From: Catenuloplanes niger | GTDB taxonomy: Bacteria; Actinomycetota; Actinomycetes; Mycobacteriales; Micromonosporaceae | DNA: 64,000 nucleotides | Reading direction: 5' to 3' | Assembly (NCBI RefSeq): GCF_031458255.1 | Contig: NZ_JAVDYC010000001.1 | Span: 5,651,001-5,715,000, forward strand | Part shown: positions 1-64,000 of the stretch, piece by piece | Numbering within the stretch: position 1 is the first letter of the stretch | Layout: each line of letters begins with the position of its first letter | Program-made: the position numbers and the translations under genes | The notes under the pieces: model-generated | What the model saw: only the letters and a program-made list of their open reading frames with translations | The model's database searches: none | Told to the model about the DNA's origin: nothing

Positions 1-927
1 GTATCCGTCGGTGACCACGTTCTCCAGGGGCCGGCCGGCCGCGAACCGGCGGAGCTGGGCGCCGGCCAGCGCGTAGGCGCGGCGGTGGAGCCCGTGCACG
101 GAACCGGCGACGTGCGGGGTGATCAGGACGTTCGGCAGGGTCCAGAGCGGATGGTCGGTGGGCAGCGGCTCCGGGTCGGTGACGTCGAGGGCGGCGCGAA
201 GCCGGCCCGAGGACACCTCGGCGAGCAGGGCCTCCGTGTCGAGGACGGGGCCGCGGGCCGCGTTGACCAGCAGCGCGCCGTCGGGCATCGCGGCCAGGAA
301 GCCGGCGTCGGCCAGGCCGCGGGTGGCGTCGGTGAGCGGGACGAGCAGCACCACGACGTCGGCGTGCGGGAGCAGCGCGGGCAGGTCCTCGACCGCGTGC
401 ACGTCGTCGGCGGGCCGGGCGCGGCGGGCGACCAGCGTGACCGTCGTCTCGAACGGGCGGAGGCGGGCGGCGAGCGCGGTGCCGATCGAGCCGGCGCCGA
501 CGATCAGCACGCGCTTGCCGGCCAGCTCGTCCGTGGGGGTGTGCGCGGCGTAGGCCCACTCCCGGCCGGCCTGCGCCCGGACGAAGGCCGGGAAGGCGCG
601 CAGGTGGCTCAGGATCGCGGTCATCGCCCACTCGGCCGTGGAGGAGTCGTGCACGCCGCGGGCGTCGCAGAGCGTCACGTGCGCGGGGAGCTGGCCGGTC
701 CAGACCTCGGCACCCGCGCTGAGCAGCTGCACGACCTCGAGGTCGGGGAAGCGCGCGGCCAGGGCGGCGGCGCCGTCGCGGGCCAGGAACGGCGGCACCC
801 AGAACCGGACGCCGTCCGGCGCGGACGGCATCGGTGCGTCGGGGCCGGACAGCACCTCCACGGTCGTGTCCGGCGGCAGCGGACCCAGCAATCCGGCGCC
901 GTGCTCGTGCGGAACCCAGATCTTCAT
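1..927 (-). CDS. D-2-hydroxyacid dehydrogenase, partial (3' end beyond the window)
   Basis: NAD(P)-dependent oxidoreductase of the D-isomer-specific 2-hydroxyacid dehydrogenase family. 309 residues are visible from the ATG, and the frame runs off the window edge just after residues VVTDGY, so only a few C-terminal residues are probably missing. The Rossmann motif GAGSIG lies at about residues 144-149. The catalytic triad is recognisable: Arg225 in NAARG, Glu253 in DPEPLP and His272 in TPHVAGS. Substrate cannot be told from sequence. It is divergent from the sugar dehydrogenase gene, with only 59 nt between the two starts. Confidence 0.9.
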   Translation of the reverse strand, partial: MKIWVPHEHGAGLLGPLPPDTTVEVLSGPDAPMPSAPDGVRFWVPPFLARDGAAALAARFPDLEVVQLLSAGAEVWTGQLPAHVTLCDARGVHDSSTAEWAMTAILSHLRAFPAFVRAQAGREWAYAAHTPTDELAGKRVLIVGAGSIGTALAARLRPFETTVTLVARRARPADDVHAVEDLPALLPHADVVVLLVPLTDATRGLADAGFLAAMPDGALLVNAARGPVLDTEALLAEVSSGRLRAALDVTDPEPLPTDHPLWTLPNVLITPHVAGSVHGLHRRAYALAGAQLRRFAAGRPLENVVTDGY

Positions 928-986
928 GCTGACGACGTTATCCGGCGGTCCGGGAACGCTCAGGGAGCCTGGTTACTCTGGATCGC

Positions 987-2192
987 GTGATCCGAGCCCG
1001 CCGTCGACCGGCCACCCGCGCGCTGCTCGCCGGGGCGCTGGTGTTCCCGCTGCTCACCGCGTGCTCCTTCGGGCCGCCGAGCGAGGAACAGGCGGGTTCA
1101 CCGCCGCGGTTCCCCACCCCGAGCGGCAGCGTCGCACCGCGCGGTGGCGGAGGCAGCGGTGAGGCGGCGGTGACCGTGCTGGCGCGCGGCCTGGACGTAC
1201 CGTGGGGGATCGGTTTCCTGCCGGACGGCGGCGCCCTGGTCACCGAGCGCGACACGGGACGGCTGGTGAAGGTCGGGCCGGAGTCGGACCGGACCGGGCC
1301 GCGGGTGTCCGCGATCGCGGACCTCAGCGACGCGATCGAGCCGGGCGGCGAGGGTGGCCTGCTCGGCATCGCGGTGTCGCCGGATTTCAAGGCCGACCGT
1401 ACGGTGTTCGTCTACTACACGACCGCGGAGGACAACCGCGTCGGCCGGTTCACGCTGGGCGCGGACCCGGCCGGCGAGGACCTTCCGATGGTGACGCCGG
1501 AGCCGATCCTGACCGGCATCCCGCGCAGCGGCGTGCACAACGGCGGGCGGCTCGCGTTCGGGCCGGACGGGTTCCTCTACGCGACCACCGGCGACGGCTC
1601 GGACGGCGACCTCGCGCAGGACCCGAAGAGCCTCGGCGGCAAGATCCTGCGGATCACCCGGGACGGGAAGCCGGCCGAGGGCAACCCGGACGCGGCGTCA
1701 CCGGTCTGGTCGCTCGGCCACCGCAACGTGCAGGGGCTGGCCTGGGACGAGGGCAAGCGGATGTACGCGACCGAGTTCGGCCAGGACACGTTCGACGAGC
1801 TGAACGTGATCGAGCCGGGGAAGAACTACGGCTGGCCGGCCGTGGAGGGCGCACCGCCGTCGCCGGACCCGGCGTTCACCGCGCCGCTGGTCACCTGGCC
1901 GACCGACGAGGCGTCCTGTTCCGGCCTGGCGATGGTGGAACGCACGCTGGTCGCGGCCTGCCTGAAGGGCCAGCGGCTGTGGCTGGTCGAGACGACCGAG
2001 CAGGGCACCGTCTTCGGCAGCCCGTCCGAGGCGCTGGCCGGGCAGTTCGGCCGGCTCCGCACCGCGGTCGCGGCGCCGGACGGATCGGTCTGGATCAGCA
2101 CGTCGAACACGGACGGGCGGGGCACCCCGGCCGCGGACGACGACCGGATCATCCGGCTCGTGTTCAGCGGCGGCGGCGCCGGCAAGATCTGA
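987..2192 (+). CDS. PQQ-dependent sugar dehydrogenase (GSDH family) lipoprotein
   Basis: Predicted extracytoplasmic glucose/sorbosone dehydrogenase-type beta-propeller of 401 residues. The N-terminus is a lipoprotein signal: an Arg-rich start, a hydrophobic core, and lipobox LTAC with lipidated Cys26. Family motifs are VPWGIGFLPDG, GGEGGLLGIAVSPDF, HNGGRLAFGPDGFLY, GHRNVQGLAWD and the EFGQDTFDELN block with GKNYGWP. In the family these surround the PQQ pocket and the catalytic His. The GTG start is set by the signal peptide. A TACTCT hexamer at 974-979 would place transcription near the start codon, so the mRNA may be leaderless (inference). PQQ dependence and the true substrate are not proven. 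Confidence 0.9.
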   Translation: MIRARRRPATRALLAGALVFPLLTACSFGPPSEEQAGSPPRFPTPSGSVAPRGGGGSGEAAVTVLARGLDVPWGIGFLPDGGALVTERDTGRLVKVGPESDRTGPRVSAIADLSDAIEPGGEGGLLGIAVSPDFKADRTVFVYYTTAEDNRVGRFTLGADPAGEDLPMVTPEPILTGIPRSGVHNGGRLAFGPDGFLYATTGDGSDGDLAQDPKSLGGKILRITRDGKPAEGNPDAASPVWSLGHRNVQGLAWDEGKRMYATEFGQDTFDELNVIEPGKNYGWPAVEGAPPSPDPAFTAPLVTWPTDEASCSGLAMVERTLVAACLKGQRLWLVETTEQGTVFGSPSEALAGQFGRLRTAVAAPDGSVWISTSNTDGRGTPAADDDRIIRLVFSGGGAGKI

Positions 2193-2265
2193 CCCGGAAA
2201 CACCGGAAAGAAGATCCACACCCAGGTTTCACACCCGCGTACGGCGGGCAGGCGAGAATTTGCAC

Positions 2266-3915
2266 ATGGACGGTCCGGAGAACCAGCCCGACACCGCCGC
2301 CGGAGAGGACCCCACGCCGGCGGCGCGGTCCCGCCTGCGCGCGGTGCCGCGCGTGCTGCGCCGTCCGCTCGCCCGCCGGGCCGGCTCCGCGCTCGCGATC
2401 CTGGCGGTCGCGGTCGCCGGCGTCGCGCTCGGGCTGCTGCTGGCCGGCCGGGTGGACGCGGACATCGGCCCGTTCCGCGCGGAGCTGTCCGTCGGCCCGT
2501 CGCTGACCGGCGACACGAAGGTCAACATCCCGCCGCTCGGCTCGCTGGCCCTGGACACCCACCAGGGACCGTCCCAGCTCACGGTCGAGCTCGGCGAGCT
2601 GGACCAGGGGCGCGTCGAGGCGCTGATCGACGACCCGACCGGGATCACGCGCGCGACCCAGTCCGTGGTCGGCGACATCCAGCGCGGCCTGATGCGGCTC
2701 GGGTTCCGCGCGGCCGCGGTCTCGATGCTGGCCGCGATGATCCTGGCCGCGCTGATCTACCGGCGGGCGCGCCCGGTCGCCGCGTCCGGGCTGACCGCGC
2801 TCGCGCTGGTGCTCGGCTCACTCGGCGTCGGCGCGCTCACCATCCGCCCGCAGTCGATCGAGGAGCCGCGGTACGAGGGCCTGCTGGTCAACGCGCCCGC
2901 GCTGATCGGTGACGTGCAGAAGATCGCCAGCGACTACAACAAGTACGCGGAGCAGCTGCAACGCCTGGTCGGCAACGTCAGCCGGATCTACGCCACGGTC
3001 TCCACGCTGCCGGTCTACGAGCCGCAGGAGGGCACCACCCGCATCCTGCACGTCTCCGACCTGCACCTGAACCCGGCCGCCTGGCCGGTGATCCGCACGA
3101 TCGTGGAGCAGTACCGGATCGACGCGGTGATCGACACCGGCGACATCACGGACTGGGGCAGCGAGCCGGAGGCGTCCTACGTCGCCTCGATCGGCCTGCT
3201 CGACGTCCCGTACGTCTACATCCGCGGCAACCACGACTCCTCGCCGACCCAGGCCGCGGTCGCCGGCCAGCAGAACGCGGTGGTGCTGGACAACCAGATC
3301 GCGGACGTGGCCGGCCTGACCGTCGCCGGCATCGGCGACCCCCGGTTCACGCCGGACAAGGAGACCGCGGGCCGGGAGACCACCGAGGAGGAGCAGGCCA
3401 GGCTCGCCGCGACCGGCGCCCGGCTGGACGCGACCATCGAGGCCGGTGGCCGCCCGGTGCAGATCGCGCTGGTCCACGACCCGAAGATGGCCGGCCCGCT
3501 CGCCGGTGACGTGCCGGTCGTGCTGGCCGGGCACACCCACAACCGCGAGGTCCGCGAGCTCGAGCCGGGCGCGCCCACGCTGCTGATGACGCAGGGCTCC
3601 AGCGGCGGCGCCGGGCTGCGCGGCCTGGAGTCGGAGGAGCCGGTGCCGCTCGCGCTCTCCGTGCTGTACTTCGACGAGACCAAGTCGCTGCAGGCCTACG
3701 ACGACATCCGGGTCGGCGGCACCGGCCAGTCCCAGGTCACGCTGGAGCGGCACCTGATCGGCGACACGATCGCGGCCCGCCCCACCCCGGCCGCCGAGCC
3801 GTCCGGGCCCACCCCGGCCGAGCCGTCCCAGCCGTCTCCGGCGGTCCCGCCGTCGCCCACCCGGGCCGAGCCGTCCCCGCCGGTCCCGGCCGGCCCGTCG
3901 CCCACCGGTTCCTGA
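2266..3915 (+). CDS. Membrane-anchored calcineurin-like metallophosphoesterase
   Basis: Protein of 549 residues with one transmembrane helix at about 40-62, a large loop, then two more helices at about 145-195. The phosphoesterase domain occupies the second half. All metal-binding motifs are present: SDLHL (D-x-H), DTGDITDWG (GD), RGNHDS (GNHD), LVHDPK and AGHTHNRE (GHTH). It is likely a cell-surface phosphohydrolase of unknown substrate. The C-terminal 45 residues are low-complexity Pro/Ser/Glu/Ala. ATG at 2266 is preferred over an in-frame TTG two codons upstream. The stop codon lies inside a repeat unit and the frame stays open for 95 more codons (see findings). Confidence 0.9.
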
Positions 3916-3924
3916 GCGAACCCG

Positions 3925-4044
3925 CCGGTTCCGGAGCGGCCGGTTCCGGAGCGGCCGGTTCCGGAGCGGCCGGTTCCCGAGCGGCCGGTTCCCGAGCGGC
4001 CGCTCCCGGAGCGACCGGTTCCACAGCGACCGGTTCCACAGCGA
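3925..4044. repeat. Eight tandem 15-nt repeats
   Basis: Eight head-to-tail copies of a 15-nt unit, CCGGTTCCGGAGCGG, with drift towards CCGGTTCCACAGCGA at the right end. A ninth, mutated copy at 3905-3919 (CCGGTTCCTGAGCGA) contains the stop codon of the metallophosphoesterase gene. In the metallophosphoesterase frame the array would encode a repeated PVPER pentapeptide. Confidence 0.95.
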
Positions 4045-4060
4045 CAGGAGCGGGCAGACC

Positions 4061-4134
4061 GTCTTCCCGCTTCCGGCGTGGTGACGTTCCGAGTGCTCCC
4101 GCGGGCACCGGTCGGCCGCGGGCGGCCTCCCTGC
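4061..4134 (+). repeat. Dispersed intergenic repeat, copy A
   Basis: First of four copies of a roughly 75-80 nt element in this window (others at 27861, 32526 and 51397, same orientation). The shared blocks are CTTCCCGCTTCCGGCG, the invariant core CTCCCGCGGGCACCGGTCG and the right end CCTCCCTGC. This copy follows the 15-nt array, in the gap between a plus gene and a minus gene. Confidence 0.8.
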
Positions 4135-4168
4135 CGGTGGGGTGGGTGGCCGGGAGAACCCCGGTGGC

Positions 4169-5332
4169 TCAGCCGGAGACCTGGTCGGCCGGGGGCGCCG
4201 TGATCACGACCTCGGCACCGGGGGAGTGCACGATCATGGAGAGCGTGGTGCCGGCCGCGGCGCCGATGCCGGTCAGCTCGACCCCGGCGAGCATCCCGTC
4301 CGCGGTGACCGTGATCGCGAGCGCGTACTCCGGCAGATCTATGCCGGTCGCCGTGGCCAGCGCGTGGATCGCGGCGGCGAGCCGGTCGCCCGGGGTGATG
4401 CCGTCGTCGAGCAGGTACCGGGTCGCGTCCGCCGGCAGCGACTCGGTGGTGACCGAGGCGGACTTCACGTCGAGGTACTCCACCGGGTCCGCCACCGGCA
4501 GCGGGATCGCGGTGACGCCGCCGTCCGCCCGCCGGAACGTGCCGGCCGGCCAGCAGTAGGTGCCCCGGTCCGGGCCGGTCGAGGCGGTCCACGGCCGGCC
4601 GCCGGCGTGCGACGCGGAGTCGAGGTAGCGCACGCCGCCGGTGTCGACGACCGCGAGGCTGTCCACCACGCCCAGTTCCACGCCGTCCGTGCCCTGCGCC
4701 GTCACCTGGCTCCGGGCGTCCCAGGACGGGTCGGCCCCGCCGGTGCTGCGCAGCTCGCCGCTCCAGGTGAGCGTGGCCACCCGGACCGGCGTGGGCTCGT
4801 CGGCCCGGATCAGCGACGTGGCCCGTTGGAACCGGAAGCTCACCTGGTAGGGCCGTTCCCGCAGCCGCTCGCCGGCCGCCGCGATGCCGTCCAGGCCCTC
4901 CCGGCCGATCAGCCCGCCCGCGCCGCCCTCGACCCGGCCGGCCTGCCCGTCCGCCGCGACGGGCTGATCGCCGCCGCCCTCGTCCAGCAGCACGCCGGCG
5001 GCGCAGACACCGAGCAGGATGACGGCGATGAGCGCGGCCAGCACGATGAAGACGCGCGGCACCCCGGCCGTGTGACTGTGCCCGTGACCGGGCGTGTGGC
5101 CGTGCCCGTGACCGGGCGTCCCGGCGCCGGACACCGGCGGGGGCGGCACGACGGGCGAGCCGGTCGGGGGCGAGCCGGTCGGTGGCGGCGGGGGCCCGCC
5201 GAACTTGGGCATGATCCGGGGCGGGAACGGGCCGCGCCGCCGCGGCCGGTCCTCCCGCGTGGCCTCGCCGTCCGGCCAGGAGCGGTCGCCGGCGGCCGGA
5301 TCCCCGGGCCCATCCCAGTTGTGCGAACCCAT
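4169..5332 (-). CDS. Membrane-anchored hypothetical protein with Pro- and His-rich cytoplasmic region
   Basis: Not recognised as a named family. From the ATG the protein is 387 residues. A GTG nine codons upstream (5359) is an alternative start; neither has a clear ribosome-binding site. Order of parts: an acidic and Arg-rich N-terminus, a run of prolines, a His/Gly-rich stretch (HGHGHTPGHGHSH), one transmembrane helix (FIVLAALIAVILLGVCAAG), then an extracellular domain of about 250 residues rich in beta-prone segments. The layout resembles actinobacterial LprG/LppX-like surface proteins, but homology is not claimed. It lies 14-40 nt after the lacI-type gene on the same strand, so it could be co-transcribed with it. 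Confidence 0.75.
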   Translation of the reverse strand: MGSHNWDGPGDPAAGDRSWPDGEATREDRPRRRGPFPPRIMPKFGGPPPPPTGSPPTGSPVVPPPPVSGAGTPGHGHGHTPGHGHSHTAGVPRVFIVLAALIAVILLGVCAAGVLLDEGGGDQPVAADGQAGRVEGGAGGLIGREGLDGIAAAGERLRERPYQVSFRFQRATSLIRADEPTPVRVATLTWSGELRSTGGADPSWDARSQVTAQGTDGVELGVVDSLAVVDTGGVRYLDSASHAGGRPWTASTGPDRGTYCWPAGTFRRADGGVTAIPLPVADPVEYLDVKSASVTTESLPADATRYLLDDGITPGDRLAAAIHALATATGIDLPEYALAITVTADGMLAGVELTGIGAAAGTTLSMIVHSPGAEVVITAPPADQVSG

Positions 5333-5372
5333 CCGGTCATCGTAAGGACCGTGATCCACGTGCGGAACGCGC

Positions 5373-6398
5373 TCAGGGGGTCCGCGGCGGTGCCGTACTT
5401 CCGCGCGGCGTCAGGTGCCCGGTCGGCGTCCGTACCGCCGCGACCCGGACGCCGGCCACCGCGTCCAGCAGCAGCCGGGCCGCCTGCCCGCCGTACGCCG
5501 GGATGTCCCTGCTCAGCGCCGTGAGCGGCGGCCGGACCAGCCGGCAGAGCGGCGAGTCGTCCCAGGCCACGACGGACAGGTCGCCGGGCACGGTCAGGCC
5601 CATCTCCTGGGCGACGGACAGCCCGGCGATCGCCATCACGTCGTTGTCGTAGATCACCGCGGTCGGCCGCCGGGCCGCGCTGAGCAGCCGCCGGGTGGCG
5701 CGGGCGCCGTCCTCGCCGGTGTAGTCGGACGGCACCGTGACGGTGTCGCCGCGGTCCAGGCCGAGGCGCGCGCAGACCGCGCGGAACGCGTCCGTGCGCA
5801 CCCGCGTGTGCTGCAGCTCGGGCAGCCCGCCGACCCGGGCGACGCGCCGGTGGCCGAGCGCGACCAGGTATTCGACGGTCTCCGCGAGCGCGGCGGCCTC
5901 GTCGGACCAGACGCCGGGCAGCGCGCCGGTCCCGTCCGGCCCGCCGACCACCACCGCGGGCAGCTGCAACTGCTCCAGCACCGGCACCCGGCGGTCGTCG
6001 GTGCGCAGGTCGCAGAGCAGCACGCCGTCCACCCGGCGCTCGCCCCACCAGCGGCGGTAGACCGCGATCTCCGCGTCCGGGTCCGCGACCACCTGGAGCG
6101 TGAGCGCGTACGACCGGGCGGACAGCTCGGCCTCGACGCCGCTGATCAGCCCCATGAAGAACGGTTCGATGCCGAGCGTGCGGGCCGGCCGGCAGAGCGC
6201 CAGCCCGACCGCGCGGGCCCTGGCCCCGGAGAGTGCCCGGGCCGCGCTGCTCGGGCTGAACCCGATCTCGTCCGCGATGGCGAGGATCCGCCGCCGGGTG
6301 GTGTCGGAGACGCCGGGCTGGCCGTTCAGCGCGTACGACACCGCGCCCTTGGAGACGCCGGCCCGGCGTGCGATGTCCGCGATGGTGGGTCGCTTCAC
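5373..6398 (-). CDS. LacI-family transcriptional regulator
   Basis: DNA-binding repressor of 341 residues. The N-terminal helix-turn-helix starts at once (KRPTIADIARRAGVSKG), followed by the hinge helix (SSAARALSG) and a periplasmic-binding-like ligand domain. The GTG start at 6398 is chosen because family alignment puts the HTH at residue 2; a longer frame upstream to 6473 has no family support. It is divergent from the mannoside transport operon and very likely represses it, with a sugar as inducer. A candidate operator is at 6452-6480. Confidence 0.92.
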   Translation of the reverse strand: MKRPTIADIARRAGVSKGAVSYALNGQPGVSDTTRRRILAIADEIGFSPSSAARALSGARARAVGLALCRPARTLGIEPFFMGLISGVEAELSARSYALTLQVVADPDAEIAVYRRWWGERRVDGVLLCDLRTDDRRVPVLEQLQLPAVVVGGPDGTGALPGVWSDEAAALAETVEYLVALGHRRVARVGGLPELQHTRVRTDAFRAVCARLGLDRGDTVTVPSDYTGEDGARATRRLLSAARRPTAVIYDNDVMAIAGLSVAQEMGLTVPGDLSVVAWDDSPLCRLVRPPLTALSRDIPAYGGQAARLLLDAVAGVRVAAVRTPTGHLTPRGSTAPPRTP

Positions 6399-6451
6399 GG
6401 GTGTTGAGCTTGCCCGGTTAAGTGCACGTTGGTCAATGCAAACAACTGCCA

Positions 6452-6483
6452 GTATTGACGAGCATCGCTGCATTCAATACGGT
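6452..6483 (+). promoter_or_regulatory. Promoter of the mannoside operon with overlapping inverted repeat
   Basis: A sigma70-like -35 TTGACG (6455-6460) and -10 TACGGT (6478-6483) are separated by 17 nt. The inverted repeat GTATTGA (6452-6458) / TCAATAC (6474-6480) overlaps both hexamers and is a plausible LacI-type operator. The predicted transcript has a leader of about 55 nt before the ATG at 6545. Confidence 0.5.
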
Positions 6484-6544
6484 GGCTGCGCTTACTCGTT
6501 TCAGTCAACCCCCATCGATATCCGCCCGATCGATCGGAGGCACG

Positions 6545-7810
6545 ATGATGCATAGAAGGACACTGGCCGCGGCCCTGGCGACGATGCTCCTCGCCGCCGG
6601 CTGCACCACCACCGGCACCGGCACGACACCGCGGCAGGACGCGGAAGGCCCGGCCGAGCTGCTGTTCTGGAACACCGGCAGCGACGAGCAGGCGGCCGCG
6701 ATGCAGGTCGCCGCGGACCGCTACAAGGAGCTCCACCAGGACGTCACGATCAAGGTGCAGGCGATCGCCTGGGACGACGGCCACGCCAAGGTGCTGACCG
6801 CCGCCACCTCGCGCAGCGGGCCGGACATCGTCTCCGGCGGCCTCTCCTGGGGCATCGAGTTCGGCGAGCTCGGCGGCATGATCGACCTGAACGGGTACGA
6901 CGTCTCGCAGGCGAAGCAGCAGACCCGCCCCGAGCTGTGGAACTCGATCACCTCGCCCGGCGGCGCCGTCTACGGCATCCCGATGGACATGACGCTGTAC
7001 GTCTTCTACTACCGCCCCGACCTGCTGCAGAAGGCCGGCGTCGGCGCGCCGCCGGCGACCTGGGCCGAGCTGTTCACCGCGGTCGACAAGCTCAAGGCGT
7101 CCGGTGTGCCGACGCCGCTGGTCGAGGAGTGGGGCACGTTCGAGTGGCTGCCCTGGTTCAACTACCTGAAGCAGGCCGGCGGCTCGCTCTACTCGGACGA
7201 CTGCACGCAGGTGACGATCAACTCGGAGCAGGCCGTGCTGGCCACCACCACCTGGGCCGACCAGTACCGGAAGTACGGCGTGCCGAAGGCGACCGTGGAC
7301 GTCGGCGCCGGCCTGGCCAAGGGGGAGTACGCGATGGCGATCGGCGCGTCGTACCTGGCCGGTGGCTTCGACTCGGGCCAGCCGGAGCTGAAGGGCAAGT
7401 GGCAGACCGCGCCGCTGCCCACCGGACCGGCCGGGGCCGGCTCGTTCGTCGGCGGCAAGATCGTCGGGGCCATGTCGTACACGGAGCACCCGCAGGCCGC
7501 GGCCGACTTCGTGAAGTGGCTCTACACGGACGAGGCGGTGGAGATTCTGCAGCGCGAGGTGTTCACCCGCGGCGGCGAGCTCTACATCTCGCCGCGCCCG
7601 GAGCTGCTGGCCAAGGCGAACGCGAGCGACAACCTCCGGCAGACGCTGCAGACCACGCTCAACTCGGTGACCGGCCCGCCCAACTGCAAGGGCTGGGAGA
7701 CCAGCGGCGCCGAGGTCAGCAAGCGCCTGCAGGCCGTGGTGAACGACAACGCCGACCCGCGGACCGCGCTGGCCGAGGCCGCCGCGGTCATGCAGGGCAA
7801 CCTGGGCTGA
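6545..7810 (+). CDS. ABC transporter sugar-binding lipoprotein (family 1 solute-binding protein)
   Basis: Extracytoplasmic solute-binding protein of 421 residues. The signal peptide ends in lipobox LAAGC, so it should be lipid-anchored outside the membrane. The body has typical carbohydrate-binding cluster features such as the early ELLFWNTGSDEQAAAMQ block, DMTLYVFYYRPDLL and LAKGEYAMAIGASYLAGG. Two adjacent ATGs (6545, 6548) follow a strong GGAGG site. As first gene of the operon with two permeases, beta-mannosidase and a ROK kinase, it probably binds mannobiose or a mannoside (context inference). Confidence 0.93.
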   Translation: MMHRRTLAAALATMLLAAGCTTTGTGTTPRQDAEGPAELLFWNTGSDEQAAAMQVAADRYKELHQDVTIKVQAIAWDDGHAKVLTAATSRSGPDIVSGGLSWGIEFGELGGMIDLNGYDVSQAKQQTRPELWNSITSPGGAVYGIPMDMTLYVFYYRPDLLQKAGVGAPPATWAELFTAVDKLKASGVPTPLVEEWGTFEWLPWFNYLKQAGGSLYSDDCTQVTINSEQAVLATTTWADQYRKYGVPKATVDVGAGLAKGEYAMAIGASYLAGGFDSGQPELKGKWQTAPLPTGPAGAGSFVGGKIVGAMSYTEHPQAAADFVKWLYTDEAVEILQREVFTRGGELYISPRPELLAKANASDNLRQTLQTTLNSVTGPPNCKGWETSGAEVSKRLQAVVNDNADPRTALAEAAAVMQGNLG

Positions 7811-7816
7811 CGTCCC

Positions 7817-7847
7817 GGGCCGCCGGGCGTGCGACGCCCGGCGGCCC
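7817..7847 (+). promoter_or_regulatory. Intercistronic hairpin between binding protein and permease
   Basis: Perfect 14-bp stem, GGGCCGCCGGGCGT (7817-7830) pairing with ACGCCCGGCGGCCC (7834-7847) over a 3-nt loop, with no T-run. Such hairpins after a binding-protein gene commonly raise its expression over the permeases by mRNA stabilisation or partial termination. Confidence 0.7.
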
Positions 7848-7868
7848 CGCATTCCGAGGAGGGACGTC

Positions 7869-8816
7869 ATGACCACCGCGCTGATCGAGAAGCCGTCCAC
7901 CGCGCAACCCGCCGGAGCCGGGAAACGGGCACGGTGGCGCCGCGCCGTACCCGGATATGTCATGCTTCTGCCCTTTGCCGGGCTCTTCGCCGGATTTCTC
8001 GTCTGGCCGCTGCTCAACGCGCTGTACTTCGCGTTCACCGACTTCAACGGCGTGCGGCCGCCGTCCTGGGTCGGCCTGGAGAACTTCCGCCGGCTCTGGT
8101 TCGAGGACCCGCGGTTCCGCACCGGCCTGGTCAACTCACTGATCTACGTGAGCTGCACGGTCACGCTCACCACGGCCGCGGCGCTGGCCCTGGCGCTGGC
8201 GTTCCGCGGCACGTCCTGGCGCGACCGGGTGCTGCGCACGATCTTCTTCCTGCCGTCCGTCACGTCGACCATCGCGGTCATGCTGATCTGGCGCTGGATC
8301 TTCTCCGGCGAGCGGTTCGGGTTGGCCAACACGGTGCTGTCCTGGTTCGGCGCGGACCCGGTCTCCTGGCTGTCCACGCCGCACTGGACCATCCCGCTGC
8401 TGGTCGTGATGGCGGTCTGGGGCGGCTGCGGGTACGGCATGGTGATCTTCGTGTCCGGGCTGAACGCGATCCCGGAGGAGCTCTACGAGGCCGGCCGGCT
8501 GGACGGCGCGAGCGCCTGGCAGCAGTTCTGCTACATCACGTTGCCGCAGCTCAAACCAGTCACCACGTACGTGGTGATCACCGGGCTGATCGGCGCGTTC
8601 CAGGTGTTCGAGGCGGTCTACATCGTGTTCCGCGCGGTGAGCAGCGTCGGCGGCGTGCAGGACAGCGGCCTGATGCTGGTGCCGTACCTCTACGACATGG
8701 GGTTCACGAAGTTCCAGCTCGGCTACGCGTCCGCGATCGCCTGGACGCTCTTCCTGATCATCTTCGTGATCAGCATGATCCAGCTGCGGGTCACCCGCGC
8801 GCTGAGGGAGCTGTGA
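7869..8816 (+). CDS. Sugar ABC transporter permease (MalF-type)
   Basis: Inner-membrane permease of 315 residues with about six transmembrane helices; the first is near residues 35-58. The cytoplasmic EAA loop that docks the ATPase is visible as EELYEAGRLDGASAWQQF. The ATG follows GAGGAGGG closely. The stop codon overlaps the next permease start in TGATG, so translation is probably coupled. No ATPase gene is present in the operon. In actinomycetes a shared MsiK-like ATPase encoded elsewhere usually serves such transporters (family knowledge). Confidence 0.93.
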   Translation: MTTALIEKPSTAQPAGAGKRARWRRAVPGYVMLLPFAGLFAGFLVWPLLNALYFAFTDFNGVRPPSWVGLENFRRLWFEDPRFRTGLVNSLIYVSCTVTLTTAAALALALAFRGTSWRDRVLRTIFFLPSVTSTIAVMLIWRWIFSGERFGLANTVLSWFGADPVSWLSTPHWTIPLLVVMAVWGGCGYGMVIFVSGLNAIPEELYEAGRLDGASAWQQFCYITLPQLKPVTTYVVITGLIGAFQVFEAVYIVFRAVSSVGGVQDSGLMLVPYLYDMGFTKFQLGYASAIAWTLFLIIFVISMIQLRVTRALREL

Positions 8817-9703
8817 TGACCCGACTGAAGGGCGAGCTGATCCGGCTGCCGCTCTACCTGGCCGGACTGACCATGCTGGTGCCGTTCTACTGGATGGCGT
8901 CGGCCGCGTTCAAGCCGGTGCCGGAGCTGACGAGGAACCCGCCGAGCTTCGTACCGGGCGACCCGACGCTGGACGCGTTCCACGAGCCGGCCTGGGATCC
9001 GGGCGTGCGCGCGGATCAGGTCGTCGCCGGGCTGTTCCAGCGCTACCCGGACGTACCCGGGGGATTCCTGCGGTTCATGGGCAACAGCCTGTTCGTCGCC
9101 GCCGCGATCACGGTGCTGTCGCTGCTGGTCGCGGCGCTGGCCGCGTACGCGCTGACCAAGATGGACCTGCCCGGCCGCCGGGTGATCTTCGTGGTGGTGG
9201 TCGCGTCCATGATGATCCCCTGGCAGGTCACGCTGGTGCCGAACTACCTGATCGTGCGCAACCTGGAGTGGCTCAACAGCTACCCGGGCTACATCGTGCC
9301 GGCGCTGGCCAAGGCGTTCGTGGTGTTCTTCCTGGTGCAGTACATGCGCTCGATCCCGGACGACCTGGTGCACGCGGCCCGGGTGGACGGCGCCGGCGAG
9401 TTCCGGATCTGGTGGCGGGTGGTGATGCCGCTGATGCGCCCGGCGCTGGCCGCGATGGCGATCTTCGTGGTGCTCGCCGAGTGGAACAACTTCCTCTGGC
9501 CGCTGATCATCGTGCAGGACGACACGATGGCGAACGTGCCGGTCGCGCTCTCCCGGCTGAACGCGTCGAACGCGTTCAATCCCAACAACATGGCCGTGAT
9601 CATGGCAGCATCGCTGTTGACGTCGCTGCCGACGGTGATCTTCTTTCTGGCGTTCCAGAAGCACTTCACCCGGGGCATCGCACTCTCCGGCATCAAGGGA
9701 TGA
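8816..9703 (+). CDS. Sugar ABC transporter permease (MalG-type)
   Basis: Second permease, 295 residues, about six transmembrane helices, with EAA loop PDDLVHAARVDGAGEFRIWW. It contains an unusually long periplasmic insert between the first two helices (about residues 35-80, PELTRNPPSF onward), common in MalG-type sugar permeases. The ATG overlaps the stop of the preceding permease by one base. The next gene starts 5 nt after its stop. Confidence 0.93.
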   Translation: MTRLKGELIRLPLYLAGLTMLVPFYWMASAAFKPVPELTRNPPSFVPGDPTLDAFHEPAWDPGVRADQVVAGLFQRYPDVPGGFLRFMGNSLFVAAAITVLSLLVAALAAYALTKMDLPGRRVIFVVVVASMMIPWQVTLVPNYLIVRNLEWLNSYPGYIVPALAKAFVVFFLVQYMRSIPDDLVHAARVDGAGEFRIWWRVVMPLMRPALAAMAIFVVLAEWNNFLWPLIIVQDDTMANVPVALSRLNASNAFNPNNMAVIMAASLLTSLPTVIFFLAFQKHFTRGIALSGIKG

Positions 9704-9708
9704 GGCAC

Positions 9709-12117
9709 ATGGGTTCGTACCGCGCGCTGCACGACGGTTGGACGCTGACCGGGGCCGGACACTCCGTGGACGCGAGCGTCCCCGGTTGTGTGCACACCGA
9801 CCTGCTGGCCGCCGGGGTGATCGACGATCCGTTCCTGGACGACAACGAGGTGCGCCAGGAGTGGATCGGCCGCACCGACTGGGTCTACGAGACCACGTTC
9901 GACTGGGCGCCGGACGAGCTGGCGCCGCGCACCGACCTGGTCTGCGACGGGCTGGACACGATCGCGGCGCTGACGCTGAACGGCACCGAGCTCGGCCGGA
10001 CCGCGAACATGCACCGCGGCTACCGGTTCGACGCCCGGGAACACCTCACCCCCGGCCGGAACACGCTGCGCGTCGCGTTCACCTCCGCCAAGAACTACGC
10101 GGAGGCGGAGCGCGAGCGGCTCGGCGACCGGCCCAACGCGTACCCGGAGCCGTTCCACTTCATCCGCAAGATGGCCTGCAGCTTCGGCTGGGACTGGGGA
10201 CCCACGCTGATCACCGCCGGCATCTGGCGCCCGATCGGCCTGCACACCTGGGCCGGCGGCCGGCTCGCGCGGGTCCGGCCGCTGGTCACCGTCACCGAGG
10301 CCGGCGACGGCCGGATCGAGCTGCACGTCGACGTGGAACGGGCGAGCGCGGACCCGCTGATCCTGACCGCGTCCGTGGGCGGCGTCCGCGTCGAACAGAC
10401 CCTGGAACCCGACGAGGGTACGGCCGTGCTGGTCCTCGACGTGCCGCAGCCCGCGCTGTGGTGGCCGCACAGCCTCGGCGAGCAGCCGCTGCACCCGGTC
10501 GACGTGGCGCTGACCACGATCGGCGGCACCTCGCTGGACGAGTGGCACCGCCGGGTCGGCTTCCGCACGGTCGCGCTGGACACCACGGACGGCGCGTTCA
10601 CGCTCGCGGTCAACGGCGTGCCGCTCTTCGCCCGCGGCGTCAACTGGATCCCGGACGACGCGCTGGTCACCCGGATCACCCGGGCGCGGCTCGCCGGCCG
10701 GCTGACCGAGGCGGTCGCGGCGAACGTGGACACGGTCCGGGTCTGGGGCGGCGGCCTCTACGAGTCGGACGAGTTCTACGAGGTCTGCGACGAGCTGGGG
10801 CTGCTGGTGCTCCAGGACTTCCCGTTCGCCTGCGCGGCGTACCCGGAGGAGGAGCCGCTGGCCGGCGAGGTGGCCGCGGAGGCCCGGGAGAACGTGGTCC
10901 GGCTCGCGAGCCACCCCAGCCTGGTCGCCTGGACCGGCAACAACGAGAACATCTGGGGCTGGCACGACTGGGACTGGCAGCCCGCGCTCGGTGACCGCAC
11001 CTGGGGCGCCGGCTACTACTTCGACCTGCTCCCGGAGATCGTCGGTGCGCTGGACCCGACGCGTCCCTACTGGCCCGGCAGCCCGTGGTCCGGCAGCCAC
11101 GACGTGCACCCGAACGAGCCGTCCCGCGGGACCATGCACATCTGGGACGTGTGGAACCGGGTCGACTACACGCACTACCGCGACTACCGGCCGCGGTTCG
11201 TGGCCGAGTTCGGCTTCCAGGCGCCGCCGGCGTTCGCCACGCTGCGCCGCGCGATCAGCGACGAGCCGCTCACGCCGTCGTCGCCGGGGATCGCCCACCA
11301 CCAGAAGGCGGCCGACGGGAACCTCAAGCTGGAGCGGGGCCTGAACGACCATCTGCCCGCGCCCCGGGACTTCGACGACTGGCACTTCCTGACCCAGGTC
11401 AACCAGGCGCGGGCGATCACGCTCGGCGTCGAGCACTTCCGCTCGCTCCGGCCGTACTGCATGGGCTCGGTGGTCTGGCAGCTGAACGACTGCTGGCCGG
11501 TCACCTCGTGGTCCGCCATCGACGGCGACGGCCGGCGCAAGCCGCTGTGGTACGCGCTCCGGCGCGGCTACGCCGACCGCCTGCTGACCGTGCAGCCGCG
11601 CCCGCACGGCCCGGCGGTGATCGCGGTCAACGACGGCCGGGAACCGTGGACCGGCGAGGTCGAGGCGACCCGCCGCTCGCTGGACGGCGAGATCCTGGCC
11701 AAGTCCGTCTTCCCGCTCGACGTCCGGCCCCGGGCGTCCGTGACGATCCCGCTGCCGCCGGACGTCGTCACGCCCGGCGACCCGGCCGCCGAACTGGTCG
11801 TCGTCACGGCCGGTGCCGACCGCGCGCTCTGGTTCTTCGCCGAGGACCGGGACATCACCTACCCGGCGCCGGGGTACGCCACGGACGTGGCCGCGGTCGA
11901 CGGCGGCTACGACGTGACCGTCACCGCGCGCACCGTGCTCCGGGACCTGACGCTGCAGGCCGATCGTCTCGATCCCGCCGCCGTCGTGGACACCGCGCTG
12001 GTTACGCTCCTCCCCGGAGAGACCACCACGTTCCGGGTGCACACGGACGCCACGCTGGACGCCGCCGGGCTGACCGCGAGGCCGGTCCTGCGCTGCGTGA
12101 ACGACGTCCGTCCTTGA
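9709..12117 (+). CDS. Beta-mannosidase (glycoside hydrolase family 2)
   Basis: Predicted cytoplasmic exo-beta-mannosidase, 802 residues, the usual length. It removes mannose from imported beta-mannosides. N-terminal sugar-binding domain, immunoglobulin-like domain, then a TIM barrel. The acid/base is the Glu of WTGNNENIWG and the nucleophile is the Glu of FVAEFGFQAPP. The WDW segments and the SVVWQLNDCWPVTSW block are typical of the GH2 mannosidase subfamily rather than beta-galactosidase. No signal peptide is seen. The ATG is 5 nt after the permease stop and only weakly preceded by a ribosome-binding site, so translation is probably coupled. Confidence 0.92.
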   Translation: MGSYRALHDGWTLTGAGHSVDASVPGCVHTDLLAAGVIDDPFLDDNEVRQEWIGRTDWVYETTFDWAPDELAPRTDLVCDGLDTIAALTLNGTELGRTANMHRGYRFDAREHLTPGRNTLRVAFTSAKNYAEAERERLGDRPNAYPEPFHFIRKMACSFGWDWGPTLITAGIWRPIGLHTWAGGRLARVRPLVTVTEAGDGRIELHVDVERASADPLILTASVGGVRVEQTLEPDEGTAVLVLDVPQPALWWPHSLGEQPLHPVDVALTTIGGTSLDEWHRRVGFRTVALDTTDGAFTLAVNGVPLFARGVNWIPDDALVTRITRARLAGRLTEAVAANVDTVRVWGGGLYESDEFYEVCDELGLLVLQDFPFACAAYPEEEPLAGEVAAEARENVVRLASHPSLVAWTGNNENIWGWHDWDWQPALGDRTWGAGYYFDLLPEIVGALDPTRPYWPGSPWSGSHDVHPNEPSRGTMHIWDVWNRVDYTHYRDYRPRFVAEFGFQAPPAFATLRRAISDEPLTPSSPGIAHHQKAADGNLKLERGLNDHLPAPRDFDDWHFLTQVNQARAITLGVEHFRSLRPYCMGSVVWQLNDCWPVTSWSAIDGDGRRKPLWYALRRGYADRLLTVQPRPHGPAVIAVNDGREPWTGEVEATRRSLDGEILAKSVFPLDVRPRASVTIPLPPDVVTPGDPAAELVVVTAGADRALWFFAEDRDITYPAPGYATDVAAVDGGYDVTVTARTVLRDLTLQADRLDPAAVVDTALVTLLPGETTTFRVHTDATLDAAGLTARPVLRCVNDVRP

Positions 12118-12130
12118 GAGGCACCGCACG

Positions 12131-13063
12131 ATGAGCACATCCGTCCCGGGACCGGTACTCGCGATCGACGTCGGCGGCACCAAGCTCGCCGCCGCCGTGG
12201 TCACGCCCGACGGCACCATCCGCGACCGCGCGGTGGTGCCCACCCCGGCGACGGACGACCCGGACAAGGTCGGCGGCGCGCTGGTGGCCCTGGCGCACCA
12301 GGTCGCCGCCGCCGGCCCGGCGTCCGAGCTGCGGGGCATCGGCGTCGGCTCGGCCGGGCCGCTCGACCCGTACGCGGGCACGGTCAGCCCGGTCAACATC
12401 GTGGCCTGGCGCGGCTACCGGATCCTGGACGCGCTGCGCGACGTGCTGCCCGGCCGCCCGGCCTACCTGGGCGGCGACGGGCAGTGCATGGCGCTCGGCG
12501 AGTACCGCTGGGGCGGTTACACGTCGGCCGCGCTCCTCGGCATCGTGGTCTCCACCGGCGTCGGCGGCGGCCTGGTCCTGGACGGCCGGGTCTACCTCGG
12601 CCCGACCGGCAACGCCGGGCACATCGGCCACATCCCGGTGTCGCTGGACGGCCCGGACTGCCCGTGCGGCGGCCGCGGCTGCGTCGAGGTGCTCGGCAGC
12701 GGCACCTCGATCGTGCGCTGGGCCCGGGCGAACGGCTGGGTGACCACGCAGCCGACGGCCGACGCGATCGCGCTGGCCGCGGACGCGCGGGCCGGCCACC
12801 CGGTCGCGCTGGAGGCGTTCCGCCGGTCCGGCCAGGCGGTCGGCGCCGGCATCGTGGCCACGGCCGGCCTGTTCGACCTGGACGACGTGGTGATCGGCGG
12901 CGGCGTCGCGAACGTCGGCGACCTGCTCTTCGACCCGATCCGTGCCGCGATCTCCTCGCTGGCCGGCCTCGACTACATCAAACGGGTCCGGGTGCACCGC
13001 AGCACGCTCGGCGGCGACGCCGGACTGCTCGGGGCCGCCGCGTTGGTCATGTCACACCTGTAG
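12131..13063 (+). CDS. ROK-family sugar kinase
   Basis: Sugar kinase of 310 residues, last gene of the mannoside operon. The ATP-binding phosphate-1 motif AIDVGGTKLAAAVV is at residues 11-24. The ROK zinc motif appears as CPCGGRGCVE near residue 177, with the usual GHIGH histidine block upstream. Context suggests phosphorylation of mannose (or glucose) released by the beta-mannosidase, but the sequence alone does not separate mannokinase from glucokinase. It starts 13 nt after the mannosidase stop. Confidence 0.9.
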   Translation: MSTSVPGPVLAIDVGGTKLAAAVVTPDGTIRDRAVVPTPATDDPDKVGGALVALAHQVAAAGPASELRGIGVGSAGPLDPYAGTVSPVNIVAWRGYRILDALRDVLPGRPAYLGGDGQCMALGEYRWGGYTSAALLGIVVSTGVGGGLVLDGRVYLGPTGNAGHIGHIPVSLDGPDCPCGGRGCVEVLGSGTSIVRWARANGWVTTQPTADAIALAADARAGHPVALEAFRRSGQAVGAGIVATAGLFDLDDVVIGGGVANVGDLLFDPIRAAISSLAGLDYIKRVRVHRSTLGGDAGLLGAAALVMSHL

Positions 13064-13092
13064 CAGGGCTTTTGTTCCTCCCGGTGCCTTTG

Positions 13093-13111
13093 TTAGGTTA
13101 GCCATGCCTAT
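13093..13111 (+). promoter_or_regulatory. IdeR/DmdR-like iron box
   Basis: TTAGGTTAGCCATGCCTAT matches 14 of 19 positions of the DtxR/IdeR consensus palindrome TTAGGTTAGGCTAACCTAA. It lies 15 nt upstream of the GTG start of the siderophore-interacting protein, where bound iron-regulator would block transcription when iron is plentiful. Confidence 0.7.
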
Positions 13112-13125
13112 CACCGGGAGGAACC

Positions 13126-14067
13126 GTGACCCTGACCGCCGAGCCCGACACGACGGTCCGACCCTGGCGCTTCTTCGTCACCGAGGTGCGCCGCGTCGAA
13201 CGGATCAGTCCGAGCTTCCTGCGCGTCACGCTCACCGGCGACGACCTGGACCGCTTCGCGTCCACGGGCTACGACCAGCGGTTCAAGCTGATCCCGCCGC
13301 TGCCGGAGACCGGCTTCGACACCCTGCCCAAGGGCCCGGACTGGTACGGCGAGTGGCGCGCGCTCCCCGAGGCGCAGCGCAACCCGATCCGGACGTACAC
13401 GATCCGCGAGGTCCGCCCCGACCTGCGCGAGGTGGACGTCGACATGGTGCTGCACGGCGACCACGGTCCCGCCTCCCGCTGGGCGCTGACCGCCCGCCCC
13501 GGCTCGCGGATCGCGCTGCTCGGGCCGAACGCGGACCACCCCGGCCCGCACGGCGGCTACGACTTCCGCCCGCCCGCGCACGCCGACTTCCTGCTGCTCG
13601 GCGGCGACGAGACCGCCGCGCCCGCGATCGCCGCCATCCTGGCCAAGCTGCCCGCGGACGCGCGCGGGGAGGCGTTCATCGAGGTGCCGGAGACCGGCGA
13701 CCACTTCGCGGTGACCGCCCCGGCCGGCGTCACCGTCACCTGGCTCCCGCGCGACGGCGCCGCCCACGGCACCTACCTGATCCCGGCCGTCGAGGACGCC
13801 ACCGCCCGCATCCTCGGCGACTCACAGGTCGCCACCGCCCCCGCCACCATCGAGGACGTCGACGTCGACCACGGCCTGCTGTGGGAGGTCCCGGTCGATG
13901 CCACCGGCGCCCCGCTCACGGACGCCAGCCGCCTCTACGCCTGGCTGGCCGGCGAGGCCGCCGTCATCAAGACGCTCCGGCGCCACCTGGTGACCGGCTG
14001 CGGCGTCGACCGCCGGGCCGTCGCCTTCATGGGCTACTGGCGCCTCGGCCGCGCCGAGGGCAGCTGA
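13126..14067 (+). CDS. Siderophore-interacting protein (FAD-binding ferric-siderophore reductase)
   Basis: Cytoplasmic flavoprotein of 313 residues that releases iron from imported ferric siderophores in the ViuB/SIP family. N-terminal FAD-binding barrel with RTYTIREVR and the GPASRWALTARPG segment, then a reductase half containing LLGGDETAAPAIAAIL. The family C-terminus FMGYWRLGRAEG is present. The GTG start follows GGGAGGAACC. No siderophore transporter or biosynthesis gene is adjacent. An IdeR-like box upstream supports iron repression. Confidence 0.9.
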   Translation: MTLTAEPDTTVRPWRFFVTEVRRVERISPSFLRVTLTGDDLDRFASTGYDQRFKLIPPLPETGFDTLPKGPDWYGEWRALPEAQRNPIRTYTIREVRPDLREVDVDMVLHGDHGPASRWALTARPGSRIALLGPNADHPGPHGGYDFRPPAHADFLLLGGDETAAPAIAAILAKLPADARGEAFIEVPETGDHFAVTAPAGVTVTWLPRDGAAHGTYLIPAVEDATARILGDSQVATAPATIEDVDVDHGLLWEVPVDATGAPLTDASRLYAWLAGEAAVIKTLRRHLVTGCGVDRRAVAFMGYWRLGRAEGS

Positions 14068-14283
14068 CCGCGTTCACCCGATCGCAGCCGCCGGGCCGTC
14101 ACCGGTCGCGGTGGTTGCGCTCGCGCACAGTGCCGTCACACCTTCAAGAGATCCACGTCGCCCACAGGCTCACCGGGGACGGGTAGATGTCCGGGTCATG
14201 CCTCAGCCGATCGAGAAACTCCGCGCTCAGCGTGGCGTCACCGGTGGCGGCCCGCAGGACGACATGTCGCGGGTGTCGCCTTC

Positions 14284-14892
14284 TCAGGGGCGCAGCGCGA
14301 TCGCGCGCAGTGCCATGTCGACGGAGGCCTGGAGGTCGTCGCGGCTCGCGCCGGCGGCCGCGTGCACGGCGTGGCCCTCGCTGAGCGCCATCACGAACCG
14401 GGCCGTCGCGCGCGGGTCCATGCCGTCCGGCAGGTCGCCCTCCGCCGCGGCCCGGGTCAGGCGGTCCGCGATGGCCGCCTCGGTGGCGGCGCGGCCGGTG
14501 GCGAGGACGCCGGAGATGCGCGCGTTCTCCGGCGAGCAGGCCAGGCCGCCCTGGATGGAGAGGCAGCCCGCGGGGTGGTCGTCGGCGGTCAGCCCGTCCG
14601 CGCTGGCGCGCAGGAACGCCTCGATCGAGGCATAGGCGGTGGGCTGGTCGAGCGCGGCCCGGGCGCGGGTCACCTGCCGCTCGTGATACCGGGTGAAGAC
14701 GCGGGTGAACAGCTCCTCCTTGCTCCCGAACGTGGCGTAGAGGCTCGGCCGGTTGATCCCCATCGCGCCGGTCAGCGCGGTCAGTGACGTTCCCTCGTAG
14801 CCGTGCCGCCAGAAGACCTCGGTGGCCCGGTCGAGAACCGTCTCCTCGTCGAAGGCCCGTGGCCGCCCCGCGGCCGGCGTCTGCGTGCTCAT
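14284..14892 (-). CDS. TetR-family transcriptional regulator
   Basis: Repressor of 202 residues. The N-terminal HTH reads GYEGTSLTALTGAMGINRPS followed by LYATFGSKEELF. The C-terminal half includes AGCLSIQGGLA, typical of the TetR_C group that guards oxidoreductase genes. It is divergent from an SDR gene with a 118-nt gap holding three copies of a GGTACAAA motif, so it probably represses that gene and itself. The 216 nt downstream hold no convincing gene (see findings). Confidence 0.93.
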   Translation of the reverse strand: MSTQTPAAGRPRAFDEETVLDRATEVFWRHGYEGTSLTALTGAMGINRPSLYATFGSKEELFTRVFTRYHERQVTRARAALDQPTAYASIEAFLRASADGLTADDHPAGCLSIQGGLACSPENARISGVLATGRAATEAAIADRLTRAAAEGDLPDGMDPRATARFVMALSEGHAVHAAAGASRDDLQASVDMALRAIALRP

Positions 14893-14903
14893 GCCCCCAC
14901 TCT

Positions 14904-14990
14904 ACCGCTTGGTACAAATTGTGGCCCAGGTTGCTAACTGATCGGTACAAAAATTGCTACGGTGGTGATGCAACCGAGCGGTACAAAATC
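14904..14990. promoter_or_regulatory. Three direct GGTACAAA repeats between tetR and SDR genes
   Basis: GGTACAAA occurs at 14911, 14944 and 14980, spaced 33 and 36 nt. All copies share a longer context close to CCGNNCGGTACAAAA. The near-three-turn spacing and the position between divergent starts suggest an operator array for the TetR protein. Confidence 0.5.
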
Positions 14991-15010
14991 GCGCCGATCC
15001 GAGGAGACCC

Positions 15011-15697
15011 ATGTCCATCACGCTGATCACCGGTGCCAACAAGGGCATCGGCTTCGAGACCACCAAGCGGCTGATCGAGGCCGGCCACACCGTGTACGTC
15101 GGCGCCCGCGACCCGGAGCGCGGTGCGACGGCCGCGGCCGCGCTCGGCGCCCGGTTCGTCCAGCTCGACGTCACGGACGACGCCTCGGTCCAGGCTGCCC
15201 TCGCCGTGATCGACGCCGCGGAGGGCCGCCTGGACCTCCTGATCAACAACGCCGGCATCCTCGCGGACGGCCCGATCACCGGCCCGAAGGCGCTCCTGGC
15301 GTTCGACACCAACGCGGTCGGCGTCGTCCGCGTCACCGAGGCCGCCCTGCCGCTGCTGAGCCGGTCCGCGAACCCCGCCGTGCTCACGGTGTCGAGCAGC
15401 ATGGGCTCGTTCTGGGCGGTCACCAACCCGGACCGTCCCGAGCACGGCATGCCGGCCGCGCTCTACGCCGCGTCCAAGGCCGCCGCCACCATGCTCACGG
15501 TGCAGTACGCCAAGGCCCACCCCGGCATCAGGTTCACCGCGCTGGAGCCCGGCACCACCGCCACCGACCTGCTCGCGGCGTACGGCATCGGCCGTCCCGT
15601 CGCCGAGACGGCCGGGGTCGTGGCACGCTTCGCCACGGCGGCACCGGGCGGCCCCAGTGGCACGCTGCAGGACGAGCACGGCGTGCTGGCCTGGTAG
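15011..15697 (+). CDS. Short-chain dehydrogenase/reductase
   Basis: SDR oxidoreductase of 228 residues. Cofactor motif TGANKGIG at residues 7-14, NNAG motif in LLINNAGIL, catalytic Ser in SSSMGSF and YxxxK in YAASK. Substrate is unknown. The ATG follows GAGGAGACC. It is probably controlled by the divergent TetR protein and is followed 7 nt later by a SnoaL-like gene, forming a two-gene operon. Confidence 0.92.
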
Positions 15698-15704
15698 CCG
15701 GATC

Positions 15705-16097
15705 ATGACCGAGAACGAACTGCGCGCCTGGTACGCCCGTTACATCGCGGATCTCAACGCCCACCGATTCGACCGGATGGAGGAGTTCATCGCCGACCGC
15801 GTCCTGCTGAACGGCGAGCCCGGCACCCGCGACGACGTCCTCGCGGTGCAACGCCACGATGTGGACGCGGTTCCCGATCTGCACTGGGAGATCCGGGAAC
15901 TCCTGCTCGACCGCGACCGGATCGCGATCCGGGCGATCAACACCGGTACGCCGGCGAAGGAGTGGCTGGGCGTACCGCCGTCCGGTGCCTCGTTCGAGAT
16001 CGTCGAGTACGCCATCTACCGGGTCGCCGACGGCCGCTTCATCCAGATGACCGCGCTGCACGACTCCGCGGACCTCCGCCGCCAACTGACCGCCTGA
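15705..16097 (+). CDS. SnoaL-like ester cyclase/NTF2-fold protein
   Basis: Small cytoplasmic protein of 130 residues with the NTF2-like cone fold typical of SnoaL-type cyclases and related ligand-binding proteins. Visible features are the N-terminal helical [13 protein letters not shown] segment, [19 protein letters not shown] strands and [16 protein letters not shown]. The function is likely enzymatic or ligand-binding but unknown. It is co-transcribed with the SDR gene 7 nt upstream and ends just before a strong terminator. Confidence 0.85.
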
Positions 16098-16100
16098 CAC

Positions 16101-16135
16101 GCCGAGGGCGGGTGGCCCAGCCACCCGCCCTCGGC
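16101..16135. terminator. Strong bidirectional hairpin terminator
   Basis: Perfect 15-bp stem GCCGAGGGCGGGTGG / CCACCCGCCCTCGGC with a 5-nt loop, between the converging SnoaL-like gene and ilvD. There is no T-run, as is common in high-GC actinomycetes. Confidence 0.85.
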
Positions 16136-16154
16136 GCGGACCACGACGGGTGCG

Positions 16155-17999
16155 CTACGGAACGCGCCGGTATGCGCCGTCGGACGCGGACGTGGCCATG
16201 GACGCGTAGGCGCGCAGCGCCGCCGAGACCGGACGGTCGCGATCGACCGGCGTGTACGGCCGGTCCCGCTTCTCCTGCGCGATCCGGCGCGCCTCCAGCA
16301 CGTCCTCCGCGACGTTGAGGTTGATCGACCGGTTCGGGATGTCGATGACGATCTCGTCGCCCTCCTCGACCAGCGCGATCAGCCCGCCGGACGCCGCCTC
16401 CGGCGAGACGTGCCCGATGGACAGCCCGGACGTGCCGCCGGAGAACCGGCCGTCGGTGATCAGCGCGCAGGCGCGGCCGAGACCGCGGCCCTTCAGGAAC
16501 GACGTCGGGTAGAGCATCTCCTGCATGCCCGGCCCGCCGCGCGGCCCCTCGTAGCGGATCACCACGACGTCACCGGCGACGACCTGCTTGCCGAGGATGC
16601 CGGTGACCGCGTCGTCCTGCGACTCGAAGACCTTCGCCGGCCCGGAGAACTTCCAGACCTCCTCCGGCACGCCGGCGGTCTTCACCACGCACCCGTCCGG
16701 CGCGATGTTGCCGAACAGGATGGCCAGGCCGCCGTCCGCGGTGTAGGCGTGCTCGAGGTCCCGGATGCACCCCTCGGCCGCGTCCGTGTCCAGCGTCGAC
16801 CAGCGGTTCTCGGTGGAGAACGGCTCGGTCGTCCGGACGCCGCCCGGCGCCGCGTGGAACAGCTCGATCGCCTCCGGCCGCGCGCTGCCGGAGCGCACGT
16901 CCCAGTCGGCGAGCCAGCCGTCGAGCGTGGCCGAGTGCACCGAGTGCACGTCCTTGTGCAGCAGGCCCGCGCGGTTGAGCTCGCCCAGGATCGCCGGGAT
17001 GCCGCCGGCCCGGTGCACGTCCTCCATGTGGAACTTCTGGCTGTTCGGCGCGACCTTGGACAGGCACGGCACCCGGCGGGACACCGCGTCGATGTCCGCG
17101 ACCGTGAAGTCCAGCTCGGCCTCGCGCGCCGCGGCCAGCAGGTGCAGGATCGTGTTCGTCGAGCCGCCCATGGCGACGTCGAGCGCGACCGCGTTCTCGA
17201 ACGCGGGCCGGCTGGCGATCGCGCGCGGCAGCAGCGACTCGTCGTCGCCGTCGTAGTAGCGCTTCGCGATGTCCACGATCAGCCGGCCGGCCTCGACGAA
17301 CAGGTCCTTGCGGGCCGCGTGCGTGGCCAGTGTGGAACCGTTGCCGGGCAGTGCCAGGCCGATCGCCTCGGTCAGGCAGTTCATCGAGTTCGCGGTGAAC
17401 ATGCCGGAGCAGGAACCGCAGGTCGGGCACGCGGAGCGCTCGATCGTGTCGAGCTGCGCGTCGGAGACCCGGTCGTCGACGGACGCGACCATGGCGTCGA
17501 TCAGGTCGAGCTTGGAGTGCACCACGCCCTCGACCGCGACGGTCTTGCCGGCCTCCATCGGGCCGCCGGAGACGAACACGGTCGGGATGTTCAGCCGCAG
17601 CGCGGCCATCAGCATGCCCGGCGTGATCTTGTCGCAGTTGGAGATGCAGACGAGCGCGTCGGCGCAGTGCGCGTTGACCATGTACTCCACGGCGTCGGCG
17701 ATCAGCTCGCGGCTGGGCAGCGAGTAGAGCATGCCGGCGTGGCCCATGGCGATGCCGTCGTCGACGGCGATGGTGTTGAACTCGCGCCCCACGCCGCCGG
17801 CCTCGGCCACCGCGTCGGCGACCAGGCCGCCGAGGTCCTTGAGGTGGACGTGACCCGGTACGAACTGCGTGAAGCTGTTCGCGATGGCGACGATCGGCTT
17901 GCCGAAGTCGTCGTCGGTCATTCCGGTGGCCCGCCAGAGAGCGCGGGCGCCGGCCATCGTTCGGCCGTGCGTAGAGGTCCTTGACCGCAGCTGGGGCAT
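16155..17999 (-). CDS. ilvD: Dihydroxy-acid dehydratase
   Basis: Iron-sulfur enzyme of isoleucine and valine synthesis that dehydrates 2,3-dihydroxy-acids to 2-keto acids. Length 614 residues is normal. Cluster-ligand cysteines are in SNCDKITPG and [19 protein letters not shown]. Other family blocks are [11 protein letters not shown] and [15 protein letters not shown] near the C-terminus. It stands alone on the minus strand, facing away from ilvBNC, with its own upstream gap shared with the GGDEF-EAL gene. Confidence 0.97.
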
Positions 18000-18162
18000 G
18001 AACCCCAGTGTTGCACCGGGGTAAACGCGACGGCAGCATTAGGCGCCCCTTACGTCCACCACGCGGGACGACGTGTTAAACGCCACCTGATTGCGTGACC
18101 GGAATACCACGCTTCGCACACGCTGTCCCCACGGTCCGGCATTTATCCGGCAGAGTGAATAC

Positions 18163-20406
18163 GTGCACCTACCTCCTGGTGTCTGGATCGCCGCACTCGC
18201 CGCCGCGCTCTCGGCCGTGCCGGCCTCGGTCATGCTCGTCTCGTCCGCGCGCCGCCGGGCCGGGCGCCGCCGGCACGCGCATCACCTGCTGGCCGCCGGC
18301 AGCGCGCTGATCGCGCTGGCCGCGGTGGCCGGGCTGGGCGTGGCGCTGACCGCGCACAGCCAGACCGCGGCCCGGCTGATCGCGTTCGGCATGGTGGCCG
18401 GGGCGGTGACGCTGCTGGCCGGGATGCTGATGTTGCCCGGCGCCGCGGACACCGGGGCCACGGCGCTGCAACACCTCCTCGACGGGCTGGCGATCGCCGG
18501 CTCGATCTGGTTTCTGGGCTGGTCGCTGGTCACCGCGCCGACCCGGCTGCTGGGCGAGCTCACCCCGGAGGAGTGCTGGCTGCTGCTCCTGCCGCTGGGC
18601 GTCGCCGTGCTCGCGTTCGGCCTGACCACGATGGTGTCGGTGCGCATGCCCCGGCCGCGCGGCGGTTCGGTGGGTGTCGGCGCCGGCATCACCGCGGCCG
18701 CGCTGGCCGGGGCCGGCATCTCCGGTGGGGTCTGCCAGCAGTGGGCCGGCGTGGTGCTGGCCAGCGCGCTGGTGCTGCCCGCGGGGCTGACCGTGATCGC
18801 GGTCGCGGCCCGGGCCACCGATCGCGAGCCGGAGCCGGCCGAGGTCGACACCACCCGGCGCGGTGCCGCGGTGGTGTTCCTGCCGATGGTCGTGCTGACC
18901 GGCGCGACCGCCTATCAGACCCTGCGGACCGGCGCCATCGGTACGGTCGGCGCGGTCGCCGGCTGCCTGGTGCTGGTCGCGCTGGTCGGCCGGCAGTACC
19001 TCGCGCTGCGCGACGTGCGGCGCGGCGCGCAGCGGCTGCGCGAGCGGGAGGCGCACTTCCGCGGCCTGGCCCACACCGACCCGCTCACCGGCCTGGCCAA
19101 CCGGCGCGGCATGCTGCGCGTGCTGACGCAGGAGGCGTTCCACGGCGCGCCCTGCGTGCTGCTCGGCATCGACATGGACGGCTTCAAGAGCGTCAACGAC
19201 CTCCGCGGTCACGACGTCGGCGACCGGGTGCTGATGGAGGTCGGCGGCCGGCTGCGGATGCACCTGCGGCCCGGTGACGCGGTGGCGCGGCTCGGCGGTG
19301 ACGAGTTCGCGGTGCTGATGTGGGCCACCGAGGACGAGGCGGAGGCGGCCGCGCTCCGGTTGCTCGACGCGCTCGGCGCGCCGTACGAGCAGGATGGCGG
19401 CGTGGTCTTCCTGTCCGCCAGCATCGGGATGGCCGCGGCGGAGACCGCCGGTGACGTGGAGACCCTGATGCGCAACGCCGACCTCGCGCTGCGCTACGCG
19501 AAGCTGCGCGGCAAGAGCCGGGTCGAGCGTTACCGGCCGGCCTACGACCGCACGCTGCGCCGCCGCATCACGCTCGAGCACGAGCTGCGCGGCGCGATCG
19601 AGCGGGACGAGTTGCGCGTGGTGTTCCAGCCGGTGGTGGCGCTGCCGTCGGCGCGCCCGGTCGGCGCGGAGACGCTGCTCCGCTGGACCCACCCGGAGCT
19701 CGGCCCGGTCGGCCCGGACGAGTTCATCCCGGCCGCGGAGGAGTCCGAGCTGATCACCAAGCTCGGCCGGTGGGTGCTGGACCAGGCCTGCCGCCGGCTC
19801 GCCGAGTGGCTGCGGGACGGCTACGACGTGTGGGTCTCGGTGAACGTGTCGCCGCGCGAGCTGCACGCGCCGGACTATGTCGGCCACGTTGCCGAGGCGT
19901 TGCGCACGCACCGGGTGCCACCGCAGCGGCTGGTGCTGGAGGTGACCGAGCACGCGGTCGCGACGGACCTGGACGAGCTGTGCCGCCGGCTGCGCGCGCT
20001 GCGGGACACCGGCGTGCGGATCGCGCTGGACGACTTCGGCGCCGGCTACTCCTCGCTGGGGCAGCTGCGGGACCTGCCGGTGGACATCCTGAAGATCGAC
20101 CGGAAGCTGGTGGTCGCGTCCGAGCCGCTGGTCGACGTGGTGGTCCGGCTCGGTCACCGGCTCGGCCTGGAGGTGCTGGCCGAGGGGATCAGTGCGCCCG
20201 CTCACCTGGCCGTCGTCGAGGCGTCCGGCTGCCGCTTCGGCCAGGGATTCCTGTTCGGCGGGGGCGTCCCGGCCGAGCATCTGGAGGCGCGGTTGAGGGC
20301 GGCGTCGCCCGAACACCGGGTGCCGGCCGCGGCCGGGCACGGCAGATCGGCCATATCCGCTGGTCAGATAGCTCCGGCGGTGGACGGTGAGGACGCGTCC
20401 GGGTGA
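18163..20406 (+). CDS. Membrane GGDEF-EAL protein (cyclic-di-GMP turnover)
   Basis: Protein of about 747 residues. The first 280 residues form about eight transmembrane helices. A GGDEF domain follows with an intact ARLGGDEFAV active site, indicating diguanylate cyclase capacity. The EAL domain keeps NVS, EVTEHAV, DDFGAGYSSL, LKIDRK and the Glu of AEGI, but the signature EAL is ETL (GAETLLRW). The Glu that matters is kept, so phosphodiesterase activity remains possible. The GTG at 18163 fits the first helix; an upstream TTG at 18091 is an alternative. It lies between ilvD and the ilvB leader, with no visible link to amino acid synthesis. Confidence 0.9.
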   Translation: MHLPPGVWIAALAAALSAVPASVMLVSSARRRAGRRRHAHHLLAAGSALIALAAVAGLGVALTAHSQTAARLIAFGMVAGAVTLLAGMLMLPGAADTGATALQHLLDGLAIAGSIWFLGWSLVTAPTRLLGELTPEECWLLLLPLGVAVLAFGLTTMVSVRMPRPRGGSVGVGAGITAAALAGAGISGGVCQQWAGVVLASALVLPAGLTVIAVAARATDREPEPAEVDTTRRGAAVVFLPMVVLTGATAYQTLRTGAIGTVGAVAGCLVLVALVGRQYLALRDVRRGAQRLREREAHFRGLAHTDPLTGLANRRGMLRVLTQEAFHGAPCVLLGIDMDGFKSVNDLRGHDVGDRVLMEVGGRLRMHLRPGDAVARLGGDEFAVLMWATEDEAEAAALRLLDALGAPYEQDGGVVFLSASIGMAAAETAGDVETLMRNADLALRYAKLRGKSRVERYRPAYDRTLRRRITLEHELRGAIERDELRVVFQPVVALPSARPVGAETLLRWTHPELGPVGPDEFIPAAEESELITKLGRWVLDQACRRLAEWLRDGYDVWVSVNVSPRELHAPDYVGHVAEALRTHRVPPQRLVLEVTEHAVATDLDELCRRLRALRDTGVRIALDDFGAGYSSLGQLRDLPVDILKIDRKLVVASEPLVDVVVRLGHRLGLEVLAEGISAPAHLAVVEASGCRFGQGFLFGGGVPAEHLEARLRAASPEHRVPAAAGHGRSAISAGQIAPAVDGEDASG

Positions 20407-20441
20407 AACATGGGCGTCCGTGAACCAATATATGGGATAGG

Positions 20442-20469
20442 TTGACTCAGCGCGTGAGATGAGTAAGGC
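20442..20469 (+). promoter_or_regulatory. Possible ilvB promoter
   Basis: TTGACT (20442-20447) and TAAGGC (20464-20469) are spaced by 16 nt. Transcription would start close to the leader-peptide ATG at 20477, making the leader peptide leaderless. Confidence 0.35.
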
Positions 20470-20476
20470 TGTCAGC

Positions 20477-20545
20477 ATGTCCCTGTGCCTGACCGCCACG
20501 TTCGCGATCACCCGCGACCCTCGGTCCTCTCGAGTACTTATCTGA
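20477..20545 (+). CDS. ilvB leader peptide (Val-Leu-Ile)
   Basis: Short frame of 22 residues, MSLCLTATFAIT then RDPRSSRVLI. It ends in one codon each for Val, Leu and Ile directly before the TGA. The stop overlaps the first stem of the attenuator. Starved ribosomes stalling on these last codons would change which hairpin forms. This is the standard logic of branched-chain attenuation; ilvB leaders are known in actinobacteria. No ribosome-binding site is evident. Confidence 0.75.
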   Translation: MSLCLTATFAITRDPRSSRVLI

Positions 20546-20608
20546 GCGCACTCCCCTCGATTTGGGAGTGCGCTGGCCCCGTGTGATCTCCACACGAGGG
20601 CCGTTTTT
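20545..20608 (+). promoter_or_regulatory. ilvB transcription attenuator
   Basis: Hairpin 1 is a perfect 11-bp stem, AGCGCACTCCC (20545-20555) with GGGAGTGCGCT (20564-20574). It is followed immediately by an intrinsic terminator: GGCCC and GTGTG (20575-20585) pair with CACAC and GGGCC (20591-20602), then five T (20604-20608). It lies 100 nt before ilvB, downstream of the leader peptide. Confidence 0.85.
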
Positions 20609-20713
20609 ATTGGCCGGGACTGGGCCGGCTGACATGGGAGCAGCCTCCAGCATGCGGCGGTTGAACACATTCGAGATGTAGCAGCACCGAAGGTCCGAAA
20701 GGTCCGAACAGCC

Positions 20714-24152
<3,439 letters not shown>

Positions 24153-24167
24153 TCGTCCGGGTGGAAA

Positions 24168-24195
24168 GCGCGCCGGGGTCGCCCGGCGCGCTTTT
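24168..24195. terminator. Intrinsic terminator after ilvC
   Basis: Perfect 10-bp stem GCGCGCCGGG / CCCGGCGCGC over a 4-nt loop, with AAA before it and TTTT after it, so it could act in both directions. It ends the ilvBNC operon. Confidence 0.92.
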
Positions 24196-24227
24196 CAATG
24201 CCCGCCGCTCCGGGTAAGGACCCCGCC

Positions 24228-25475
24228 ATGCGGCTGGAGCAGCACATTCGACACGAGCGTTTCGGCGCGGTCCGCATCCACGAACTGCAGCGCGTGGTGG
24301 AGCTGGACTCGGGACGGCACGCGCCCGGACCGTCCGGCGGCACCGAGGTGGTCGCGGACGAGGAGATCCGCGCGGTCATGCGCGAGATGGTGATCGTGGT
24401 GCCGTGCATGGACGAGCCGCGCCGGGTGATCGAGGGTGTGCTCGCCGGCATCCCGCACGACTGCCTGATCGTGCTGGTGTCGAACAGCGCACGCCACCGG
24501 TTCGCGGCCGAGGCGGACAGCGTCGAGGAGTTCTGCCGGCTCACCGGCCGCACGGCCGTCGTTGTCCACCAGCGCGACCCCGGTCTGGCCGCCGCCGTCA
24601 AGGCGGCGGGCATGCCGGAGCTGCTCGGCGACGACGCGCTGGTCCGCGCCGGCAAGGGCGAGGCGCTGCTGGTCGGCACCGCGATCGCGGCGATGACCGG
24701 CCGCGCGTACGTGGGCTTCGTGGACGCGGACAACCACGTGCCCGGCGCGGTGCACGAGTACGTCACCGCGTACGCGGCCGGTCTGCGCCTGGCCGGCGGC
24801 CCGTACGCGATGGTCCGGATCCCGCGGCACCCCCGCCCGGTGGTCCGCGAGGGCCGGCTCTTCCTCGACCGGCGCGGCGGCGGTGCCGAGGTCACCAACT
24901 ACTTCCTGAACCGGGTGCTGGCCGCGCACACCGGGCTGGCCACCGAGGCGATCGCCACCGGTGACGCCGGCGAACGCGCGCTGACGCTGCCGCTCGCGCT
25001 GCGGCTGCGCGCGGCCGGTGGGCTGGCCGGCGAGGCACACGAGTTCGCCGACCTGTTCACCCAGTTCGGCCGCCCGGAGTCGGAGGCGGTCTCGGTGCTC
25101 CAGATCGAGATGCGCGACTCGCAGTCGCACGACGACGCCGGCGACGAGCGCGGGCCCGGCCGGTGGTCGGAGGCGCTCGGCGTGCTCTACCACGCGCCGG
25201 TCACCCCGCCCGCGATCCGCGCGGAGATAGCGGACTTCCTGGCGGGACGGGGCGCGCGGCCGTCGCCCGGCTGGATCTACCCACCGCTCGGGCAGCTCGC
25301 GTTCGACCTGTTCAAGGACGTCCTGACCCGGGAGGCGAGCACGTTTCGGGAGATCGACGGGCGGCCGGAGAAGGACGGCCCGATCCTGCCGAACCCGCTC
25401 GGCCTGGCGGTCGGCCGCGCCCCGGTGCCGGAGATCGACGACGAGCCTGTCCCGATTGACACGGTCCTCGACTAA
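24228..25475 (+). CDS. mpgS: Mannosyl-3-phosphoglycerate synthase (GT55)
   Basis: Glycosyltransferase joining GDP-mannose to 3-phosphoglycerate, the first step of the two-step route to the compatible solute mannosylglycerate. 415 residues. Diagnostic GT55 blocks are the start RLEQHIRHERFGAVRIHELQ, the IVVPCMDEP entry to the nucleotide fold, KGEALLVG, and FVDADNHVPGAVHEY, which carries the D-x-D metal motif. No phosphatase (mpgP) is adjacent. The ATG is preceded by GGTAAGGA. Assignment rests on remembered family motifs. Confidence 0.88.
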   Translation: MRLEQHIRHERFGAVRIHELQRVVELDSGRHAPGPSGGTEVVADEEIRAVMREMVIVVPCMDEPRRVIEGVLAGIPHDCLIVLVSNSARHRFAAEADSVEEFCRLTGRTAVVVHQRDPGLAAAVKAAGMPELLGDDALVRAGKGEALLVGTAIAAMTGRAYVGFVDADNHVPGAVHEYVTAYAAGLRLAGGPYAMVRIPRHPRPVVREGRLFLDRRGGGAEVTNYFLNRVLAAHTGLATEAIATGDAGERALTLPLALRLRAAGGLAGEAHEFADLFTQFGRPESEAVSVLQIEMRDSQSHDDAGDERGPGRWSEALGVLYHAPVTPPAIRAEIADFLAGRGARPSPGWIYPPLGQLAFDLFKDVLTREASTFREIDGRPEKDGPILPNPLGLAVGRAPVPEIDDEPVPIDTVLD

Positions 25476-25552
25476 CGATTTTTCACCCGCCGGTACGGCG
25501 AAACCGCGGCGTAACCTCACGAGATCGGTTTATGTCGATCTTGTGAGGTGTC

Positions 25553-27136
25553 ATGAGGCCAGTCGTGGTCGTCGCGGAGGAGCTCGCCCCCGCGGCCCTG
25601 ACCCAGCTCCGCCAGGACTTCGACGTGCGGCAGGTGGACGGCACCGACCGCGCCGCGCTGCTCGCCGCGCTCGCCGTCGCGGAGGGGGTGGTGATCCGCA
25701 GCGCCACCCGGATCGACGCGGAGGCGATCGCGGCCGGCCCGGCGCTGCGCGTGGTCGCCCGCGCCGGCGTCGGACTGGACAACGTCGACATCCCGGCCGC
25801 CACCGCGCACGGCGTGCTCGTGGTGAACGCGCCCACGTCCACCGTCGTCTCCGCCGCCGAACAGGCCGTGGCGCTGCTGCTGGCCGTGGCCCGGCACACC
25901 GCGAGCGCCAGCGCCGCACTGAAGGCGGGGGAGTGGCGCCGGTCGCGGTACACCGGCGTCGAGGTGTCCGGCAAGACCGTCGGCGTGGTCGGGCTCGGCC
26001 GGATCGGCGTGCTGTTCGCGCAGCGGATGGCCGCGTTCGGCACCCGGCTGATTGCCTACGACCCGTACGTGCAGCCGGCCCGCGCGGCCCAGCTCGGCGT
26101 GCAGCTCGTCGCGCTGGAGGAACTGCTCGGCGAGGCCGACTTCATCTCCGTGCACCTGCCGCGTACGCCGGAGACCGTGGGCCTGATCGGCGCACGCGAA
26201 CTGGCGCTGGTCAAACCGGGCGTGCGGATCATCAACGCGGCGCGCGGCGGCCTGATCGACGAGCAGGCGCTGGCGGACGCGCTGGCCGAGGGCCGGGTCG
26301 CCGGCGCCGGCGTGGACGTCTACGCGAAGGAGCCGTGCACGTCGTCGCCGCTGTTCGCGCACGAGACCGTGGTCGCCACCCCGCACCTCGGCGCGTCCAC
26401 GGTGGAGGCCCAGGACAAGGCCGGGCTGGACGCGGCGCGCAGCGTGCGGCTGGCGCTGCACGGCGAGTTCGTCCCGGACGCGGTGAACGTGCAGGCCGGC
26501 GGCGTGGTCGACGAGGAGGTCCGCCCGCTGCTCCCACTGGCCGAGAAGCTCGGCACGGTCTTCACCGCGATCGCCGGGACGCTGGCGGCGAGCGTCACCG
26601 TCGAGGTGTGCGGTGCGGGCGCCGCGCCCGAGGTGCTGCGGCTGGCCGTGATCAAGGGACTGTTCGCGTCGATCACGGCGGAACGGGTCACCTACGTCAA
26701 CGCGCCGATGCTGGCCGAGGCGCGCGGCCTCTTCATCGCGCTCGCGTCCGAGCCGGGCGGCACGCCGGAGGTGGCGGTGCGCGGCGTGCTGCCGGACGGC
26801 CGGGCGCTGAGCGTCTCCGGCACCGTGACCGGCGCCGCACGTGAGATTCGGAAGATCACCGAGGTGGACGGCTACGGCACCGAACTGACCGCCGACGGCA
26901 TCCTGCTCTTCTTCACGTACGTGGACCGCCCCGGCGTGGTCGGCACGGTCGGCTCGATCCTCGGCCGCGCCGGCGTGAACATCGCGGGCATGCAGGTGGC
27001 GCGGCGCGCCGCCGGTGGCGAGGCGCTGATGACGCTGATGGTCGACTCGGCCGTGAGCGTGGACCTGCTCACCGCCGCCGCGGAGGCGATCGGCGCTGCC
27101 GCCGCGAGTGCGGCGGACCTGCGCGACGACGCCTGA
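25553..27136 (+). CDS. serA: D-3-phosphoglycerate dehydrogenase (long form with ACT domain)
   Basis: First enzyme of serine synthesis, oxidising 3-phosphoglycerate with NAD. 527 residues match the actinobacterial long type. The cofactor motif is VVGLGRIG near residues 143-150. Catalytic residues are the Arg of NAARGGLID, the Glu of YAKEP and the His of TPHLGAST. An intervening substrate-binding domain follows, then a C-terminal ACT domain (VVGTVGSILGRAGVNIAGMQ) expected to sense serine. The upstream mpgS uses the same substrate, 3-phosphoglycerate. Confidence 0.97.
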   Translation: MRPVVVVAEELAPAALTQLRQDFDVRQVDGTDRAALLAALAVAEGVVIRSATRIDAEAIAAGPALRVVARAGVGLDNVDIPAATAHGVLVVNAPTSTVVSAAEQAVALLLAVARHTASASAALKAGEWRRSRYTGVEVSGKTVGVVGLGRIGVLFAQRMAAFGTRLIAYDPYVQPARAAQLGVQLVALEELLGEADFISVHLPRTPETVGLIGARELALVKPGVRIINAARGGLIDEQALADALAEGRVAGAGVDVYAKEPCTSSPLFAHETVVATPHLGASTVEAQDKAGLDAARSVRLALHGEFVPDAVNVQAGGVVDEEVRPLLPLAEKLGTVFTAIAGTLAASVTVEVCGAGAAPEVLRLAVIKGLFASITAERVTYVNAPMLAEARGLFIALASEPGGTPEVAVRGVLPDGRALSVSGTVTGAAREIRKITEVDGYGTELTADGILLFFTYVDRPGVVGTVGSILGRAGVNIAGMQVARRAAGGEALMTLMVDSAVSVDLLTAAAEAIGAAAASAADLRDDA

Positions 27137-27143
27137 CCGATCG

Positions 27144-27509
27144 TTACTGCGGGGGACGGGCCGTGGCCTGCGGCGGATAGACGGATCCGCCCTGAACGTC
27201 CAGAAGCATGAGATTGTGCGCGCCGGCCAGCTGCTCGATCAGGAGCAGCACCTCGTCCGGGCAGGTCTCCACCAGCTTCATCTCCACATGGTCCCGTGCC
27301 ACGTGCAGCGGCTTCGAGACGAACGGGGAGGCGTTGCTGGCCGCGCCACGATCGGGATATCGGGCCGTCAGGTCGGCGTAGAAGGCATTGATACGCCGGT
27401 CGGGTACGCCGGCGGCGTGAATGCCCGCGACGCACCTCTTATGACCGGCCGTCACGTCGGCAGGCTCACCGGTCCGGTCAAGCGCCCAGACCACCAGGTC
27501 GAAACTCAC
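27144..27509 (-). CDS. Small hypothetical protein (begins MSFDLVVWALD)
   Basis: Not assigned to a named family. 121 residues, soluble, with no signal peptide. The N-terminus MSFDLVVWALDRTGEP resembles the start of small actinobacterial proteins of unknown function, some found with immunity or SMI1-like genes; I do not claim homology. The GTG at 27509 is chosen because upstream residues look non-coding and the start overlaps the stop of a possible small upstream frame (GTGA). It converges on serA with a 7-nt gap. Confidence 0.7.
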   Translation of the reverse strand: MSFDLVVWALDRTGEPADVTAGHKRCVAGIHAAGVPDRRINAFYADLTARYPDRGAASNASPFVSKPLHVARDHVEMKLVETCPDEVLLLIEQLAGAHNLMLLDVQGGSVYPPQATARPPQ

Positions 27510-27640
27510 CGGGGAAGAATGCCATCCGTTCCACGTTCGGTCATCTCGGCCCCGACCGACACGCTGAGCCACAATGCTTCCACCCGCCGACGGGCCTTGT
27601 CACGCGTACCGGCATCGCTATAGCGTATTTGATTGGTCAC
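27506..27640 (-). CDS. Possible small upstream ORF, 44 residues
   Basis: A frame from GTG 27640 encodes a basic then acidic 44-residue peptide (start VTNQIRYSDAGTRDKARRRVE). Its TGA overlaps the GTG of the 121-residue gene by 4 nt, the arrangement of coupled genes. No clear ribosome-binding site is seen. It could be chance. Confidence 0.3.
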   Translation of the reverse strand: MTNQIRYSDAGTRDKARRRVEALWLSVSVGAEMTERGTDGILPR

Positions 27641-27860
27641 ACAGGGCGATCGTCTGGCCGGGGCGACCGCCCGTGGGGACCCGTCTTCGGGTGACGGTGT
27701 CCCCGGGTGCGGCCACCCGGGTGCGTTCTCCGCGACCTCACGGACCACCACCCGACAACCGGTCGGCCCTCACATTCTTTGCCGAGCTTGTGAGGGCCCG
27801 CTGGCACCCCTGGCGGCCGGTCCACAGCCGCGCGCGACGCGAAGAGCAGAAACACGAAGC

Positions 27861-27938
27861 GATCTTCCCGCTTCCGGCGTGACCCGGCCCGCATGCTCCC
27901 GCGGGCACCGGTCGTCGCCCAGGGGCTCCTCCCTGCAC
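27861..27938 (+). repeat. Dispersed intergenic repeat, copy B
   Basis: Second copy of the four-member element. GATCTTCCCGCTTCCGGCG on the left and the invariant CTCCCGCGGGCACCGGTCG core are kept; the right end is GCTCCTCCCTGCACG. It opens the gene-poor island. Confidence 0.85.
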
Positions 27939-28128
27939 GTCCCCCGGCGCCAACCCCAAACCAGGCGCCGCCGCCCCGCACGTCCGCCGCGACAGGCATA
28001 TTTCCCGGCCACCGTGGCCGGCTACCCCCGCGCGGCTGCCCCCGCGCCGGCTACCCCCGCGCCTGCTGTCCCGCACCCGCCGCCCCGCGGCTGGCGCCCC
28101 CGCCCGGCGCCCCGCTGCGCTCGGCACC

Positions 28129-28405
28129 GCGGTGCCGATCCCGCATAGGTTCACTGCGGCACGCGGAATCCACGGTCCACCTGGTTGGCGCACTCTCCGG
28201 TTGACCCGGTGGGGCAGGACTTCGCTATGGTCGGCCCGCCAGGCGGGGCCGGCCGCGGCTGACGCCGCGGTGCGGATCCCCCTGGGTTTACGGCGGTGGT
28301 CGGGATCGCAGGGCGGCCTGGTTGCCGGACTTTGCGGCTGACGCGGTGGGGCAGGGTTCCGCTGCGGCCGGCGCGGTGGGTCAAGGGCTTGGCCTGTGGC
28401 TGGCG
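28129..28405. repeat. Imperfect tandem duplication, 138-nt period
   Basis: The segment from 28129 (GCGGTGCCGATC) is repeated from 28267 (GCGGTGCGGATCC). Matching blocks include TGGTTG, CTCCGGTTGACCCGGTGGGG versus TTTGCGGCTGACGCGGTGGG, and GGGGCAG with CGCTNTGGTCGGC-like ends. The copies have drifted by substitutions and small indels. Confidence 0.65.
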
Positions 28406-28728
28406 CCGCCCGGCAGAGTCCGGCTGCGACTGGCGCCTCTGGTCGAAGGCGGAAGGTCGAGTGCGAAATCACCGCGGCGTGCGGAGCTCAGGGGCGACCG
28501 GATTATGGCCTTACGGCTAGTGGTACTGAGCCGTGCCTGGTGTGGGGGGCACGAGCGGATTCGGCGGCGGCTCAGTCCATGTTCAAGGCTGGCGCCGCCC
28601 AATGGCGCCAGCAGGCGGCTGGCGCGTGCGTCTCGCGGTCGGCTGCGATCCGGATGCTCCGCGCCCGAAATTTCGTCATATCTCGTCGCGCAAGTGGTTG
28701 TTGCTGTCGTGAATCGCCGCTACGCGCA

Positions 28729-28811
28729 CTTGAGCGATCAATCAGGTGAGCGAAAGATAGGTCAACTTCGCTAGTTGACCTATCTTTCGCTCACCTGATT
28801 GGCGACTCAAG
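28729..28811. repeat. Hairpin element H1 (perfect 29-bp stem)
   Basis: Arms 28739-28767 and 28773-28801 are perfectly complementary over 29 bp around a 5-nt loop (TCGCT). The stem starts CAATCAGGTGAGCGAAAG. After a 4-by-4 mismatch the arms resume with CTTGAG (28729) / CTCAAG (28806). The element is much richer in A+T than its surroundings. A related element, H2, is at 52425-52505. Confidence 0.93.
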
Positions 28812-28849
28812 CTTTGTGACGCCAGCGGGCGCCCTTTCTATGCCTAGGC

Positions 28850-29220
28850 TTCGGGCGCGGACTGCCTGTTGTGCCGCGCGCAGGCCGCGTGGAAGCCGCG
28901 CTGGGCGCCGCGCGTTTGCGCGCGCCGTGCTGGGTGTCGTGCGTGCCGCGTCGGGCGTCGCGCCTGTCGTGTTGGATGTCGCGTCTGCCGCGCCGGGTGT
29001 CGTACGTGCCGCGCTGGGCACCGCGCGCGTGCCGCGCCGGGCGCAGCGCGTTCTGCCACGCGTGCCGCGCTGGGGACCGCGCGCGTGCCGCGAATGCCGC
29101 GCCGGGCGCCGCGCGCGTGCCGCGCTGAAGTGCCGCGCTGGGCGCTGCGCGAGTGCCGCGCTGCGCGCTGCGCGCGTTCTGCGCTGGGTGCCGCGTCGGG
29201 TGTCGCGTGTCGGCGGTTGC
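28850..29220. repeat. Low-complexity GCCGCGC-rich degenerate repeat tract
   Basis: About 370 nt made of loosely repeating units near 24-30 nt built on GTGCCGCGCTGGGC and GTGTCGTGCGTGCCGCG. No intact coding sequence is evident. Confidence 0.7.
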
Positions 29221-29245
29221 CGGCCCGTTGAAATGCGCCTGAGCG

Positions 29246-30013
29246 TTACCGGCGGCCCGTGCGGTCCAGGGCCCGGTATCCGTCCGCCGTCGGGAACCAG
29301 CTCAGCGCGGTCGGGCCGGCGGCGTAGAGGGCGATGGCGTAGCCGTTCGCGGCGGAGAGTTCCGGGCCGATGATCGTGGTGAGTGCGAAGCCGTCGGCCT
29401 GGCGGCCGGTGTGCGGGTCGATGATGTGGTCGTGGCGGCCGGCGGCGCCGGTGGTGGCGACCGCGCCGGAGGTCAGCTCCAGCGTCTCGATCACGCGGCG
29501 CCCGTCGTACGGGTCGCGGACCGCGATCTTCCAGGGGCGCCCGGCCGGTGAGTGGCCGCGCACGGTGACGTCCGCGCCCGCGTGGATCGCGTAGTTCTCG
29601 ATGCCGGCGGCGCGGAGCCGGGCCGCGGCGCGCTCCACCGACCAGCCCTTGACCAGGCCGCTCGGGTCGAAGCCGCCGGGCACCGCCCATGCGTCGAACC
29701 AGCCGTCGGTGGCGGCGCGCATCAGGATGCAGCGGTCGACCAGGTCGGTGAGCGGTGCGTACAGGTCCGCGGAGATCTCACCGCGGCGGAACCGGGAGAC
29801 CAGGCTCCGCTCGCGCAGCGGGCCGAACGTGGTGTCCAGCGCGCGGAGCTCCGCGACCGCGTCGGCGAGCGCCTCGCCCGCGCCGCGCCGGTCCATCGCC
29901 GGTGGCGCGACGAAGCAGAAGTTGAACTGGTTCGCCCCGATCTGCACCTGGTGCCGGACGACGATGCCCGTGGCGGTCCTGACCCGCTCCGGCAGTACGA
30001 CCGTGGTGCTCAT
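29246..30013 (-). CDS. ApbE-like FAD:protein FMN transferase
   Basis: Flavin transferase family protein of 255 residues that would attach FMN from FAD to a target protein, using magnesium. Family blocks are FDPSGLVKGWSVERAA and the C-terminal HIIDPHTGRQADGF with a following SAANGYAIALYAAG helix. It has no signal peptide or lipobox, unlike many ApbE proteins, so it should act in the cytoplasm. The ATG at 30013 is preferred; longer frames upstream lack family support. No obvious FMN-carrying partner (such as Nqr or Rnf) is in the window. Confidence 0.85.
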   Translation of the reverse strand: MSTTVVLPERVRTATGIVVRHQVQIGANQFNFCFVAPPAMDRRGAGEALADAVAELRALDTTFGPLRERSLVSRFRRGEISADLYAPLTDLVDRCILMRAATDGWFDAWAVPGGFDPSGLVKGWSVERAAARLRAAGIENYAIHAGADVTVRGHSPAGRPWKIAVRDPYDGRRVIETLELTSGAVATTGAAGRHDHIIDPHTGRQADGFALTTIIGPELSAANGYAIALYAAGPTALSWFPTADGYRALDRTGRR

Positions 30014-30202
30014 GGTGCTTCCCCCGTCGGTGAACAACTGTGTCCACGGCTCACCGTAGGCGCGGCGTCTGAACCGCAGATGGCCGCCGGCTATTAGTTT
30101 CCTGTGTGTTACCGAACCGAAATGTGGGACGGGCGTACCGAACATCGGGACGGCAGCGTAGGGTCGGCACAGTTCACGACGGCGTGGTGAGGGAGTTCAG
30201 GC

Positions 30203-31231
30203 GTGGCACGGATCGCGGTGGTGGGCGGCGACGGCATCGGCCCGGAGGTCACCGGTCAGGCCGTCAAGGTCATCCAGGCCGTGCTCCCCGGCGTCGAGAC
30301 CGTCGACTACGACCTCGGTGCCGCACGCTATCACCGTACCGGCGAGGTCTTTCCGGATTCGGTCCGTGACGAGCTGGCCGGGTTCGACGCCGTGCTGCTC
30401 GGTGCCGTCGGCGACCCGAGCGTGCCGCCGGGTGTGCTGGAGCGCGGGCTGCTGCTCAAGATGCGCTTCGACTTCGACCAGTACGTGAACCTGCGCCCGT
30501 CCAAGCTCTGGCCCGGCACCGCCGGCCCGCTCGGCGCGGTCAAGCCCGGCGAGATCGACTTCGTGGTGGTCCGCGAGGGCACCGAGGGTCTCTACGCCGG
30601 CGCCGGCGGCGTCCTGCACCGGAACACGCCCGCCGAGATCGCCACCGAGGAGAGCCTGAACACCCGGTTCGGCGTCGAGCGGGTCATCCGCGACGCGTTC
30701 GCCCGTGCGCAGCGCCGCGAGCGCCGCAAGGTCACGCTCGTGCACAAGACCAACGTGCTCACCCACGCCGGTGGCCTCTGGGCGCGCACGTTCGAGGCCG
30801 TCAAGGCCGACTTCCCGGACGTCACCACGGAGTACCAGCACGTCGACGCGGCCGCCATGTTCATGGTCACCGCGCCGTCGCGCTACGACGTGGTGGTGAC
30901 CGACAACCTCTTCGGTGACATCCTCACCGACATCGCGGCGGCCGTCACCGGCGGCATCGGGCTCGCGGCCAGCGGCTGCATCAACCCGGAGCGCCGCTTC
31001 CCGTCCATGTTCGAGCCGGTGCACGGCTCGGCGCCGGACATCGCGGGCAAGGGCGTCGCCGACCCGGTCGCCGCCGTGCTCTCCGCGTCGCTGCTGCTCG
31101 ACCACCTCGGGCACGCCGACGAGGCCGCGCGAGTAACCCAGGCGGTCGCGAGTGAGCTGGCCGCCCGCACTCCGGGGGCCCCGCTGCGCACCGCCGACGT
31201 CGGTGACCGGCTGGCCGCCGCTGCTTCCTGA
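30203..31231 (+). CDS. leuB: 3-Isopropylmalate dehydrogenase
   Basis: NAD-dependent oxidative decarboxylase of leucine synthesis, 342 residues, the size of the actinobacterial type. The start [16 protein letters not shown], the substrate-binding RPSKLWPG region, the Lys of LVHKTNVL and the metal-binding [15 protein letters not shown] are present, as is the NAD loop [17 protein letters not shown] start after GAGGGAG. A TAGGGT hexamer at 30159-30164 could be its -10. It stands alone, 131 nt before ilvE. Confidence 0.96.
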
Positions 31232-31362
31232 GCGCGCTTCGTCCCATCCGGTCGCACCCGTAAGGCAGGGTCGGTCCGGATCAGTCCACGGCCCTGCGTA
31301 TCCCCGTGAACGACCGTTCGGGGTAAGTTTCAGCAAACCGTGGATATGGAGGTTCCAGCGCT

Positions 31363-32460
31363 ATGAGCGGTGGTGACAAGCTCGACTTCGAGATTCGCCC
31401 GAATGCCACCCCGGTAGCCGCCGCCGATCGCACCGCGCTCCTGGCGAACCCGGGCTTCGGTCGCATCTTCACCGACCACATGGTCACCGTGCGGTACGCG
31501 GAGGGCAAGGGCTGGTACGACGCCCGTGTCGAGGCCCGCGCGCCGATCCCGATGGACCCGGCCTCGGCCGTGCTGCACTACGCCCAGGAGATCTTCGAGG
31601 GCCTGAAGGCGTACAACACGGCCGACGGCGGCGTCTCGATGTTCCGTCCGGACGCGAACGCCCGCCGGTTCAACCTGTCCGCCGACCGGATGTCGATGCC
31701 CGGCCTGCCCGAGGCGGCGTTCGTCGACTCGCTGCGTGAGCTGATCACGATCGACCGGGACTGGATCCCGACCGACGCGGACGGCAGCCTCTACCTGCGC
31801 CCGTTCATGTACGCCAGCGAGGTCTTCCTCGGCGTCCGCCCGGCCCGGGAGTACCTCTACGTGGTCATCGCGTCCCCGGTCGGCGCGTACTTCTCCGGTG
31901 GCATCAAGCCGGTCACGGTGTGGGTCTCACCCGACTACACGCGCGCGGCTCCCGGCGGCACCGGCGCGGCCAAGTGCGGCGGCAACTACGCCGCGTCGCT
32001 CGCCGCGCAGGCCGAGGCGATCGAGGCCGGCTGCGACCAGGTCGTCTTCCTGGACGCGGTCGAGCAGAAGTACATCGACGAGCTCGGCGGCATGAACATC
32101 TTCTTCGTGTTCGACGACGGCACGCTCGTCACGCCGCCGCTGACCGGCACCATCCTCCCCGGCATCACCCGCGAGTCGGTCATCACGCTCGCCCGCGACG
32201 CCGGCCACGAGGTGGTCGAGCGCCCGATCAGCTTCGACGAGTGGCGCGCGGGCGCGGAGTCCGGCCGGATCCGGGAGACGTTCGCCTGCGGCACCGCCGC
32301 GGTCATCACCCCGATCGGCGAGGCCCGCTTCCCGTCCGGCTCCTTCACCGTCGGCGGTGGCGGCTCCGGCGAGGTCACCATGTCCCTGCGCCAGCGGCTG
32401 GTCGACATCCAGCGCGGTTCCGCCCCCGACACCCACGGCTGGATCCACAAGATCCTCTGA
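31363..32460 (+). CDS. ilvE: Branched-chain amino acid aminotransferase
   Basis: PLP enzyme that performs the last transamination to leucine, isoleucine and valine. 365 residues, the class IV group II type. The PLP Lys lies in GTGAAKCGGNYAAS and the downstream QKYIDELGGMN block is typical. The ATG follows ATGGAGG. It ends 14 nt before a strong terminator. Confidence 0.97.
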   Translation: MSGGDKLDFEIRPNATPVAAADRTALLANPGFGRIFTDHMVTVRYAEGKGWYDARVEARAPIPMDPASAVLHYAQEIFEGLKAYNTADGGVSMFRPDANARRFNLSADRMSMPGLPEAAFVDSLRELITIDRDWIPTDADGSLYLRPFMYASEVFLGVRPAREYLYVVIASPVGAYFSGGIKPVTVWVSPDYTRAAPGGTGAAKCGGNYAASLAAQAEAIEAGCDQVVFLDAVEQKYIDELGGMNIFFVFDDGTLVTPPLTGTILPGITRESVITLARDAGHEVVERPISFDEWRAGAESGRIRETFACGTAAVITPIGEARFPSGSFTVGGGGSGEVTMSLRQRLVDIQRGSAPDTHGWIHKIL

Positions 32461-32474
32461 GCCGGTCCGCTCAC

Positions 32475-32517
32475 CGAAGGGCGCTTCCGCCACCGAAGAA
32501 GCGCCCTTCGGGCTTTT
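32475..32517 (+). terminator. Intrinsic terminator after ilvE
   Basis: Perfect 13-bp stem CGAAGGGCGCTTC (32475-32487) / GAAGCGCCCTTCG (32498-32510), then GGCTTTT. Confidence 0.9.
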
Positions 32518-32525
32518 CCGACATC

Positions 32526-32606
32526 GATCTTCCCGCTTCCGGCGGCTCCGGTCCCGCACGCTCCCGCGGGCACCGGTCGTCGCTGGCGCTCCTCCCTGCA
32601 CGATCC
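32526..32606 (+). repeat. Dispersed intergenic repeat, copy C
   Basis: Third copy, the longest match at the left end (GATCTTCCCGCTTCCGGCGG) with the same CTCCCGCGGGCACCGGTCG core and right end CTCCTCCCTGCACGATCC. It lies 9 nt after the ilvE terminator and 63 nt before a 17-nt tandem array. Confidence 0.88.
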
Positions 32607-32669
32607 GTGGCCGCCCGGACGGCACCGCCTCCGCCGCCCGCACCGCCCCGCCGGCCCCACCACTCCCGG

Positions 32670-32754
32670 CGTGTCTCGCGCCGGGCCGTGTCTCGCGCCG
32701 GGCCGTGTCTCGCGCCGAGCCGCGTCTCGCGCCGAGCCGGGTCTCGCGCCGGGC
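32670..32754. repeat. Five tandem 17-nt repeats
   Basis: Five head-to-tail copies of CGTGTCTCGCGCCGGGC (starts 32670, 32687, 32704, 32721, 32738), with one or two substitutions in the last three. The 17-nt period does not preserve a reading frame, so this is not a protein repeat. No gene is seen between 32518 and 32903. Confidence 0.95.
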
Positions 32755-32903
32755 CGCGTCATCGGGCCTGTGCCGCTTCCTGCATCCGCGTCGTCTCGGC
32801 CCCACTCCGCGTTACCGGGCCACCTCGCGTACCGATATGTCGTATATATCGGGCAGAAGAGTCCTGGTGAGCCGCAGCAAACGTCCGGCGGCCGGGGGAG
32901 CGC

Positions 32904-33662
32904 TCAGATGAGCATGCCGCCGGAGGCCTCGATGCGCTGGGCGGTGACCCAGCCGGTGTCGCCGGTGAGCATGGCGACGACGACGCCGGTGATGTCCGCC
33001 GGGCGACCGATCCGGCCGCGGGCGGTCTGCCCGCCGATGTGCGCGCCGACCTGCTCGTCGAGCAGCGCGCCGCCGCCGAACTCGGTGGCGGTGGCGCCGA
33101 TCGCGATGACGTTGGCGGAGATGCCGCGCGGCGCGACCTCCTTCGCCAGGTAGCGGGTGAAGACCTCGACCGCGCCCTTCATCGCGCCGTACGCCGAGTA
33201 GATGCCGTCACCGGTGAAGCGGGACAGCCCGGTGGAGAAGTTGAGGATCCGGCCGTTGTCCGCGATCAGCGGCAGCAGCTTCTGGGTCAGGAAGAAGACG
33301 CCGCGGAAGTGCACCGCGTAGACCTCGTCCACCATCTCGACCGTGGTGTCCGCGATCGTGGCTCCCGGGCCGGTCCCGGCGTTGTTGAGCAGGAAGTCGA
33401 AGTCGTCGCGTCCCCAGGTGGCGCGCAGCGTGTCGCGGACCGCGTCCGCGAACGCGTCGAACGCCGGCACCTCGCGCGTGTCCAGCGGGATCGCGACCGC
33501 GGTCCGGCCGAGGCCGCGCGCGGACGCGACGACCTCGTCGATCGCGTCCTTGGCGGGCGTGCGGTAGGTGAGGATCAGGTCGATGCCGGCCTCGGCCAGG
33601 GCGAGCGCGTAGGCACGGCCGAGACCGCGGTTGGCGCCGGTGATCAGGGCGATTGTGGACAT
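32904..33662 (-). CDS. Short-chain dehydrogenase/reductase
   Basis: SDR of 252 residues. Cofactor motif TGANRGLGRAYALALAEAG near residues 8-26, NNAGTGPG, catalytic Ser in FSTGLSRF and YxxxK in AYGAMK. Substrate is unknown. It follows an XRE regulator gene by 38 nt on the same strand; this pairing is frequent in actinomycetes and suggests that the regulator controls the enzyme. Confidence 0.92.
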   Translation of the reverse strand: MSTIALITGANRGLGRAYALALAEAGIDLILTYRTPAKDAIDEVVASARGLGRTAVAIPLDTREVPAFDAFADAVRDTLRATWGRDDFDFLLNNAGTGPGATIADTTVEMVDEVYAVHFRGVFFLTQKLLPLIADNGRILNFSTGLSRFTGDGIYSAYGAMKGAVEVFTRYLAKEVAPRGISANVIAIGATATEFGGGALLDEQVGAHIGGQTARGRIGRPADITGVVVAMLTGDTGWVTAQRIEASGGMLI

Positions 33663-33700
33663 GGTGGTCCCCTCGAACGTGTGGGATGCGGAAAGGAGGG

Positions 33701-34537
33701 TCAGAAGCGCTGGTCGCCGAGGACCGACAGCAGTTCGAGCTTCTCGTAGCTCGCACTGCCCGGCACCGCGGTGAACACCAGCAGCGTCTGCGACTGGCCG
33801 GGGTCGACCAGGGTCTGACAGTGCACCTCGATCACGCCGAGTTCCGGATGCATGATCCGCTTGGCGTCGAGGTGCGTGGCCGTGACGTCGTGCGCGGCCC
33901 AGATCTCGCGGAATTCGTCGCTGACCGCCAGCAGCGCGTCGACGATCTCCGCGGCGCGGGACCCGCGGCCGTCCCGGACGTACGCGGTGCGCAGCTGCGC
34001 CGTGAACACCCGCCCGTGCAGCGGGTGGTCCTCGACCGGATAGACGCGCCGGTACTCCGGGTCGGTGAACCAGCGGTAGACGGTCACCCGCGATCGCCCG
34101 GTCCACCGCGAGTCGTCACCGAGCAGCGCGATCGCGGGCCGGGTCTGCAGCAGCGTCTCGCCCAGCTCGTTCAACACGATCGCCGGGGTGTCGGTCAGCC
34201 GGTCCAGGATCCGCATCAGGCCGGGCGCGACGTGGTCGGTGTGCGCGGTCCGGCGCGGTGTCGCGTGCCCGGCCAGCCGGAACAGGTGGTCGCGTTCGTC
34301 CAGCGAGAGCCGCATGCCGCGGGAGATCGCGGCCAGCATGTCCTCCGACGGCAGCGGCCCGCGCTGCTGCTCGATCCGCGCGTAGTAGTCCGCCGACATC
34401 CCGCAGAGCGCCGCCACCTCCTCCCGCCGGAGGCCGCCGGTCCGCCGCCGCGGCCCGCGCTGCAACCCGACGTCCTCCGGCTGCAGCGCGTCCCGCCGAG
34501 TCCGGAGGAAGTCGGCCAGTTGCGCGCGATCTGTCAT
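33701..34537 (-). CDS. XRE-family regulator with MmyB-like ligand-binding domain
   Basis: Regulator of 278 residues. The HTH is at about residues 37-60 (LRREEVAALCGMSADYYARI), followed by EQQRGPLPSEDMLAAISR. The C-terminal domain matches the MmyB-like ligand-binding type seen in actinobacterial oxidoreductase regulators (AIVLNELGETLLQTRPA, VHCQTLVDPGQSQTLLVF). It is immediately upstream of an SDR gene. Confidence 0.9.
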   Translation of the reverse strand: MTDRAQLADFLRTRRDALQPEDVGLQRGPRRRTGGLRREEVAALCGMSADYYARIEQQRGPLPSEDMLAAISRGMRLSLDERDHLFRLAGHATPRRTAHTDHVAPGLMRILDRLTDTPAIVLNELGETLLQTRPAIALLGDDSRWTGRSRVTVYRWFTDPEYRRVYPVEDHPLHGRVFTAQLRTAYVRDGRGSRAAEIVDALLAVSDEFREIWAAHDVTATHLDAKRIMHPELGVIEVHCQTLVDPGQSQTLLVFTAVPGSASYEKLELLSVLGDQRF

Positions 34538-34660
34538 GCCTCAAGCTTGGCCCCGTTCCACCCCCGGATGAAGGGCTCGGGTATCCGCGGACTACCTGTC
34601 TGTGGATATCCCTCTGCTACCGACGCCGACGGGCCGGGGCGGGCGGGGCGCGCGGGCCGG

Positions 34661-35398
34661 TCAGGCGCTGAGGAGGTGGGCGCGCATGGCGGCGATGCTG
34701 TCCGGGGTGACGCCGGCGTGCCGGGCGTACGCCTCGACGGAGCCGTACTTCTCGCGGAGCTCGGTGAGGAAGGTGGCGATCGTCTCGGGCTCGGAGCCGA
34801 AGAACGGCGTGGGGTACGCCCCGGTGCCGGCCCAGGTCGACTGCACGTAGGCGGAGAACCGGGCCGAGGCCTCGGTGCTGAGCGCGTAGTCGGCGATGAT
34901 GTCGTCGTCGGAGACGCCGAGCAGGCCGAGCGTGAGCGCGACCGTGATGCCGGTCCGGTCCTTGCCGGCCACGCAGTGGACGACCACCGGCGCGGCCGAC
35001 TCGGAGGCGATCAGCGTGAGCGCCTCGGCCCAGCCGGCCGCGCCGGTCTCGGCCATGTCCCGGTAGCGGTCGGCCATCCAGCGAGCGTTCGTCAGTCCGC
35101 TGCCCTCGAACGGCGTGTCGTCCCACTCCGCGTGCTCCGGGTGGATGTGGTGGTAGTCGAGGCCGAAGTGCTCGGGCACCCGGCCGTCCCGGGTGATCTC
35201 GTGCGGGCGGCGGAGGTCGATGACGGATCGCACGCCCAGCTCGCGGAACGCGGCCTCGTCCGCGGCGTCCAGCCGGTGCAGGGAATCGGACCGGAACAGC
35301 CGGCGCCAGCGGACCGTGCGGCCGTCCAGCCCGGGGTAGCCGCCGACGTCACGGAAGTTGAAGGTGGCCGAGAACGGGTAGCTGCGCGTCGTCTCCAC
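34661..35398 (-). CDS. Tyrosine-protein phosphatase (PTP superfamily, DSP-like)
   Basis: Protein of 245 residues in the actinobacterial Y_phosphatase3 group, like mycobacterial PtpB. It starts with FNFRDVGGYPGLDGR, and the catalytic loop is VVHCVAGKDRTG (Cys and Arg of the C-x5-R motif). The physiological substrate could be phosphotyrosine, phosphoserine or phosphoinositide. GTG start at 35398. A 34-bp perfect palindrome lies 12 nt upstream of the start. Confidence 0.88.
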   Translation of the reverse strand: METTRSYPFSATFNFRDVGGYPGLDGRTVRWRRLFRSDSLHRLDAADEAAFRELGVRSVIDLRRPHEITRDGRVPEHFGLDYHHIHPEHAEWDDTPFEGSGLTNARWMADRYRDMAETGAAGWAEALTLIASESAAPVVVHCVAGKDRTGITVALTLGLLGVSDDDIIADYALSTEASARFSAYVQSTWAGTGAYPTPFFGSEPETIATFLTELREKYGSVEAYARHAGVTPDSIAAMRAHLLSA

Positions 35399-35410
35399 CC
35401 GCGGAAGAAT

Positions 35411-35444
35411 AACGGCCGGTGGAGCTGCAGCTCCACCGGCCGTT
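35411..35444. terminator. Perfect 34-bp palindrome, probable terminator of the PRC-barrel gene
   Basis: The sequence is a perfect palindrome centred on CTGCAG, with half-site AACGGCCGGTGGAGCTG. On the minus strand it lies 20 nt after the PRC-barrel stop and 12 nt before the GTG of the phosphatase gene, so it may end the first transcript or gate the second. Confidence 0.7.
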
Positions 35445-35463
35445 CGCTGATCGCGGACCGCCG

Positions 35464-35925
35464 TCAGGCGCGCGGCGGTGCGATCTGACTCGGCGTGGTG
35501 TACGAGTCGCCGTAGTAGCTACCGATCTTGTCGCGGTAGACCGGGTCGCCGTGCCGTTCCTCGTCGAACTCCGGAGCGGACTTGATCTGCTCCTTCGTGC
35601 GGTCCACGTAGACCTTGTGGTCGTCGTGGTCCACGTTGTTGACGACGCCGGCCGGCAGCAGGACCTTCTTACCGAAGATCCACGGCCCGGTGTCGACGAC
35701 CAGGTAACCGGCGCCGACCTCGGTGGAGGCGGAGTCGACCTTGCCGATGTGACCGTCGGTGGCCTCGACCCGGTAACCGGCCAGGGCCGCGCCGGTCACG
35801 CCGGAGTCCTCCCGGTAGTCCCACGCGGACCAGCCCGTGGGCCGGCTCTGCGACAGGTCCGCCGGGTCCGGCGTCCGGAAGGTGTCCCGCGACTCGTACG
35901 GAGTCTGAGGCGTAGGGCCAGTCAT
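35464..35925 (-). CDS. PRC-barrel domain protein
   Basis: Protein of 153 residues with a PRC-barrel fold: AGYRVEATDGHIGKVDSAS then YLVVDTGPWIFGKKVLLPAG and VYVDRTKEQIKSAPE, typical of actinobacterial stress-associated PRC proteins. It has no signal peptide. The ATG follows a strong GAGGAGGAAA site. The function is unknown; such proteins are often induced by stress (family knowledge). Confidence 0.88.
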   Translation of the reverse strand: MTGPTPQTPYESRDTFRTPDPADLSQSRPTGWSAWDYREDSGVTGAALAGYRVEATDGHIGKVDSASTEVGAGYLVVDTGPWIFGKKVLLPAGVVNNVDHDDHKVYVDRTKEQIKSAPEFDEERHGDPVYRDKIGSYYGDSYTTPSQIAPPRA

Positions 35926-35994
35926 GATGGCTTTCCTCCTCTGTGTAGACCCTCGTGCTCTGTCATCCATCGACATACCCGAGTTCGTGCGGAA

Positions 35995-36522
35995 CTAACC
36001 GGCCGCGTCGAGCGTGACCGCGGCCGCGTGCACCACCGCGGCGATCCGCAGCGCCTCGTGCACCGCGCCGGCGTCCAGCCCCGCACGGCGTACCCCCTGG
36101 TCATGGTTCTGCAGGCAGACGGCGCAGCCGGCGATCGCGGACACCGCGAGGCACCACAACTCGAAGTCGGCCTTGGTGACGCCGGCCGCGGCCAGCACGG
36201 GCGAGGTGATCGCGCGCATGCGCAGGCCGGCCGGATGCCGCGGGCCGCCGATCATGTGCTGCGCCCGGTAGAACACGTTGTTCATCGCCATGATCGAGGC
36301 GGCCGCGCGCGCCTGCTCCACCGCCGGTGCGGGCAGCCGGAGGGACGCCTCCGCCGTGAACACCCGGATCACGTCCGGTTGCCGGGCGGCGATCGCGCAC
36401 GCCAGCGCCGCGCCCCACGCCTGCGCGTCGGTCAGCGGCGTCTCCAGCAGCACGCGGCCGAGATTCACCCGCAGATCATCGGCGTACGGCGGAAGAGCTT
36501 CTCGCAGCTCAGAGAGATTCAC
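35995..36522 (-). CDS. ahpD: Alkyl hydroperoxide reductase AhpD
   Basis: Peroxidase/adaptor of 175 residues, the same length as mycobacterial AhpD. The start NLSELREALPPYADDLRVNL aligns with the family start, and the active site is CAVCLQNH with both Cys and the His. AhpD normally links dihydrolipoamide to AhpC. No ahpC or oxyR is adjacent. The GTG at 36522 is chosen by family alignment. It is divergent from the cimA leader. Confidence 0.92.
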   Translation of the reverse strand: MNLSELREALPPYADDLRVNLGRVLLETPLTDAQAWGAALACAIAARQPDVIRVFTAEASLRLPAPAVEQARAAASIMAMNNVFYRAQHMIGGPRHPAGLRMRAITSPVLAAAGVTKADFELWCLAVSAIAGCAVCLQNHDQGVRRAGLDAGAVHEALRIAAVVHAAAVTLDAAG

Positions 36523-36591
36523 CCTGAAGGTCCGTCCCGGATTGTGGGTTTCTGCCACCGAGGAGTGGACAACGGTGGCAAGCTTTGGCTC

Positions 36592-36618
36592 GTGACTTCC
36601 CTGATTATTGGCACCTAG
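36592..36618 (+). CDS. cimA leader peptide (MTSLIIGT)
   Basis: Eight-residue frame GTG ACT TCC CTG ATT ATT GGC ACC TAG with consecutive Leu-Ile-Ile codons. ATT is a rare Ile codon in this GC-rich genome, which would sharpen sensing. An in-frame GTG at 36565 would extend it to 17 residues. The stop abuts the first attenuator stem. The role is inferred from codons and position. Confidence 0.6.
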   Translation: MTSLIIGT

Positions 36619-36676
36619 CGCACCGGCATCCCCTCGCCGAGTGCGCAGACCTCCCGCGACCGCGGGGGGTCTTTTT
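36618..36676 (+). promoter_or_regulatory. cimA transcription attenuator
   Basis: First hairpin: GCGCACCGGC (starting 36618) pairs with GCCGAGTGCGC (ending 36646), with one bulged A. Immediately after it is an intrinsic terminator, AGACCTCCCGC (36647-36657) / GCGGGGGGTCT (36662-36672), followed by a run of T to 36676. It sits 35 nt before the cimA ATG, the same order as the ilvB leader. Confidence 0.8.
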
Positions 36677-36710
36677 GTTGGTGTTGACAAACCCAGAAGA
36701 AGGTATCGCC

Positions 36711-38291
36711 ATGGACTACCAGGTGTTCGACACGACGCTCCGCGACGGCGCGCAGCGCGAGGGGATCAGCTTCTCGGTCGCGGACAAGCTCGCGGTCGCG
36801 CGGCTGCTCGACGAGTTCGGCGTCGGCTTCATCGAGGGCGGCTGGCCGGGTGCGATGCCCAAGGACACCGAGTTCTTCCGCCGCGCCCGCACCGAGCTCG
36901 ACCTCAGGCACGCGCAGCTGGTCGCGTTCGGCGCGACCCGCAAGGCCGGCGTCGACGTCGCGGACGACCCGCAGATCGCGGCGCTGCTCGACTCCGAGGC
37001 GCCGGTCGTCTGCCTGGTCGCGAAGTCGGACATCCGGCACGTCGAGCGCGCGCTGCGCACCACCGGCGACGAGAACCTGGCGATGGTCCGGGACAGCGTC
37101 GCGCACGTCCGCGCGCACGGCCGCCGCGTCTTCATCGACTGCGAGCACTTCTTCGACGGTTTCCGGCACGACCCGGACTACACCGCGTCCGTGGTCCGCG
37201 CCGCGCTGGACGCCGGCGCCGAGCGCGTGGTCATGTGCGACACGAACGGCGGCATGCTCCCGTCCCGGATCACCGCCGCGATCGAGGACCTGACCGCGCG
37301 GCTCGGGATCTCGCCCGAGGTCCTCGGCATCCACTGCCAGAACGACACCTCCTGCGCGGTCGCGAACACGATCGCCGCGGTCGAGGCCGGCGTGAAGCAC
37401 TTCCAGTGCACCGCCAACGGCTACGGCGAGCGTCCCGGCAACGCGGACCTGTTCGCCGTCGTCAGCAACCTGCAACTGAAGCTCGGGCTCCCGGTCCTAC
37501 CGGACGGGTGCCTGGAGAAGGCGGTGCGCGTCGCGCACGGCATCGCCGAGATCGCCAACATCGCCCCCGACACCCACCAGGCCTACGTCGGGGCCGCGGC
37601 CTTCGCCCACAAGGCGGGACTGCACGCGAGCGCGATCAAGGTCGACCCGGTGCTCTACAACCACGTGGATCCCGCGGTCGTCGGCAACGACATGCGCATC
37701 CTGGTGACCGAGATGGCCGGCCGGGCCAGCATCGAGCTCAAGGCCAAGGAGCTCGGTGTCGACCTGGCCGGCCAGCCGGAGGCGCTGTCCCGGGTCACCA
37801 AGCGGGTCAAGGAGCTGGAGGCGGACGGCTGGAGCTTCGAGGCCGCGGACGCGTCGTTCGAGCTGCTGGTCCGCTCCGAGCTGCCGGGCGCCGAGCCGGT
37901 CCGGCCGTTCGCGCTGGAGTCGTACCGGGTGATCGTCGAGCATCGCGAGGACGGCGCGGTCGTCTCCGAGGCCACGGTCAAGGTCCGGGTCGGTGAGCAG
38001 CGCGTGATCGCCACCGCCGAGGGCAACGGCCCGGTCAACGCGCTCGACGAGGCGCTGCGGCAGTCGCTGTCCGCGCACTACCCGGCGCTGGCCACGTTCG
38101 AGCTGGCCGACTACAAGGTCCGGATCCTGGAGGGCTCGCACGGCACCTCCGCGGTCACCCGCGTCCTGGTCGGCACGAAGGCCGCCACCGACGGCGGCTG
38201 GACCACGGTCGGCGTCCACGAGAACGTCGTCGAGGCCTCCTGGCACGCCCTGGTCGACGCGCTCACCTACGGCGTCGACCACGGGGCCTGA
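36711..38291 (+). CDS. cimA: Citramalate synthase
   Basis: Condenses pyruvate and acetyl-CoA to (R)-citramalate, giving 2-ketobutyrate for isoleucine without threonine. 526 residues. HMGL-like catalytic domain: DTTLRDGAQREGISFSV, ECGG-like EGGWPGAMPKD, and the metal site with HCQNDTSCAVANT and GYGERPGNADL. The C-terminal LeuA-dimer domain is the regulatory, isoleucine-binding part in the family. The CimA type is preferred over 2-isopropylmalate synthase because of the GWPG and GERPGNADL blocks. ATG after GAAGAAGG. Confidence 0.95.
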   Translation: MDYQVFDTTLRDGAQREGISFSVADKLAVARLLDEFGVGFIEGGWPGAMPKDTEFFRRARTELDLRHAQLVAFGATRKAGVDVADDPQIAALLDSEAPVVCLVAKSDIRHVERALRTTGDENLAMVRDSVAHVRAHGRRVFIDCEHFFDGFRHDPDYTASVVRAALDAGAERVVMCDTNGGMLPSRITAAIEDLTARLGISPEVLGIHCQNDTSCAVANTIAAVEAGVKHFQCTANGYGERPGNADLFAVVSNLQLKLGLPVLPDGCLEKAVRVAHGIAEIANIAPDTHQAYVGAAAFAHKAGLHASAIKVDPVLYNHVDPAVVGNDMRILVTEMAGRASIELKAKELGVDLAGQPEALSRVTKRVKELEADGWSFEAADASFELLVRSELPGAEPVRPFALESYRVIVEHREDGAVVSEATVKVRVGEQRVIATAEGNGPVNALDEALRQSLSAHYPALATFELADYKVRILEGSHGTSAVTRVLVGTKAATDGGWTTVGVHENVVEASWHALVDALTYGVDHGA

Positions 38292-38332
38292 CGAACCTTC
38301 CACACCCGTCCGCCCGCGCCCGGCACGCACCC

Positions 38333-38367
38333 GCGCGGCTCCCGCCGAGATCCGGCGGGAGCCGCGC
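38333..38367. terminator. Bidirectional terminator between cimA and the EEP phosphatase
   Basis: Perfect 15-bp stem, GCGCGGCTCCCGCCG / CGGCGGGAGCCGCGC, with a short loop, between converging genes. Confidence 0.88.
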
Positions 38368-38377
38368 CGTACGGGCG

Positions 38378-39412
38378 TCATGCCGGGCGGGGGAGCCGGA
38401 GCGTGGCGAGGACCGGGCGGTGGTCGGAGCCGGGGAGGCGCAGCACCGCCAGCGACTCGACGCGGATGCGTGCGTCCGCGAGCACGTGGTCGAGCTGGAC
38501 CGGCGGGATCGGGTCGCCGTCGTACGGGCCCCAGGTGCCGAGCAGGCCCCGGCCGGTCGCGTCGGCCGCGTCCCGGTAACCGGAGGCGACCAGCGCGCGC
38601 AGCGGCGAGTGGTCCAGCGTGGAGTTGAAGTCGCCGAGCAGCAGCCGCACCGGGCCGTCCGGCGTGGCGCGGGGCAGGTTGCCCAGATCCTCGCGCCAGT
38701 CGTCCAGCACCGGCATGCCCCACGGCGCCATCGGGTGCACGGACTCGGCCAGCACCGGCGCCGCGCCCGGCACGTTCACCGTCCCGTACGCCTGGGTGAA
38801 CTGCGACGAGTGCACGCGCACGCCCACGTCGGTGAGCGGATAGCGGGAGTAGAGCGCGGACCCGGCCGCCGAGTCGATCGGGTGCAACTGCCGGTACGGC
38901 AGGTCGGTGCCCAGCCCGCGCGCGTCCAGCGCGGCCCCGACCGCGCCGGTGAACTCCTGGATCGCCAGCACGTCCACGTCGTGCTCGCGGACCAGCGCGA
39001 CCAGCGCGTCCGGCTCCGCACCACCGCCGAGCACGTTCGCGGTCAGCACGCGCAGCATCGGCCCGTCGGCCGCGCCCCGGTCGGCGTCCGGCACCGCGCG
39101 CGGCAGCACCATCACGGTCAGCACGGCCGCGGCCAGCACCGCGAGCACGGCCGGCGGCCAGCGGCGCAGGGCCAGCGTGACCAGGGCGACGACGAGCGCG
39201 GCACCGGTGACGTACGGCGTGAACGCGATCAGCTGGATGACCGGCCCGTAGTCCAGGCCGAGGCCGCGCACCAGTGCCCACACCGCGAACGGGGCCGCGG
39301 CCACCCAGCAGATCGTGGTCAGCGGGCGGCTTCGCCGGGAAAGATCCACACTCACGCCGGGGACGCTATCGGCATCGCCCGCCTCACCGCCAGGAAATGC
39401 CGGGTGCGTCAT
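38378..39412 (-). CDS. Membrane endonuclease/exonuclease/phosphatase-family protein
   Basis: Protein of 344 residues from the ATG (a GTG at 39355 is an alternative). About three transmembrane helices occupy residues 30-105 (CWVAAAPFAVWALV, TPYVTGAALVVALV, AVLAVLAAAVLTVMV). The C-terminal domain, probably extracytoplasmic, has the EEP catalytic set: TANVLGG, IQEFTG (Glu), LLGDFNS (Asp, Asn) and GSDHRPV (Asp-His). It might act on phosphodiesters of lipid or nucleic acid; the substrate is unknown. Confidence 0.88.
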   Translation of the reverse strand: MTHPAFPGGEAGDADSVPGVSVDLSRRSRPLTTICWVAAAPFAVWALVRGLGLDYGPVIQLIAFTPYVTGAALVVALVTLALRRWPPAVLAVLAAAVLTVMVLPRAVPDADRGAADGPMLRVLTANVLGGGAEPDALVALVREHDVDVLAIQEFTGAVGAALDARGLGTDLPYRQLHPIDSAAGSALYSRYPLTDVGVRVHSSQFTQAYGTVNVPGAAPVLAESVHPMAPWGMPVLDDWREDLGNLPRATPDGPVRLLLGDFNSTLDHSPLRALVASGYRDAADATGRGLLGTWGPYDGDPIPPVQLDHVLADARIRVESLAVLRLPGSDHRPVLATLRLPRPA

Positions 39413-39520
39413 CCGACGCAACACCCGCACCGCCCACCGACGTCGGCGCGGCCCGCCGCCCGGCACCGCGTCTCCGCCGCCGGCACAGCGCCTCCGCGGC
39501 GGCGGCGCGGACGACCGTGT

Positions 39521-39877
39521 TCAGCCGGCCAGCGCGCGCACCCGGGCCACCAGGTCGGCCAGTGCGAACGGCTTGGCCAGGAACGCGGCCTCGCCCAGCC
39601 GCTGGTCCGGATCGGGTCGCGCGGTCAGGAACAGCACCGCCGGCGGCGGGTCCGACGCGCGCATCTCGTCCGCCACGTCGAACCCGCTCCGGCCCGGCAT
39701 CGCCATGTCCAGCACCACCACGTCCGGGTGCGTGGTCGCGGCCGCCCGCACGGCACGCGCACCGTCCGGCGCGGTGACGACCTCGAAACCGGCCGCGCGC
39801 AGCGTCATCGACAGCAACTGCCGGACGTTCGCGTCATCATCAGCAACAAGGACTCGCCCGGCCCTCTCCCCGCCCAT
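39521..39877 (-). CDS. Single-domain response regulator (receiver only)
   Basis: 118-residue receiver without an output domain. Acidic pocket VADDDAN, phosphoacceptor Asp in VVVLDMAMPG, conserved Thr in LFLTARPD and Lys in FLAKPFALADL are all present. It acts as a phosphorylation-dependent protein partner; the cognate kinase is not adjacent. The ATG at 39877 fits the domain start. Confidence 0.9.
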   Translation of the reverse strand: MGGERAGRVLVADDDANVRQLLSMTLRAAGFEVVTAPDGARAVRAAATTHPDVVVLDMAMPGRSGFDVADEMRASDPPPAVLFLTARPDPDQRLGEAAFLAKPFALADLVARVRALAG

Positions 39878-39991
39878 GCCCCGGACCTTGCCAAACGAGG
39901 CTGCGCTTGTGGTGAAGCCATGCTGTGAGACGTCTGTGAGCCACCCGCCAAAAGGGTGGGAACCGGACATGGCCCCCACCCTTCGGGTGAC

Positions 39992-41332
39992 TCAGGCGTC
40001 GACGACCTCACCCAGACCGGTGGCGACCAGGTCGTCGCGGATCAGCGCCGCGTCGCCCTCGACCACCATGGTCAGCCCCTCCGGGTGCAGGTGGGCGGCC
40101 GCGGCCGCGGACACCTCGTCCACGGTGGCGGACAGCAGCGACTCGCGCAGCAGCGGGTAGTGGTCGTCCGGCAGCCCGTGCACGACCAGCGTGGTCAGCG
40201 CGCCCGCGATCGCGCCCGGCGTCTGCATCTCCACCGACAGCTGCCCGGCCCGCCAGGCGCGCGCCACCGCCAGCTCGTCCTCGGTGACGCCGCCGGCCTG
40301 GGTGCGGGACAGCTCGCCGATCGTGTCGACCAGCGCCGGTGCGGTGAACTTCGTCTGCACGCCCGCGCTGATCAGCAGCCGGCCGAAGCGCCGGGCCAGC
40401 CCGAAGTCACCGCGGATGCCGTACGTGTAGCCCCGCACCTCCCGGATCAGGTGGTTGAGCCGGGACGTGAACGCGCCGCCGAGCACCGTGCCGGTGAGCG
40501 TCATCGGCACGTAGTCCGGGTGCGCCCGGTGCGGTGCCCGGTGGCCGAGCCGCAGCGTGGACTGCACCGACCCGGGCCGGTCCACCAGCAGGATCCGCCG
40601 TGAGCCCGGGACCGGCACGTCCAGCGGCCCGTCCGCCTCCAGCGCGCCCGGTGCGGTGCCGGCGAACGCGATCGCGGCCAGCGCGTCCAGGTCCAGCACG
40701 TCCAGGTCACCGACCACGATCAGCACGCCGGGCCGGGTCAGCCAGCCGCGGTGGAACGCGAGCACGTCGTCCACGGACACCGCCGCGACCGACTCCGGGT
40801 CGCCGTGCAGTGGCCGGCCGTAGCGGGTGTCCGCGCCGAACAGCGCGGCCCGCAGCGCCGCGTCCGCGCGCGGCCCGGGCGAGGCCCAGTCCATCTTCAG
40901 GCCGGTGACCTCGTCGTCGCGGACCCGCTCCACGTCCTCCGGGCGCAGCGCGGGCGTCCGGGCCGCCTCCGCGACCAGTTCCAGCGCACGCGGCAGCAGG
41001 TGCGCGGGCGCGGACGTGCCGACCAGGAACGTGTCCCAGTCGGCCGACGTGGACAGCTCCGCGCCGAGCCCTTCCAGCGCCAGCGCGTACCCGGTGGCGT
41101 CCCGCGCCGCGGTGCCCTCCTCCAGCGCCTTCGCCACCACGGACGCGAGACCCTCGCGGCCGGCCGGCTCGTGCCCGGCACCGCCGTCGAGCAGCAGCGT
41201 CGCGACGGAGAGCGCCTGACCGGGCAGGTGTGCGGCGATCACCCGGCCGCCGGCGACGTCCCGCCGGACGATCCGCGGGAACGCGTACGGCCGGGGCGCG
41301 CCGGTCCCGGGACGTTCGGAAACCAGCGTCAC
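39992..41332 (-). CDS. M16-family peptidase subunit lacking the zinc motif
   Basis: 446-residue M16 fold protein. The position of the zinc motif reads GREGLASVVAKALEEGT, lacking HxxEH, so it is the non-catalytic partner. The RGYTYGI block that contributes to substrate binding is kept near residue 315. Its ATG overlaps the stop of the catalytic subunit by 4 nt (ATGA), so the two are translated in step and should form a heterodimer. Confidence 0.92.
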   Translation of the reverse strand: MTLVSERPGTGAPRPYAFPRIVRRDVAGGRVIAAHLPGQALSVATLLLDGGAGHEPAGREGLASVVAKALEEGTAARDATGYALALEGLGAELSTSADWDTFLVGTSAPAHLLPRALELVAEAARTPALRPEDVERVRDDEVTGLKMDWASPGPRADAALRAALFGADTRYGRPLHGDPESVAAVSVDDVLAFHRGWLTRPGVLIVVGDLDVLDLDALAAIAFAGTAPGALEADGPLDVPVPGSRRILLVDRPGSVQSTLRLGHRAPHRAHPDYVPMTLTGTVLGGAFTSRLNHLIREVRGYTYGIRGDFGLARRFGRLLISAGVQTKFTAPALVDTIGELSRTQAGGVTEDELAVARAWRAGQLSVEMQTPGAIAGALTTLVVHGLPDDHYPLLRESLLSATVDEVSAAAAAHLHPEGLTMVVEGDAALIRDDLVATGLGEVVDA

Positions 41333-42666
41333 TTGTCGTTCTCCTCTGCAGAATCCGAAGCGCTCTCCGACGGCAGGTAGATCAGCGTGACTCGGCTCTG
41401 CGCGGTCAGCGTGGCGGCCGCGGCGGCCAGCTCGTCCCGCGTGACGGAGAGCCAGGACGGCAGCTGGTCACCGGTCCGCGCCGGGTCGCCGAGCTGCGTG
41501 GCGTACCGCCCGAGCAGGTCGGACCGCCCGCCCGCGGTCGAGACCTGCCGCCACCACTGCGTGGTGAGCAGCGCCTTCGCCCGCTCGATCTCCTCGTCCG
41601 TGATGTCACCGGCGGCCAGCTCGTCCAGCACGCCGGTCAGGCCGGCCTCCAGGGCGTCCGGGTCCACGCCGTCCTTCGCGGTGGCCGAGATGATCAGCGG
41701 CGCGGGCGCGTAGGCGAGGTCCACGCCGTACGCGCCGATGTTGTCCGGCTGGGCGAGCCGCGCCTCGTCCACCAGCCGGCGGTAGAGGCGGCTGCCCCGG
41801 CCGTTGCCGAGGATTCCGGCCAGCACGGTGACCACGTCGTACTCCCGGGTGCCGAACGGCGCGGTCCGGTGCGACAGATAGAACCGCGGCGCCGGTACGT
41901 CCGCGTGCACGACCTCGCGGGCCGGTGCCGTCAGGCCGCCGGGCAGTGCGGAGTCCGGCGGCGGGGGGACCGCGCCGGACTCGATCGCGCCGAAGTACTT
42001 CTCCGCGAACGCGAAGACCTCGGCCGGGGTGGTGTCGCCGACCACGGTCAGCACCGCGTTGTTCGGCCGGTAGTAGGTGGTGTGGAACGCCTGGAACGTG
42101 GCCAGGTCCGCCGCGTTCAGGTCCTCCATCGAGCCGATCGTGGAGTGGTGGTACGGGTGCCCCGCCGGGTACAGCAGCGGCAGCAGGCGCAGCCACGCGT
42201 CGCCGTACGGCACGTTCTCGTACCGCTGGCGTCGCTCGTTCTTCACCACCTCGCGCTGGTTGTCCAGCGTCTCCTGGGTGAGCGCCGGCACCAGCCCGCC
42301 CATCCGGTCCGCCTCCAGCCAGAGCGCGAGCTCCAGATGTTCGGCCGGCACGGTCTCGAAGTAGTTGGTCCGGTCCGGGTTCGTGGTCGCGTTCAGCGAG
42401 CCGCCGGAACCCTGGATCAGCTTCATGTGCTCGGTCTTCGCCACATGCGCGGACCCCTCGAACATCAGGTGCTCGAAGAGGTGCGCGAAGCCGGTCTGGC
42501 CGTCCGGTTCGTGGCGGGATCCGACGTCGTACCAGAGGTTCACGGCGACGACGGGTGCGGACCGGTCCGCACTGACGACCACCCGCAGACCGTTCTCCAG
42601 CGTGGTGGTCTCGATGGGCCACGGATACCCGGTGGTGGTCCCACCGGGCGCGTTTGCAGACGGCAC
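41329..42666 (-). CDS. M16-family zinc metallopeptidase, catalytic subunit
   Basis: 445-residue pitrilysin-type peptidase with intact inverted zinc motif HLFEH (in GFAHLFEHLMFEGS) and the downstream Glu region ETVPAEHLELALWLE. The N-terminus TTLENGLRVVVSAD is family-typical, with no signal peptide. GTG start at 42666. Probably cytoplasmic, degrading peptides together with the following inactive partner. Confidence 0.93.
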   Translation of the reverse strand: MPSANAPGGTTTGYPWPIETTTLENGLRVVVSADRSAPVVAVNLWYDVGSRHEPDGQTGFAHLFEHLMFEGSAHVAKTEHMKLIQGSGGSLNATTNPDRTNYFETVPAEHLELALWLEADRMGGLVPALTQETLDNQREVVKNERRQRYENVPYGDAWLRLLPLLYPAGHPYHHSTIGSMEDLNAADLATFQAFHTTYYRPNNAVLTVVGDTTPAEVFAFAEKYFGAIESGAVPPPPDSALPGGLTAPAREVVHADVPAPRFYLSHRTAPFGTREYDVVTVLAGILGNGRGSRLYRRLVDEARLAQPDNIGAYGVDLAYAPAPLIISATAKDGVDPDALEAGLTGVLDELAAGDITDEEIERAKALLTTQWWRQVSTAGGRSDLLGRYATQLGDPARTGDQLPSWLSVTRDELAAAAATLTAQSRVTLIYLPSESASDSAEENDK

Positions 42667-42732
42667 GCAGCCTCCCTCTCAAGTCGGGGCAGGCTTCCCA
42701 GTATTCACCGCCGCCGCGGGGAGGAGGGGATC

Positions 42733-42773
42733 AACCGCCGGGGGTACGCGCAGGGCGTACCCCCTCGGCGGTT
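42733..42773 (-). terminator. Terminator of the DUF4360 gene (GGGGTACGC hairpin)
   Basis: AACCGCCG and GGGGTACGC pair with GCGTACCCC and CGGCGGTT around a short loop, with a small bulge. The hairpin core is nearly the same as that at 44327-44359. Confidence 0.8.
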
Positions 42774-42787
42774 CGTCAGCCGCGAGA

Positions 42788-43420
42788 TCAGCAGTTGTGC
42801 CACTTGATCTGGAAGACGGTGGTGAACTTTCCGTCCGTGGTGTGGTGCGACATGCTGCTCTCGGACTTCTTCGCCTCCTTGGTCGTCGCCTTCACGCCGA
42901 GCTCGAGCTTGGCGTTGAGGTTGGCCGCGGAGCCGCACGGGTGCGGGTCGAGCTTGACGGTCTTCAGCACGTCGTTGAAGCTCCAGTTGCCGCTGAACGG
43001 GCCCCAGATCTTGCTCTGGGCGGTCCCGGTCTGCGGCTCACCGGTCCAGTAGTACGACGCCCGCTGGGACCCGTACGCGCCCTTCACCAGGTCCGCGGAG
43101 CCGCGGTGGGTGATGTCCACGATGCTGTACGTCAGGCCGGGCGGGACGTCGACGTCGATGACCACCTGGCAGAACTTCTGGTGTTCGGGCGGCGTCGAGC
43201 CGGGGCCGGTCCAGACGAAGAACTGGTCGTAGATCACCGAGAACCGGTTGTCGTCCGTGATGTCCACGGTCGTGGACCCGGCCGGGCAGCCCGACCCGCC
43301 GGCCTTCACGACCTGCACCTTGAACTGGTCCGGTCCGGCCGGTGCCGCACTCGCGGCCGGTGCCGGCAGTGCGCCGAGCATGCTGAGCGACAGTCCGGTA
43401 GCGAGAATTGCCTTGCGCAT
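42788..43420 (-). CDS. Secreted DUF4360 protein 1
   Basis: Exported protein of 210 residues with a Sec signal peptide (ILATGLSLSMLGALPAPAASA). DUF4360 features: GGSGCPAG near the mature start, KFCQVVIDVDVPPGLTYSI, an SYYWTGEPQTGT block and a late PCGSAANLNAKLEL. Cysteines are positioned for disulfides. Function is unknown; members occur in fungi and actinobacteria. The start ATG at 43420 is preceded by GGAAAAAC. It is a paralog of the next gene. Confidence 0.85.
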   Translation of the reverse strand: MRKAILATGLSLSMLGALPAPAASAAPAGPDQFKVQVVKAGGSGCPAGSTTVDITDDNRFSVIYDQFFVWTGPGSTPPEHQKFCQVVIDVDVPPGLTYSIVDITHRGSADLVKGAYGSQRASYYWTGEPQTGTAQSKIWGPFSGNWSFNDVLKTVKLDPHPCGSAANLNAKLELGVKATTKEAKKSESSMSHHTTDGKFTTVFQIKWHNC

Positions 43421-43484
43421 TGTTTTTCCAATCAGCTGTCCGCCGGTTTCGTACGTGGCGGATGGGTGGTTCTCGAAATGGGTG

Positions 43485-44123
43485 TCAGCAGGCTTTCCAG
43501 GACACCCGGTAGGTGGACGGCGCATTCCCCGCGCCGCCGGCGGTCATGGTGCTGGTCCGGCGCCGGTCGACACCGGCCCGGGCCGACACCTCGGCCTTGA
43601 TGTTCAGGTGCGCGCTCGAGCCACAGGGCGCCCAGCCGAGCGGCTTGAGGCCGATCGTGTCGGCCGCTGTCCACGCGGTGTTGCGCGGGCCCTTCAGGGT
43701 CCGGCTGTGCATGCCGGTCTTCGGCTCCCCGGTCCAGTAGTAGCTGAACCTGGCCGTGCCGACCGCGCCGCCGGCCAGCTGCGCGCGTCCGCTCTGCTCG
43801 ACCCTGCTGAGCGTCCAGGTCCAGCCCCGGGCCGGGCGAACGGCCACCGTGACCTGGCAGAACTTGGTTCGGTCGAAGATCTGTGCCGGTCCGCCGGCCC
43901 GTGCGGTGATGCTCGGGTGCCGGATCGTGAACACGGTCGGATCCGCCGTTCCCAGTGCGGTGACCGTGGGGCGCCCCGGGCACCCGGAGCCGGCTACCGA
44001 CACCACCTTCGCGGAGACTGCCCCTGGCGGTCGTGATGCGGCCCGCTCGGTGACGAGGCCGGCCTCCGGCCCCCCGAGCAGCAGGGCTGACGCAGCCCCG
44101 ACTGCCGCAATTGTGGAAATCAT
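43485..44123 (-). CDS. Secreted DUF4360 protein 2
   Basis: 212 residues with a short signal peptide (TIAAVGAASALLLGG). It shares with its neighbour AGSGCPGRP, KFCQVTVAV, FSYYWTGEPKTGM and WAPCGSSAHLNIKAEV. The pair is a diverged tandem duplication, 64 nt apart on the same strand. ATG after GAGGGGGA. Unknown function; likely cell-surface or extracellular. Confidence 0.85.
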   Translation of the reverse strand: MISTIAAVGAASALLLGGPEAGLVTERAASRPPGAVSAKVVSVAGSGCPGRPTVTALGTADPTVFTIRHPSITARAGGPAQIFDRTKFCQVTVAVRPARGWTWTLSRVEQSGRAQLAGGAVGTARFSYYWTGEPKTGMHSRTLKGPRNTAWTAADTIGLKPLGWAPCGSSAHLNIKAEVSARAGVDRRRTSTMTAGGAGNAPSTYRVSWKAC

Positions 44124-44326
44124 TGGAATTCCCCCTCGGCCCTCATGACGGATGCATTTCTATCTGCATCATGAAGACAATTGACGCACCGCACTGAATC
44201 GCGTCGGTGCCACTGGGGAAAACCTAGGATCCGCCTAATCGGCGGACTGAGTGAATGCGCGGAAACTGGCCCTTCGGTTTTTTCTCGGCGATTTCCGCCC
44301 CGGCGCGCCGCCGGTGTGCTACGCGC

Positions 44327-44359
44327 ATCCGGGGGTACGCCCGCGGCGTACCCCCGGAT
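44327..44359 (-). terminator. Terminator of pectate lyase gene 1
   Basis: Perfect 15-bp stem ATCCGGGGGTACGCC / GGCGTACCCCCGGAT with a 3-nt loop, 7 nt beyond the pectate lyase stop. The gap 44124-44326 holds nothing else recognisable except an AT-richer stretch expected to carry the DUF4360 promoter. Confidence 0.88.
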
Positions 44360-44365
44360 CGATGG

Positions 44366-45325
44366 TCAGATGCGGCCGTAGCCGGCACCGGCGCGGACCA
44401 GGGACGGCACCGAGGCGGGCGCGTCCAGTGTGTACGAGTAGTACGTGGACGGTTCGACCACCGTGCCGGACACCTCGAACGGGCCGGAGTTGACCGACAC
44501 GTTGTTGCGGGCGATCGCGCGGCCCGGACCGGAGTCGGCGTACCCGCTCGCGGAGAAGAGCGGGTGCGGCACGCTCTCGAAGTAGTTGCCCTCGACGACC
44601 AGGCCGGCGTTCTCGGTGGCGGCGGCGCCGTACAGCTCGTTGTTGAGGAAATAGTTGTTGTAGATGTGCACCGGCTCGCCGAACCGGACCCGCGGGTGGC
44701 GCTGCCGGCTGTTGTCGAACCAGTTGTGGTGGATGGTGACCCGCAGGTGACCCACGTCGGTGCCGGCCGCGCCGTCCGAGTGGCTGATCAGCATGCCCTT
44801 GTCGGAGTGGTCGAAGTGGTTCCAGGACACCGTGACGAAGTCGGACCCGCGGACGATGTCGATCGAGCCGTCGACCGCGCCGCGGATCGTGTTGTGGTCG
44901 ATCCAGATGTGATGGGACTGCTGGCCCACGTTGATCGCGTCGTCCTCCGCGTTCGTGAACAGCAGGTTCCGGACGATCACGTTGTACGACTTGTAGAAGT
45001 CCAGGCCGCCGCCGTCGATGTGACCGCTGGTGCCGACGCCGATGATCGTCTTGTTCGGCCGGACGCCCTGCTTGCTGCTGATCTCGATGAGCCCGCTCAC
45101 CCGGATGACGAGCGGGCCGACGGTGTCGATGTACTCCAGGAACTGGTCCGCGTTCGTCGCGGTGACGGTGGGCCCGCCCGCGCCGCCGGTGGTGCCGGTG
45201 CCGAGCGCGGCGAATCCGGTCGGTGCGGTGTCGGCCGCGGCGTGCGCGGTGCCGGGGAACGCGGCCGGGAGCGCGGCGGCGAGCGGCGTGGCCGCGGCGG
45301 CGGTGAGGAGGGTGCGACGTCGCAT
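44366..45325 (-). CDS. Secreted pectate lyase (PL1) 1
   Basis: Extracellular lyase cleaving polygalacturonate by beta-elimination, 319 residues. The signal peptide starts MRRRTLLTAAAATPLAAAL, resembling a Tat signal (twin Arg plus Leu), ending near AHA. Parallel beta-helix protein with calcium-site acids in NAEDDAINV, WIDHNTIRGAVDGSIDI and SDFVTVSWNHFD; catalytic Arg region RHPRVRFGEPVHIYNNYF. It shares both the protein type and the leader hairpin with pectate lyase 2. Confidence 0.93.
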   Translation of the reverse strand: MRRRTLLTAAAATPLAAALPAAFPGTAHAAADTAPTGFAALGTGTTGGAGGPTVTATNADQFLEYIDTVGPLVIRVSGLIEISSKQGVRPNKTIIGVGTSGHIDGGGLDFYKSYNVIVRNLLFTNAEDDAINVGQQSHHIWIDHNTIRGAVDGSIDIVRGSDFVTVSWNHFDHSDKGMLISHSDGAAGTDVGHLRVTIHHNWFDNSRQRHPRVRFGEPVHIYNNYFLNNELYGAAATENAGLVVEGNYFESVPHPLFSASGYADSGPGRAIARNNVSVNSGPFEVSGTVVEPSTYYSYTLDAPASVPSLVRAGAGYGRI

Positions 45326-45391
45326 GGTCTGCCTTTCGGAGGGTGACGGCGGCACGGTGGTGCGGCCGGGCCGATCCTCGGGTGGCAGACC
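45326..45391 (-). promoter_or_regulatory. Leader inverted repeat enclosing the pectate lyase 1 start
   Basis: On the minus strand GGTCTGCC (45391-45384) is followed 50 nt later by GGCAGACC (45333-45326), which abuts the ATG and overlaps the GAAAGG ribosome-binding segment. The same arrangement precedes the second pectate lyase gene. Confidence 0.65.
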
Positions 45392-45605
45392 CCTCGGTGT
45401 CCTGGAACGCGACGTTACGCCCGTCATTACATAGGTGTCAATCGATTAAACATCATTTACCGCGCGGAGTGTTCACATTAGACGCGTGTTCACGTAAATC
45501 GCGTTTCGCCGATACACCGCCGCACCGGAACATCGTGGCTGCGATTGATCCGCACGTCCGGCGAGTCCGCACGGGACAGACTGAAACGGGAGCTCGGGCC
45601 GACTG

Positions 45606-45971
45606 GTGCGATTTCATCTTCATCGAACCCGTGGCGGCGGAGTCGTGTGGCGCCTGGTCGGCCCGAACAACCGCGTCATCGGCGTCTCGCCCGGCAGTTT
45701 CGACACGCCCGACGCCGCCGTGGAGGCCGCTCAGCGGGTGCGCGACCGGGCCGCCGGCGGGGCGGTGACCGTCCAGCTGGACGACCGTCGTCGGTGGTGC
45801 TGGTCGGTCACCGACGACGAGCTGGGACTGCTCGCCGTCTCGGCCCACGGTTACGAGCGCCGGGCCACCTGCGAGACGGCGGTCCAGCGTTTCACCGAGG
45901 GCGCCGCGACCGCACGGATCGACCACGCGATCGGCCGCCGCGGCAGGTTCTGGCGCCCCGATACCGGTTGA
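45606..45971 (+). CDS. DUF1508 (YegP-like) protein
   Basis: 121 residues made of two repeats of the small YegP-type fold: FHLHRTRGGGVVWRLV followed by GSFDTPDAAVEAAQRVR, and WCWSVTDDELGLLAVSAHGY followed by TCETAVQRF. Function is unknown. GTG start at 45606. It ends 2 nt before the stop of the convergent pectate lyase 2 gene, with no room for a separate terminator. Confidence 0.75.
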   Translation: MRFHLHRTRGGGVVWRLVGPNNRVIGVSPGSFDTPDAAVEAAQRVRDRAAGGAVTVQLDDRRRWCWSVTDDELGLLAVSAHGYERRATCETAVQRFTEGAATARIDHAIGRRGRFWRPDTG

Positions 45972-45973
45972 TG

Positions 45974-47005
45974 CTAGATCTTGCCGACGCCGGCGCCGGC
46001 GGCCACGATCGCGGGGACGTCGGCGGCGGGGTCCAGCGAGTAGGCGTAGTACGTGCGCGGTTCGACGACCGTGCCGCGGGTCTCGATCTCGTGGTTGACG
46101 TCGACCAGGATGTTGCCGCGCGCGACCAGCCGGCCGAGGTCACCGCTGAAGTCGACCCGGCCCGGGTTGTTCACGCTCTCGATGTAGTTGTTCTCCACCA
46201 CCAGGCCCGCGTTCATCGCGGAGACGATGCAGTAGCTGGCGTTCCGGCAGTAGTTGTTGAACACGTGCACCGGCTCGCCGAACCGCACGCGCGGGTTCCG
46301 CTGGTCCGAGCCGTCGAAGAAGTTGTGGTGGTAGGTGACCCGCAACCGCCCGATGTCCTGCGCGCCGTTGTCGTCGTCGTGCCCGAGCAGCATCGTCTTG
46401 TCGTGGTCGTGCGTGCGGTTCCAGGAGACCGTGACGAAGTCCGACCCGCGCTTGATGTCGACCAGCCCGTCGTCGCCGCAGCACAGGTCGTTGTGGTCGA
46501 TCCACACGTGGTGGGTGAACATCTGCACGTTGATCGCGTCGTCGGTGGCGCCGCTGAACCGCAGGTTCCGGATGATCACGTTGTGCACCGCGTTCGCCGG
46601 TGGCGCGGTCACGTCGTCGTCCACCGGCAGCCCGATGTTCAGCCCGCCACCGCGGATCTCCGCCGTGGAGCCCAGCCCGATCAGCGTCTTGTCCGAGGTC
46701 ACCTGGTGCATGCCGTCCGTGGTTCCGGTCGGCAGCGTGATCGCGCCCTGGACCTGGATCGTGTACGGCCCGGTGCGCGACAGGTAGTCGATCAGCGCGG
46801 CCGCGGTGGTCACCGTGACCGTGGGCCCGCCGGCGCCGCCGGTGGTGCCGTTCTGGCCGAGCGCGTTCACCGAGGCGAACCCGATCGGGGCGGACTCGGC
46901 CGCGGCCCGCGCGGTGCCGGCCTGTGCGGTGCCGATGGTCGCGGTGCCGAGGGTCGCGACGAGCAGTGGGGCGGCGGCGAGCGCGACGATCCGTGATCTG
47001 GACAT
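45974..47005 (-). CDS. Secreted pectate lyase (PL1) 2
   Basis: 343-residue extracellular lyase with a Sec-type signal (VALAAAPLLVATLGTATIGT). Beta-helix blocks GATDDAINVQM, WIDHNDLCCGDDGLVDIKRG and SDFVTVSWNRTH carry the calcium acids; RNPRVRFGEPVHVFNNYC holds the catalytic Arg. A CC pair and DDD insertion distinguish it from pectate lyase 1. The two lyases flank the DUF1508 gene, and share the sequence GGAGGPTVTVT near the mature N-terminus. Confidence 0.93.
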   Translation of the reverse strand: MSRSRIVALAAAPLLVATLGTATIGTAQAGTARAAAESAPIGFASVNALGQNGTTGGAGGPTVTVTTAAALIDYLSRTGPYTIQVQGAITLPTGTTDGMHQVTSDKTLIGLGSTAEIRGGGLNIGLPVDDDVTAPPANAVHNVIIRNLRFSGATDDAINVQMFTHHVWIDHNDLCCGDDGLVDIKRGSDFVTVSWNRTHDHDKTMLLGHDDDNGAQDIGRLRVTYHHNFFDGSDQRNPRVRFGEPVHVFNNYCRNASYCIVSAMNAGLVVENNYIESVNNPGRVDFSGDLGRLVARGNILVDVNHEIETRGTVVEPRTYYAYSLDPAADVPAIVAAGAGVGKI

Positions 47006-47046
47006 GGTCTGCCTTCCGTACGAGCGGACGGCTCAGGTGGCAGACC
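47006..47046 (-). promoter_or_regulatory. Leader inverted repeat enclosing the pectate lyase 2 start
   Basis: On the minus strand GGTCTGCC (47046-47039) pairs with GGCAGACC (47013-47006), adjacent to the ATG; the second arm is preceded by GGAA, so the ribosome-binding site GGAAGG would be partly in the stem. The loop is 25 nt. Confidence 0.65.
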
Positions 47047-47132
47047 CCGAGGTGAACCCCGAATCTATGTCTCCGCCTCGATCCGTGTCAATCGATGCGA
47101 AAACTGTCGTACCTCGGTGTTTGACTGCGGGC

Positions 47133-47927
47133 ATGATTGTTGTGCTGGGGCCCGGCGGCACGGTCGGGCGACGTGTGACGGCGCGGCTGCGCGCCACCGG
47201 AGCCGAGGTCCGGCCGGTCTCCCGGTCCACCCCGCTCCGCTTCGACTGGTCCGCGCCGCAGACCTGGGAGCCCGCGCTCGCCGGCGGGTCCGCGATGTTC
47301 CTGATGGCACCGGACGGCGTGCCCGTCGACCAGGAGCTGATCGCGCTGGCCGCCCGCGCCGGCCTGCGCCGGATCGTGCTGCTGTCCAGCCGCTCGATCG
47401 ACGTCATGGGCGACGACCGGCTGCTCGACGCCGAGCGGGCGGTGCGCGACGGCGACACCGAGTGGACGATCGTGCGCGCCGACTGGTTCGACCAGAACTT
47501 CGACGAGGGCTTCCTGCGCCCCGCGGTCGAGGCGGGCACGGTCGCGATCCCGGTCGGCGGCGTGCGGCAGACGTTCGTCGACGCGGGCGACATCGCGGCC
47601 GTCGCGGTCGCGGCGCTCACCGGCGACGGTCACGCCGGCGTGACCCACGAGGTCACCGGTCCGGAGGCGCTCTCGTTCGGCGCGGCCTGCGCGATCGTCG
47701 GCACGGCCGCCGGCCGGGACGTGCGATTCGACGGTACGGCGGGGGCCTACCGGTCCGCGATGGCCGCGTTCGGCGTCCCGGAGGCACAGATCGCGCGTGA
47801 CGTGGCCGCGTTCGCCGCACTGGCCGCCGCCGGCGACTCGGCCCCGCTCGACACGGTGGAACGGGTCACCGGCCGGCCGCCCAGACGGTTCGCCGACTAC
47901 GCCGCCGGGGCCTCCTGGGGCGGCTGA
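47133..47927 (+). CDS. NAD(P)-binding NmrA-like protein
   Basis: 264 residues. Cofactor motif VVLGPGGTVGRRV at residues 3-15, a shortened Rossmann fold with LAARAGLRRIVLLSS, and EWTIVRADWFDQNFDEGF typical of the NmrA/atypical SDR group. No YxxxK is present, so it may be a redox sensor or a reductase of unknown substrate. ATG at 47133. It is divergent from the pectate lyase 2 gene. Confidence 0.9.
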   Translation: MIVVLGPGGTVGRRVTARLRATGAEVRPVSRSTPLRFDWSAPQTWEPALAGGSAMFLMAPDGVPVDQELIALAARAGLRRIVLLSSRSIDVMGDDRLLDAERAVRDGDTEWTIVRADWFDQNFDEGFLRPAVEAGTVAIPVGGVRQTFVDAGDIAAVAVAALTGDGHAGVTHEVTGPEALSFGAACAIVGTAAGRDVRFDGTAGAYRSAMAAFGVPEAQIARDVAAFAALAAAGDSAPLDTVERVTGRPPRRFADYAAGASWGG

Positions 47928-47973
47928 GCGGTCGACCCGCACGAGTGCGCCGCCGGTTCCACGTGCGGCGTCC

Positions 47974-48339
47974 TCAGCGGCGTTTCCGGGCCTCGTCGAC
48001 CAGGCGCTGGGCCACCTCGCGGAGCTTCACGTCCGCCCGGGTGGACATCGCGACCAGCGTGTTGAAGGCCTCCGCGGGGGTGCACCCGTCGTTCACCATG
48101 ACGATCCCCTCGGCCTGCTCGATGACCGCCCGCGAGGCCATCGCCCGCCGCATCTGGGCGGCGAGTTCGACGCTCTGCTCGTAGGCGGCGGCGTTGGCGA
48201 CGAAGACCGCGGCGTGACCGGCGAACAGGACGGTCGAGGTGCGTTGCCTCGTCGTCGAACGGCGGTCCCCGGTGCCGTAGAAGTTGAGCGCGCCCGGCGT
48301 CCGCTGCCGGCCGGGCAGTCCCACGGCGAAGACCGCCGT
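47974..48339 (-). pseudogene. 5'-truncated GAF-ANTAR regulator gene
   Basis: Frame encodes the C-terminal 121 residues only: the last GAF strand and helix (PGALNFYGTGD, FAGHAAVFVANAAAYEQ) and a complete ANTAR RNA-binding domain (SRAVIEQAEGIVMV, TPAEAFNTLVAMSTRADVKL, EVAQRLV). About 100 residues of GAF domain and any start codon are missing. The break is near 48335-48340, where an oppositely oriented GAF-ANTAR fragment begins. Confidence 0.75.
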
Positions 48340-48642
48340 CCGACGCCATCGTCGAGCGCGCCGACAACCTGCGGTACCAGGTTGCGGACGAGGAACGACT
48401 GCTCCTGATGTTCGCCGAGCAGGCCATGGTCCTGTTGGCGAACGTCCGCTCGCGTGACGAACTGGAGCGCGCCACCGCCCGGCTCCGGGCGATCGATGGC
48501 GAAGGGCGTCCTGATGGCCCGTAACGACCTCGCGGAACAGGCCGCCTTCACCGCGCTCGTCGAATCGGCCCGGCCGGAGGACGTCACGGCCGGCGAGATC
48601 GCTCGCCGGATCCTGGACCCGCATGTCGGCCGTGACTCCTGA
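48339..48642 (+). pseudogene. Deleted and frameshifted GAF-ANTAR regulator gene
   Basis: Begins mid-GAF (SDAIVERADNLRYQV), jumps to the end of GAF (LLLMFAEQAMVLLANV, then RDELERATARLR), missing about 80 residues between. The frame then shifts at about 48490: the ANTAR continues one frame over as MAKGVLMARNDLAEQAAFTA to the TGA at 48642, with the expected IGMAKG reduced. At least one deletion and one frameshift, so non-functional. Confidence 0.75.
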
Positions 48643-48656
48643 CAGCCTCGCCGGTG

Positions 48657-48923
48657 ATGATCCGAATGGGTGGCCAGCGGCGCCACGCCGCCATGGAGGA
48701 GACCCGCCGCACGATCGGCGTCTCCTACGACATGCTCTGGGTGCGCTACTTCGCCCTCACCGGCGACACCGCGCCGATCGAGGTGGAGGCCTACCTCCAG
48801 GGCCTGATGCCGCTGCCCGCCCTGCAGGAGGACATTCTCGACCAGGCGCTGCGCGAGTGCGCCCGGGAGTCCGACCCGCAGCGGCCCGGTGACCGGGACA
48901 CCCCCGGCGAATCCCCGGCGTAA
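48657..48923 (+). CDS. Small conserved actinobacterial protein
   Basis: 88 residues, with the core GVSYDMLWVRYFALTGDTAP then EVEAYLQGLMPLPALQ typical of a small actinobacterial family often encoded beside GAF-ANTAR genes (recollection). No known function. Start uncertain: GTG 48654, ATG 48657 and ATG 48693 are all possible. Here it survives next to ruined GAF-ANTAR genes. Confidence 0.7.
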   Translation: MIRMGGQRRHAAMEETRRTIGVSYDMLWVRYFALTGDTAPIEVEAYLQGLMPLPALQEDILDQALRECARESDPQRPGDRDTPGESPA

Positions 48924-48947
48924 GCGCGGTGGCCGCCCGCGGACCCG

Positions 48948-49814
48948 CTACCGCACGGTCGTGACGGCGGGCTCCGGGTCACGGCCGGGCCGCTCGGCCC
49001 GGCCGGCGGGGAGCGCGTCGATCGCGGCGATCAGGCGTGCCCGCAGCGGCCGGGCGCGCTCGGCGAAGGCGCGCTGCTGCGCCACGTACTCCGCGCGGCC
49101 CTCCGGCGTCTCCACCCGCACCGGCGGGTAGCCCAGGTCGGCCAGGTCGTACGGGCTGGCCCGCATGTCCAGGCTCCGGATGTCGTAGGCCAGCGCGAAC
49201 GCGTCCGCCACCAGTTCCGACTCGACCAGCGGCCCGAGCTTGTACGCCCACTTGTAGACGTCCATGTTCGCGTGCAGGCACCCGGGCTGCTCCAGCTCGG
49301 TCTGCCGCTCCCGGCTCGGCTGCAGCACGTTCAGCGGCCGGGCCGGCCCGGTGAAGAACCGGAACGCGTCGAAGTGGCTGCACCGCACGCCGCGCTCCTC
49401 CACCAGCGCCGCGGTCGCGTCCGGCGAGAGGCGCAGCGGCCACGCGTTGTGCCGCACCTCCTCCTGCGTCTGCCGGTAGACCATCGCCCACTCGTGCATC
49501 CCGAAGCAGCCGAACTGCCCGGCCCGTCCCGCGGTCGCGGCCAGCAGCCCCCGGATCCACGCCACCGACTCGGCGCGCTTCGCCAGCACCGCGGCGTCGT
49601 CCGCGATCGGCCCGTTCTCCAGCGTCACGCCGTACCCCGGATGCCAGCGGCGCAGCTGCGCGGGCCGCAGCGAGTAGTACGAGAACAGGAAGTCCAGCAC
49701 CGGGTGTGCGATGCCACGACGGCGGCGTTCCAGGTGCGGCACGATCCACGTGTCGACGCGTGCCTGGTGGGCCGCCTCGCGGGCACGCCAGGTGGGCTCG
49801 TCGAGGAGGGGCAT
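48948..49814 (-). CDS. Conserved protein, usually annotated 3-methyladenine DNA glycosylase
   Basis: 288 residues, soluble. Blocks such as HPVLDFLFSYYSLRPAQLRR, FGMHEWAMVYRQ and PGCLHANMDVYKWAYKLGP match an actinobacterial family commonly given this name, without a visible helix-hairpin-helix motif. The enzymatic role should be treated as tentative; the family call itself is more secure than the function. It stands alone, converging on the small conserved gene. Confidence 0.75.
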   Translation of the reverse strand: MPLLDEPTWRAREAAHQARVDTWIVPHLERRRRGIAHPVLDFLFSYYSLRPAQLRRWHPGYGVTLENGPIADDAAVLAKRAESVAWIRGLLAATAGRAGQFGCFGMHEWAMVYRQTQEEVRHNAWPLRLSPDATAALVEERGVRCSHFDAFRFFTGPARPLNVLQPSRERQTELEQPGCLHANMDVYKWAYKLGPLVESELVADAFALAYDIRSLDMRASPYDLADLGYPPVRVETPEGRAEYVAQQRAFAERARPLRARLIAAIDALPAGRAERPGRDPEPAVTTVR

Positions 49815-49954
49815 CCGTCAAGCGTAGGACGACGGGCCGGATCGGGACGAGACGGGTGAACGCCGATCCGGCGCGGCCGCCCGTGGTGACGCGGATCGCC
49901 CCGGCTTCCCGCCCAGCCACGTCCGTTTCACGCTGGAGATTTAGGCTTCCGGGT

Positions 49955-50761
49955 ATGCGCTTTGCTCGTTTCGTTCACGCCGGTGGGGTGTCGTTCGGAG
50001 TGGTCGAGGGCGAGGCCGGTGCCGGCGTCGCCGGACTGACCGTCGCCGAGATCGACCGGACGCCCTTCGAACCGGTGACGTTCACCAACAAGCGGTGGGC
50101 TCTCGCCGACGTCCACCTGCTCGCCCCGATCTTCTCCAGCAAGGTGATCGGGATCGGCCGCAACTACGCCGATCACGCCGCCGAGCTGGGCAACGCGGTG
50201 CCCAAGGAGCCGCTGATGTTCCTCAAGCCGTCGTCCTCGGTGATCGGCCCGAACGACACGATCCGTCTGCCGATCCAGTCCCAGCAGGTCGAGCACGAGG
50301 CCGAACTGGCCGTCGTGATCGGCGGCACCGGCCCGGTCAGCCGGATCGACCGCAGGGACGCCGAGAAGGTCATCTTCGGCTACACCTGCGCCAACGACGT
50401 CACCGCGCGTGACCTGCAGAAGAACGACGTGCAGTTCACCCGTGCGAAGGGCTTCGACTCGTTCTGCCCGGTCGGCCCGTGGATCGAGACCCGGCTCGAC
50501 GTCTCCGACCTCGAGGTCCGCTGCGAGGTGGGCCGGCCCGGCGACGAGGTCCGCGAGGTCCGTCAGCTCGGCCGCACCAAGGACATGATCTTCGACGTCC
50601 CGTCCCTGGTCTCCTACGTCTCCCACGTGATGTCGCTGCTGCCCGGCGACCTCATCCTCACCGGCACTCCGGCCGGCGTCTCCACCATCACCGACGGTGA
50701 CATCGTCTCCGTCCGGGTCGAGGGCATCGGCGAGCTGACCAACCCGGTAGCAGCCCGCTGA
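49955..50761 (+). CDS. Fumarylacetoacetate hydrolase-family protein
   Basis: 268 residues. FAH fold with IGRNYADHAAELGN, metal-site acids in VEHEAELAVVIG and FGYTCANDVTARDLQ, and LLPGDLILTGTPAGV. Likely acts on a beta-diketone or acylpyruvate such as oxaloacetate or acylpyruvate; the exact substrate is unknown. ATG at 49955. In related actinomycetes this gene commonly precedes gltX; here two tRNA genes follow instead. Confidence 0.92.
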   Translation: MRFARFVHAGGVSFGVVEGEAGAGVAGLTVAEIDRTPFEPVTFTNKRWALADVHLLAPIFSSKVIGIGRNYADHAAELGNAVPKEPLMFLKPSSSVIGPNDTIRLPIQSQQVEHEAELAVVIGGTGPVSRIDRRDAEKVIFGYTCANDVTARDLQKNDVQFTRAKGFDSFCPVGPWIETRLDVSDLEVRCEVGRPGDEVREVRQLGRTKDMIFDVPSLVSYVSHVMSLLPGDLILTGTPAGVSTITDGDIVSVRVEGIGELTNPVAAR

Positions 50762-50874
50762 CCTGCATCGTTGCCGTCGTCCGGGGATCTGCGGATTTAC
50801 CGGGCGGCGGCCCGATTTGGCGGGCAACATGGGGTCAGGTAAAGTTCTTTCCGGCGCCGCAAGCGGGGCGCCGA

Positions 50875-50946
50875 TGGGGTATGGGGTAATTGGCAGCCCA
50901 ACTGATTCTGGTTCAGTTAGTCTAGGTTCGAGTCCTGGTACCCCAG
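50875..50946 (+). tRNA. tRNA-Gln (CTG)
   Basis: Full cloverleaf: acceptor TGGGGTA/TACCCCA, D arm, anticodon stem ACTGA/TCAGT with loop TTCTGGT (anticodon CTG at 50908-50910), and T loop TTCGAGT. Followed by CA, so the CCA end is not fully encoded. Confidence 0.96.
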
Positions 50947-51109
50947 CAACGTAACCCGAAAGGGTCACGGAGCTGGATCTGGTAAGGTTCCAGCGGTCGC
51001 CCGCGAGGGAGGCTGAGCAAGACGGCAAGGCAGGTAGGGCCACGCAAGCCAGCGCGGCGGACCTGGTAAGCTAGAAAGCGCAAGATCAAGTAAGAAAAGC
51101 AAGTCCGAG

Positions 51110-51182
51110 GTCCCGTCGTCTAGCGGCCTAGGACGCCGCCCTCTCAAGGCGGTAGCGAGGGTTCGAATCCCTTCGGGACTAC
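51110..51182 (+). tRNA. tRNA-Glu (CTC)
   Basis: Cloverleaf with acceptor GGTCCCG/CGGGACT (first pair G-T), anticodon stem CCGCC/GGCGG, anticodon CTC at 51144-51146, T loop TTCGAAT and discriminator A. About 160 nt after tRNA-Gln, perhaps on one transcript. Confidence 0.96.
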
Positions 51183-51187
51183 AGACG

Positions 51188-51228
51188 AAGCCCGTCTCGC
51201 GAAAGCGAGGCGGGCTTCCTCCTTTTTC
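51188..51228 (+). terminator. Intrinsic terminator after tRNA-Glu
   Basis: GAAGCCCGTCTCGC / GCGAGGCGGGCTTC stem with GAAA loop and one G-T pair, then CTCCTTTTT. Confidence 0.93.
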
Positions 51229-51396
51229 CATACTTCCCGCTCCACCACCCGCCGTTGGCCCTTTCCCAAAAATCCTGGCCTCGCCTCACACCCCGCTTCC
51301 CCTCACCCTTGCCTCGCCGCGATGCGACCCGGCCATGCCCACCGACCGGATTTCTCCCTCGCATCCGCACGCCCTCGCACCAAACCTTCAGGCTTG

Positions 51397-51473
51397 TCCC
51401 ACTTCCGGCGCGGTCACTTCCCGCACGCTCCCGCGGGCACCGGTCGGCCGCAGGCGGCCTCCCTGCAAGATCC
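51397..51473 (+). repeat. Dispersed intergenic repeat, copy D
   Basis: Fourth copy. Left end is diverged (CACTTCCGGCGCGG), then GCACGCTCCCGCGGGCACCG and CCTCCCTGCAAGATCC, very close to copy C on the right. Confidence 0.85.
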
Positions 51474-51821
51474 GAGGCCACTCCAGCACCCCAACCCACC
51501 CCACACCCCACACGCATCGAACTCCCAATCCCGCCTCCGCCCCGCCCGCGACCGAACCCCGCCGACGTCCTCCACCCCGCCCCCGGCCGCACCACCCCAT
51601 CCCCCCTTCGCTTCCGCGCACGGTTCGCGTCCGCGTCGGTCGCCTCTCCGCATCGGCACCCGGTTTCTGGCGCCTCTGTCTGCCCGGCCCCTCTGCACAC
51701 TGGCCACCTCGGCTAACCGGTCACCCCAGCGCACCGGCCGCCTCAGCTGATCGGACATTCCGGCGCGCGGGTGCGCGTGACTTGGTGAGACGCGCGGCAT
51801 GCGGGTTCGGATGACACTCCT

Positions 51822-52162
51822 GTGCCGCGTCCCCGGGACCGTAGCTTTGCGGTCGCGCTCAGGTCCGTTGCTTGCCTGCGTGAAGATCGTCACTGTGCGG
51901 GAAGCCATGCATCGAATCCCCGGGAAGCCCACGCCTCCGGCAAGTCCGCACGTCAAATCCGCGTTCGGTTGCGAGCCGCGGCGCGGATCCGACGTGCGGA
52001 TCGGTATGGCGTCCAGCTTCCCGTGGGCACGTCTGTGCCGCGTCTGGCTGCGGTAGCGGCCGAATCCGTTACTCACCCGCGTGTAGATCATCCTGTGTGC
52101 GAACCCATGCATCGAATTCGCGCGAAGCCCGGGCCTTCGGAATCCGCGCATCGGACCCGGCG
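51822..52162. repeat. Imperfect direct duplication, about 203-nt period
   Basis: Segments starting about 51832 and 52035 share CTGTGCCGCGTC, a GCGTG(A/T)AGATC block, CCATGCATCGAAT followed by CGGGAAGCCC or CGCGAAGCCC, and a CTTCGGAA-like end. Both are degraded and show no coding logic. Confidence 0.65.
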
Positions 52163-52164
52163 CG

Positions 52165-52360
52165 TGTTCGCGTGACCGGCTGCGGATCGGGCGTGCGTCA
52201 CGCGGCCGGCTGCGGTTGGGCGTGTGTCACGCGGCCGGGGGCGGGTACGGGCGTGTGTTGCGCGGCCGGTTGCGGATCCGGCGTGTCACGTGGGGGCCGG
52301 GGGCTTGACCGTGGCCGGTTGCGGGTGGGGCGTGCGTCACGCGGCCGGGTGGGGTCCGAT
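52165..52360. repeat. Degenerate repeat tract (CACGCGGCCGG units)
   Basis: Five to six loose units of about 25-32 nt starting CGTGTGTCACGCGGCCGG or CGTGCGTCACGCGGCCGG, with variable G-rich ends. No coding sequence evident. Confidence 0.75.
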
Positions 52361-52424
52361 GCGCCGTAGTCCGGCGTGTCCGCGCCGTCCCGTCTTCTGA
52401 GGGGTCGGCCATGCCCGCCCACCC

Positions 52425-52505
52425 CTGAGTGATCAATCAGGTGAGCGAAATCGCGATCCACTGGCAGGTTGGATCTATCTTTCGCACACCTGATTGATCA
52501 CTCAG
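52425..52505. repeat. Hairpin element H2
   Basis: Arms 52425-52450 and 52480-52505 pair in 25 of 26 positions (left arm CTGAGTGATCAATCAGGTG then AGCGAAA). A smaller inner pairing GATCCA/TGGATC lies in the loop. It shares CAATCAGGTGAGCGAAA and CTATCTTTCGC with element H1 and has nearly the same total length (81 versus 83 nt). Confidence 0.92.
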
Positions 52506-52773
52506 CCGGCGGTGAGCCTGCCTCAACGCCTATGAGCCCGATCGTCGGCCGTGCTGACCGCCGATGCCCAAGGCAGGCACACAAGGCCAAGCGGGGTAGC
52601 TGCACGCCCCGCGCCTGGCAAGTCGGAAGATCGCGAACCGCGATGTTGAGGCGCCGCTCACGCCGGCTCAGAAGCCCCACAATGGTGAGTTCCCGCTGCG
52701 GCGTACCCGCCCGCCTCGGGTGCCGGTGGCACCCGAGCCCAGCCGGGATGTGTGAGCGGAATGGCAGCCCCGA

Positions 52774-53058
52774 AGCCCCGGCGGGTTCGCGACGAAGCTT
52801 GGCAAGGCATGCAAGGTCGGGCTGGCGTGCCTGGCGAGTCCAGTGGCGCCGGCGGCCGGAAGGGCGGGACCAAGCTTCCGGAAGTCCCGGCGGGTTTGCG
52901 ACGAAGACTGACAACGCATGCAAGGCCGGGGTGGCGTGCCGGGAGAATCCGGTGGGGCCACCGCCCGGAGTCGGCGGGCGTGAGAGCCGGGGAACCCTGG
53001 CCGTCCGGCGACGGAGTCCGGCAATGCACGCCAGGCGCCAGGCTGGACTGCCGGCTTA
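52774..53058. repeat. Imperfect tandem duplication, about 109-nt period, 2.6 copies
   Basis: Units start at 52774, 52883 and 52993. Shared blocks: CCCGGCGGGTT(C/T)GCGACGAAG, GGCATGCAAGG / CGCATGCAAGG, and GG(C/G)GTGGCGTGCC-like middles. The third unit is partial. Confidence 0.7.
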
Positions 53059-53159
53059 GGCGTGAGGCCGGGACCGGAAGCATCGGCGACGGAGACCCGC
53101 GACGCACGCGCGGTGCGGGCCGGCGAATGCGGTCGGGCCGCCGGCCGGCAAGGCGCGGA

Positions 53160-53365
53160 ACGGCAACCCTTCAACGGAAGTCCCGGGAGCGGAAGCCAGA
53201 AACGGCAAGCCGCGAACGGCAACCCCGCGATCGGCAAGCCGCGGCGGAGGCTGGAACGGCGAGCCGCGATCGACAAGCCGGGAACGGCAACCCCGCGAAC
53301 GGCAAGCCGCGATCGGCAATCCCGCGAACGGCGAGCCGGGAACAGCGAGCCGGGGCGGAGGCCGG
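53160..53365. repeat. Short-unit degenerate repeat tract (CGGCAAGCCGCGA)
   Basis: About ten loose units of 13-16 nt such as CGGCAAGCCGCGAA and CGGCAACCCCGCGAT, continuing to the end of the island. Confidence 0.8.
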
Positions 53366-53419
53366 GTGGCGGCCGGCGGGACGGGAGCTGGCCGATGTGA
53401 GTGGACGTAAAAGGGGAAA

Positions 53420-53452
53420 CCGCGCCCGCAGGCCTCAGGGCCGTGGGCGCGG
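53420..53452 (-). terminator. Terminator of ndgR
   Basis: On the minus strand CCGCGCCC pairs with GGGCGCGG around GGCC-rich inner sequence, followed by TTTCCCCTTTT. It lies just after the ndgR stop. Confidence 0.85.
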
Positions 53453-53458
53453 ATCGTT

Positions 53459-54145
53459 CTAGAGTCCGGAGAGGCGCTGGCCGGCGCGGACCACGGCCAT
53501 CGCGTGGCGGTCTCCGGGACGGCGGCCGAGGCGTTCGATCGGGCCGGAGATGCTGACCGCCGCGATCACCCGCCCGGTGCGGTCCCGGATCGGCGCGGAG
53601 ACGCTGGCCACGCCCGCTTCCCGCTCGGCGACGCTCTGTGCCCAGCCGCGGCGGCGGACCTCGGCGAGGGTGCGGCCGGTGAACTTGCAGCGCGGCAGCA
53701 GCGGCATGACCGCCTCGGGCGGTTCCCAGGCCAGCAGGATCTGGGCGGCGGAGCCGGCCGTCATCGGCAGCACGGAACCGACCGGCACCGTGTCGCGCAG
53801 TCCGCTGGCCCGTTCGGCCGCGGCCACGCACAGCCGTTCGTCCGCGCGGCGCAGGTAGAGCTGCGCGCTCTCGCCGGTGGCGTCGCGGAGCGCGGCCATC
53901 AGTGGTTCGGCCGCGGTCAGCAGCACGTCCGGCGCGGCGTTGGCGAGCTCGCCGAGTCGCGGGCCCGGGCGCCAGCGGCCCTGTGTGTCACGGACCAGCA
54001 TCCGGTGGATCTCCAAGGCCTGCGCGAGCCGGTGTGCCGTAGCGCGCGGCAGCTTGGTGCGCTCGACGAGTTCGGCCAGGCTGGCGCCGTCGACACAGGC
54101 GGCCAGGATGACCACCGCCTTGTCGAGAACGCCGACACCGCTCAT
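53459..54145 (-). CDS. ndgR: IclR-family regulator NdgR
   Basis: Regulator of 228 residues divergent from leuC, the classic actinobacterial ndgR-leuCD arrangement. Winged HTH at residues 20-50 (ASLAELVERTKLPRATAHRL), then IclR effector domain with TAGSAAQILLAW. In Streptomyces NdgR controls leucine and related amino acid genes (known). The ATG at 54145 is chosen by comparison with the family start SGVGVLDKAV; a longer frame begins at 54169. Confidence 0.9.
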   Translation of the reverse strand: MSGVGVLDKAVVILAACVDGASLAELVERTKLPRATAHRLAQALEIHRMLVRDTQGRWRPGPRLGELANAAPDVLLTAAEPLMAALRDATGESAQLYLRRADERLCVAAAERASGLRDTVPVGSVLPMTAGSAAQILLAWEPPEAVMPLLPRCKFTGRTLAEVRRRGWAQSVAEREAGVASVSAPIRDRTGRVIAAVSISGPIERLGRRPGDRHAMAVVRAGQRLSGL

Positions 54146-54182
54146 ACTGTGTCCCACAAGCCGAAACATACCTCCCAGAATT

Positions 54183-54188
54183 TAGGAT
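54183..54188 (+). promoter_or_regulatory. -10 element of leuC
   Basis: TAGGAT, the actinomycete -10 consensus, ends 6 nt before the leuC ATG at 54195. This predicts transcription starting at or next to the start codon, i.e. a leaderless mRNA. No good -35 is seen, consistent with activator control from the 49-nt shared region. Confidence 0.5.
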
Positions 54189-54194
54189 GTCCAG

Positions 54195-55649
54195 ATGGTG
54201 GGAGCCAATCCACAACCCGCTGCTCCGCGGACCCTGGCCGAGAAGGTCTGGGACGCCCACGTGGTGCGATCCGCCGAGGGTGAGCCCGATCTGCTATTCA
54301 TCGATCTCCATCTCCTGCACGAGGTGACCAGCCCGCAGGCGTTCGATGGACTGCGTCTCGCGGGGCGCGCGGTGCGGCGGCCGGACCTCACGCTGGCGAC
54401 CGAGGACCACAACACCCCGACCGGGTACGCGGACCCGTCGTTCAACGCCCGCCGCGGCGACCTGATGACGATCCTCGACCCGACGTCGCGCACGCAGATC
54501 GAGACGCTTCGCAAGAACTGCGCGGAGTTCGGGGTGCGCCTGCACCCGCTCGGCCACGAGCAGCAGGGCATCGTGCACGTGATCGGGCCGCAGCTCGGCC
54601 TGACCCAGCCCGGCCTGACGATGGTCTGCGGCGACTCGCACACGGCCACGCACGGCGCGTTCGGCGCGCTGGCGTTCGGCATCGGCACCAGCGAGGTCGA
54701 GCACGTGCTGGCCACCCAGACGCTGCCGCAGGCCCGGCCGAAGACCATGGCGGTGACCGTGACCGGCGAGCTGCGGCCCGGCGTCACCGCGAAGGACCTG
54801 GTGCTCGCGCTGATCACCCAGGTCGGCACCGGCGGCGGCCGCGGTCACATCGTGGAGTACCGCGGTGAGGCCATCCGCAAGCTCTCCATGGAGGGCCGGA
54901 TGACCATCTGCAACATGTCCATCGAGTGGGGCGCCAAGGCCGGCATGATCGCGCCGGACGAGACCACGTTCGAGTACCTGAAGGGCCGGCAGTACGCGCC
55001 GACCGGCACCGCGTGGGTCGAGGCCGTCGACTACTGGCGGAGCCTGGCGACCGACGAGGACGCGGTCTTCGACACCGAGGTGATCCTGGACGCGGACGCG
55101 ATCAGCCCGTTCGTCACCTGGGGCACGAACCCCGGCCAGGGCGTCGCGCTGGACGGCGTGGTGCCGAGCCCGGCCGACTTCGCCGGTGAGAACGAGCGGA
55201 CCGCGGCCGAGCGGGCACTGGAGTACATGGACCTCACCCCCGGCACCCCGTTACGCGAGATCCCGGTGGACGTTGTCTTCGTGGGCTCGTGCACGAACGG
55301 GCGACTGGAGGACCTCCGCGCCGCGGCGGACGTGCTGCGGGGCCACAGGGTGCACGACGACGTACGCATGATGATCGTCCCCGGCTCCGCCAAGGTGCGC
55401 GAGGCGGCCGAGGCGGAGGGGCTGGACAAGGTCTTCACGGAGGCGGGCGCGGAATGGCGGTTCGCGGGCTGTTCCATGTGTCTGGGCATGAACCCGGACA
55501 CGCTCAAGCCCGGTGAGCGCTCGGCGTCGACCTCGAACCGCAACTTCGAGGGCCGGCAGGGCAAGGGTGGCCGTACCCACCTGGTGTCCCCGCCGGTCGC
55601 CGCCGCCACCGCCGTCAAGGGCCGTCTCGCGGCCCCCGCAGACCTGTAA
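54195..55649 (+). CDS. leuC: 3-Isopropylmalate dehydratase large subunit
   Basis: Aconitase-family 4Fe-4S subunit of isopropylmalate isomerase in leucine synthesis, 484 residues. Cluster ligands are the Cys of [11 protein letters not shown] and the two in [15 protein letters not shown] and [12 protein letters not shown] blocks are present. It is followed 19 nt later by leuD. Probably regulated by divergent NdgR. Confidence 0.97.
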
Positions 55650-55668
55650 CGAAGGGCCGACGAACGCC

Positions 55669-56256
55669 ATGGAGAAGTTCACCGTGCACACCGGCTCCGC
55701 GGTACCGCTGCGGCGCTCCAATGTGGATACGGATCAGATCATTCCCGCCGTGTACCTGAAGAGGGTGACGCGGACGGGCTTCGAGGACGGTCTCTTCAGC
55801 GCCTGGCGCGAGGACCCGGCATTCGTGATGAACAATCCGGCCTATTCGTCCGCGTCGATCCTGGTCGCGGGCCCGGATTTCGGCACCGGGTCGTCGCGCG
55901 AACACGCGGTGTGGGCCTTGCACAACTGGGGTTTCCGGGCGGTGATCTCGCCGCGCTTCGGCGACATCTTCCGCGGCAACGCGCTCAAGGAAGGGCTGCT
56001 TCCGGTCGAGCTGGAGCAGGCGGCCGTCGAGGAACTGTGGGCGCTGGCGGAGCGGGACCCGGCCGCCGAGATCGTGGTGGACCTGACCGAGCGGCAGGTG
56101 CGGGCCGGTGACCGCGTCTGGTCGTTTCCGATGGACGACTTCAGCCGCTGGCGCCTGATGGAGGGCCTCGACGACATCGGCCTGACGCTGCGGCACCAGG
56201 ACGCGATCGCGGCGTACGAGGCGAAGCGGCCGTCCTTCAAGCCGGCCCTGGCCTGA
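55669..56256 (+). CDS. leuD: 3-Isopropylmalate dehydratase small subunit
   Basis: Swivel-domain partner of LeuC, 195 residues. [18 protein letters not shown] near the N-terminus and [17 protein letters not shown] are the diagnostic substrate-binding blocks. ATG after CGAAGGG. It ends the leuCD operon. Confidence 0.97.
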
Positions 56257-56336
56257 GGAAAGCCTTAAGCGAGCCTGAGATCCGCCTGAGGTACGCCTCG
56301 GAACCGGCCTCGGAAACCCCGATTACAGCGGGACTT

Positions 56337-56399
56337 TCACCCCCGCGTGACCCCCGAAACGTCGCCTCGGCGCGGCAAACGGGGGTCACGCGGGGGTGA
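56337..56399. promoter_or_regulatory. Perfect 20-bp inverted repeat between leuD and hupS
   Basis: TCACCCCCGCGTGACCCCCG (56337-56356) and its exact complement CGGGGGTCACGCGGGGGTGA (56380-56399), separated by 23 nt. No T-run follows. It could end the leuCD transcript or regulate hupS. Confidence 0.85.
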
Positions 56400-56518
56400 T
56401 TCCGTTGCGACACAAGGACTTTTTTCCCACGGATGTTTGTATCTGCTGCTCCCAGGGCATACCGTGCGCGCAGAATCATTGTGTAACAGTCCATTCGCTT
56501 CATCGGGAGGGAAATCTC

Positions 56519-57211
56519 GTGAACAAGGCCGAGCTCATCGAGGCGCTCGCCGCTCGCCTGGGAGACAAGAAGACGGCGACGGCGGCGCTGGACGCGGTTC
56601 TCGCGGAGGTCCAGAACGCGGTCACCAAGGGCGACCGCGTCGCCATCACCGGCTTCGGAGTCTTCGAGAAGCGCGTGCGCGGTGCACGAACAGCCCGCAA
56701 CCCACGTACCGGCGAAGCGGTGAAGGTGAAGAAGACGTCCGTACCGGCCTTCCGGCCCGGCGCCGGCTTCAAGGAGCTGGTCGCGAGCGGCAAGGTGCCG
56801 AAGGCGACCGCTGCCAAGAAGACCACCGCCACGGCGGCGAAGACCACTGCCGCGAAGGCGACCACCGCCAAGGCCGCGCCGGCGAAGGCCGCCACCGCGA
56901 CGAAGGCGACCGCGACCGCGACGAAGGCGACCGCCACCAAGGCGACCGCGACCAAGGCGACCGCCGCCAAGTCGACGACGACCGCGGCGAAGAAGACGGC
57001 CGCCACCAAGGCCACCGCCACGAAGGCGACCGCGGCCAAGACGGCTGCGGCTCCGGCGAAGACGACCGCGGCCAAGAAGACCGCCGCCGCCACCAAGGCG
57101 ACCGCGGCCACCCCGGCCAAGAAGACCACCGCTACCAAGAGCGCGACCGCCACGAAGTCGGCTGCCAAGAAGGCGCCGGCCGTGAAGAAGTCGGCCGCCA
57201 AGAAGCGCTGA
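56519..57211 (+). CDS. hupS: HU-family nucleoid protein with lysine-rich C-terminal tail
   Basis: 230 residues. HU domain at 1-90 ([41 protein letters not shown]). The remaining 135 residues are Lys/Ala/Thr-rich repeats such as [10 protein letters not shown], like histone H1. In Streptomyces the HupS type acts in chromosome compaction and lies near leuCD, which supports the symbol. GTG after GGGAGGG. Confidence 0.92.
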
Positions 57212-57238
57212 TCCCTGCCTGAGAAGCACAAGGGAAAC

Positions 57239-57281
57239 GCCGAGGGCGCCGCACCCCGCACGGGGGTGCGGCGCCCTCGGC
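57239..57281. terminator. Terminator after hupS
   Basis: Perfect 19-bp stem starting GCCGAGGGCGCCGCACCCC with complementary GGGGTGCGGCGCCCTCGGC over a short loop, between converging genes. Confidence 0.92.
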
Positions 57282-57341
57282 GTACGCGGGCCGGCAGCAG
57301 GGCCGAGGCAGTAGGGCCGAGGCAGTGGAGATCGTGCGACC

Positions 57342-59312
57342 TCAGGCCTCGCGCAGGCCGTACCGCAGGTGCAGCGAGCGCATCGGCCGCGGCGCCCACC
57401 AGTTCCAGCGGCCCAGCAACGTCATCGTGGCCGGTACGAGCAGCAGCCGCACCAGCGTCGCGTCCAGCGCGACCGCCAGCACCAGCCCCAGCCCGATCTG
57501 CTTGATCGGTGCGAAGCCACCGGTCAGGAAGCCCGCGAACACCACCACCAGCAACAGCCCGGCCGACGTGATGATGCGCCCGGTCTGCTGAAGTCCCGCC
57601 GCCACCGCGCGATCCGGGGCGTCGCCGGCCAGATGCCGTTCCCGGATGCGGGAGAGCAGGAACATCTCGTAGTCCACGGACAGCCCGAACGCGATCGCGG
57701 CCACCAGCACCGGCACTGTCAGGTTCGTGTCGTGGAGCCGTTCGCTGCCGAGCAGCCAGGCGAAGTGGCCGTCCTGGAACACCCAGACCACCACGCCGAG
57801 CGAGGCCGCGATGCTGAGCAGGTTGGTGAGCACGGCCTTGACCGGCAGCAGGATCGAGCCGGTGAACGCGAACAGCAATGCCAGCGTGCCCAGCCCGACC
57901 AGCCCGGCCGCGATCGGCGCGCGCTCACCCAGCATCGCGCGGTAGTCGGCCAGCCGCGCACCCTGGCCCGCCACCTCGAAGCCCTGCGCCCGCAGCGCGG
58001 CCACCGCGTCCTGGGTGCTCGCCGACGAGGCCCGCTCCGCCGGGAACGCCCGCACGACGCCGTTCTCCGCGACCGTGCGCGCGATCCCCGGCACGGCCGC
58101 GATCCGCGCCTCGTCCGCCGCGGACGCGGGCACCAGCAACGGCTCCGGGCCGTACAGTGCCGGGAAGTCCCGCGCCAGCGCCTCGTCCAGTTCGCGGGTC
58201 GCGGACGCGGACGGCAGCGAGCGCGAGTCGCCGGTGCCGATCGTCAGGCCCGCCACCGGCAGCGCCAGCACCACCAGCACGGCCGCGGAACCGGCCAGCG
58301 TGAGCAACGGCCGCCGCTGCACCCGGGCCGCGACCCGGGCGAAGACCCGGCCCCCGGACGCGGCCGCCGGCGAGATCCGGTGCCCCCACCGGTGCAACAT
58401 CGCGGGCAGCAGCGTCACCGCGGCCAGCATGTTCACCAGCACCACGCCGGCCGCGGCCAGGCCCAGCGAGCGCAGGAACGGGTCCGGAAACACCATCAGC
58501 CCGGCCAGCGCGACCGCCACGGTCAGGCCGGTGAACAGCACGGTCCGGCCCGCGGTCGCGGACGCGCGCAGCACCGCGCCCGGCACGCCCGGATCGACCG
58601 CGCGCTCCTCCCGGAACCGGCTCACCAGCAGCAGCGCGTAGTCGACGGCCAGCCCCACGCTGAGCATCGTGGTCACCTGCACCGCGTAGACGGACACGTC
58701 CGTGACCAGGCTGAACAGGTAGAGCAGGCCGAAGTTCGCGGCGATCCCGACGATCGCCACGACCAGCGGCAGCCCGGCCGCGAGCAGGCTGCCGAACACG
58801 ACCAGCAGCAGCACCAGCACCACCGGCAGGCTGATCAGCTCCGCGCGCTGGACGTCCGCCCGCGCCTGGTCGCTGTACTCGGCGGTGGTCAACGGTCCGC
58901 CGGAGACCACGACGTCGGCGGCCGGCACGGCCCGCAGGATCTCGGCGGCCGGCTCCCCGGCGTCGCCGTCCAACACCACAGAGACCAGGACCACCGCGGG
59001 GGTACGGGTGGTGGGCACCGGGCCGGACACCGAGGCGACGCCGTCGAGCGCGCGCACCGCCGTCATAGCGTCCGCCACCGACCGCGCGGACGCGCCGTCG
59101 ATGACCGCGGTGATCGACTCCGGCACCGGGTTCGCGGCGTCCAGCCGCTCCTGCACGACGGCGGACTCGCTGCCCGGCACGGCGCCGAGGTCCGGACTCA
59201 ACCGGCTGAACAACCCGGTCGCGGCCGCGACGCCGGCGACGAGCACCGCGGCCCAGACGACGATGGTGAGCACGGGGCGGCGCACGGCGGCCCCGGACAG
59301 GAAGGCAAGCAT
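57342..59312 (-). CDS. MMPL-family transporter (RND superfamily)
   Basis: 656-residue membrane protein with two MMPL halves: helix 1 at about 15-32, a periplasmic loop, a five-helix block at about 150-330, a second loop and a second block from about 480. DYALLLVSRFREER and SVDYEMFLLSRIRERH are the paired RND-type signatures carrying the proton-relay acids. It likely exports lipids or drugs. It lies beside a two-component system that may regulate it. Confidence 0.92.
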   Translation of the reverse strand: MLAFLSGAAVRRPVLTIVVWAAVLVAGVAAATGLFSRLSPDLGAVPGSESAVVQERLDAANPVPESITAVIDGASARSVADAMTAVRALDGVASVSGPVPTTRTPAVVLVSVVLDGDAGEPAAEILRAVPAADVVVSGGPLTTAEYSDQARADVQRAELISLPVVLVLLLVVFGSLLAAGLPLVVAIVGIAANFGLLYLFSLVTDVSVYAVQVTTMLSVGLAVDYALLLVSRFREERAVDPGVPGAVLRASATAGRTVLFTGLTVAVALAGLMVFPDPFLRSLGLAAAGVVLVNMLAAVTLLPAMLHRWGHRISPAAASGGRVFARVAARVQRRPLLTLAGSAAVLVVLALPVAGLTIGTGDSRSLPSASATRELDEALARDFPALYGPEPLLVPASAADEARIAAVPGIARTVAENGVVRAFPAERASSASTQDAVAALRAQGFEVAGQGARLADYRAMLGERAPIAAGLVGLGTLALLFAFTGSILLPVKAVLTNLLSIAASLGVVVWVFQDGHFAWLLGSERLHDTNLTVPVLVAAIAFGLSVDYEMFLLSRIRERHLAGDAPDRAVAAGLQQTGRIITSAGLLLVVVFAGFLTGGFAPIKQIGLGLVLAVALDATLVRLLLVPATMTLLGRWNWWAPRPMRSLHLRYGLREA

Positions 59313-59373
59313 GCGCAGCAGATTTCCGGCCGCGGGCCTCGTCGCGGATCGCCACCGGGAGTGGCCGCCCGCC

Positions 59374-60060
59374 TCAGTCCGGAGAGCGACGTCCCGGGAC
59401 GACCAGTCCGGACTCGTAGGCGAGGACCACCGCCTGCACCCGGTCGCGCAGGCCCAGCTTGGCCAGCAGGTTGCTCATGTGGGTCTTCACGGTGTGCTCG
59501 GTGACGTACAGCCGCGCCGCGATCTCCGCGTTGGACAGGCCCTGCGCGACCAGGCGCAGCGAGTCGGTCTCCCGCGCGGTCAGTGACGCCAGCGCGGTCG
59601 CCCAGCGCCCGGCCGGGCTCGCCGGGGTGCCGCCGCGCCCGACCATGTCCGCGATCAGCCGGCGGGTCACGCTCGGCGCCAGCAGCGAGTCACCGCCCGC
59701 GATCGTGCGCACGGCGCTGACCAGCTCGTTGCGGCGCATGTCCTTCAGCAGGAAGCCGCTGGCGCCGGCGTGCAGCGCGTCGTAGACGTACTCGTCCAGG
59801 TCGAACGTGGTCAGCATCAGCACCCGGGCGTCGGTGGCCGCGCAGATCTCCGCGGTCGCCTCGATGCCGTTCTTGCGCGGCATGCGCACGTCCATCAGCA
59901 CCACGTCCGGGCGCAGCGCCAGCGCGGCCCGGACCGCCTCGTCGCCGTCGCCGGCCTCGCCGACCACGGTGATGTCCGGCTGCGCGTCCAGGATCACGCA
60001 GAAGCCGTCCCGCACCAGCGCCTGGTCGTCCGCCACCAGCACCCGCAGCTCGTCGCTCAC
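59374..60060 (-). CDS. NarL/LuxR-type response regulator
   Basis: 228 residues: receiver with phospho-Asp in VVLMDVRMPRKNG and Lys in FLLKDMRRNEL, then C-terminal LuxR HTH (LTARETDSLRLVAQGLSNAE, LYVTEHTVKTHMSNLL). GTG start at 60060. Partner of the following (upstream in transcription) histidine kinase. Probable targets include the neighbouring MMPL gene. Confidence 0.93.
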   Translation of the reverse strand: MSDELRVLVADDQALVRDGFCVILDAQPDITVVGEAGDGDEAVRAALALRPDVVLMDVRMPRKNGIEATAEICAATDARVLMLTTFDLDEYVYDALHAGASGFLLKDMRRNELVSAVRTIAGGDSLLAPSVTRRLIADMVGRGGTPASPAGRWATALASLTARETDSLRLVAQGLSNAEIAARLYVTEHTVKTHMSNLLAKLGLRDRVQAVVLAYESGLVVPGRRSPD

Positions 60061-60192
60061 CGGAGACCTCCCGCGCCGGCCGCGGACGGGCATGCGGCGG
60101 CCCACGCCGGTTCCGGAGCGCGGCACGCTGATTCGCGCACGGCCCGGCCGCCCGGCCGGACCGCGCACCCGAGGGGGCCCCGGCGCCGTTCG

Positions 60193-61809
60193 TCAACCAC
60201 GGGCGACCTCAGCCCGGTCCGCGCCCCGCCCCGCGGCCGCGCCACCCCCGCCGACGCCACCCCGAGGCGCCTCCGGCGCCGCCAGCGGACCGGTCGCCAG
60301 CGGACCGGTCGCCAGCGGACCGGCCGCCAGCGGACCGGCCGCCGGTGGGTCGGTCGCGTCGGTGGGAGGTGCCGCGGTGTGGTCCCGTGGCGGGCCGGCC
60401 GCCGGTCGGGCGGCGTCAGCAGGCGATCCCACGACTCGCTTCCGCTGCGGATCCGCGGTAGGGCCGGCCGTCCCGGCTGGTTCCCGTGCGGCTGTCCCGG
60501 CTGGTTCCCGTGCGGCCGTCCCGGCTGGTTCCCGTGCGGCTGTCCCGGCTGGTTCCCGTGCGGCCGTCCCGGCTGGTTCCCGTGCGGCCGGGTCGGCTGG
60601 TTCCCGTGCGGCCCGATCGCGCGGCCCTGTTCCCGGCGGGCCGGGAACGGGGCCGGGGGAGTGCCGCGGCTCCGTCGCGGTCAGTGGCACCGTCGCGGTC
60701 ACCGTGAAGCCGCCGCCCGGGTCCGGGCCCGCGGTGAACGTGCCGCCGCACGCCGAGACGCGCTCGCGCATGCCGATCAACCCGTGGCCCGGGGCGTCCC
60801 CGGCGGCCGCGGCGCCGCGGCCGTCGTCGGTGATCTCGGCCCGTAGCGAGCCGGCCGACCAGGTCAGGTCCACCCGGACCGCGGTCGCCCGGGCGTGCCG
60901 GATCACGTTGGTCAGCGACTCCTGGACCACGCGGTAGATCGCGACCGCGACCTCGGGCGGCGTCGCCGCGGGTGTGCCGTGCTCGGTGACCGTGACCGTC
61001 AGGCCGGCCTCCCGGGCGCGGCCGGCCAGTTCGGGAACGGATTCCAGGCCGGGCTGCGGCGCGCGGTCGTCCGGACCGCCGCGGAGCACGCCGAGCGTGC
61101 GGCGCAGCTGGGTGAGCGCGTCGTGGGCGGTGCCGGAGATCGCGTCGAACGCGCGCGCGGCCCGGTCCGGGTCGCGGTGCACCAGCAGCGGCCCGGCCTC
61201 GGCCTGGACCGCGATCATGCTGATCGAGTGGGCCAGGATGTCGTGCATGTCGCGGGCGATCCGCTCCCGTTCCCGGGCGGCCACGGCCGCCCGCTCCTCC
61301 GCGTGCCGGAGGCGCTCCTCGGCGTGCCGCAGCGCGCGTTCCTCCAGCAGTGAGATCCGGTCCCGGCGGGCGCGGGCACCGGTGCCGAGCGCGAACGAGG
61401 CCACGAAGACGCTGCCGGAGGTGAGCACCGCGCCGAGCGGCTTGTCCATCACCTGCTGGGTGAACACCACGCCGGTCAGCGTGCCGCCGGCCAGCACGGC
61501 CCGGGCCGCGAACGGGCTGGCCGCGGCGACCGTGTACGTGGCGACCAGCTGCCCGTACGGCCAGTCGATGAAGCCGTGCGCCACGATCAGCCCGATCGTG
61601 CCGGCGCCGCAGAGCACGGCGACCGGGAACGGCGCCCGCTGCCGCCAGACCAGTGGCAGCGTGGAGATCGCGGCGAGGAGCAGCACGACCGGCCGGGGGT
61701 CCTCGACGGCGCCGTGCCCGGAGACGGTCAGCAGGAAGCAGGCGATCGCGACCGCCGCGTCCACCGCCGTCGGGTTCCGCCTCGCCAGCGTCTTCGCCCG
61801 CTCCCACAC
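60193..61809 (-). CDS. Sensor histidine kinase with repetitive low-complexity tail
   Basis: 538 residues. About six N-terminal transmembrane helices to residue 140, a coiled Glu/Arg-rich linker, HisKA_3 with phospho-acceptor in RDMHDILAHSIS, and ATPase blocks NVIRHARA, TDDGRG and HGLIGMRERV. The kinase domain ends near residue 380. The last about 155 residues are a disordered tail with two repeats: AAREPAGT (8 residues, about six times) and TGPLA-like (5 residues, four times). GTG start. Confidence 0.93.
   Translation of the reverse strand: MWERAKTLARRNPTAVDAAVAIACFLLTVSGHGAVEDPRPVVLLLAAISTLPLVWRQRAPFPVAVLCGAGTIGLIVAHGFIDWPYGQLVATYTVAAASPFAARAVLAGGTLTGVVFTQQVMDKPLGAVLTSGSVFVASFALGTGARARRDRISLLEERALRHAEERLRHAEERAAVAARERERIARDMHDILAHSISMIAVQAEAGPLLVHRDPDRAARAFDAISGTAHDALTQLRRTLGVLRGGPDDRAPQPGLESVPELAGRAREAGLTVTVTEHGTPAATPPEVAVAIYRVVQESLTNVIRHARATAVRVDLTWSAGSLRAEITDDGRGAAAAGDAPGHGLIGMRERVSACGGTFTAGPDPGGGFTVTATVPLTATEPRHSPGPVPGPPGTGPRDRAAREPADPAAREPAGTAAREPAGTAAREPAGTAAREPAGTAAREPAGTAGPTADPQRKRVVGSPADAARPAAGPPRDHTAAPPTDATDPPAAGPLAAGPLATGPLATGPLAAPEAPRGGVGGGGAAAGRGADRAEVARG
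60281..60340. repeat. Tandem 15-nt repeat in the kinase tail
   Basis: Four copies of GCCAGCGGACCGGTC (60281, 60296, 60311, 60326) with one C/T change in the last two; a degraded fifth follows. It encodes the TGPLA repeat of the kinase tail. Confidence 0.92.
60468..60611. repeat. Tandem 24-nt repeat in the kinase tail
   Basis: Six nearly identical 24-nt units at 60468, 60492, 60516, 60540, 60564 and 60588, each containing GGCTGGTTCCCGTGCGG. They encode TAAREPAG on the minus strand. Differences between units are one to three bases, so the array is recent. Confidence 0.95.
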
Positions 61810-61851
61810 GCCACGCAGTATCCGCCGTGCGGGCGGGCCGGCGCCTCCCTC

Positions 61852-62817
61852 TCAGGAGCGAGCGGACGCCTGGACCACGCGGGAGTCGGACGGCAGCAGC
61901 CGGTCGGAGCCGACCAGGCGGTCACCGGCGAACGCGAGCAGCCAGCCGGTCCCCTTCGGGCTGTGGAAGTCGCGCGGCGTGCCGTGGCCGGCCACCCGGC
62001 ACAGCGCATCCGGAATGATCTTGCCCTGGCTGCAGACCACCACCGGTTCGCCGGCCGCGGCCAGCACCCGGATCCGGTCGGCCGCGACCTCGTGCCGCTG
62101 CTCGGGCCGCTCGCCGGAGCGCGGCTCGTCGAACGACGCGTCCACCTCGACCGGCAGGTCCACGGTCGCGGCCAGCGGCGCCAGCGTCTGCTGGCAGCGC
62201 CGCGGCGACGCGGAGATCAGCCGTTGCGGCCCGAGGTGCGCGCACAGTTCGGCCAGCTCGCGGGACTCCAGCGCGCCCACCTCGTCCAGCGGGCGTGCCG
62301 AGTCCGCGCCGGGCCAGGCCTCGCGGCGGCCGGCGTGCCCGTGCCGGACCACGGCCAGCACGGCGGTGACCGGCGGCAGCGCGGCGAACGCGTCCACCAC
62401 CCGGCCGTCGTGCGGATAGCTGAGCAGCTTGCGGGCCTGCGGCACCGGTAGCCAGCGCAGGTCGTCGACCTCCGCGTTCGGCGTGAACGGTGCGGCCTCG
62501 ACGTCCGGGCGGGGACGCATCGACCAGTACTCGACCAGTTTGGCGGCGTCCCGGGTCTCGTACCGGATGGCGGGCAGCCGGACCTGGGGGACCGCGGGCA
62601 CCGCGGTCTCCTCCCCGACCTCGCGCACGGCCGCGGTCAGCGGGTGCTCGCCCGGGTCGAGCTTGCCCTTGGGCAGCGACCAGTCGTCGTACTTCGGGCG
62701 GTGGATCAGGCAGATCTCCGGCCCGTGCGCGGCCGGGCGCCACAGGACGCCACCGGCCGCCCGCACGGTTCTCAGCGCAGCCAAGCGGTCTTCTTCGGTT
62801 GTGCCGCGTTCTCCCAC
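61852..62817 (-). CDS. mutT1: MutT1-like Nudix hydrolase fused to histidine phosphatase domain
   Basis: 321 residues. N-terminal Nudix domain with GKLDPGEHPLTAAVREVGEE (Nudix box), then C-terminal histidine phosphatase with RHGHAGRREAW and the second His in CSQGKIIPD region. This fusion is mycobacterial MutT1-like, hydrolysing 8-oxo-dGTP or dinucleoside polyphosphates (known for the family). GTG 62817 overlaps the CYTH-CHAD gene; an alternative GTG at 62766 starts 5 nt after it. Confidence 0.9.
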   Translation of the reverse strand: MGERGTTEEDRLAALRTVRAAGGVLWRPAAHGPEICLIHRPKYDDWSLPKGKLDPGEHPLTAAVREVGEETAVPAVPQVRLPAIRYETRDAAKLVEYWSMRPRPDVEAAPFTPNAEVDDLRWLPVPQARKLLSYPHDGRVVDAFAALPPVTAVLAVVRHGHAGRREAWPGADSARPLDEVGALESRELAELCAHLGPQRLISASPRRCQQTLAPLAATVDLPVEVDASFDEPRSGERPEQRHEVAADRIRVLAAAGEPVVVCSQGKIIPDALCRVAGHGTPRDFHSPKGTGWLLAFAGDRLVGSDRLLPSDSRVVQASARS

Positions 62818-64000
62818 GCCGCGGGGAATGCCCCGCGAACGGCGTGGATAACCGCGCGCTCCCGTTCGGCCAGCCGGCCGGCCGTCACTGCCATGCCATG
62901 ATCATCCGGCTTCTCGGCCGCCAGGTCCAGCCACGTCTCCGCGGCCATCGCGGCGTCCTGGTGCTCGCCGAGCAGGTTCTGCACCTTGGACAGCGCCTTG
63001 CCGAGCGCGGCGGCCTGCCCGCCGAGTACCGGGGCGACGGCCTCCACCGCGTACCGCGCGCGCTTGCCGTTGATCCGCACGCCGTGCCAGCGCTCGTCCG
63101 AGTCGCCGGTCTGCAGGGCGGCCGCGCCGGCCACGCCCTTGCTGCCGTTGACCAGCACGTCCCACGGGCGGGACACCAGGTGCGGCAGCACCTCGGACGC
63201 GGGCGCGTCCGCGTCCGGCGTGAGCTTCGGCTCCCGGGCGGCCTCGACCAGCAGGTCGACCAGTTTCCGGTACCGCGGCGTGCGCAGCGCCGCGTCCAGC
63301 GCGTCGAGCGCCTTGCGCTGCCGCTTCGCCAGCCGGGCGTCGAGCCGGTCCACGGCCCGCTCGTCCAGCGGCGCCAGCGGGTCGAGCGCGGCGGTCTTGC
63401 GCAGCCGGGCGCGCAGCACCTCGGCGTCGCGGGCCGCGCCGAGCACGCCGGCGATCCAGCCCAGCTCGTCCCGGAGCGTACGCGCCCAGGACGTCTTCAC
63501 CAGCGCGCCGAACGTACGCAGGTCGCTGCGCAGCCGGCGGCAGCCGACCCGCATCTGGTGCACCGCGGTGTCGCCGCCCGGCAGCGGCGCGCCGAGCCGG
63601 ACCAGCGGGTCGTGCGCCAGGATGCGGCCGATGCCGTCCCGGATCGCGGCGGTCACCACGTCGCCGGCGGTCGGCGCGTCCGGCAGTTCGCCGGCCGGCA
63701 CCAGGTCCGGCGCCGCGCTCGCGGCCGCGCCCATCGCGCGCGCGTGCTTCGGCGTGAACGTGCCGGCCGTGGCGCCCGCCTTGACCAGCAGCGCCTCCAC
63801 CGCGTCGAGCAGCGCCGCGTCGCCGTCCGCGCGCTCCACCTCGACCTCGCGGAACGTGGACCGGACCTTCTCGCCGTCCAGCACCTCGACGGTGTCGTCG
63901 TCCAGTTCGGCCAGCACGGTGCCGTCGCCGGACTGCAGCAGGTACGCCCGGCGTGCGCTGCGGACCACCACGGCCGGGACCAGTTCCTCACCCCGCGCGT
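62772..64000 (-). CDS. CYTH-CHAD domain protein, partial (5' end beyond window)
   Basis: The frame is open to the window end, so the N-terminus is missing; at least 408 residues visible. The N-terminal part (RRAYLLQSGDGTVLAELDDD, EVEVERADGD) is the end of a CYTH triphosphatase domain. The CHAD domain follows from about residue 110 with VHQMRVGCRRLRSDLRTF, RLRKTAALDP and RWHGVRINGKRARYAVE rich in conserved His/Arg. CHAD binds polyphosphate (known). Stop at 62772. Confidence 0.92.
   Translation of the reverse strand, partial: ARGEELVPAVVVRSARRAYLLQSGDGTVLAELDDDTVEVLDGEKVRSTFREVEVERADGDAALLDAVEALLVKAGATAGTFTPKHARAMGAAASAAPDLVPAGELPDAPTAGDVVTAAIRDGIGRILAHDPLVRLGAPLPGGDTAVHQMRVGCRRLRSDLRTFGALVKTSWARTLRDELGWIAGVLGAARDAEVLRARLRKTAALDPLAPLDERAVDRLDARLAKRQRKALDALDAALRTPRYRKLVDLLVEAAREPKLTPDADAPASEVLPHLVSRPWDVLVNGSKGVAGAAALQTGDSDERWHGVRINGKRARYAVEAVAPVLGGQAAALGKALSKVQNLLGEHQDAAMAAETWLDLAAEKPDDHGMAVTAGRLAERERAVIHAVRGAFPAAWENAAQPKKTAWLR

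Follow-up and report, generated by a model that had tools for sequence, protein, structure and literature searches.

The cimA gene of Catenuloplanes codes for citramalate synthase, the entry enzyme of one of the routes to isoleucine, and is preceded by a short leader that is likely to act as an isoleucine-sensing, ribosome-mediated leader-peptide transcription attenuator. Its layout, as read from the DNA, is best understood as that of the actinobacterial ilvL/leuL2 kind of element, of which the literature that we found describes no cimA case. The window, i.e. the whole stretch of 64,000 nucleotides that was analysed, spans positions 5651001-5715000 of the 9.74 Mb Catenuloplanes genome, and the features discussed here are collected in Table 1.

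Table 1. Parts of the cimA leader region and the related ilvB leader, in window positions
Feature	Position	Strand	Basis or remark
Extended -10-like element TGGCAAGCT (hexamer CAAGCT, 36579-36584)	36576-36584	+	Start codon 7 nt downstream
Predicted transcription start	near 36591-36592	+	Placed from the -10-like element
Leader peptide frame MTSLIIGT, 8 codons (GTG ACT TCC CTG ATT ATT GGC ACC TAG)	36592-36618	+
Candidate isoleucine control codons ATT ATT	36604-36609	+	In-frame conservation; ATT excess in family leaders
First hairpin	36618-36646	+	Starts on the final G of the TAG stop codon; proposed antiterminator
Intrinsic terminator, adjoining the first hairpin	36647-36680	+	Stem 36647-36672, then U tract
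Shine-Dalgarno-like AGAAGAAGG of cimA	36695-36703	+	Sequence
cimA, citramalate synthase	36711-38291	+	TIGR00977, 591.5 bits (cut-off 450)
ilvB leader, related, outside the cimA element	20477-20611	+	Frame 20477-20545, then hairpin and terminator

A preliminary description of this DNA had named a small frame, a first hairpin, a T-tailed terminator and a downstream cimA gene, all of which are present where it placed them; the TIGR00977 score is well above its cut-off. It had let the element begin at an earlier in-frame GTG (36565). The small frame is real, but this start was rejected because it lies 5' of the conserved -10-like element, which makes 36592 the better leader start. Its remark that ATT codons are unusual in this setting is also borne out, as the isoleucine codons of the window's cimA and ilvB genes comprise 60 ATC and no ATT or ATA. 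A terminator scan found one site in 601 bases against 0.2 expected from shuffles, and the fold of 161 nt has a z-score of -2.85, with two of 200 shuffles folding equally well. The site was considered as the terminator of a neighboring gene and rejected, since the ahpD-like gene upstream is on the minus strand and the U tract on the plus strand.

The alignment of relatives that the preliminary description had proposed as a check was carried out on 81 upstream regions, namely that of the window and those of 80 cimA relatives, the best among 465 confirmed in named genomes; as only the best were taken, this family set leans to close relatives, which, judging from their names, we take to be Micromonosporaceae. 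All 81 regions preserve the small frame with its in-frame isoleucine codons and stop, followed by the hairpin and the terminator with their two stems, and all 81 carry TGG.[C/A]ANNNT 6-8 nt before the leader start. Two adjacent isoleucine codons are seen in 78 of the 81 leaders, and the ten leaders that lack TAG all end at an in-frame TGA instead. As the parser first used on the family sought isoleucine, a second test blind to the frame was run, in which TGNCANNNT plus 5-9 nt was all that fixed the start, and the first AT[TC]AT[TC] was then checked for its frame. Among 169 regions (81 family and 88 class), 49 yielded no call, and in all 120 callable ones (78 family, 42 class) the isoleucine codons were in frame, at offsets of 12, 15, 18, 21, 24 or 33; the reverse strand of the same 169 regions gave zero calls. 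Codon usage sets the leaders apart from their genes: isoleucine is written ATT 153 times and ATC 7 times in the family leaders, against 7 ATT, 1277 ATC and 1 ATA in the cimA coding regions that follow these leaders. The comparison indicates a frame, mostly of 8-16 codons with isoleucine near the stop, that behaves as translated. A chance small frame was rejected on the strength of this leader-versus-gene contrast, the conservation in 81 of 81 family regions and the 120 of 120 in-frame calls. By eye, a TGTGGATT-like stretch followed by TCCCA is also seen tens of bases 5' of the -10-like element in many Micromonosporaceae (e.g. L047, L061, L101), and is possibly an operator or an upstream promoter part.

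Both stems of the secondary structure covary, which was another proposed check. The covariation score of 0.295 compares with 0.175 in shuffles, none of the 500 reaching it, and with a maximum of 0.151 in slid controls; double changes occur in 9 of 15 stem pairs across 62 sequences; the three outermost pairs of the first stem are invariant in these sequences and therefore uninformative on pairing, either way. RNAalifold yields only two compatible helices, and the conserved part, about 90 nt, consists of the frame and two hairpins. Among 135 elements the first-stem region varies in length from 21 to 76 nt, and the gap from it to the terminator stem is 0 nt in 103 and 1 nt in 20. As a control for this adjacency, a hairpin with 5 or more pairs, its end no more than 2 nt from the terminator that follows, was found for 88 of 89 leader-like terminators and also for 13 of 25 in the "other" set, which is contaminated by cimA leaders. 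Once ten cimA leaders recognized by eye (L046, L048, L052, L062, L064, L078, L100, L111, L119 and L130) had been removed from the 26 listed "other" cases, such a hairpin adjoined 2 of 16, in a control that is small and includes several doubtful terminators.

The placement of these parts suggests how the element might work. The leaders are probably leaderless, with the extended -10 element 6-8 nt before the start codon, and transcription would start at or beside that codon; given this start, the ribosome is expected to load at the 5' end of the RNA and to trail RNA polymerase. With ample Ile-tRNA it would reach the stop codon and cover the first hairpin's 5' strand, whereupon the terminator would form. 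With Ile-tRNA in short supply it would wait at the ATT codons, with its leading edge only at the base of the first hairpin; the hairpin would then form, termination would be averted and cimA would be transcribed. If the leading edge is taken to lie 13 nt past the A site's first base, a ribosome waiting at the final isoleucine codon reaches 2-5 nt into the first stem in 126 of 135 elements (2 nt in 85, 4-5 nt in 37), and one at the stop reaches 8-29 nt into it, with at least 10 nt in 132 of 135. From these computed reaches, the ribosome at the stop would mask the 5' strand of the hairpin, whereas the one stalled at isoleucine would largely spare it, and for a biosynthetic gene the expected sense of a hairpin spared by the stall is that its formation turns the terminator off. 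Antitermination without shared strands is proposed because the search for a shared-strand antiterminator gave none and the first hairpin lies directly against the terminator. The block might come from a clash of the two abutting helices within the RNA exit channel, from the stalled ribosome being held near the polymerase or from some further structure that the folds do not show; the abutting-hairpin step, taken alone, is put forward tentatively.

The usual design of leader-peptide attenuators is that of the trp operon, in which stalling of the ribosome releases a stretch of RNA for pairing with the terminator's 5' strand (a 2:3 antiterminator). The cimA leader does have an intrinsic terminator between leader and gene, and the terminator and antiterminator of M. 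tuberculosis ilvB1 are described as mutually exclusive (PMC13236596). However, the search for a shared-strand antiterminator found none among the 135 elements, folded as pseudoknot-free equilibrium structures in four ribosome states, and hence we do not file the element under the trp type. In transcripts cut before the 3' strand of the terminator its 5' strand is mostly unpaired (mean pairing 0.07-0.29 over the 135 elements and four states), and the two-helix RNAalifold consensus likewise argues against such a switch; both stems coexist in the folding of 129 of the 135. Pairing of the first-hairpin loop with the 3' strand of the terminator is available to some elements (L052, L100, L111, L180, L198, L201), but it was rejected as it is the chosen fold in few and by eye is not class-wide. 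Of the attenuator claimed in the preliminary description, then, leader-peptide attenuation is supported and the textbook trp-type switch, which we regard as quite unlikely, is not. The first hairpin could instead serve purely as a pause signal that synchronizes ribosome and polymerase, with their closeness controlling termination. Pause hairpins occur in the trp and his leaders, and stems 0 or 1 nt apart, as in 123 of 135 elements, would suit this role; yet a pause signal alone leaves unexplained why, in the elements measured, the stop codon lies at or within the hairpin's 5' strand, and we consider this reading unlikely.

It is very unlikely that the element is a constitutive premature terminator whose frame does not sense isoleucine. 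In S. coelicolor ilvB, changes to the candidate control codons are reported to have been without effect (PMC1262725), but in a terminator that does not sense, the conserved in-frame isoleucine, the ATT excess and codons that shift with the gene downstream would serve no purpose. There is hardly any probability that a T-box or another RNA binding tRNA or a metabolite directly is at work. Some actinobacteria are predicted to carry a T-box at ileS (PMC1262725), but at gathering scores Rfam returned only two tRNAs in the window and nothing at the cimA leader, for which reason a T-box or known RNA family was rejected; the best permissive matches reach 12-16 bits, far under their gathering scores, and the conserved region offers no aptamer-like core.

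The preferred reading, an isoleucine-sensing attenuator, has its nearest counterparts in S. lividans, where ilvL (before ilvBHC) and leuL2 (before leuS) are leaderless leader peptides followed by hairpins and a U-rich stretch (PMC8079986). The cimA leader shares with them a short frame in which the amino acid made by the pathway is encoded and, between frame and gene, hairpins and a U-rich stretch, but it serves another gene and its codons differ. None of the eight S. lividans leaders listed in that paper belongs to cimA, its main text contains neither "cimA" nor "citramalate", and for leaders of such kind it cites Wolf et al. 2017 (J Biotechnol 251:112-123) on Actinoplanes. In M. tuberculosis ilvB1, PMC13236596 describes an upstream frame with branched-chain amino acid (BCAA) codons and a terminator before the gene; replacing the four of these by Ala codons abolished induction, and the same ribosome logic was proposed. 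It differs in having a 166-nt leader that is not leaderless, BCAA-wide codons (LVVI) and a proposed mutually exclusive antiterminator, of which we found none in the cimA leader. The Corynebacterium ilvB-II motif (PMC10272879) is similar in its conserved BCAA-rich upstream frame and the attenuation proposed for ilvB, but differs in gene, amino-acid set and the sequence of its structured motif. Seliverstov et al. 2005 described candidate leader peptides and terminators at ilvB, comparable to the present ones, and attenuators at trp, trpS and leuS; the part of that text seen does not mention cimA and reports no conserved structures for other amino-acid pathways (PMC1262725). A full-text literature search, with most subscription papers outside its reach, gave no cimA leader, and the preliminary description named no earlier one either. 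The earlier actinobacterial descriptions in the literature found are thus of BCAA-wide ilvB leaders and of leucine leaders, whereas here the citramalate route would gain an isoleucine-specific control of its own in an element widespread in Actinomycetes.

This spread was gauged in the class and the phylum. TIGR00977 scores above cut-off in 90 of 118 class genomes, and upstream DNA was taken for 88 of the 90 cimA genes, leaving out that of the window and one truncated where its contig ends. A pattern search among 21 relatives matched 11 genomes, but it is given no weight, as the reversed pattern used as control had matches in 5. A covariance model, R1, built from 62 elements (18 from the family set and 44 from the class set), matches 66 of the 88 class regions, namely the 44 from which it was built and 22 that did not enter it; the other 22 of the 88 regions have no R1 match. 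The 65 class leaders contain 92 ATT and 43 ATC codons, Ile-Ile occurs in 55 of them, and isoleucine makes up 21.6% of their residues. In whole-genome searches, which count any match wherever it lies relative to cimA, 91 of 116 class genomes and 47 of 149 phylum genomes have an R1 match at E <= 0.01. With the limit set at E <= 1e-6, a match is seen in 120 of 121 family genomes, the single one without a match (G030) having no close cimA match either (best E 7.9e-9). In the window's own genome no other place comes near the cimA leader (E 3.9e-21), the runners-up scoring 19.2 and 18.6 bits (E 0.41 and 0.62). In genus g63, which is probably Streptomyces (L131, L139, L140, L142, L149, L156, L175), the region of the first hairpin is considerably extended, and the leader frame continues to MxSFxxIIGSRRAGPQ, its stop lying past the 5' strand of the hairpin.

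The same layout recurs before other genes of branched-chain amino acid metabolism. The window's ilvB leader encodes MSLCLTATFAITRDPRSSRVLI, followed by its stop, a hairpin and a U-tailed terminator; the likeness noted in the preliminary description therefore holds for anatomy, while the score with the cimA-derived R1 is only 17.6 bits (E 0.008 for the window), and this leader is absent from the whole-genome R1 listing. We examined 40 further R1 matches, 20 from the class search, chosen away from cimA genes, and 20 from the phylum search. The 30 downstream frames scanned comprise 16 ilvB, 3 cimA (two cut short and under cut-off), 3 leuA, 2 leuB, 1 leuS, 1 ilvA (under cut-off) and 4 without a family. 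One match (L240) encodes MRTRILVLGKRVG, identical to the S. lividans ilvL peptide, and another (L245) is a leuS leader of the S. lividans leuL2 type (PMC8079986).

The residues of these leaders mostly shift with the gene. Twelve of the 16 ilvB leaders, i.e. without L250, L251 and L259, which have no credible peptide, and L262, hold Val 28, Leu 21 and Ile 12; three leuA leaders hold Leu 10 and Ile 2, the single leuS leader Leu 3, and two of the further cimA leaders Ile 4. A simple residue-gene rule is broken by two leuB leaders, with Ile 4, Val 2 and Leu 0; LeuB also acts in the citramalate route. The leaders concerned, at L263 and L267, read MSARQNAVIIIE and MSSFQVAIG, with Ile and Val before leuB-like genes. 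In the ilvB-type leaders (L230-L266) AT-ending synonyms are frequent, with GTA 13 and GTT 8 in the 12 leaders, and the window's cimA and ilvB genes have neither codon.

It is conceivable, if doubtful, that the actinobacterial attenuators of cimA, ilvB, leuA, leuS and some ilvA and leuB genes share one chassis, in which antitermination would require no strand in common with the terminator. The abutting hairpin (0-1 nt away) would keep the terminator from closing within the polymerase, and termination would be permitted once a ribosome at the stop codon masked that hairpin. Were this so, an untranslated leader would read through, unlike one of the trp type, and the spacing between the stems would set the response. 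As the codons on one and the same RNA chassis are Ile, Leu/Val or Leu depending on which gene follows, these elements offer a natural experiment on codon-specific attenuation, and the absence of a shared-strand antiterminator bears on the actinobacterial ilvB leader mutants that, according to PMC1262725, do not fit classical attenuation.

Some individual loci add to this picture. At L252, a locus whose scanned frame has no family, another frame reads like an acetolactate synthase. L228 (G350), likewise one of the four loci without a family, has at its upstream end, on the minus strand, a second strong R1 match (E 2.5e-15) with the peptide MFTPRIII, and the short frame after the L228 leader reads like an ACT-domain regulatory subunit. 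In class family f18 the element precedes none of the seven cimA genes, and in the f18 genome G287 (L238, start of the locus) an Ile-bearing leader, MTVHEMAIT, stands before an ilvA-like gene; in f18 isoleucine sensing may have shifted to the pathway's other point of entry.
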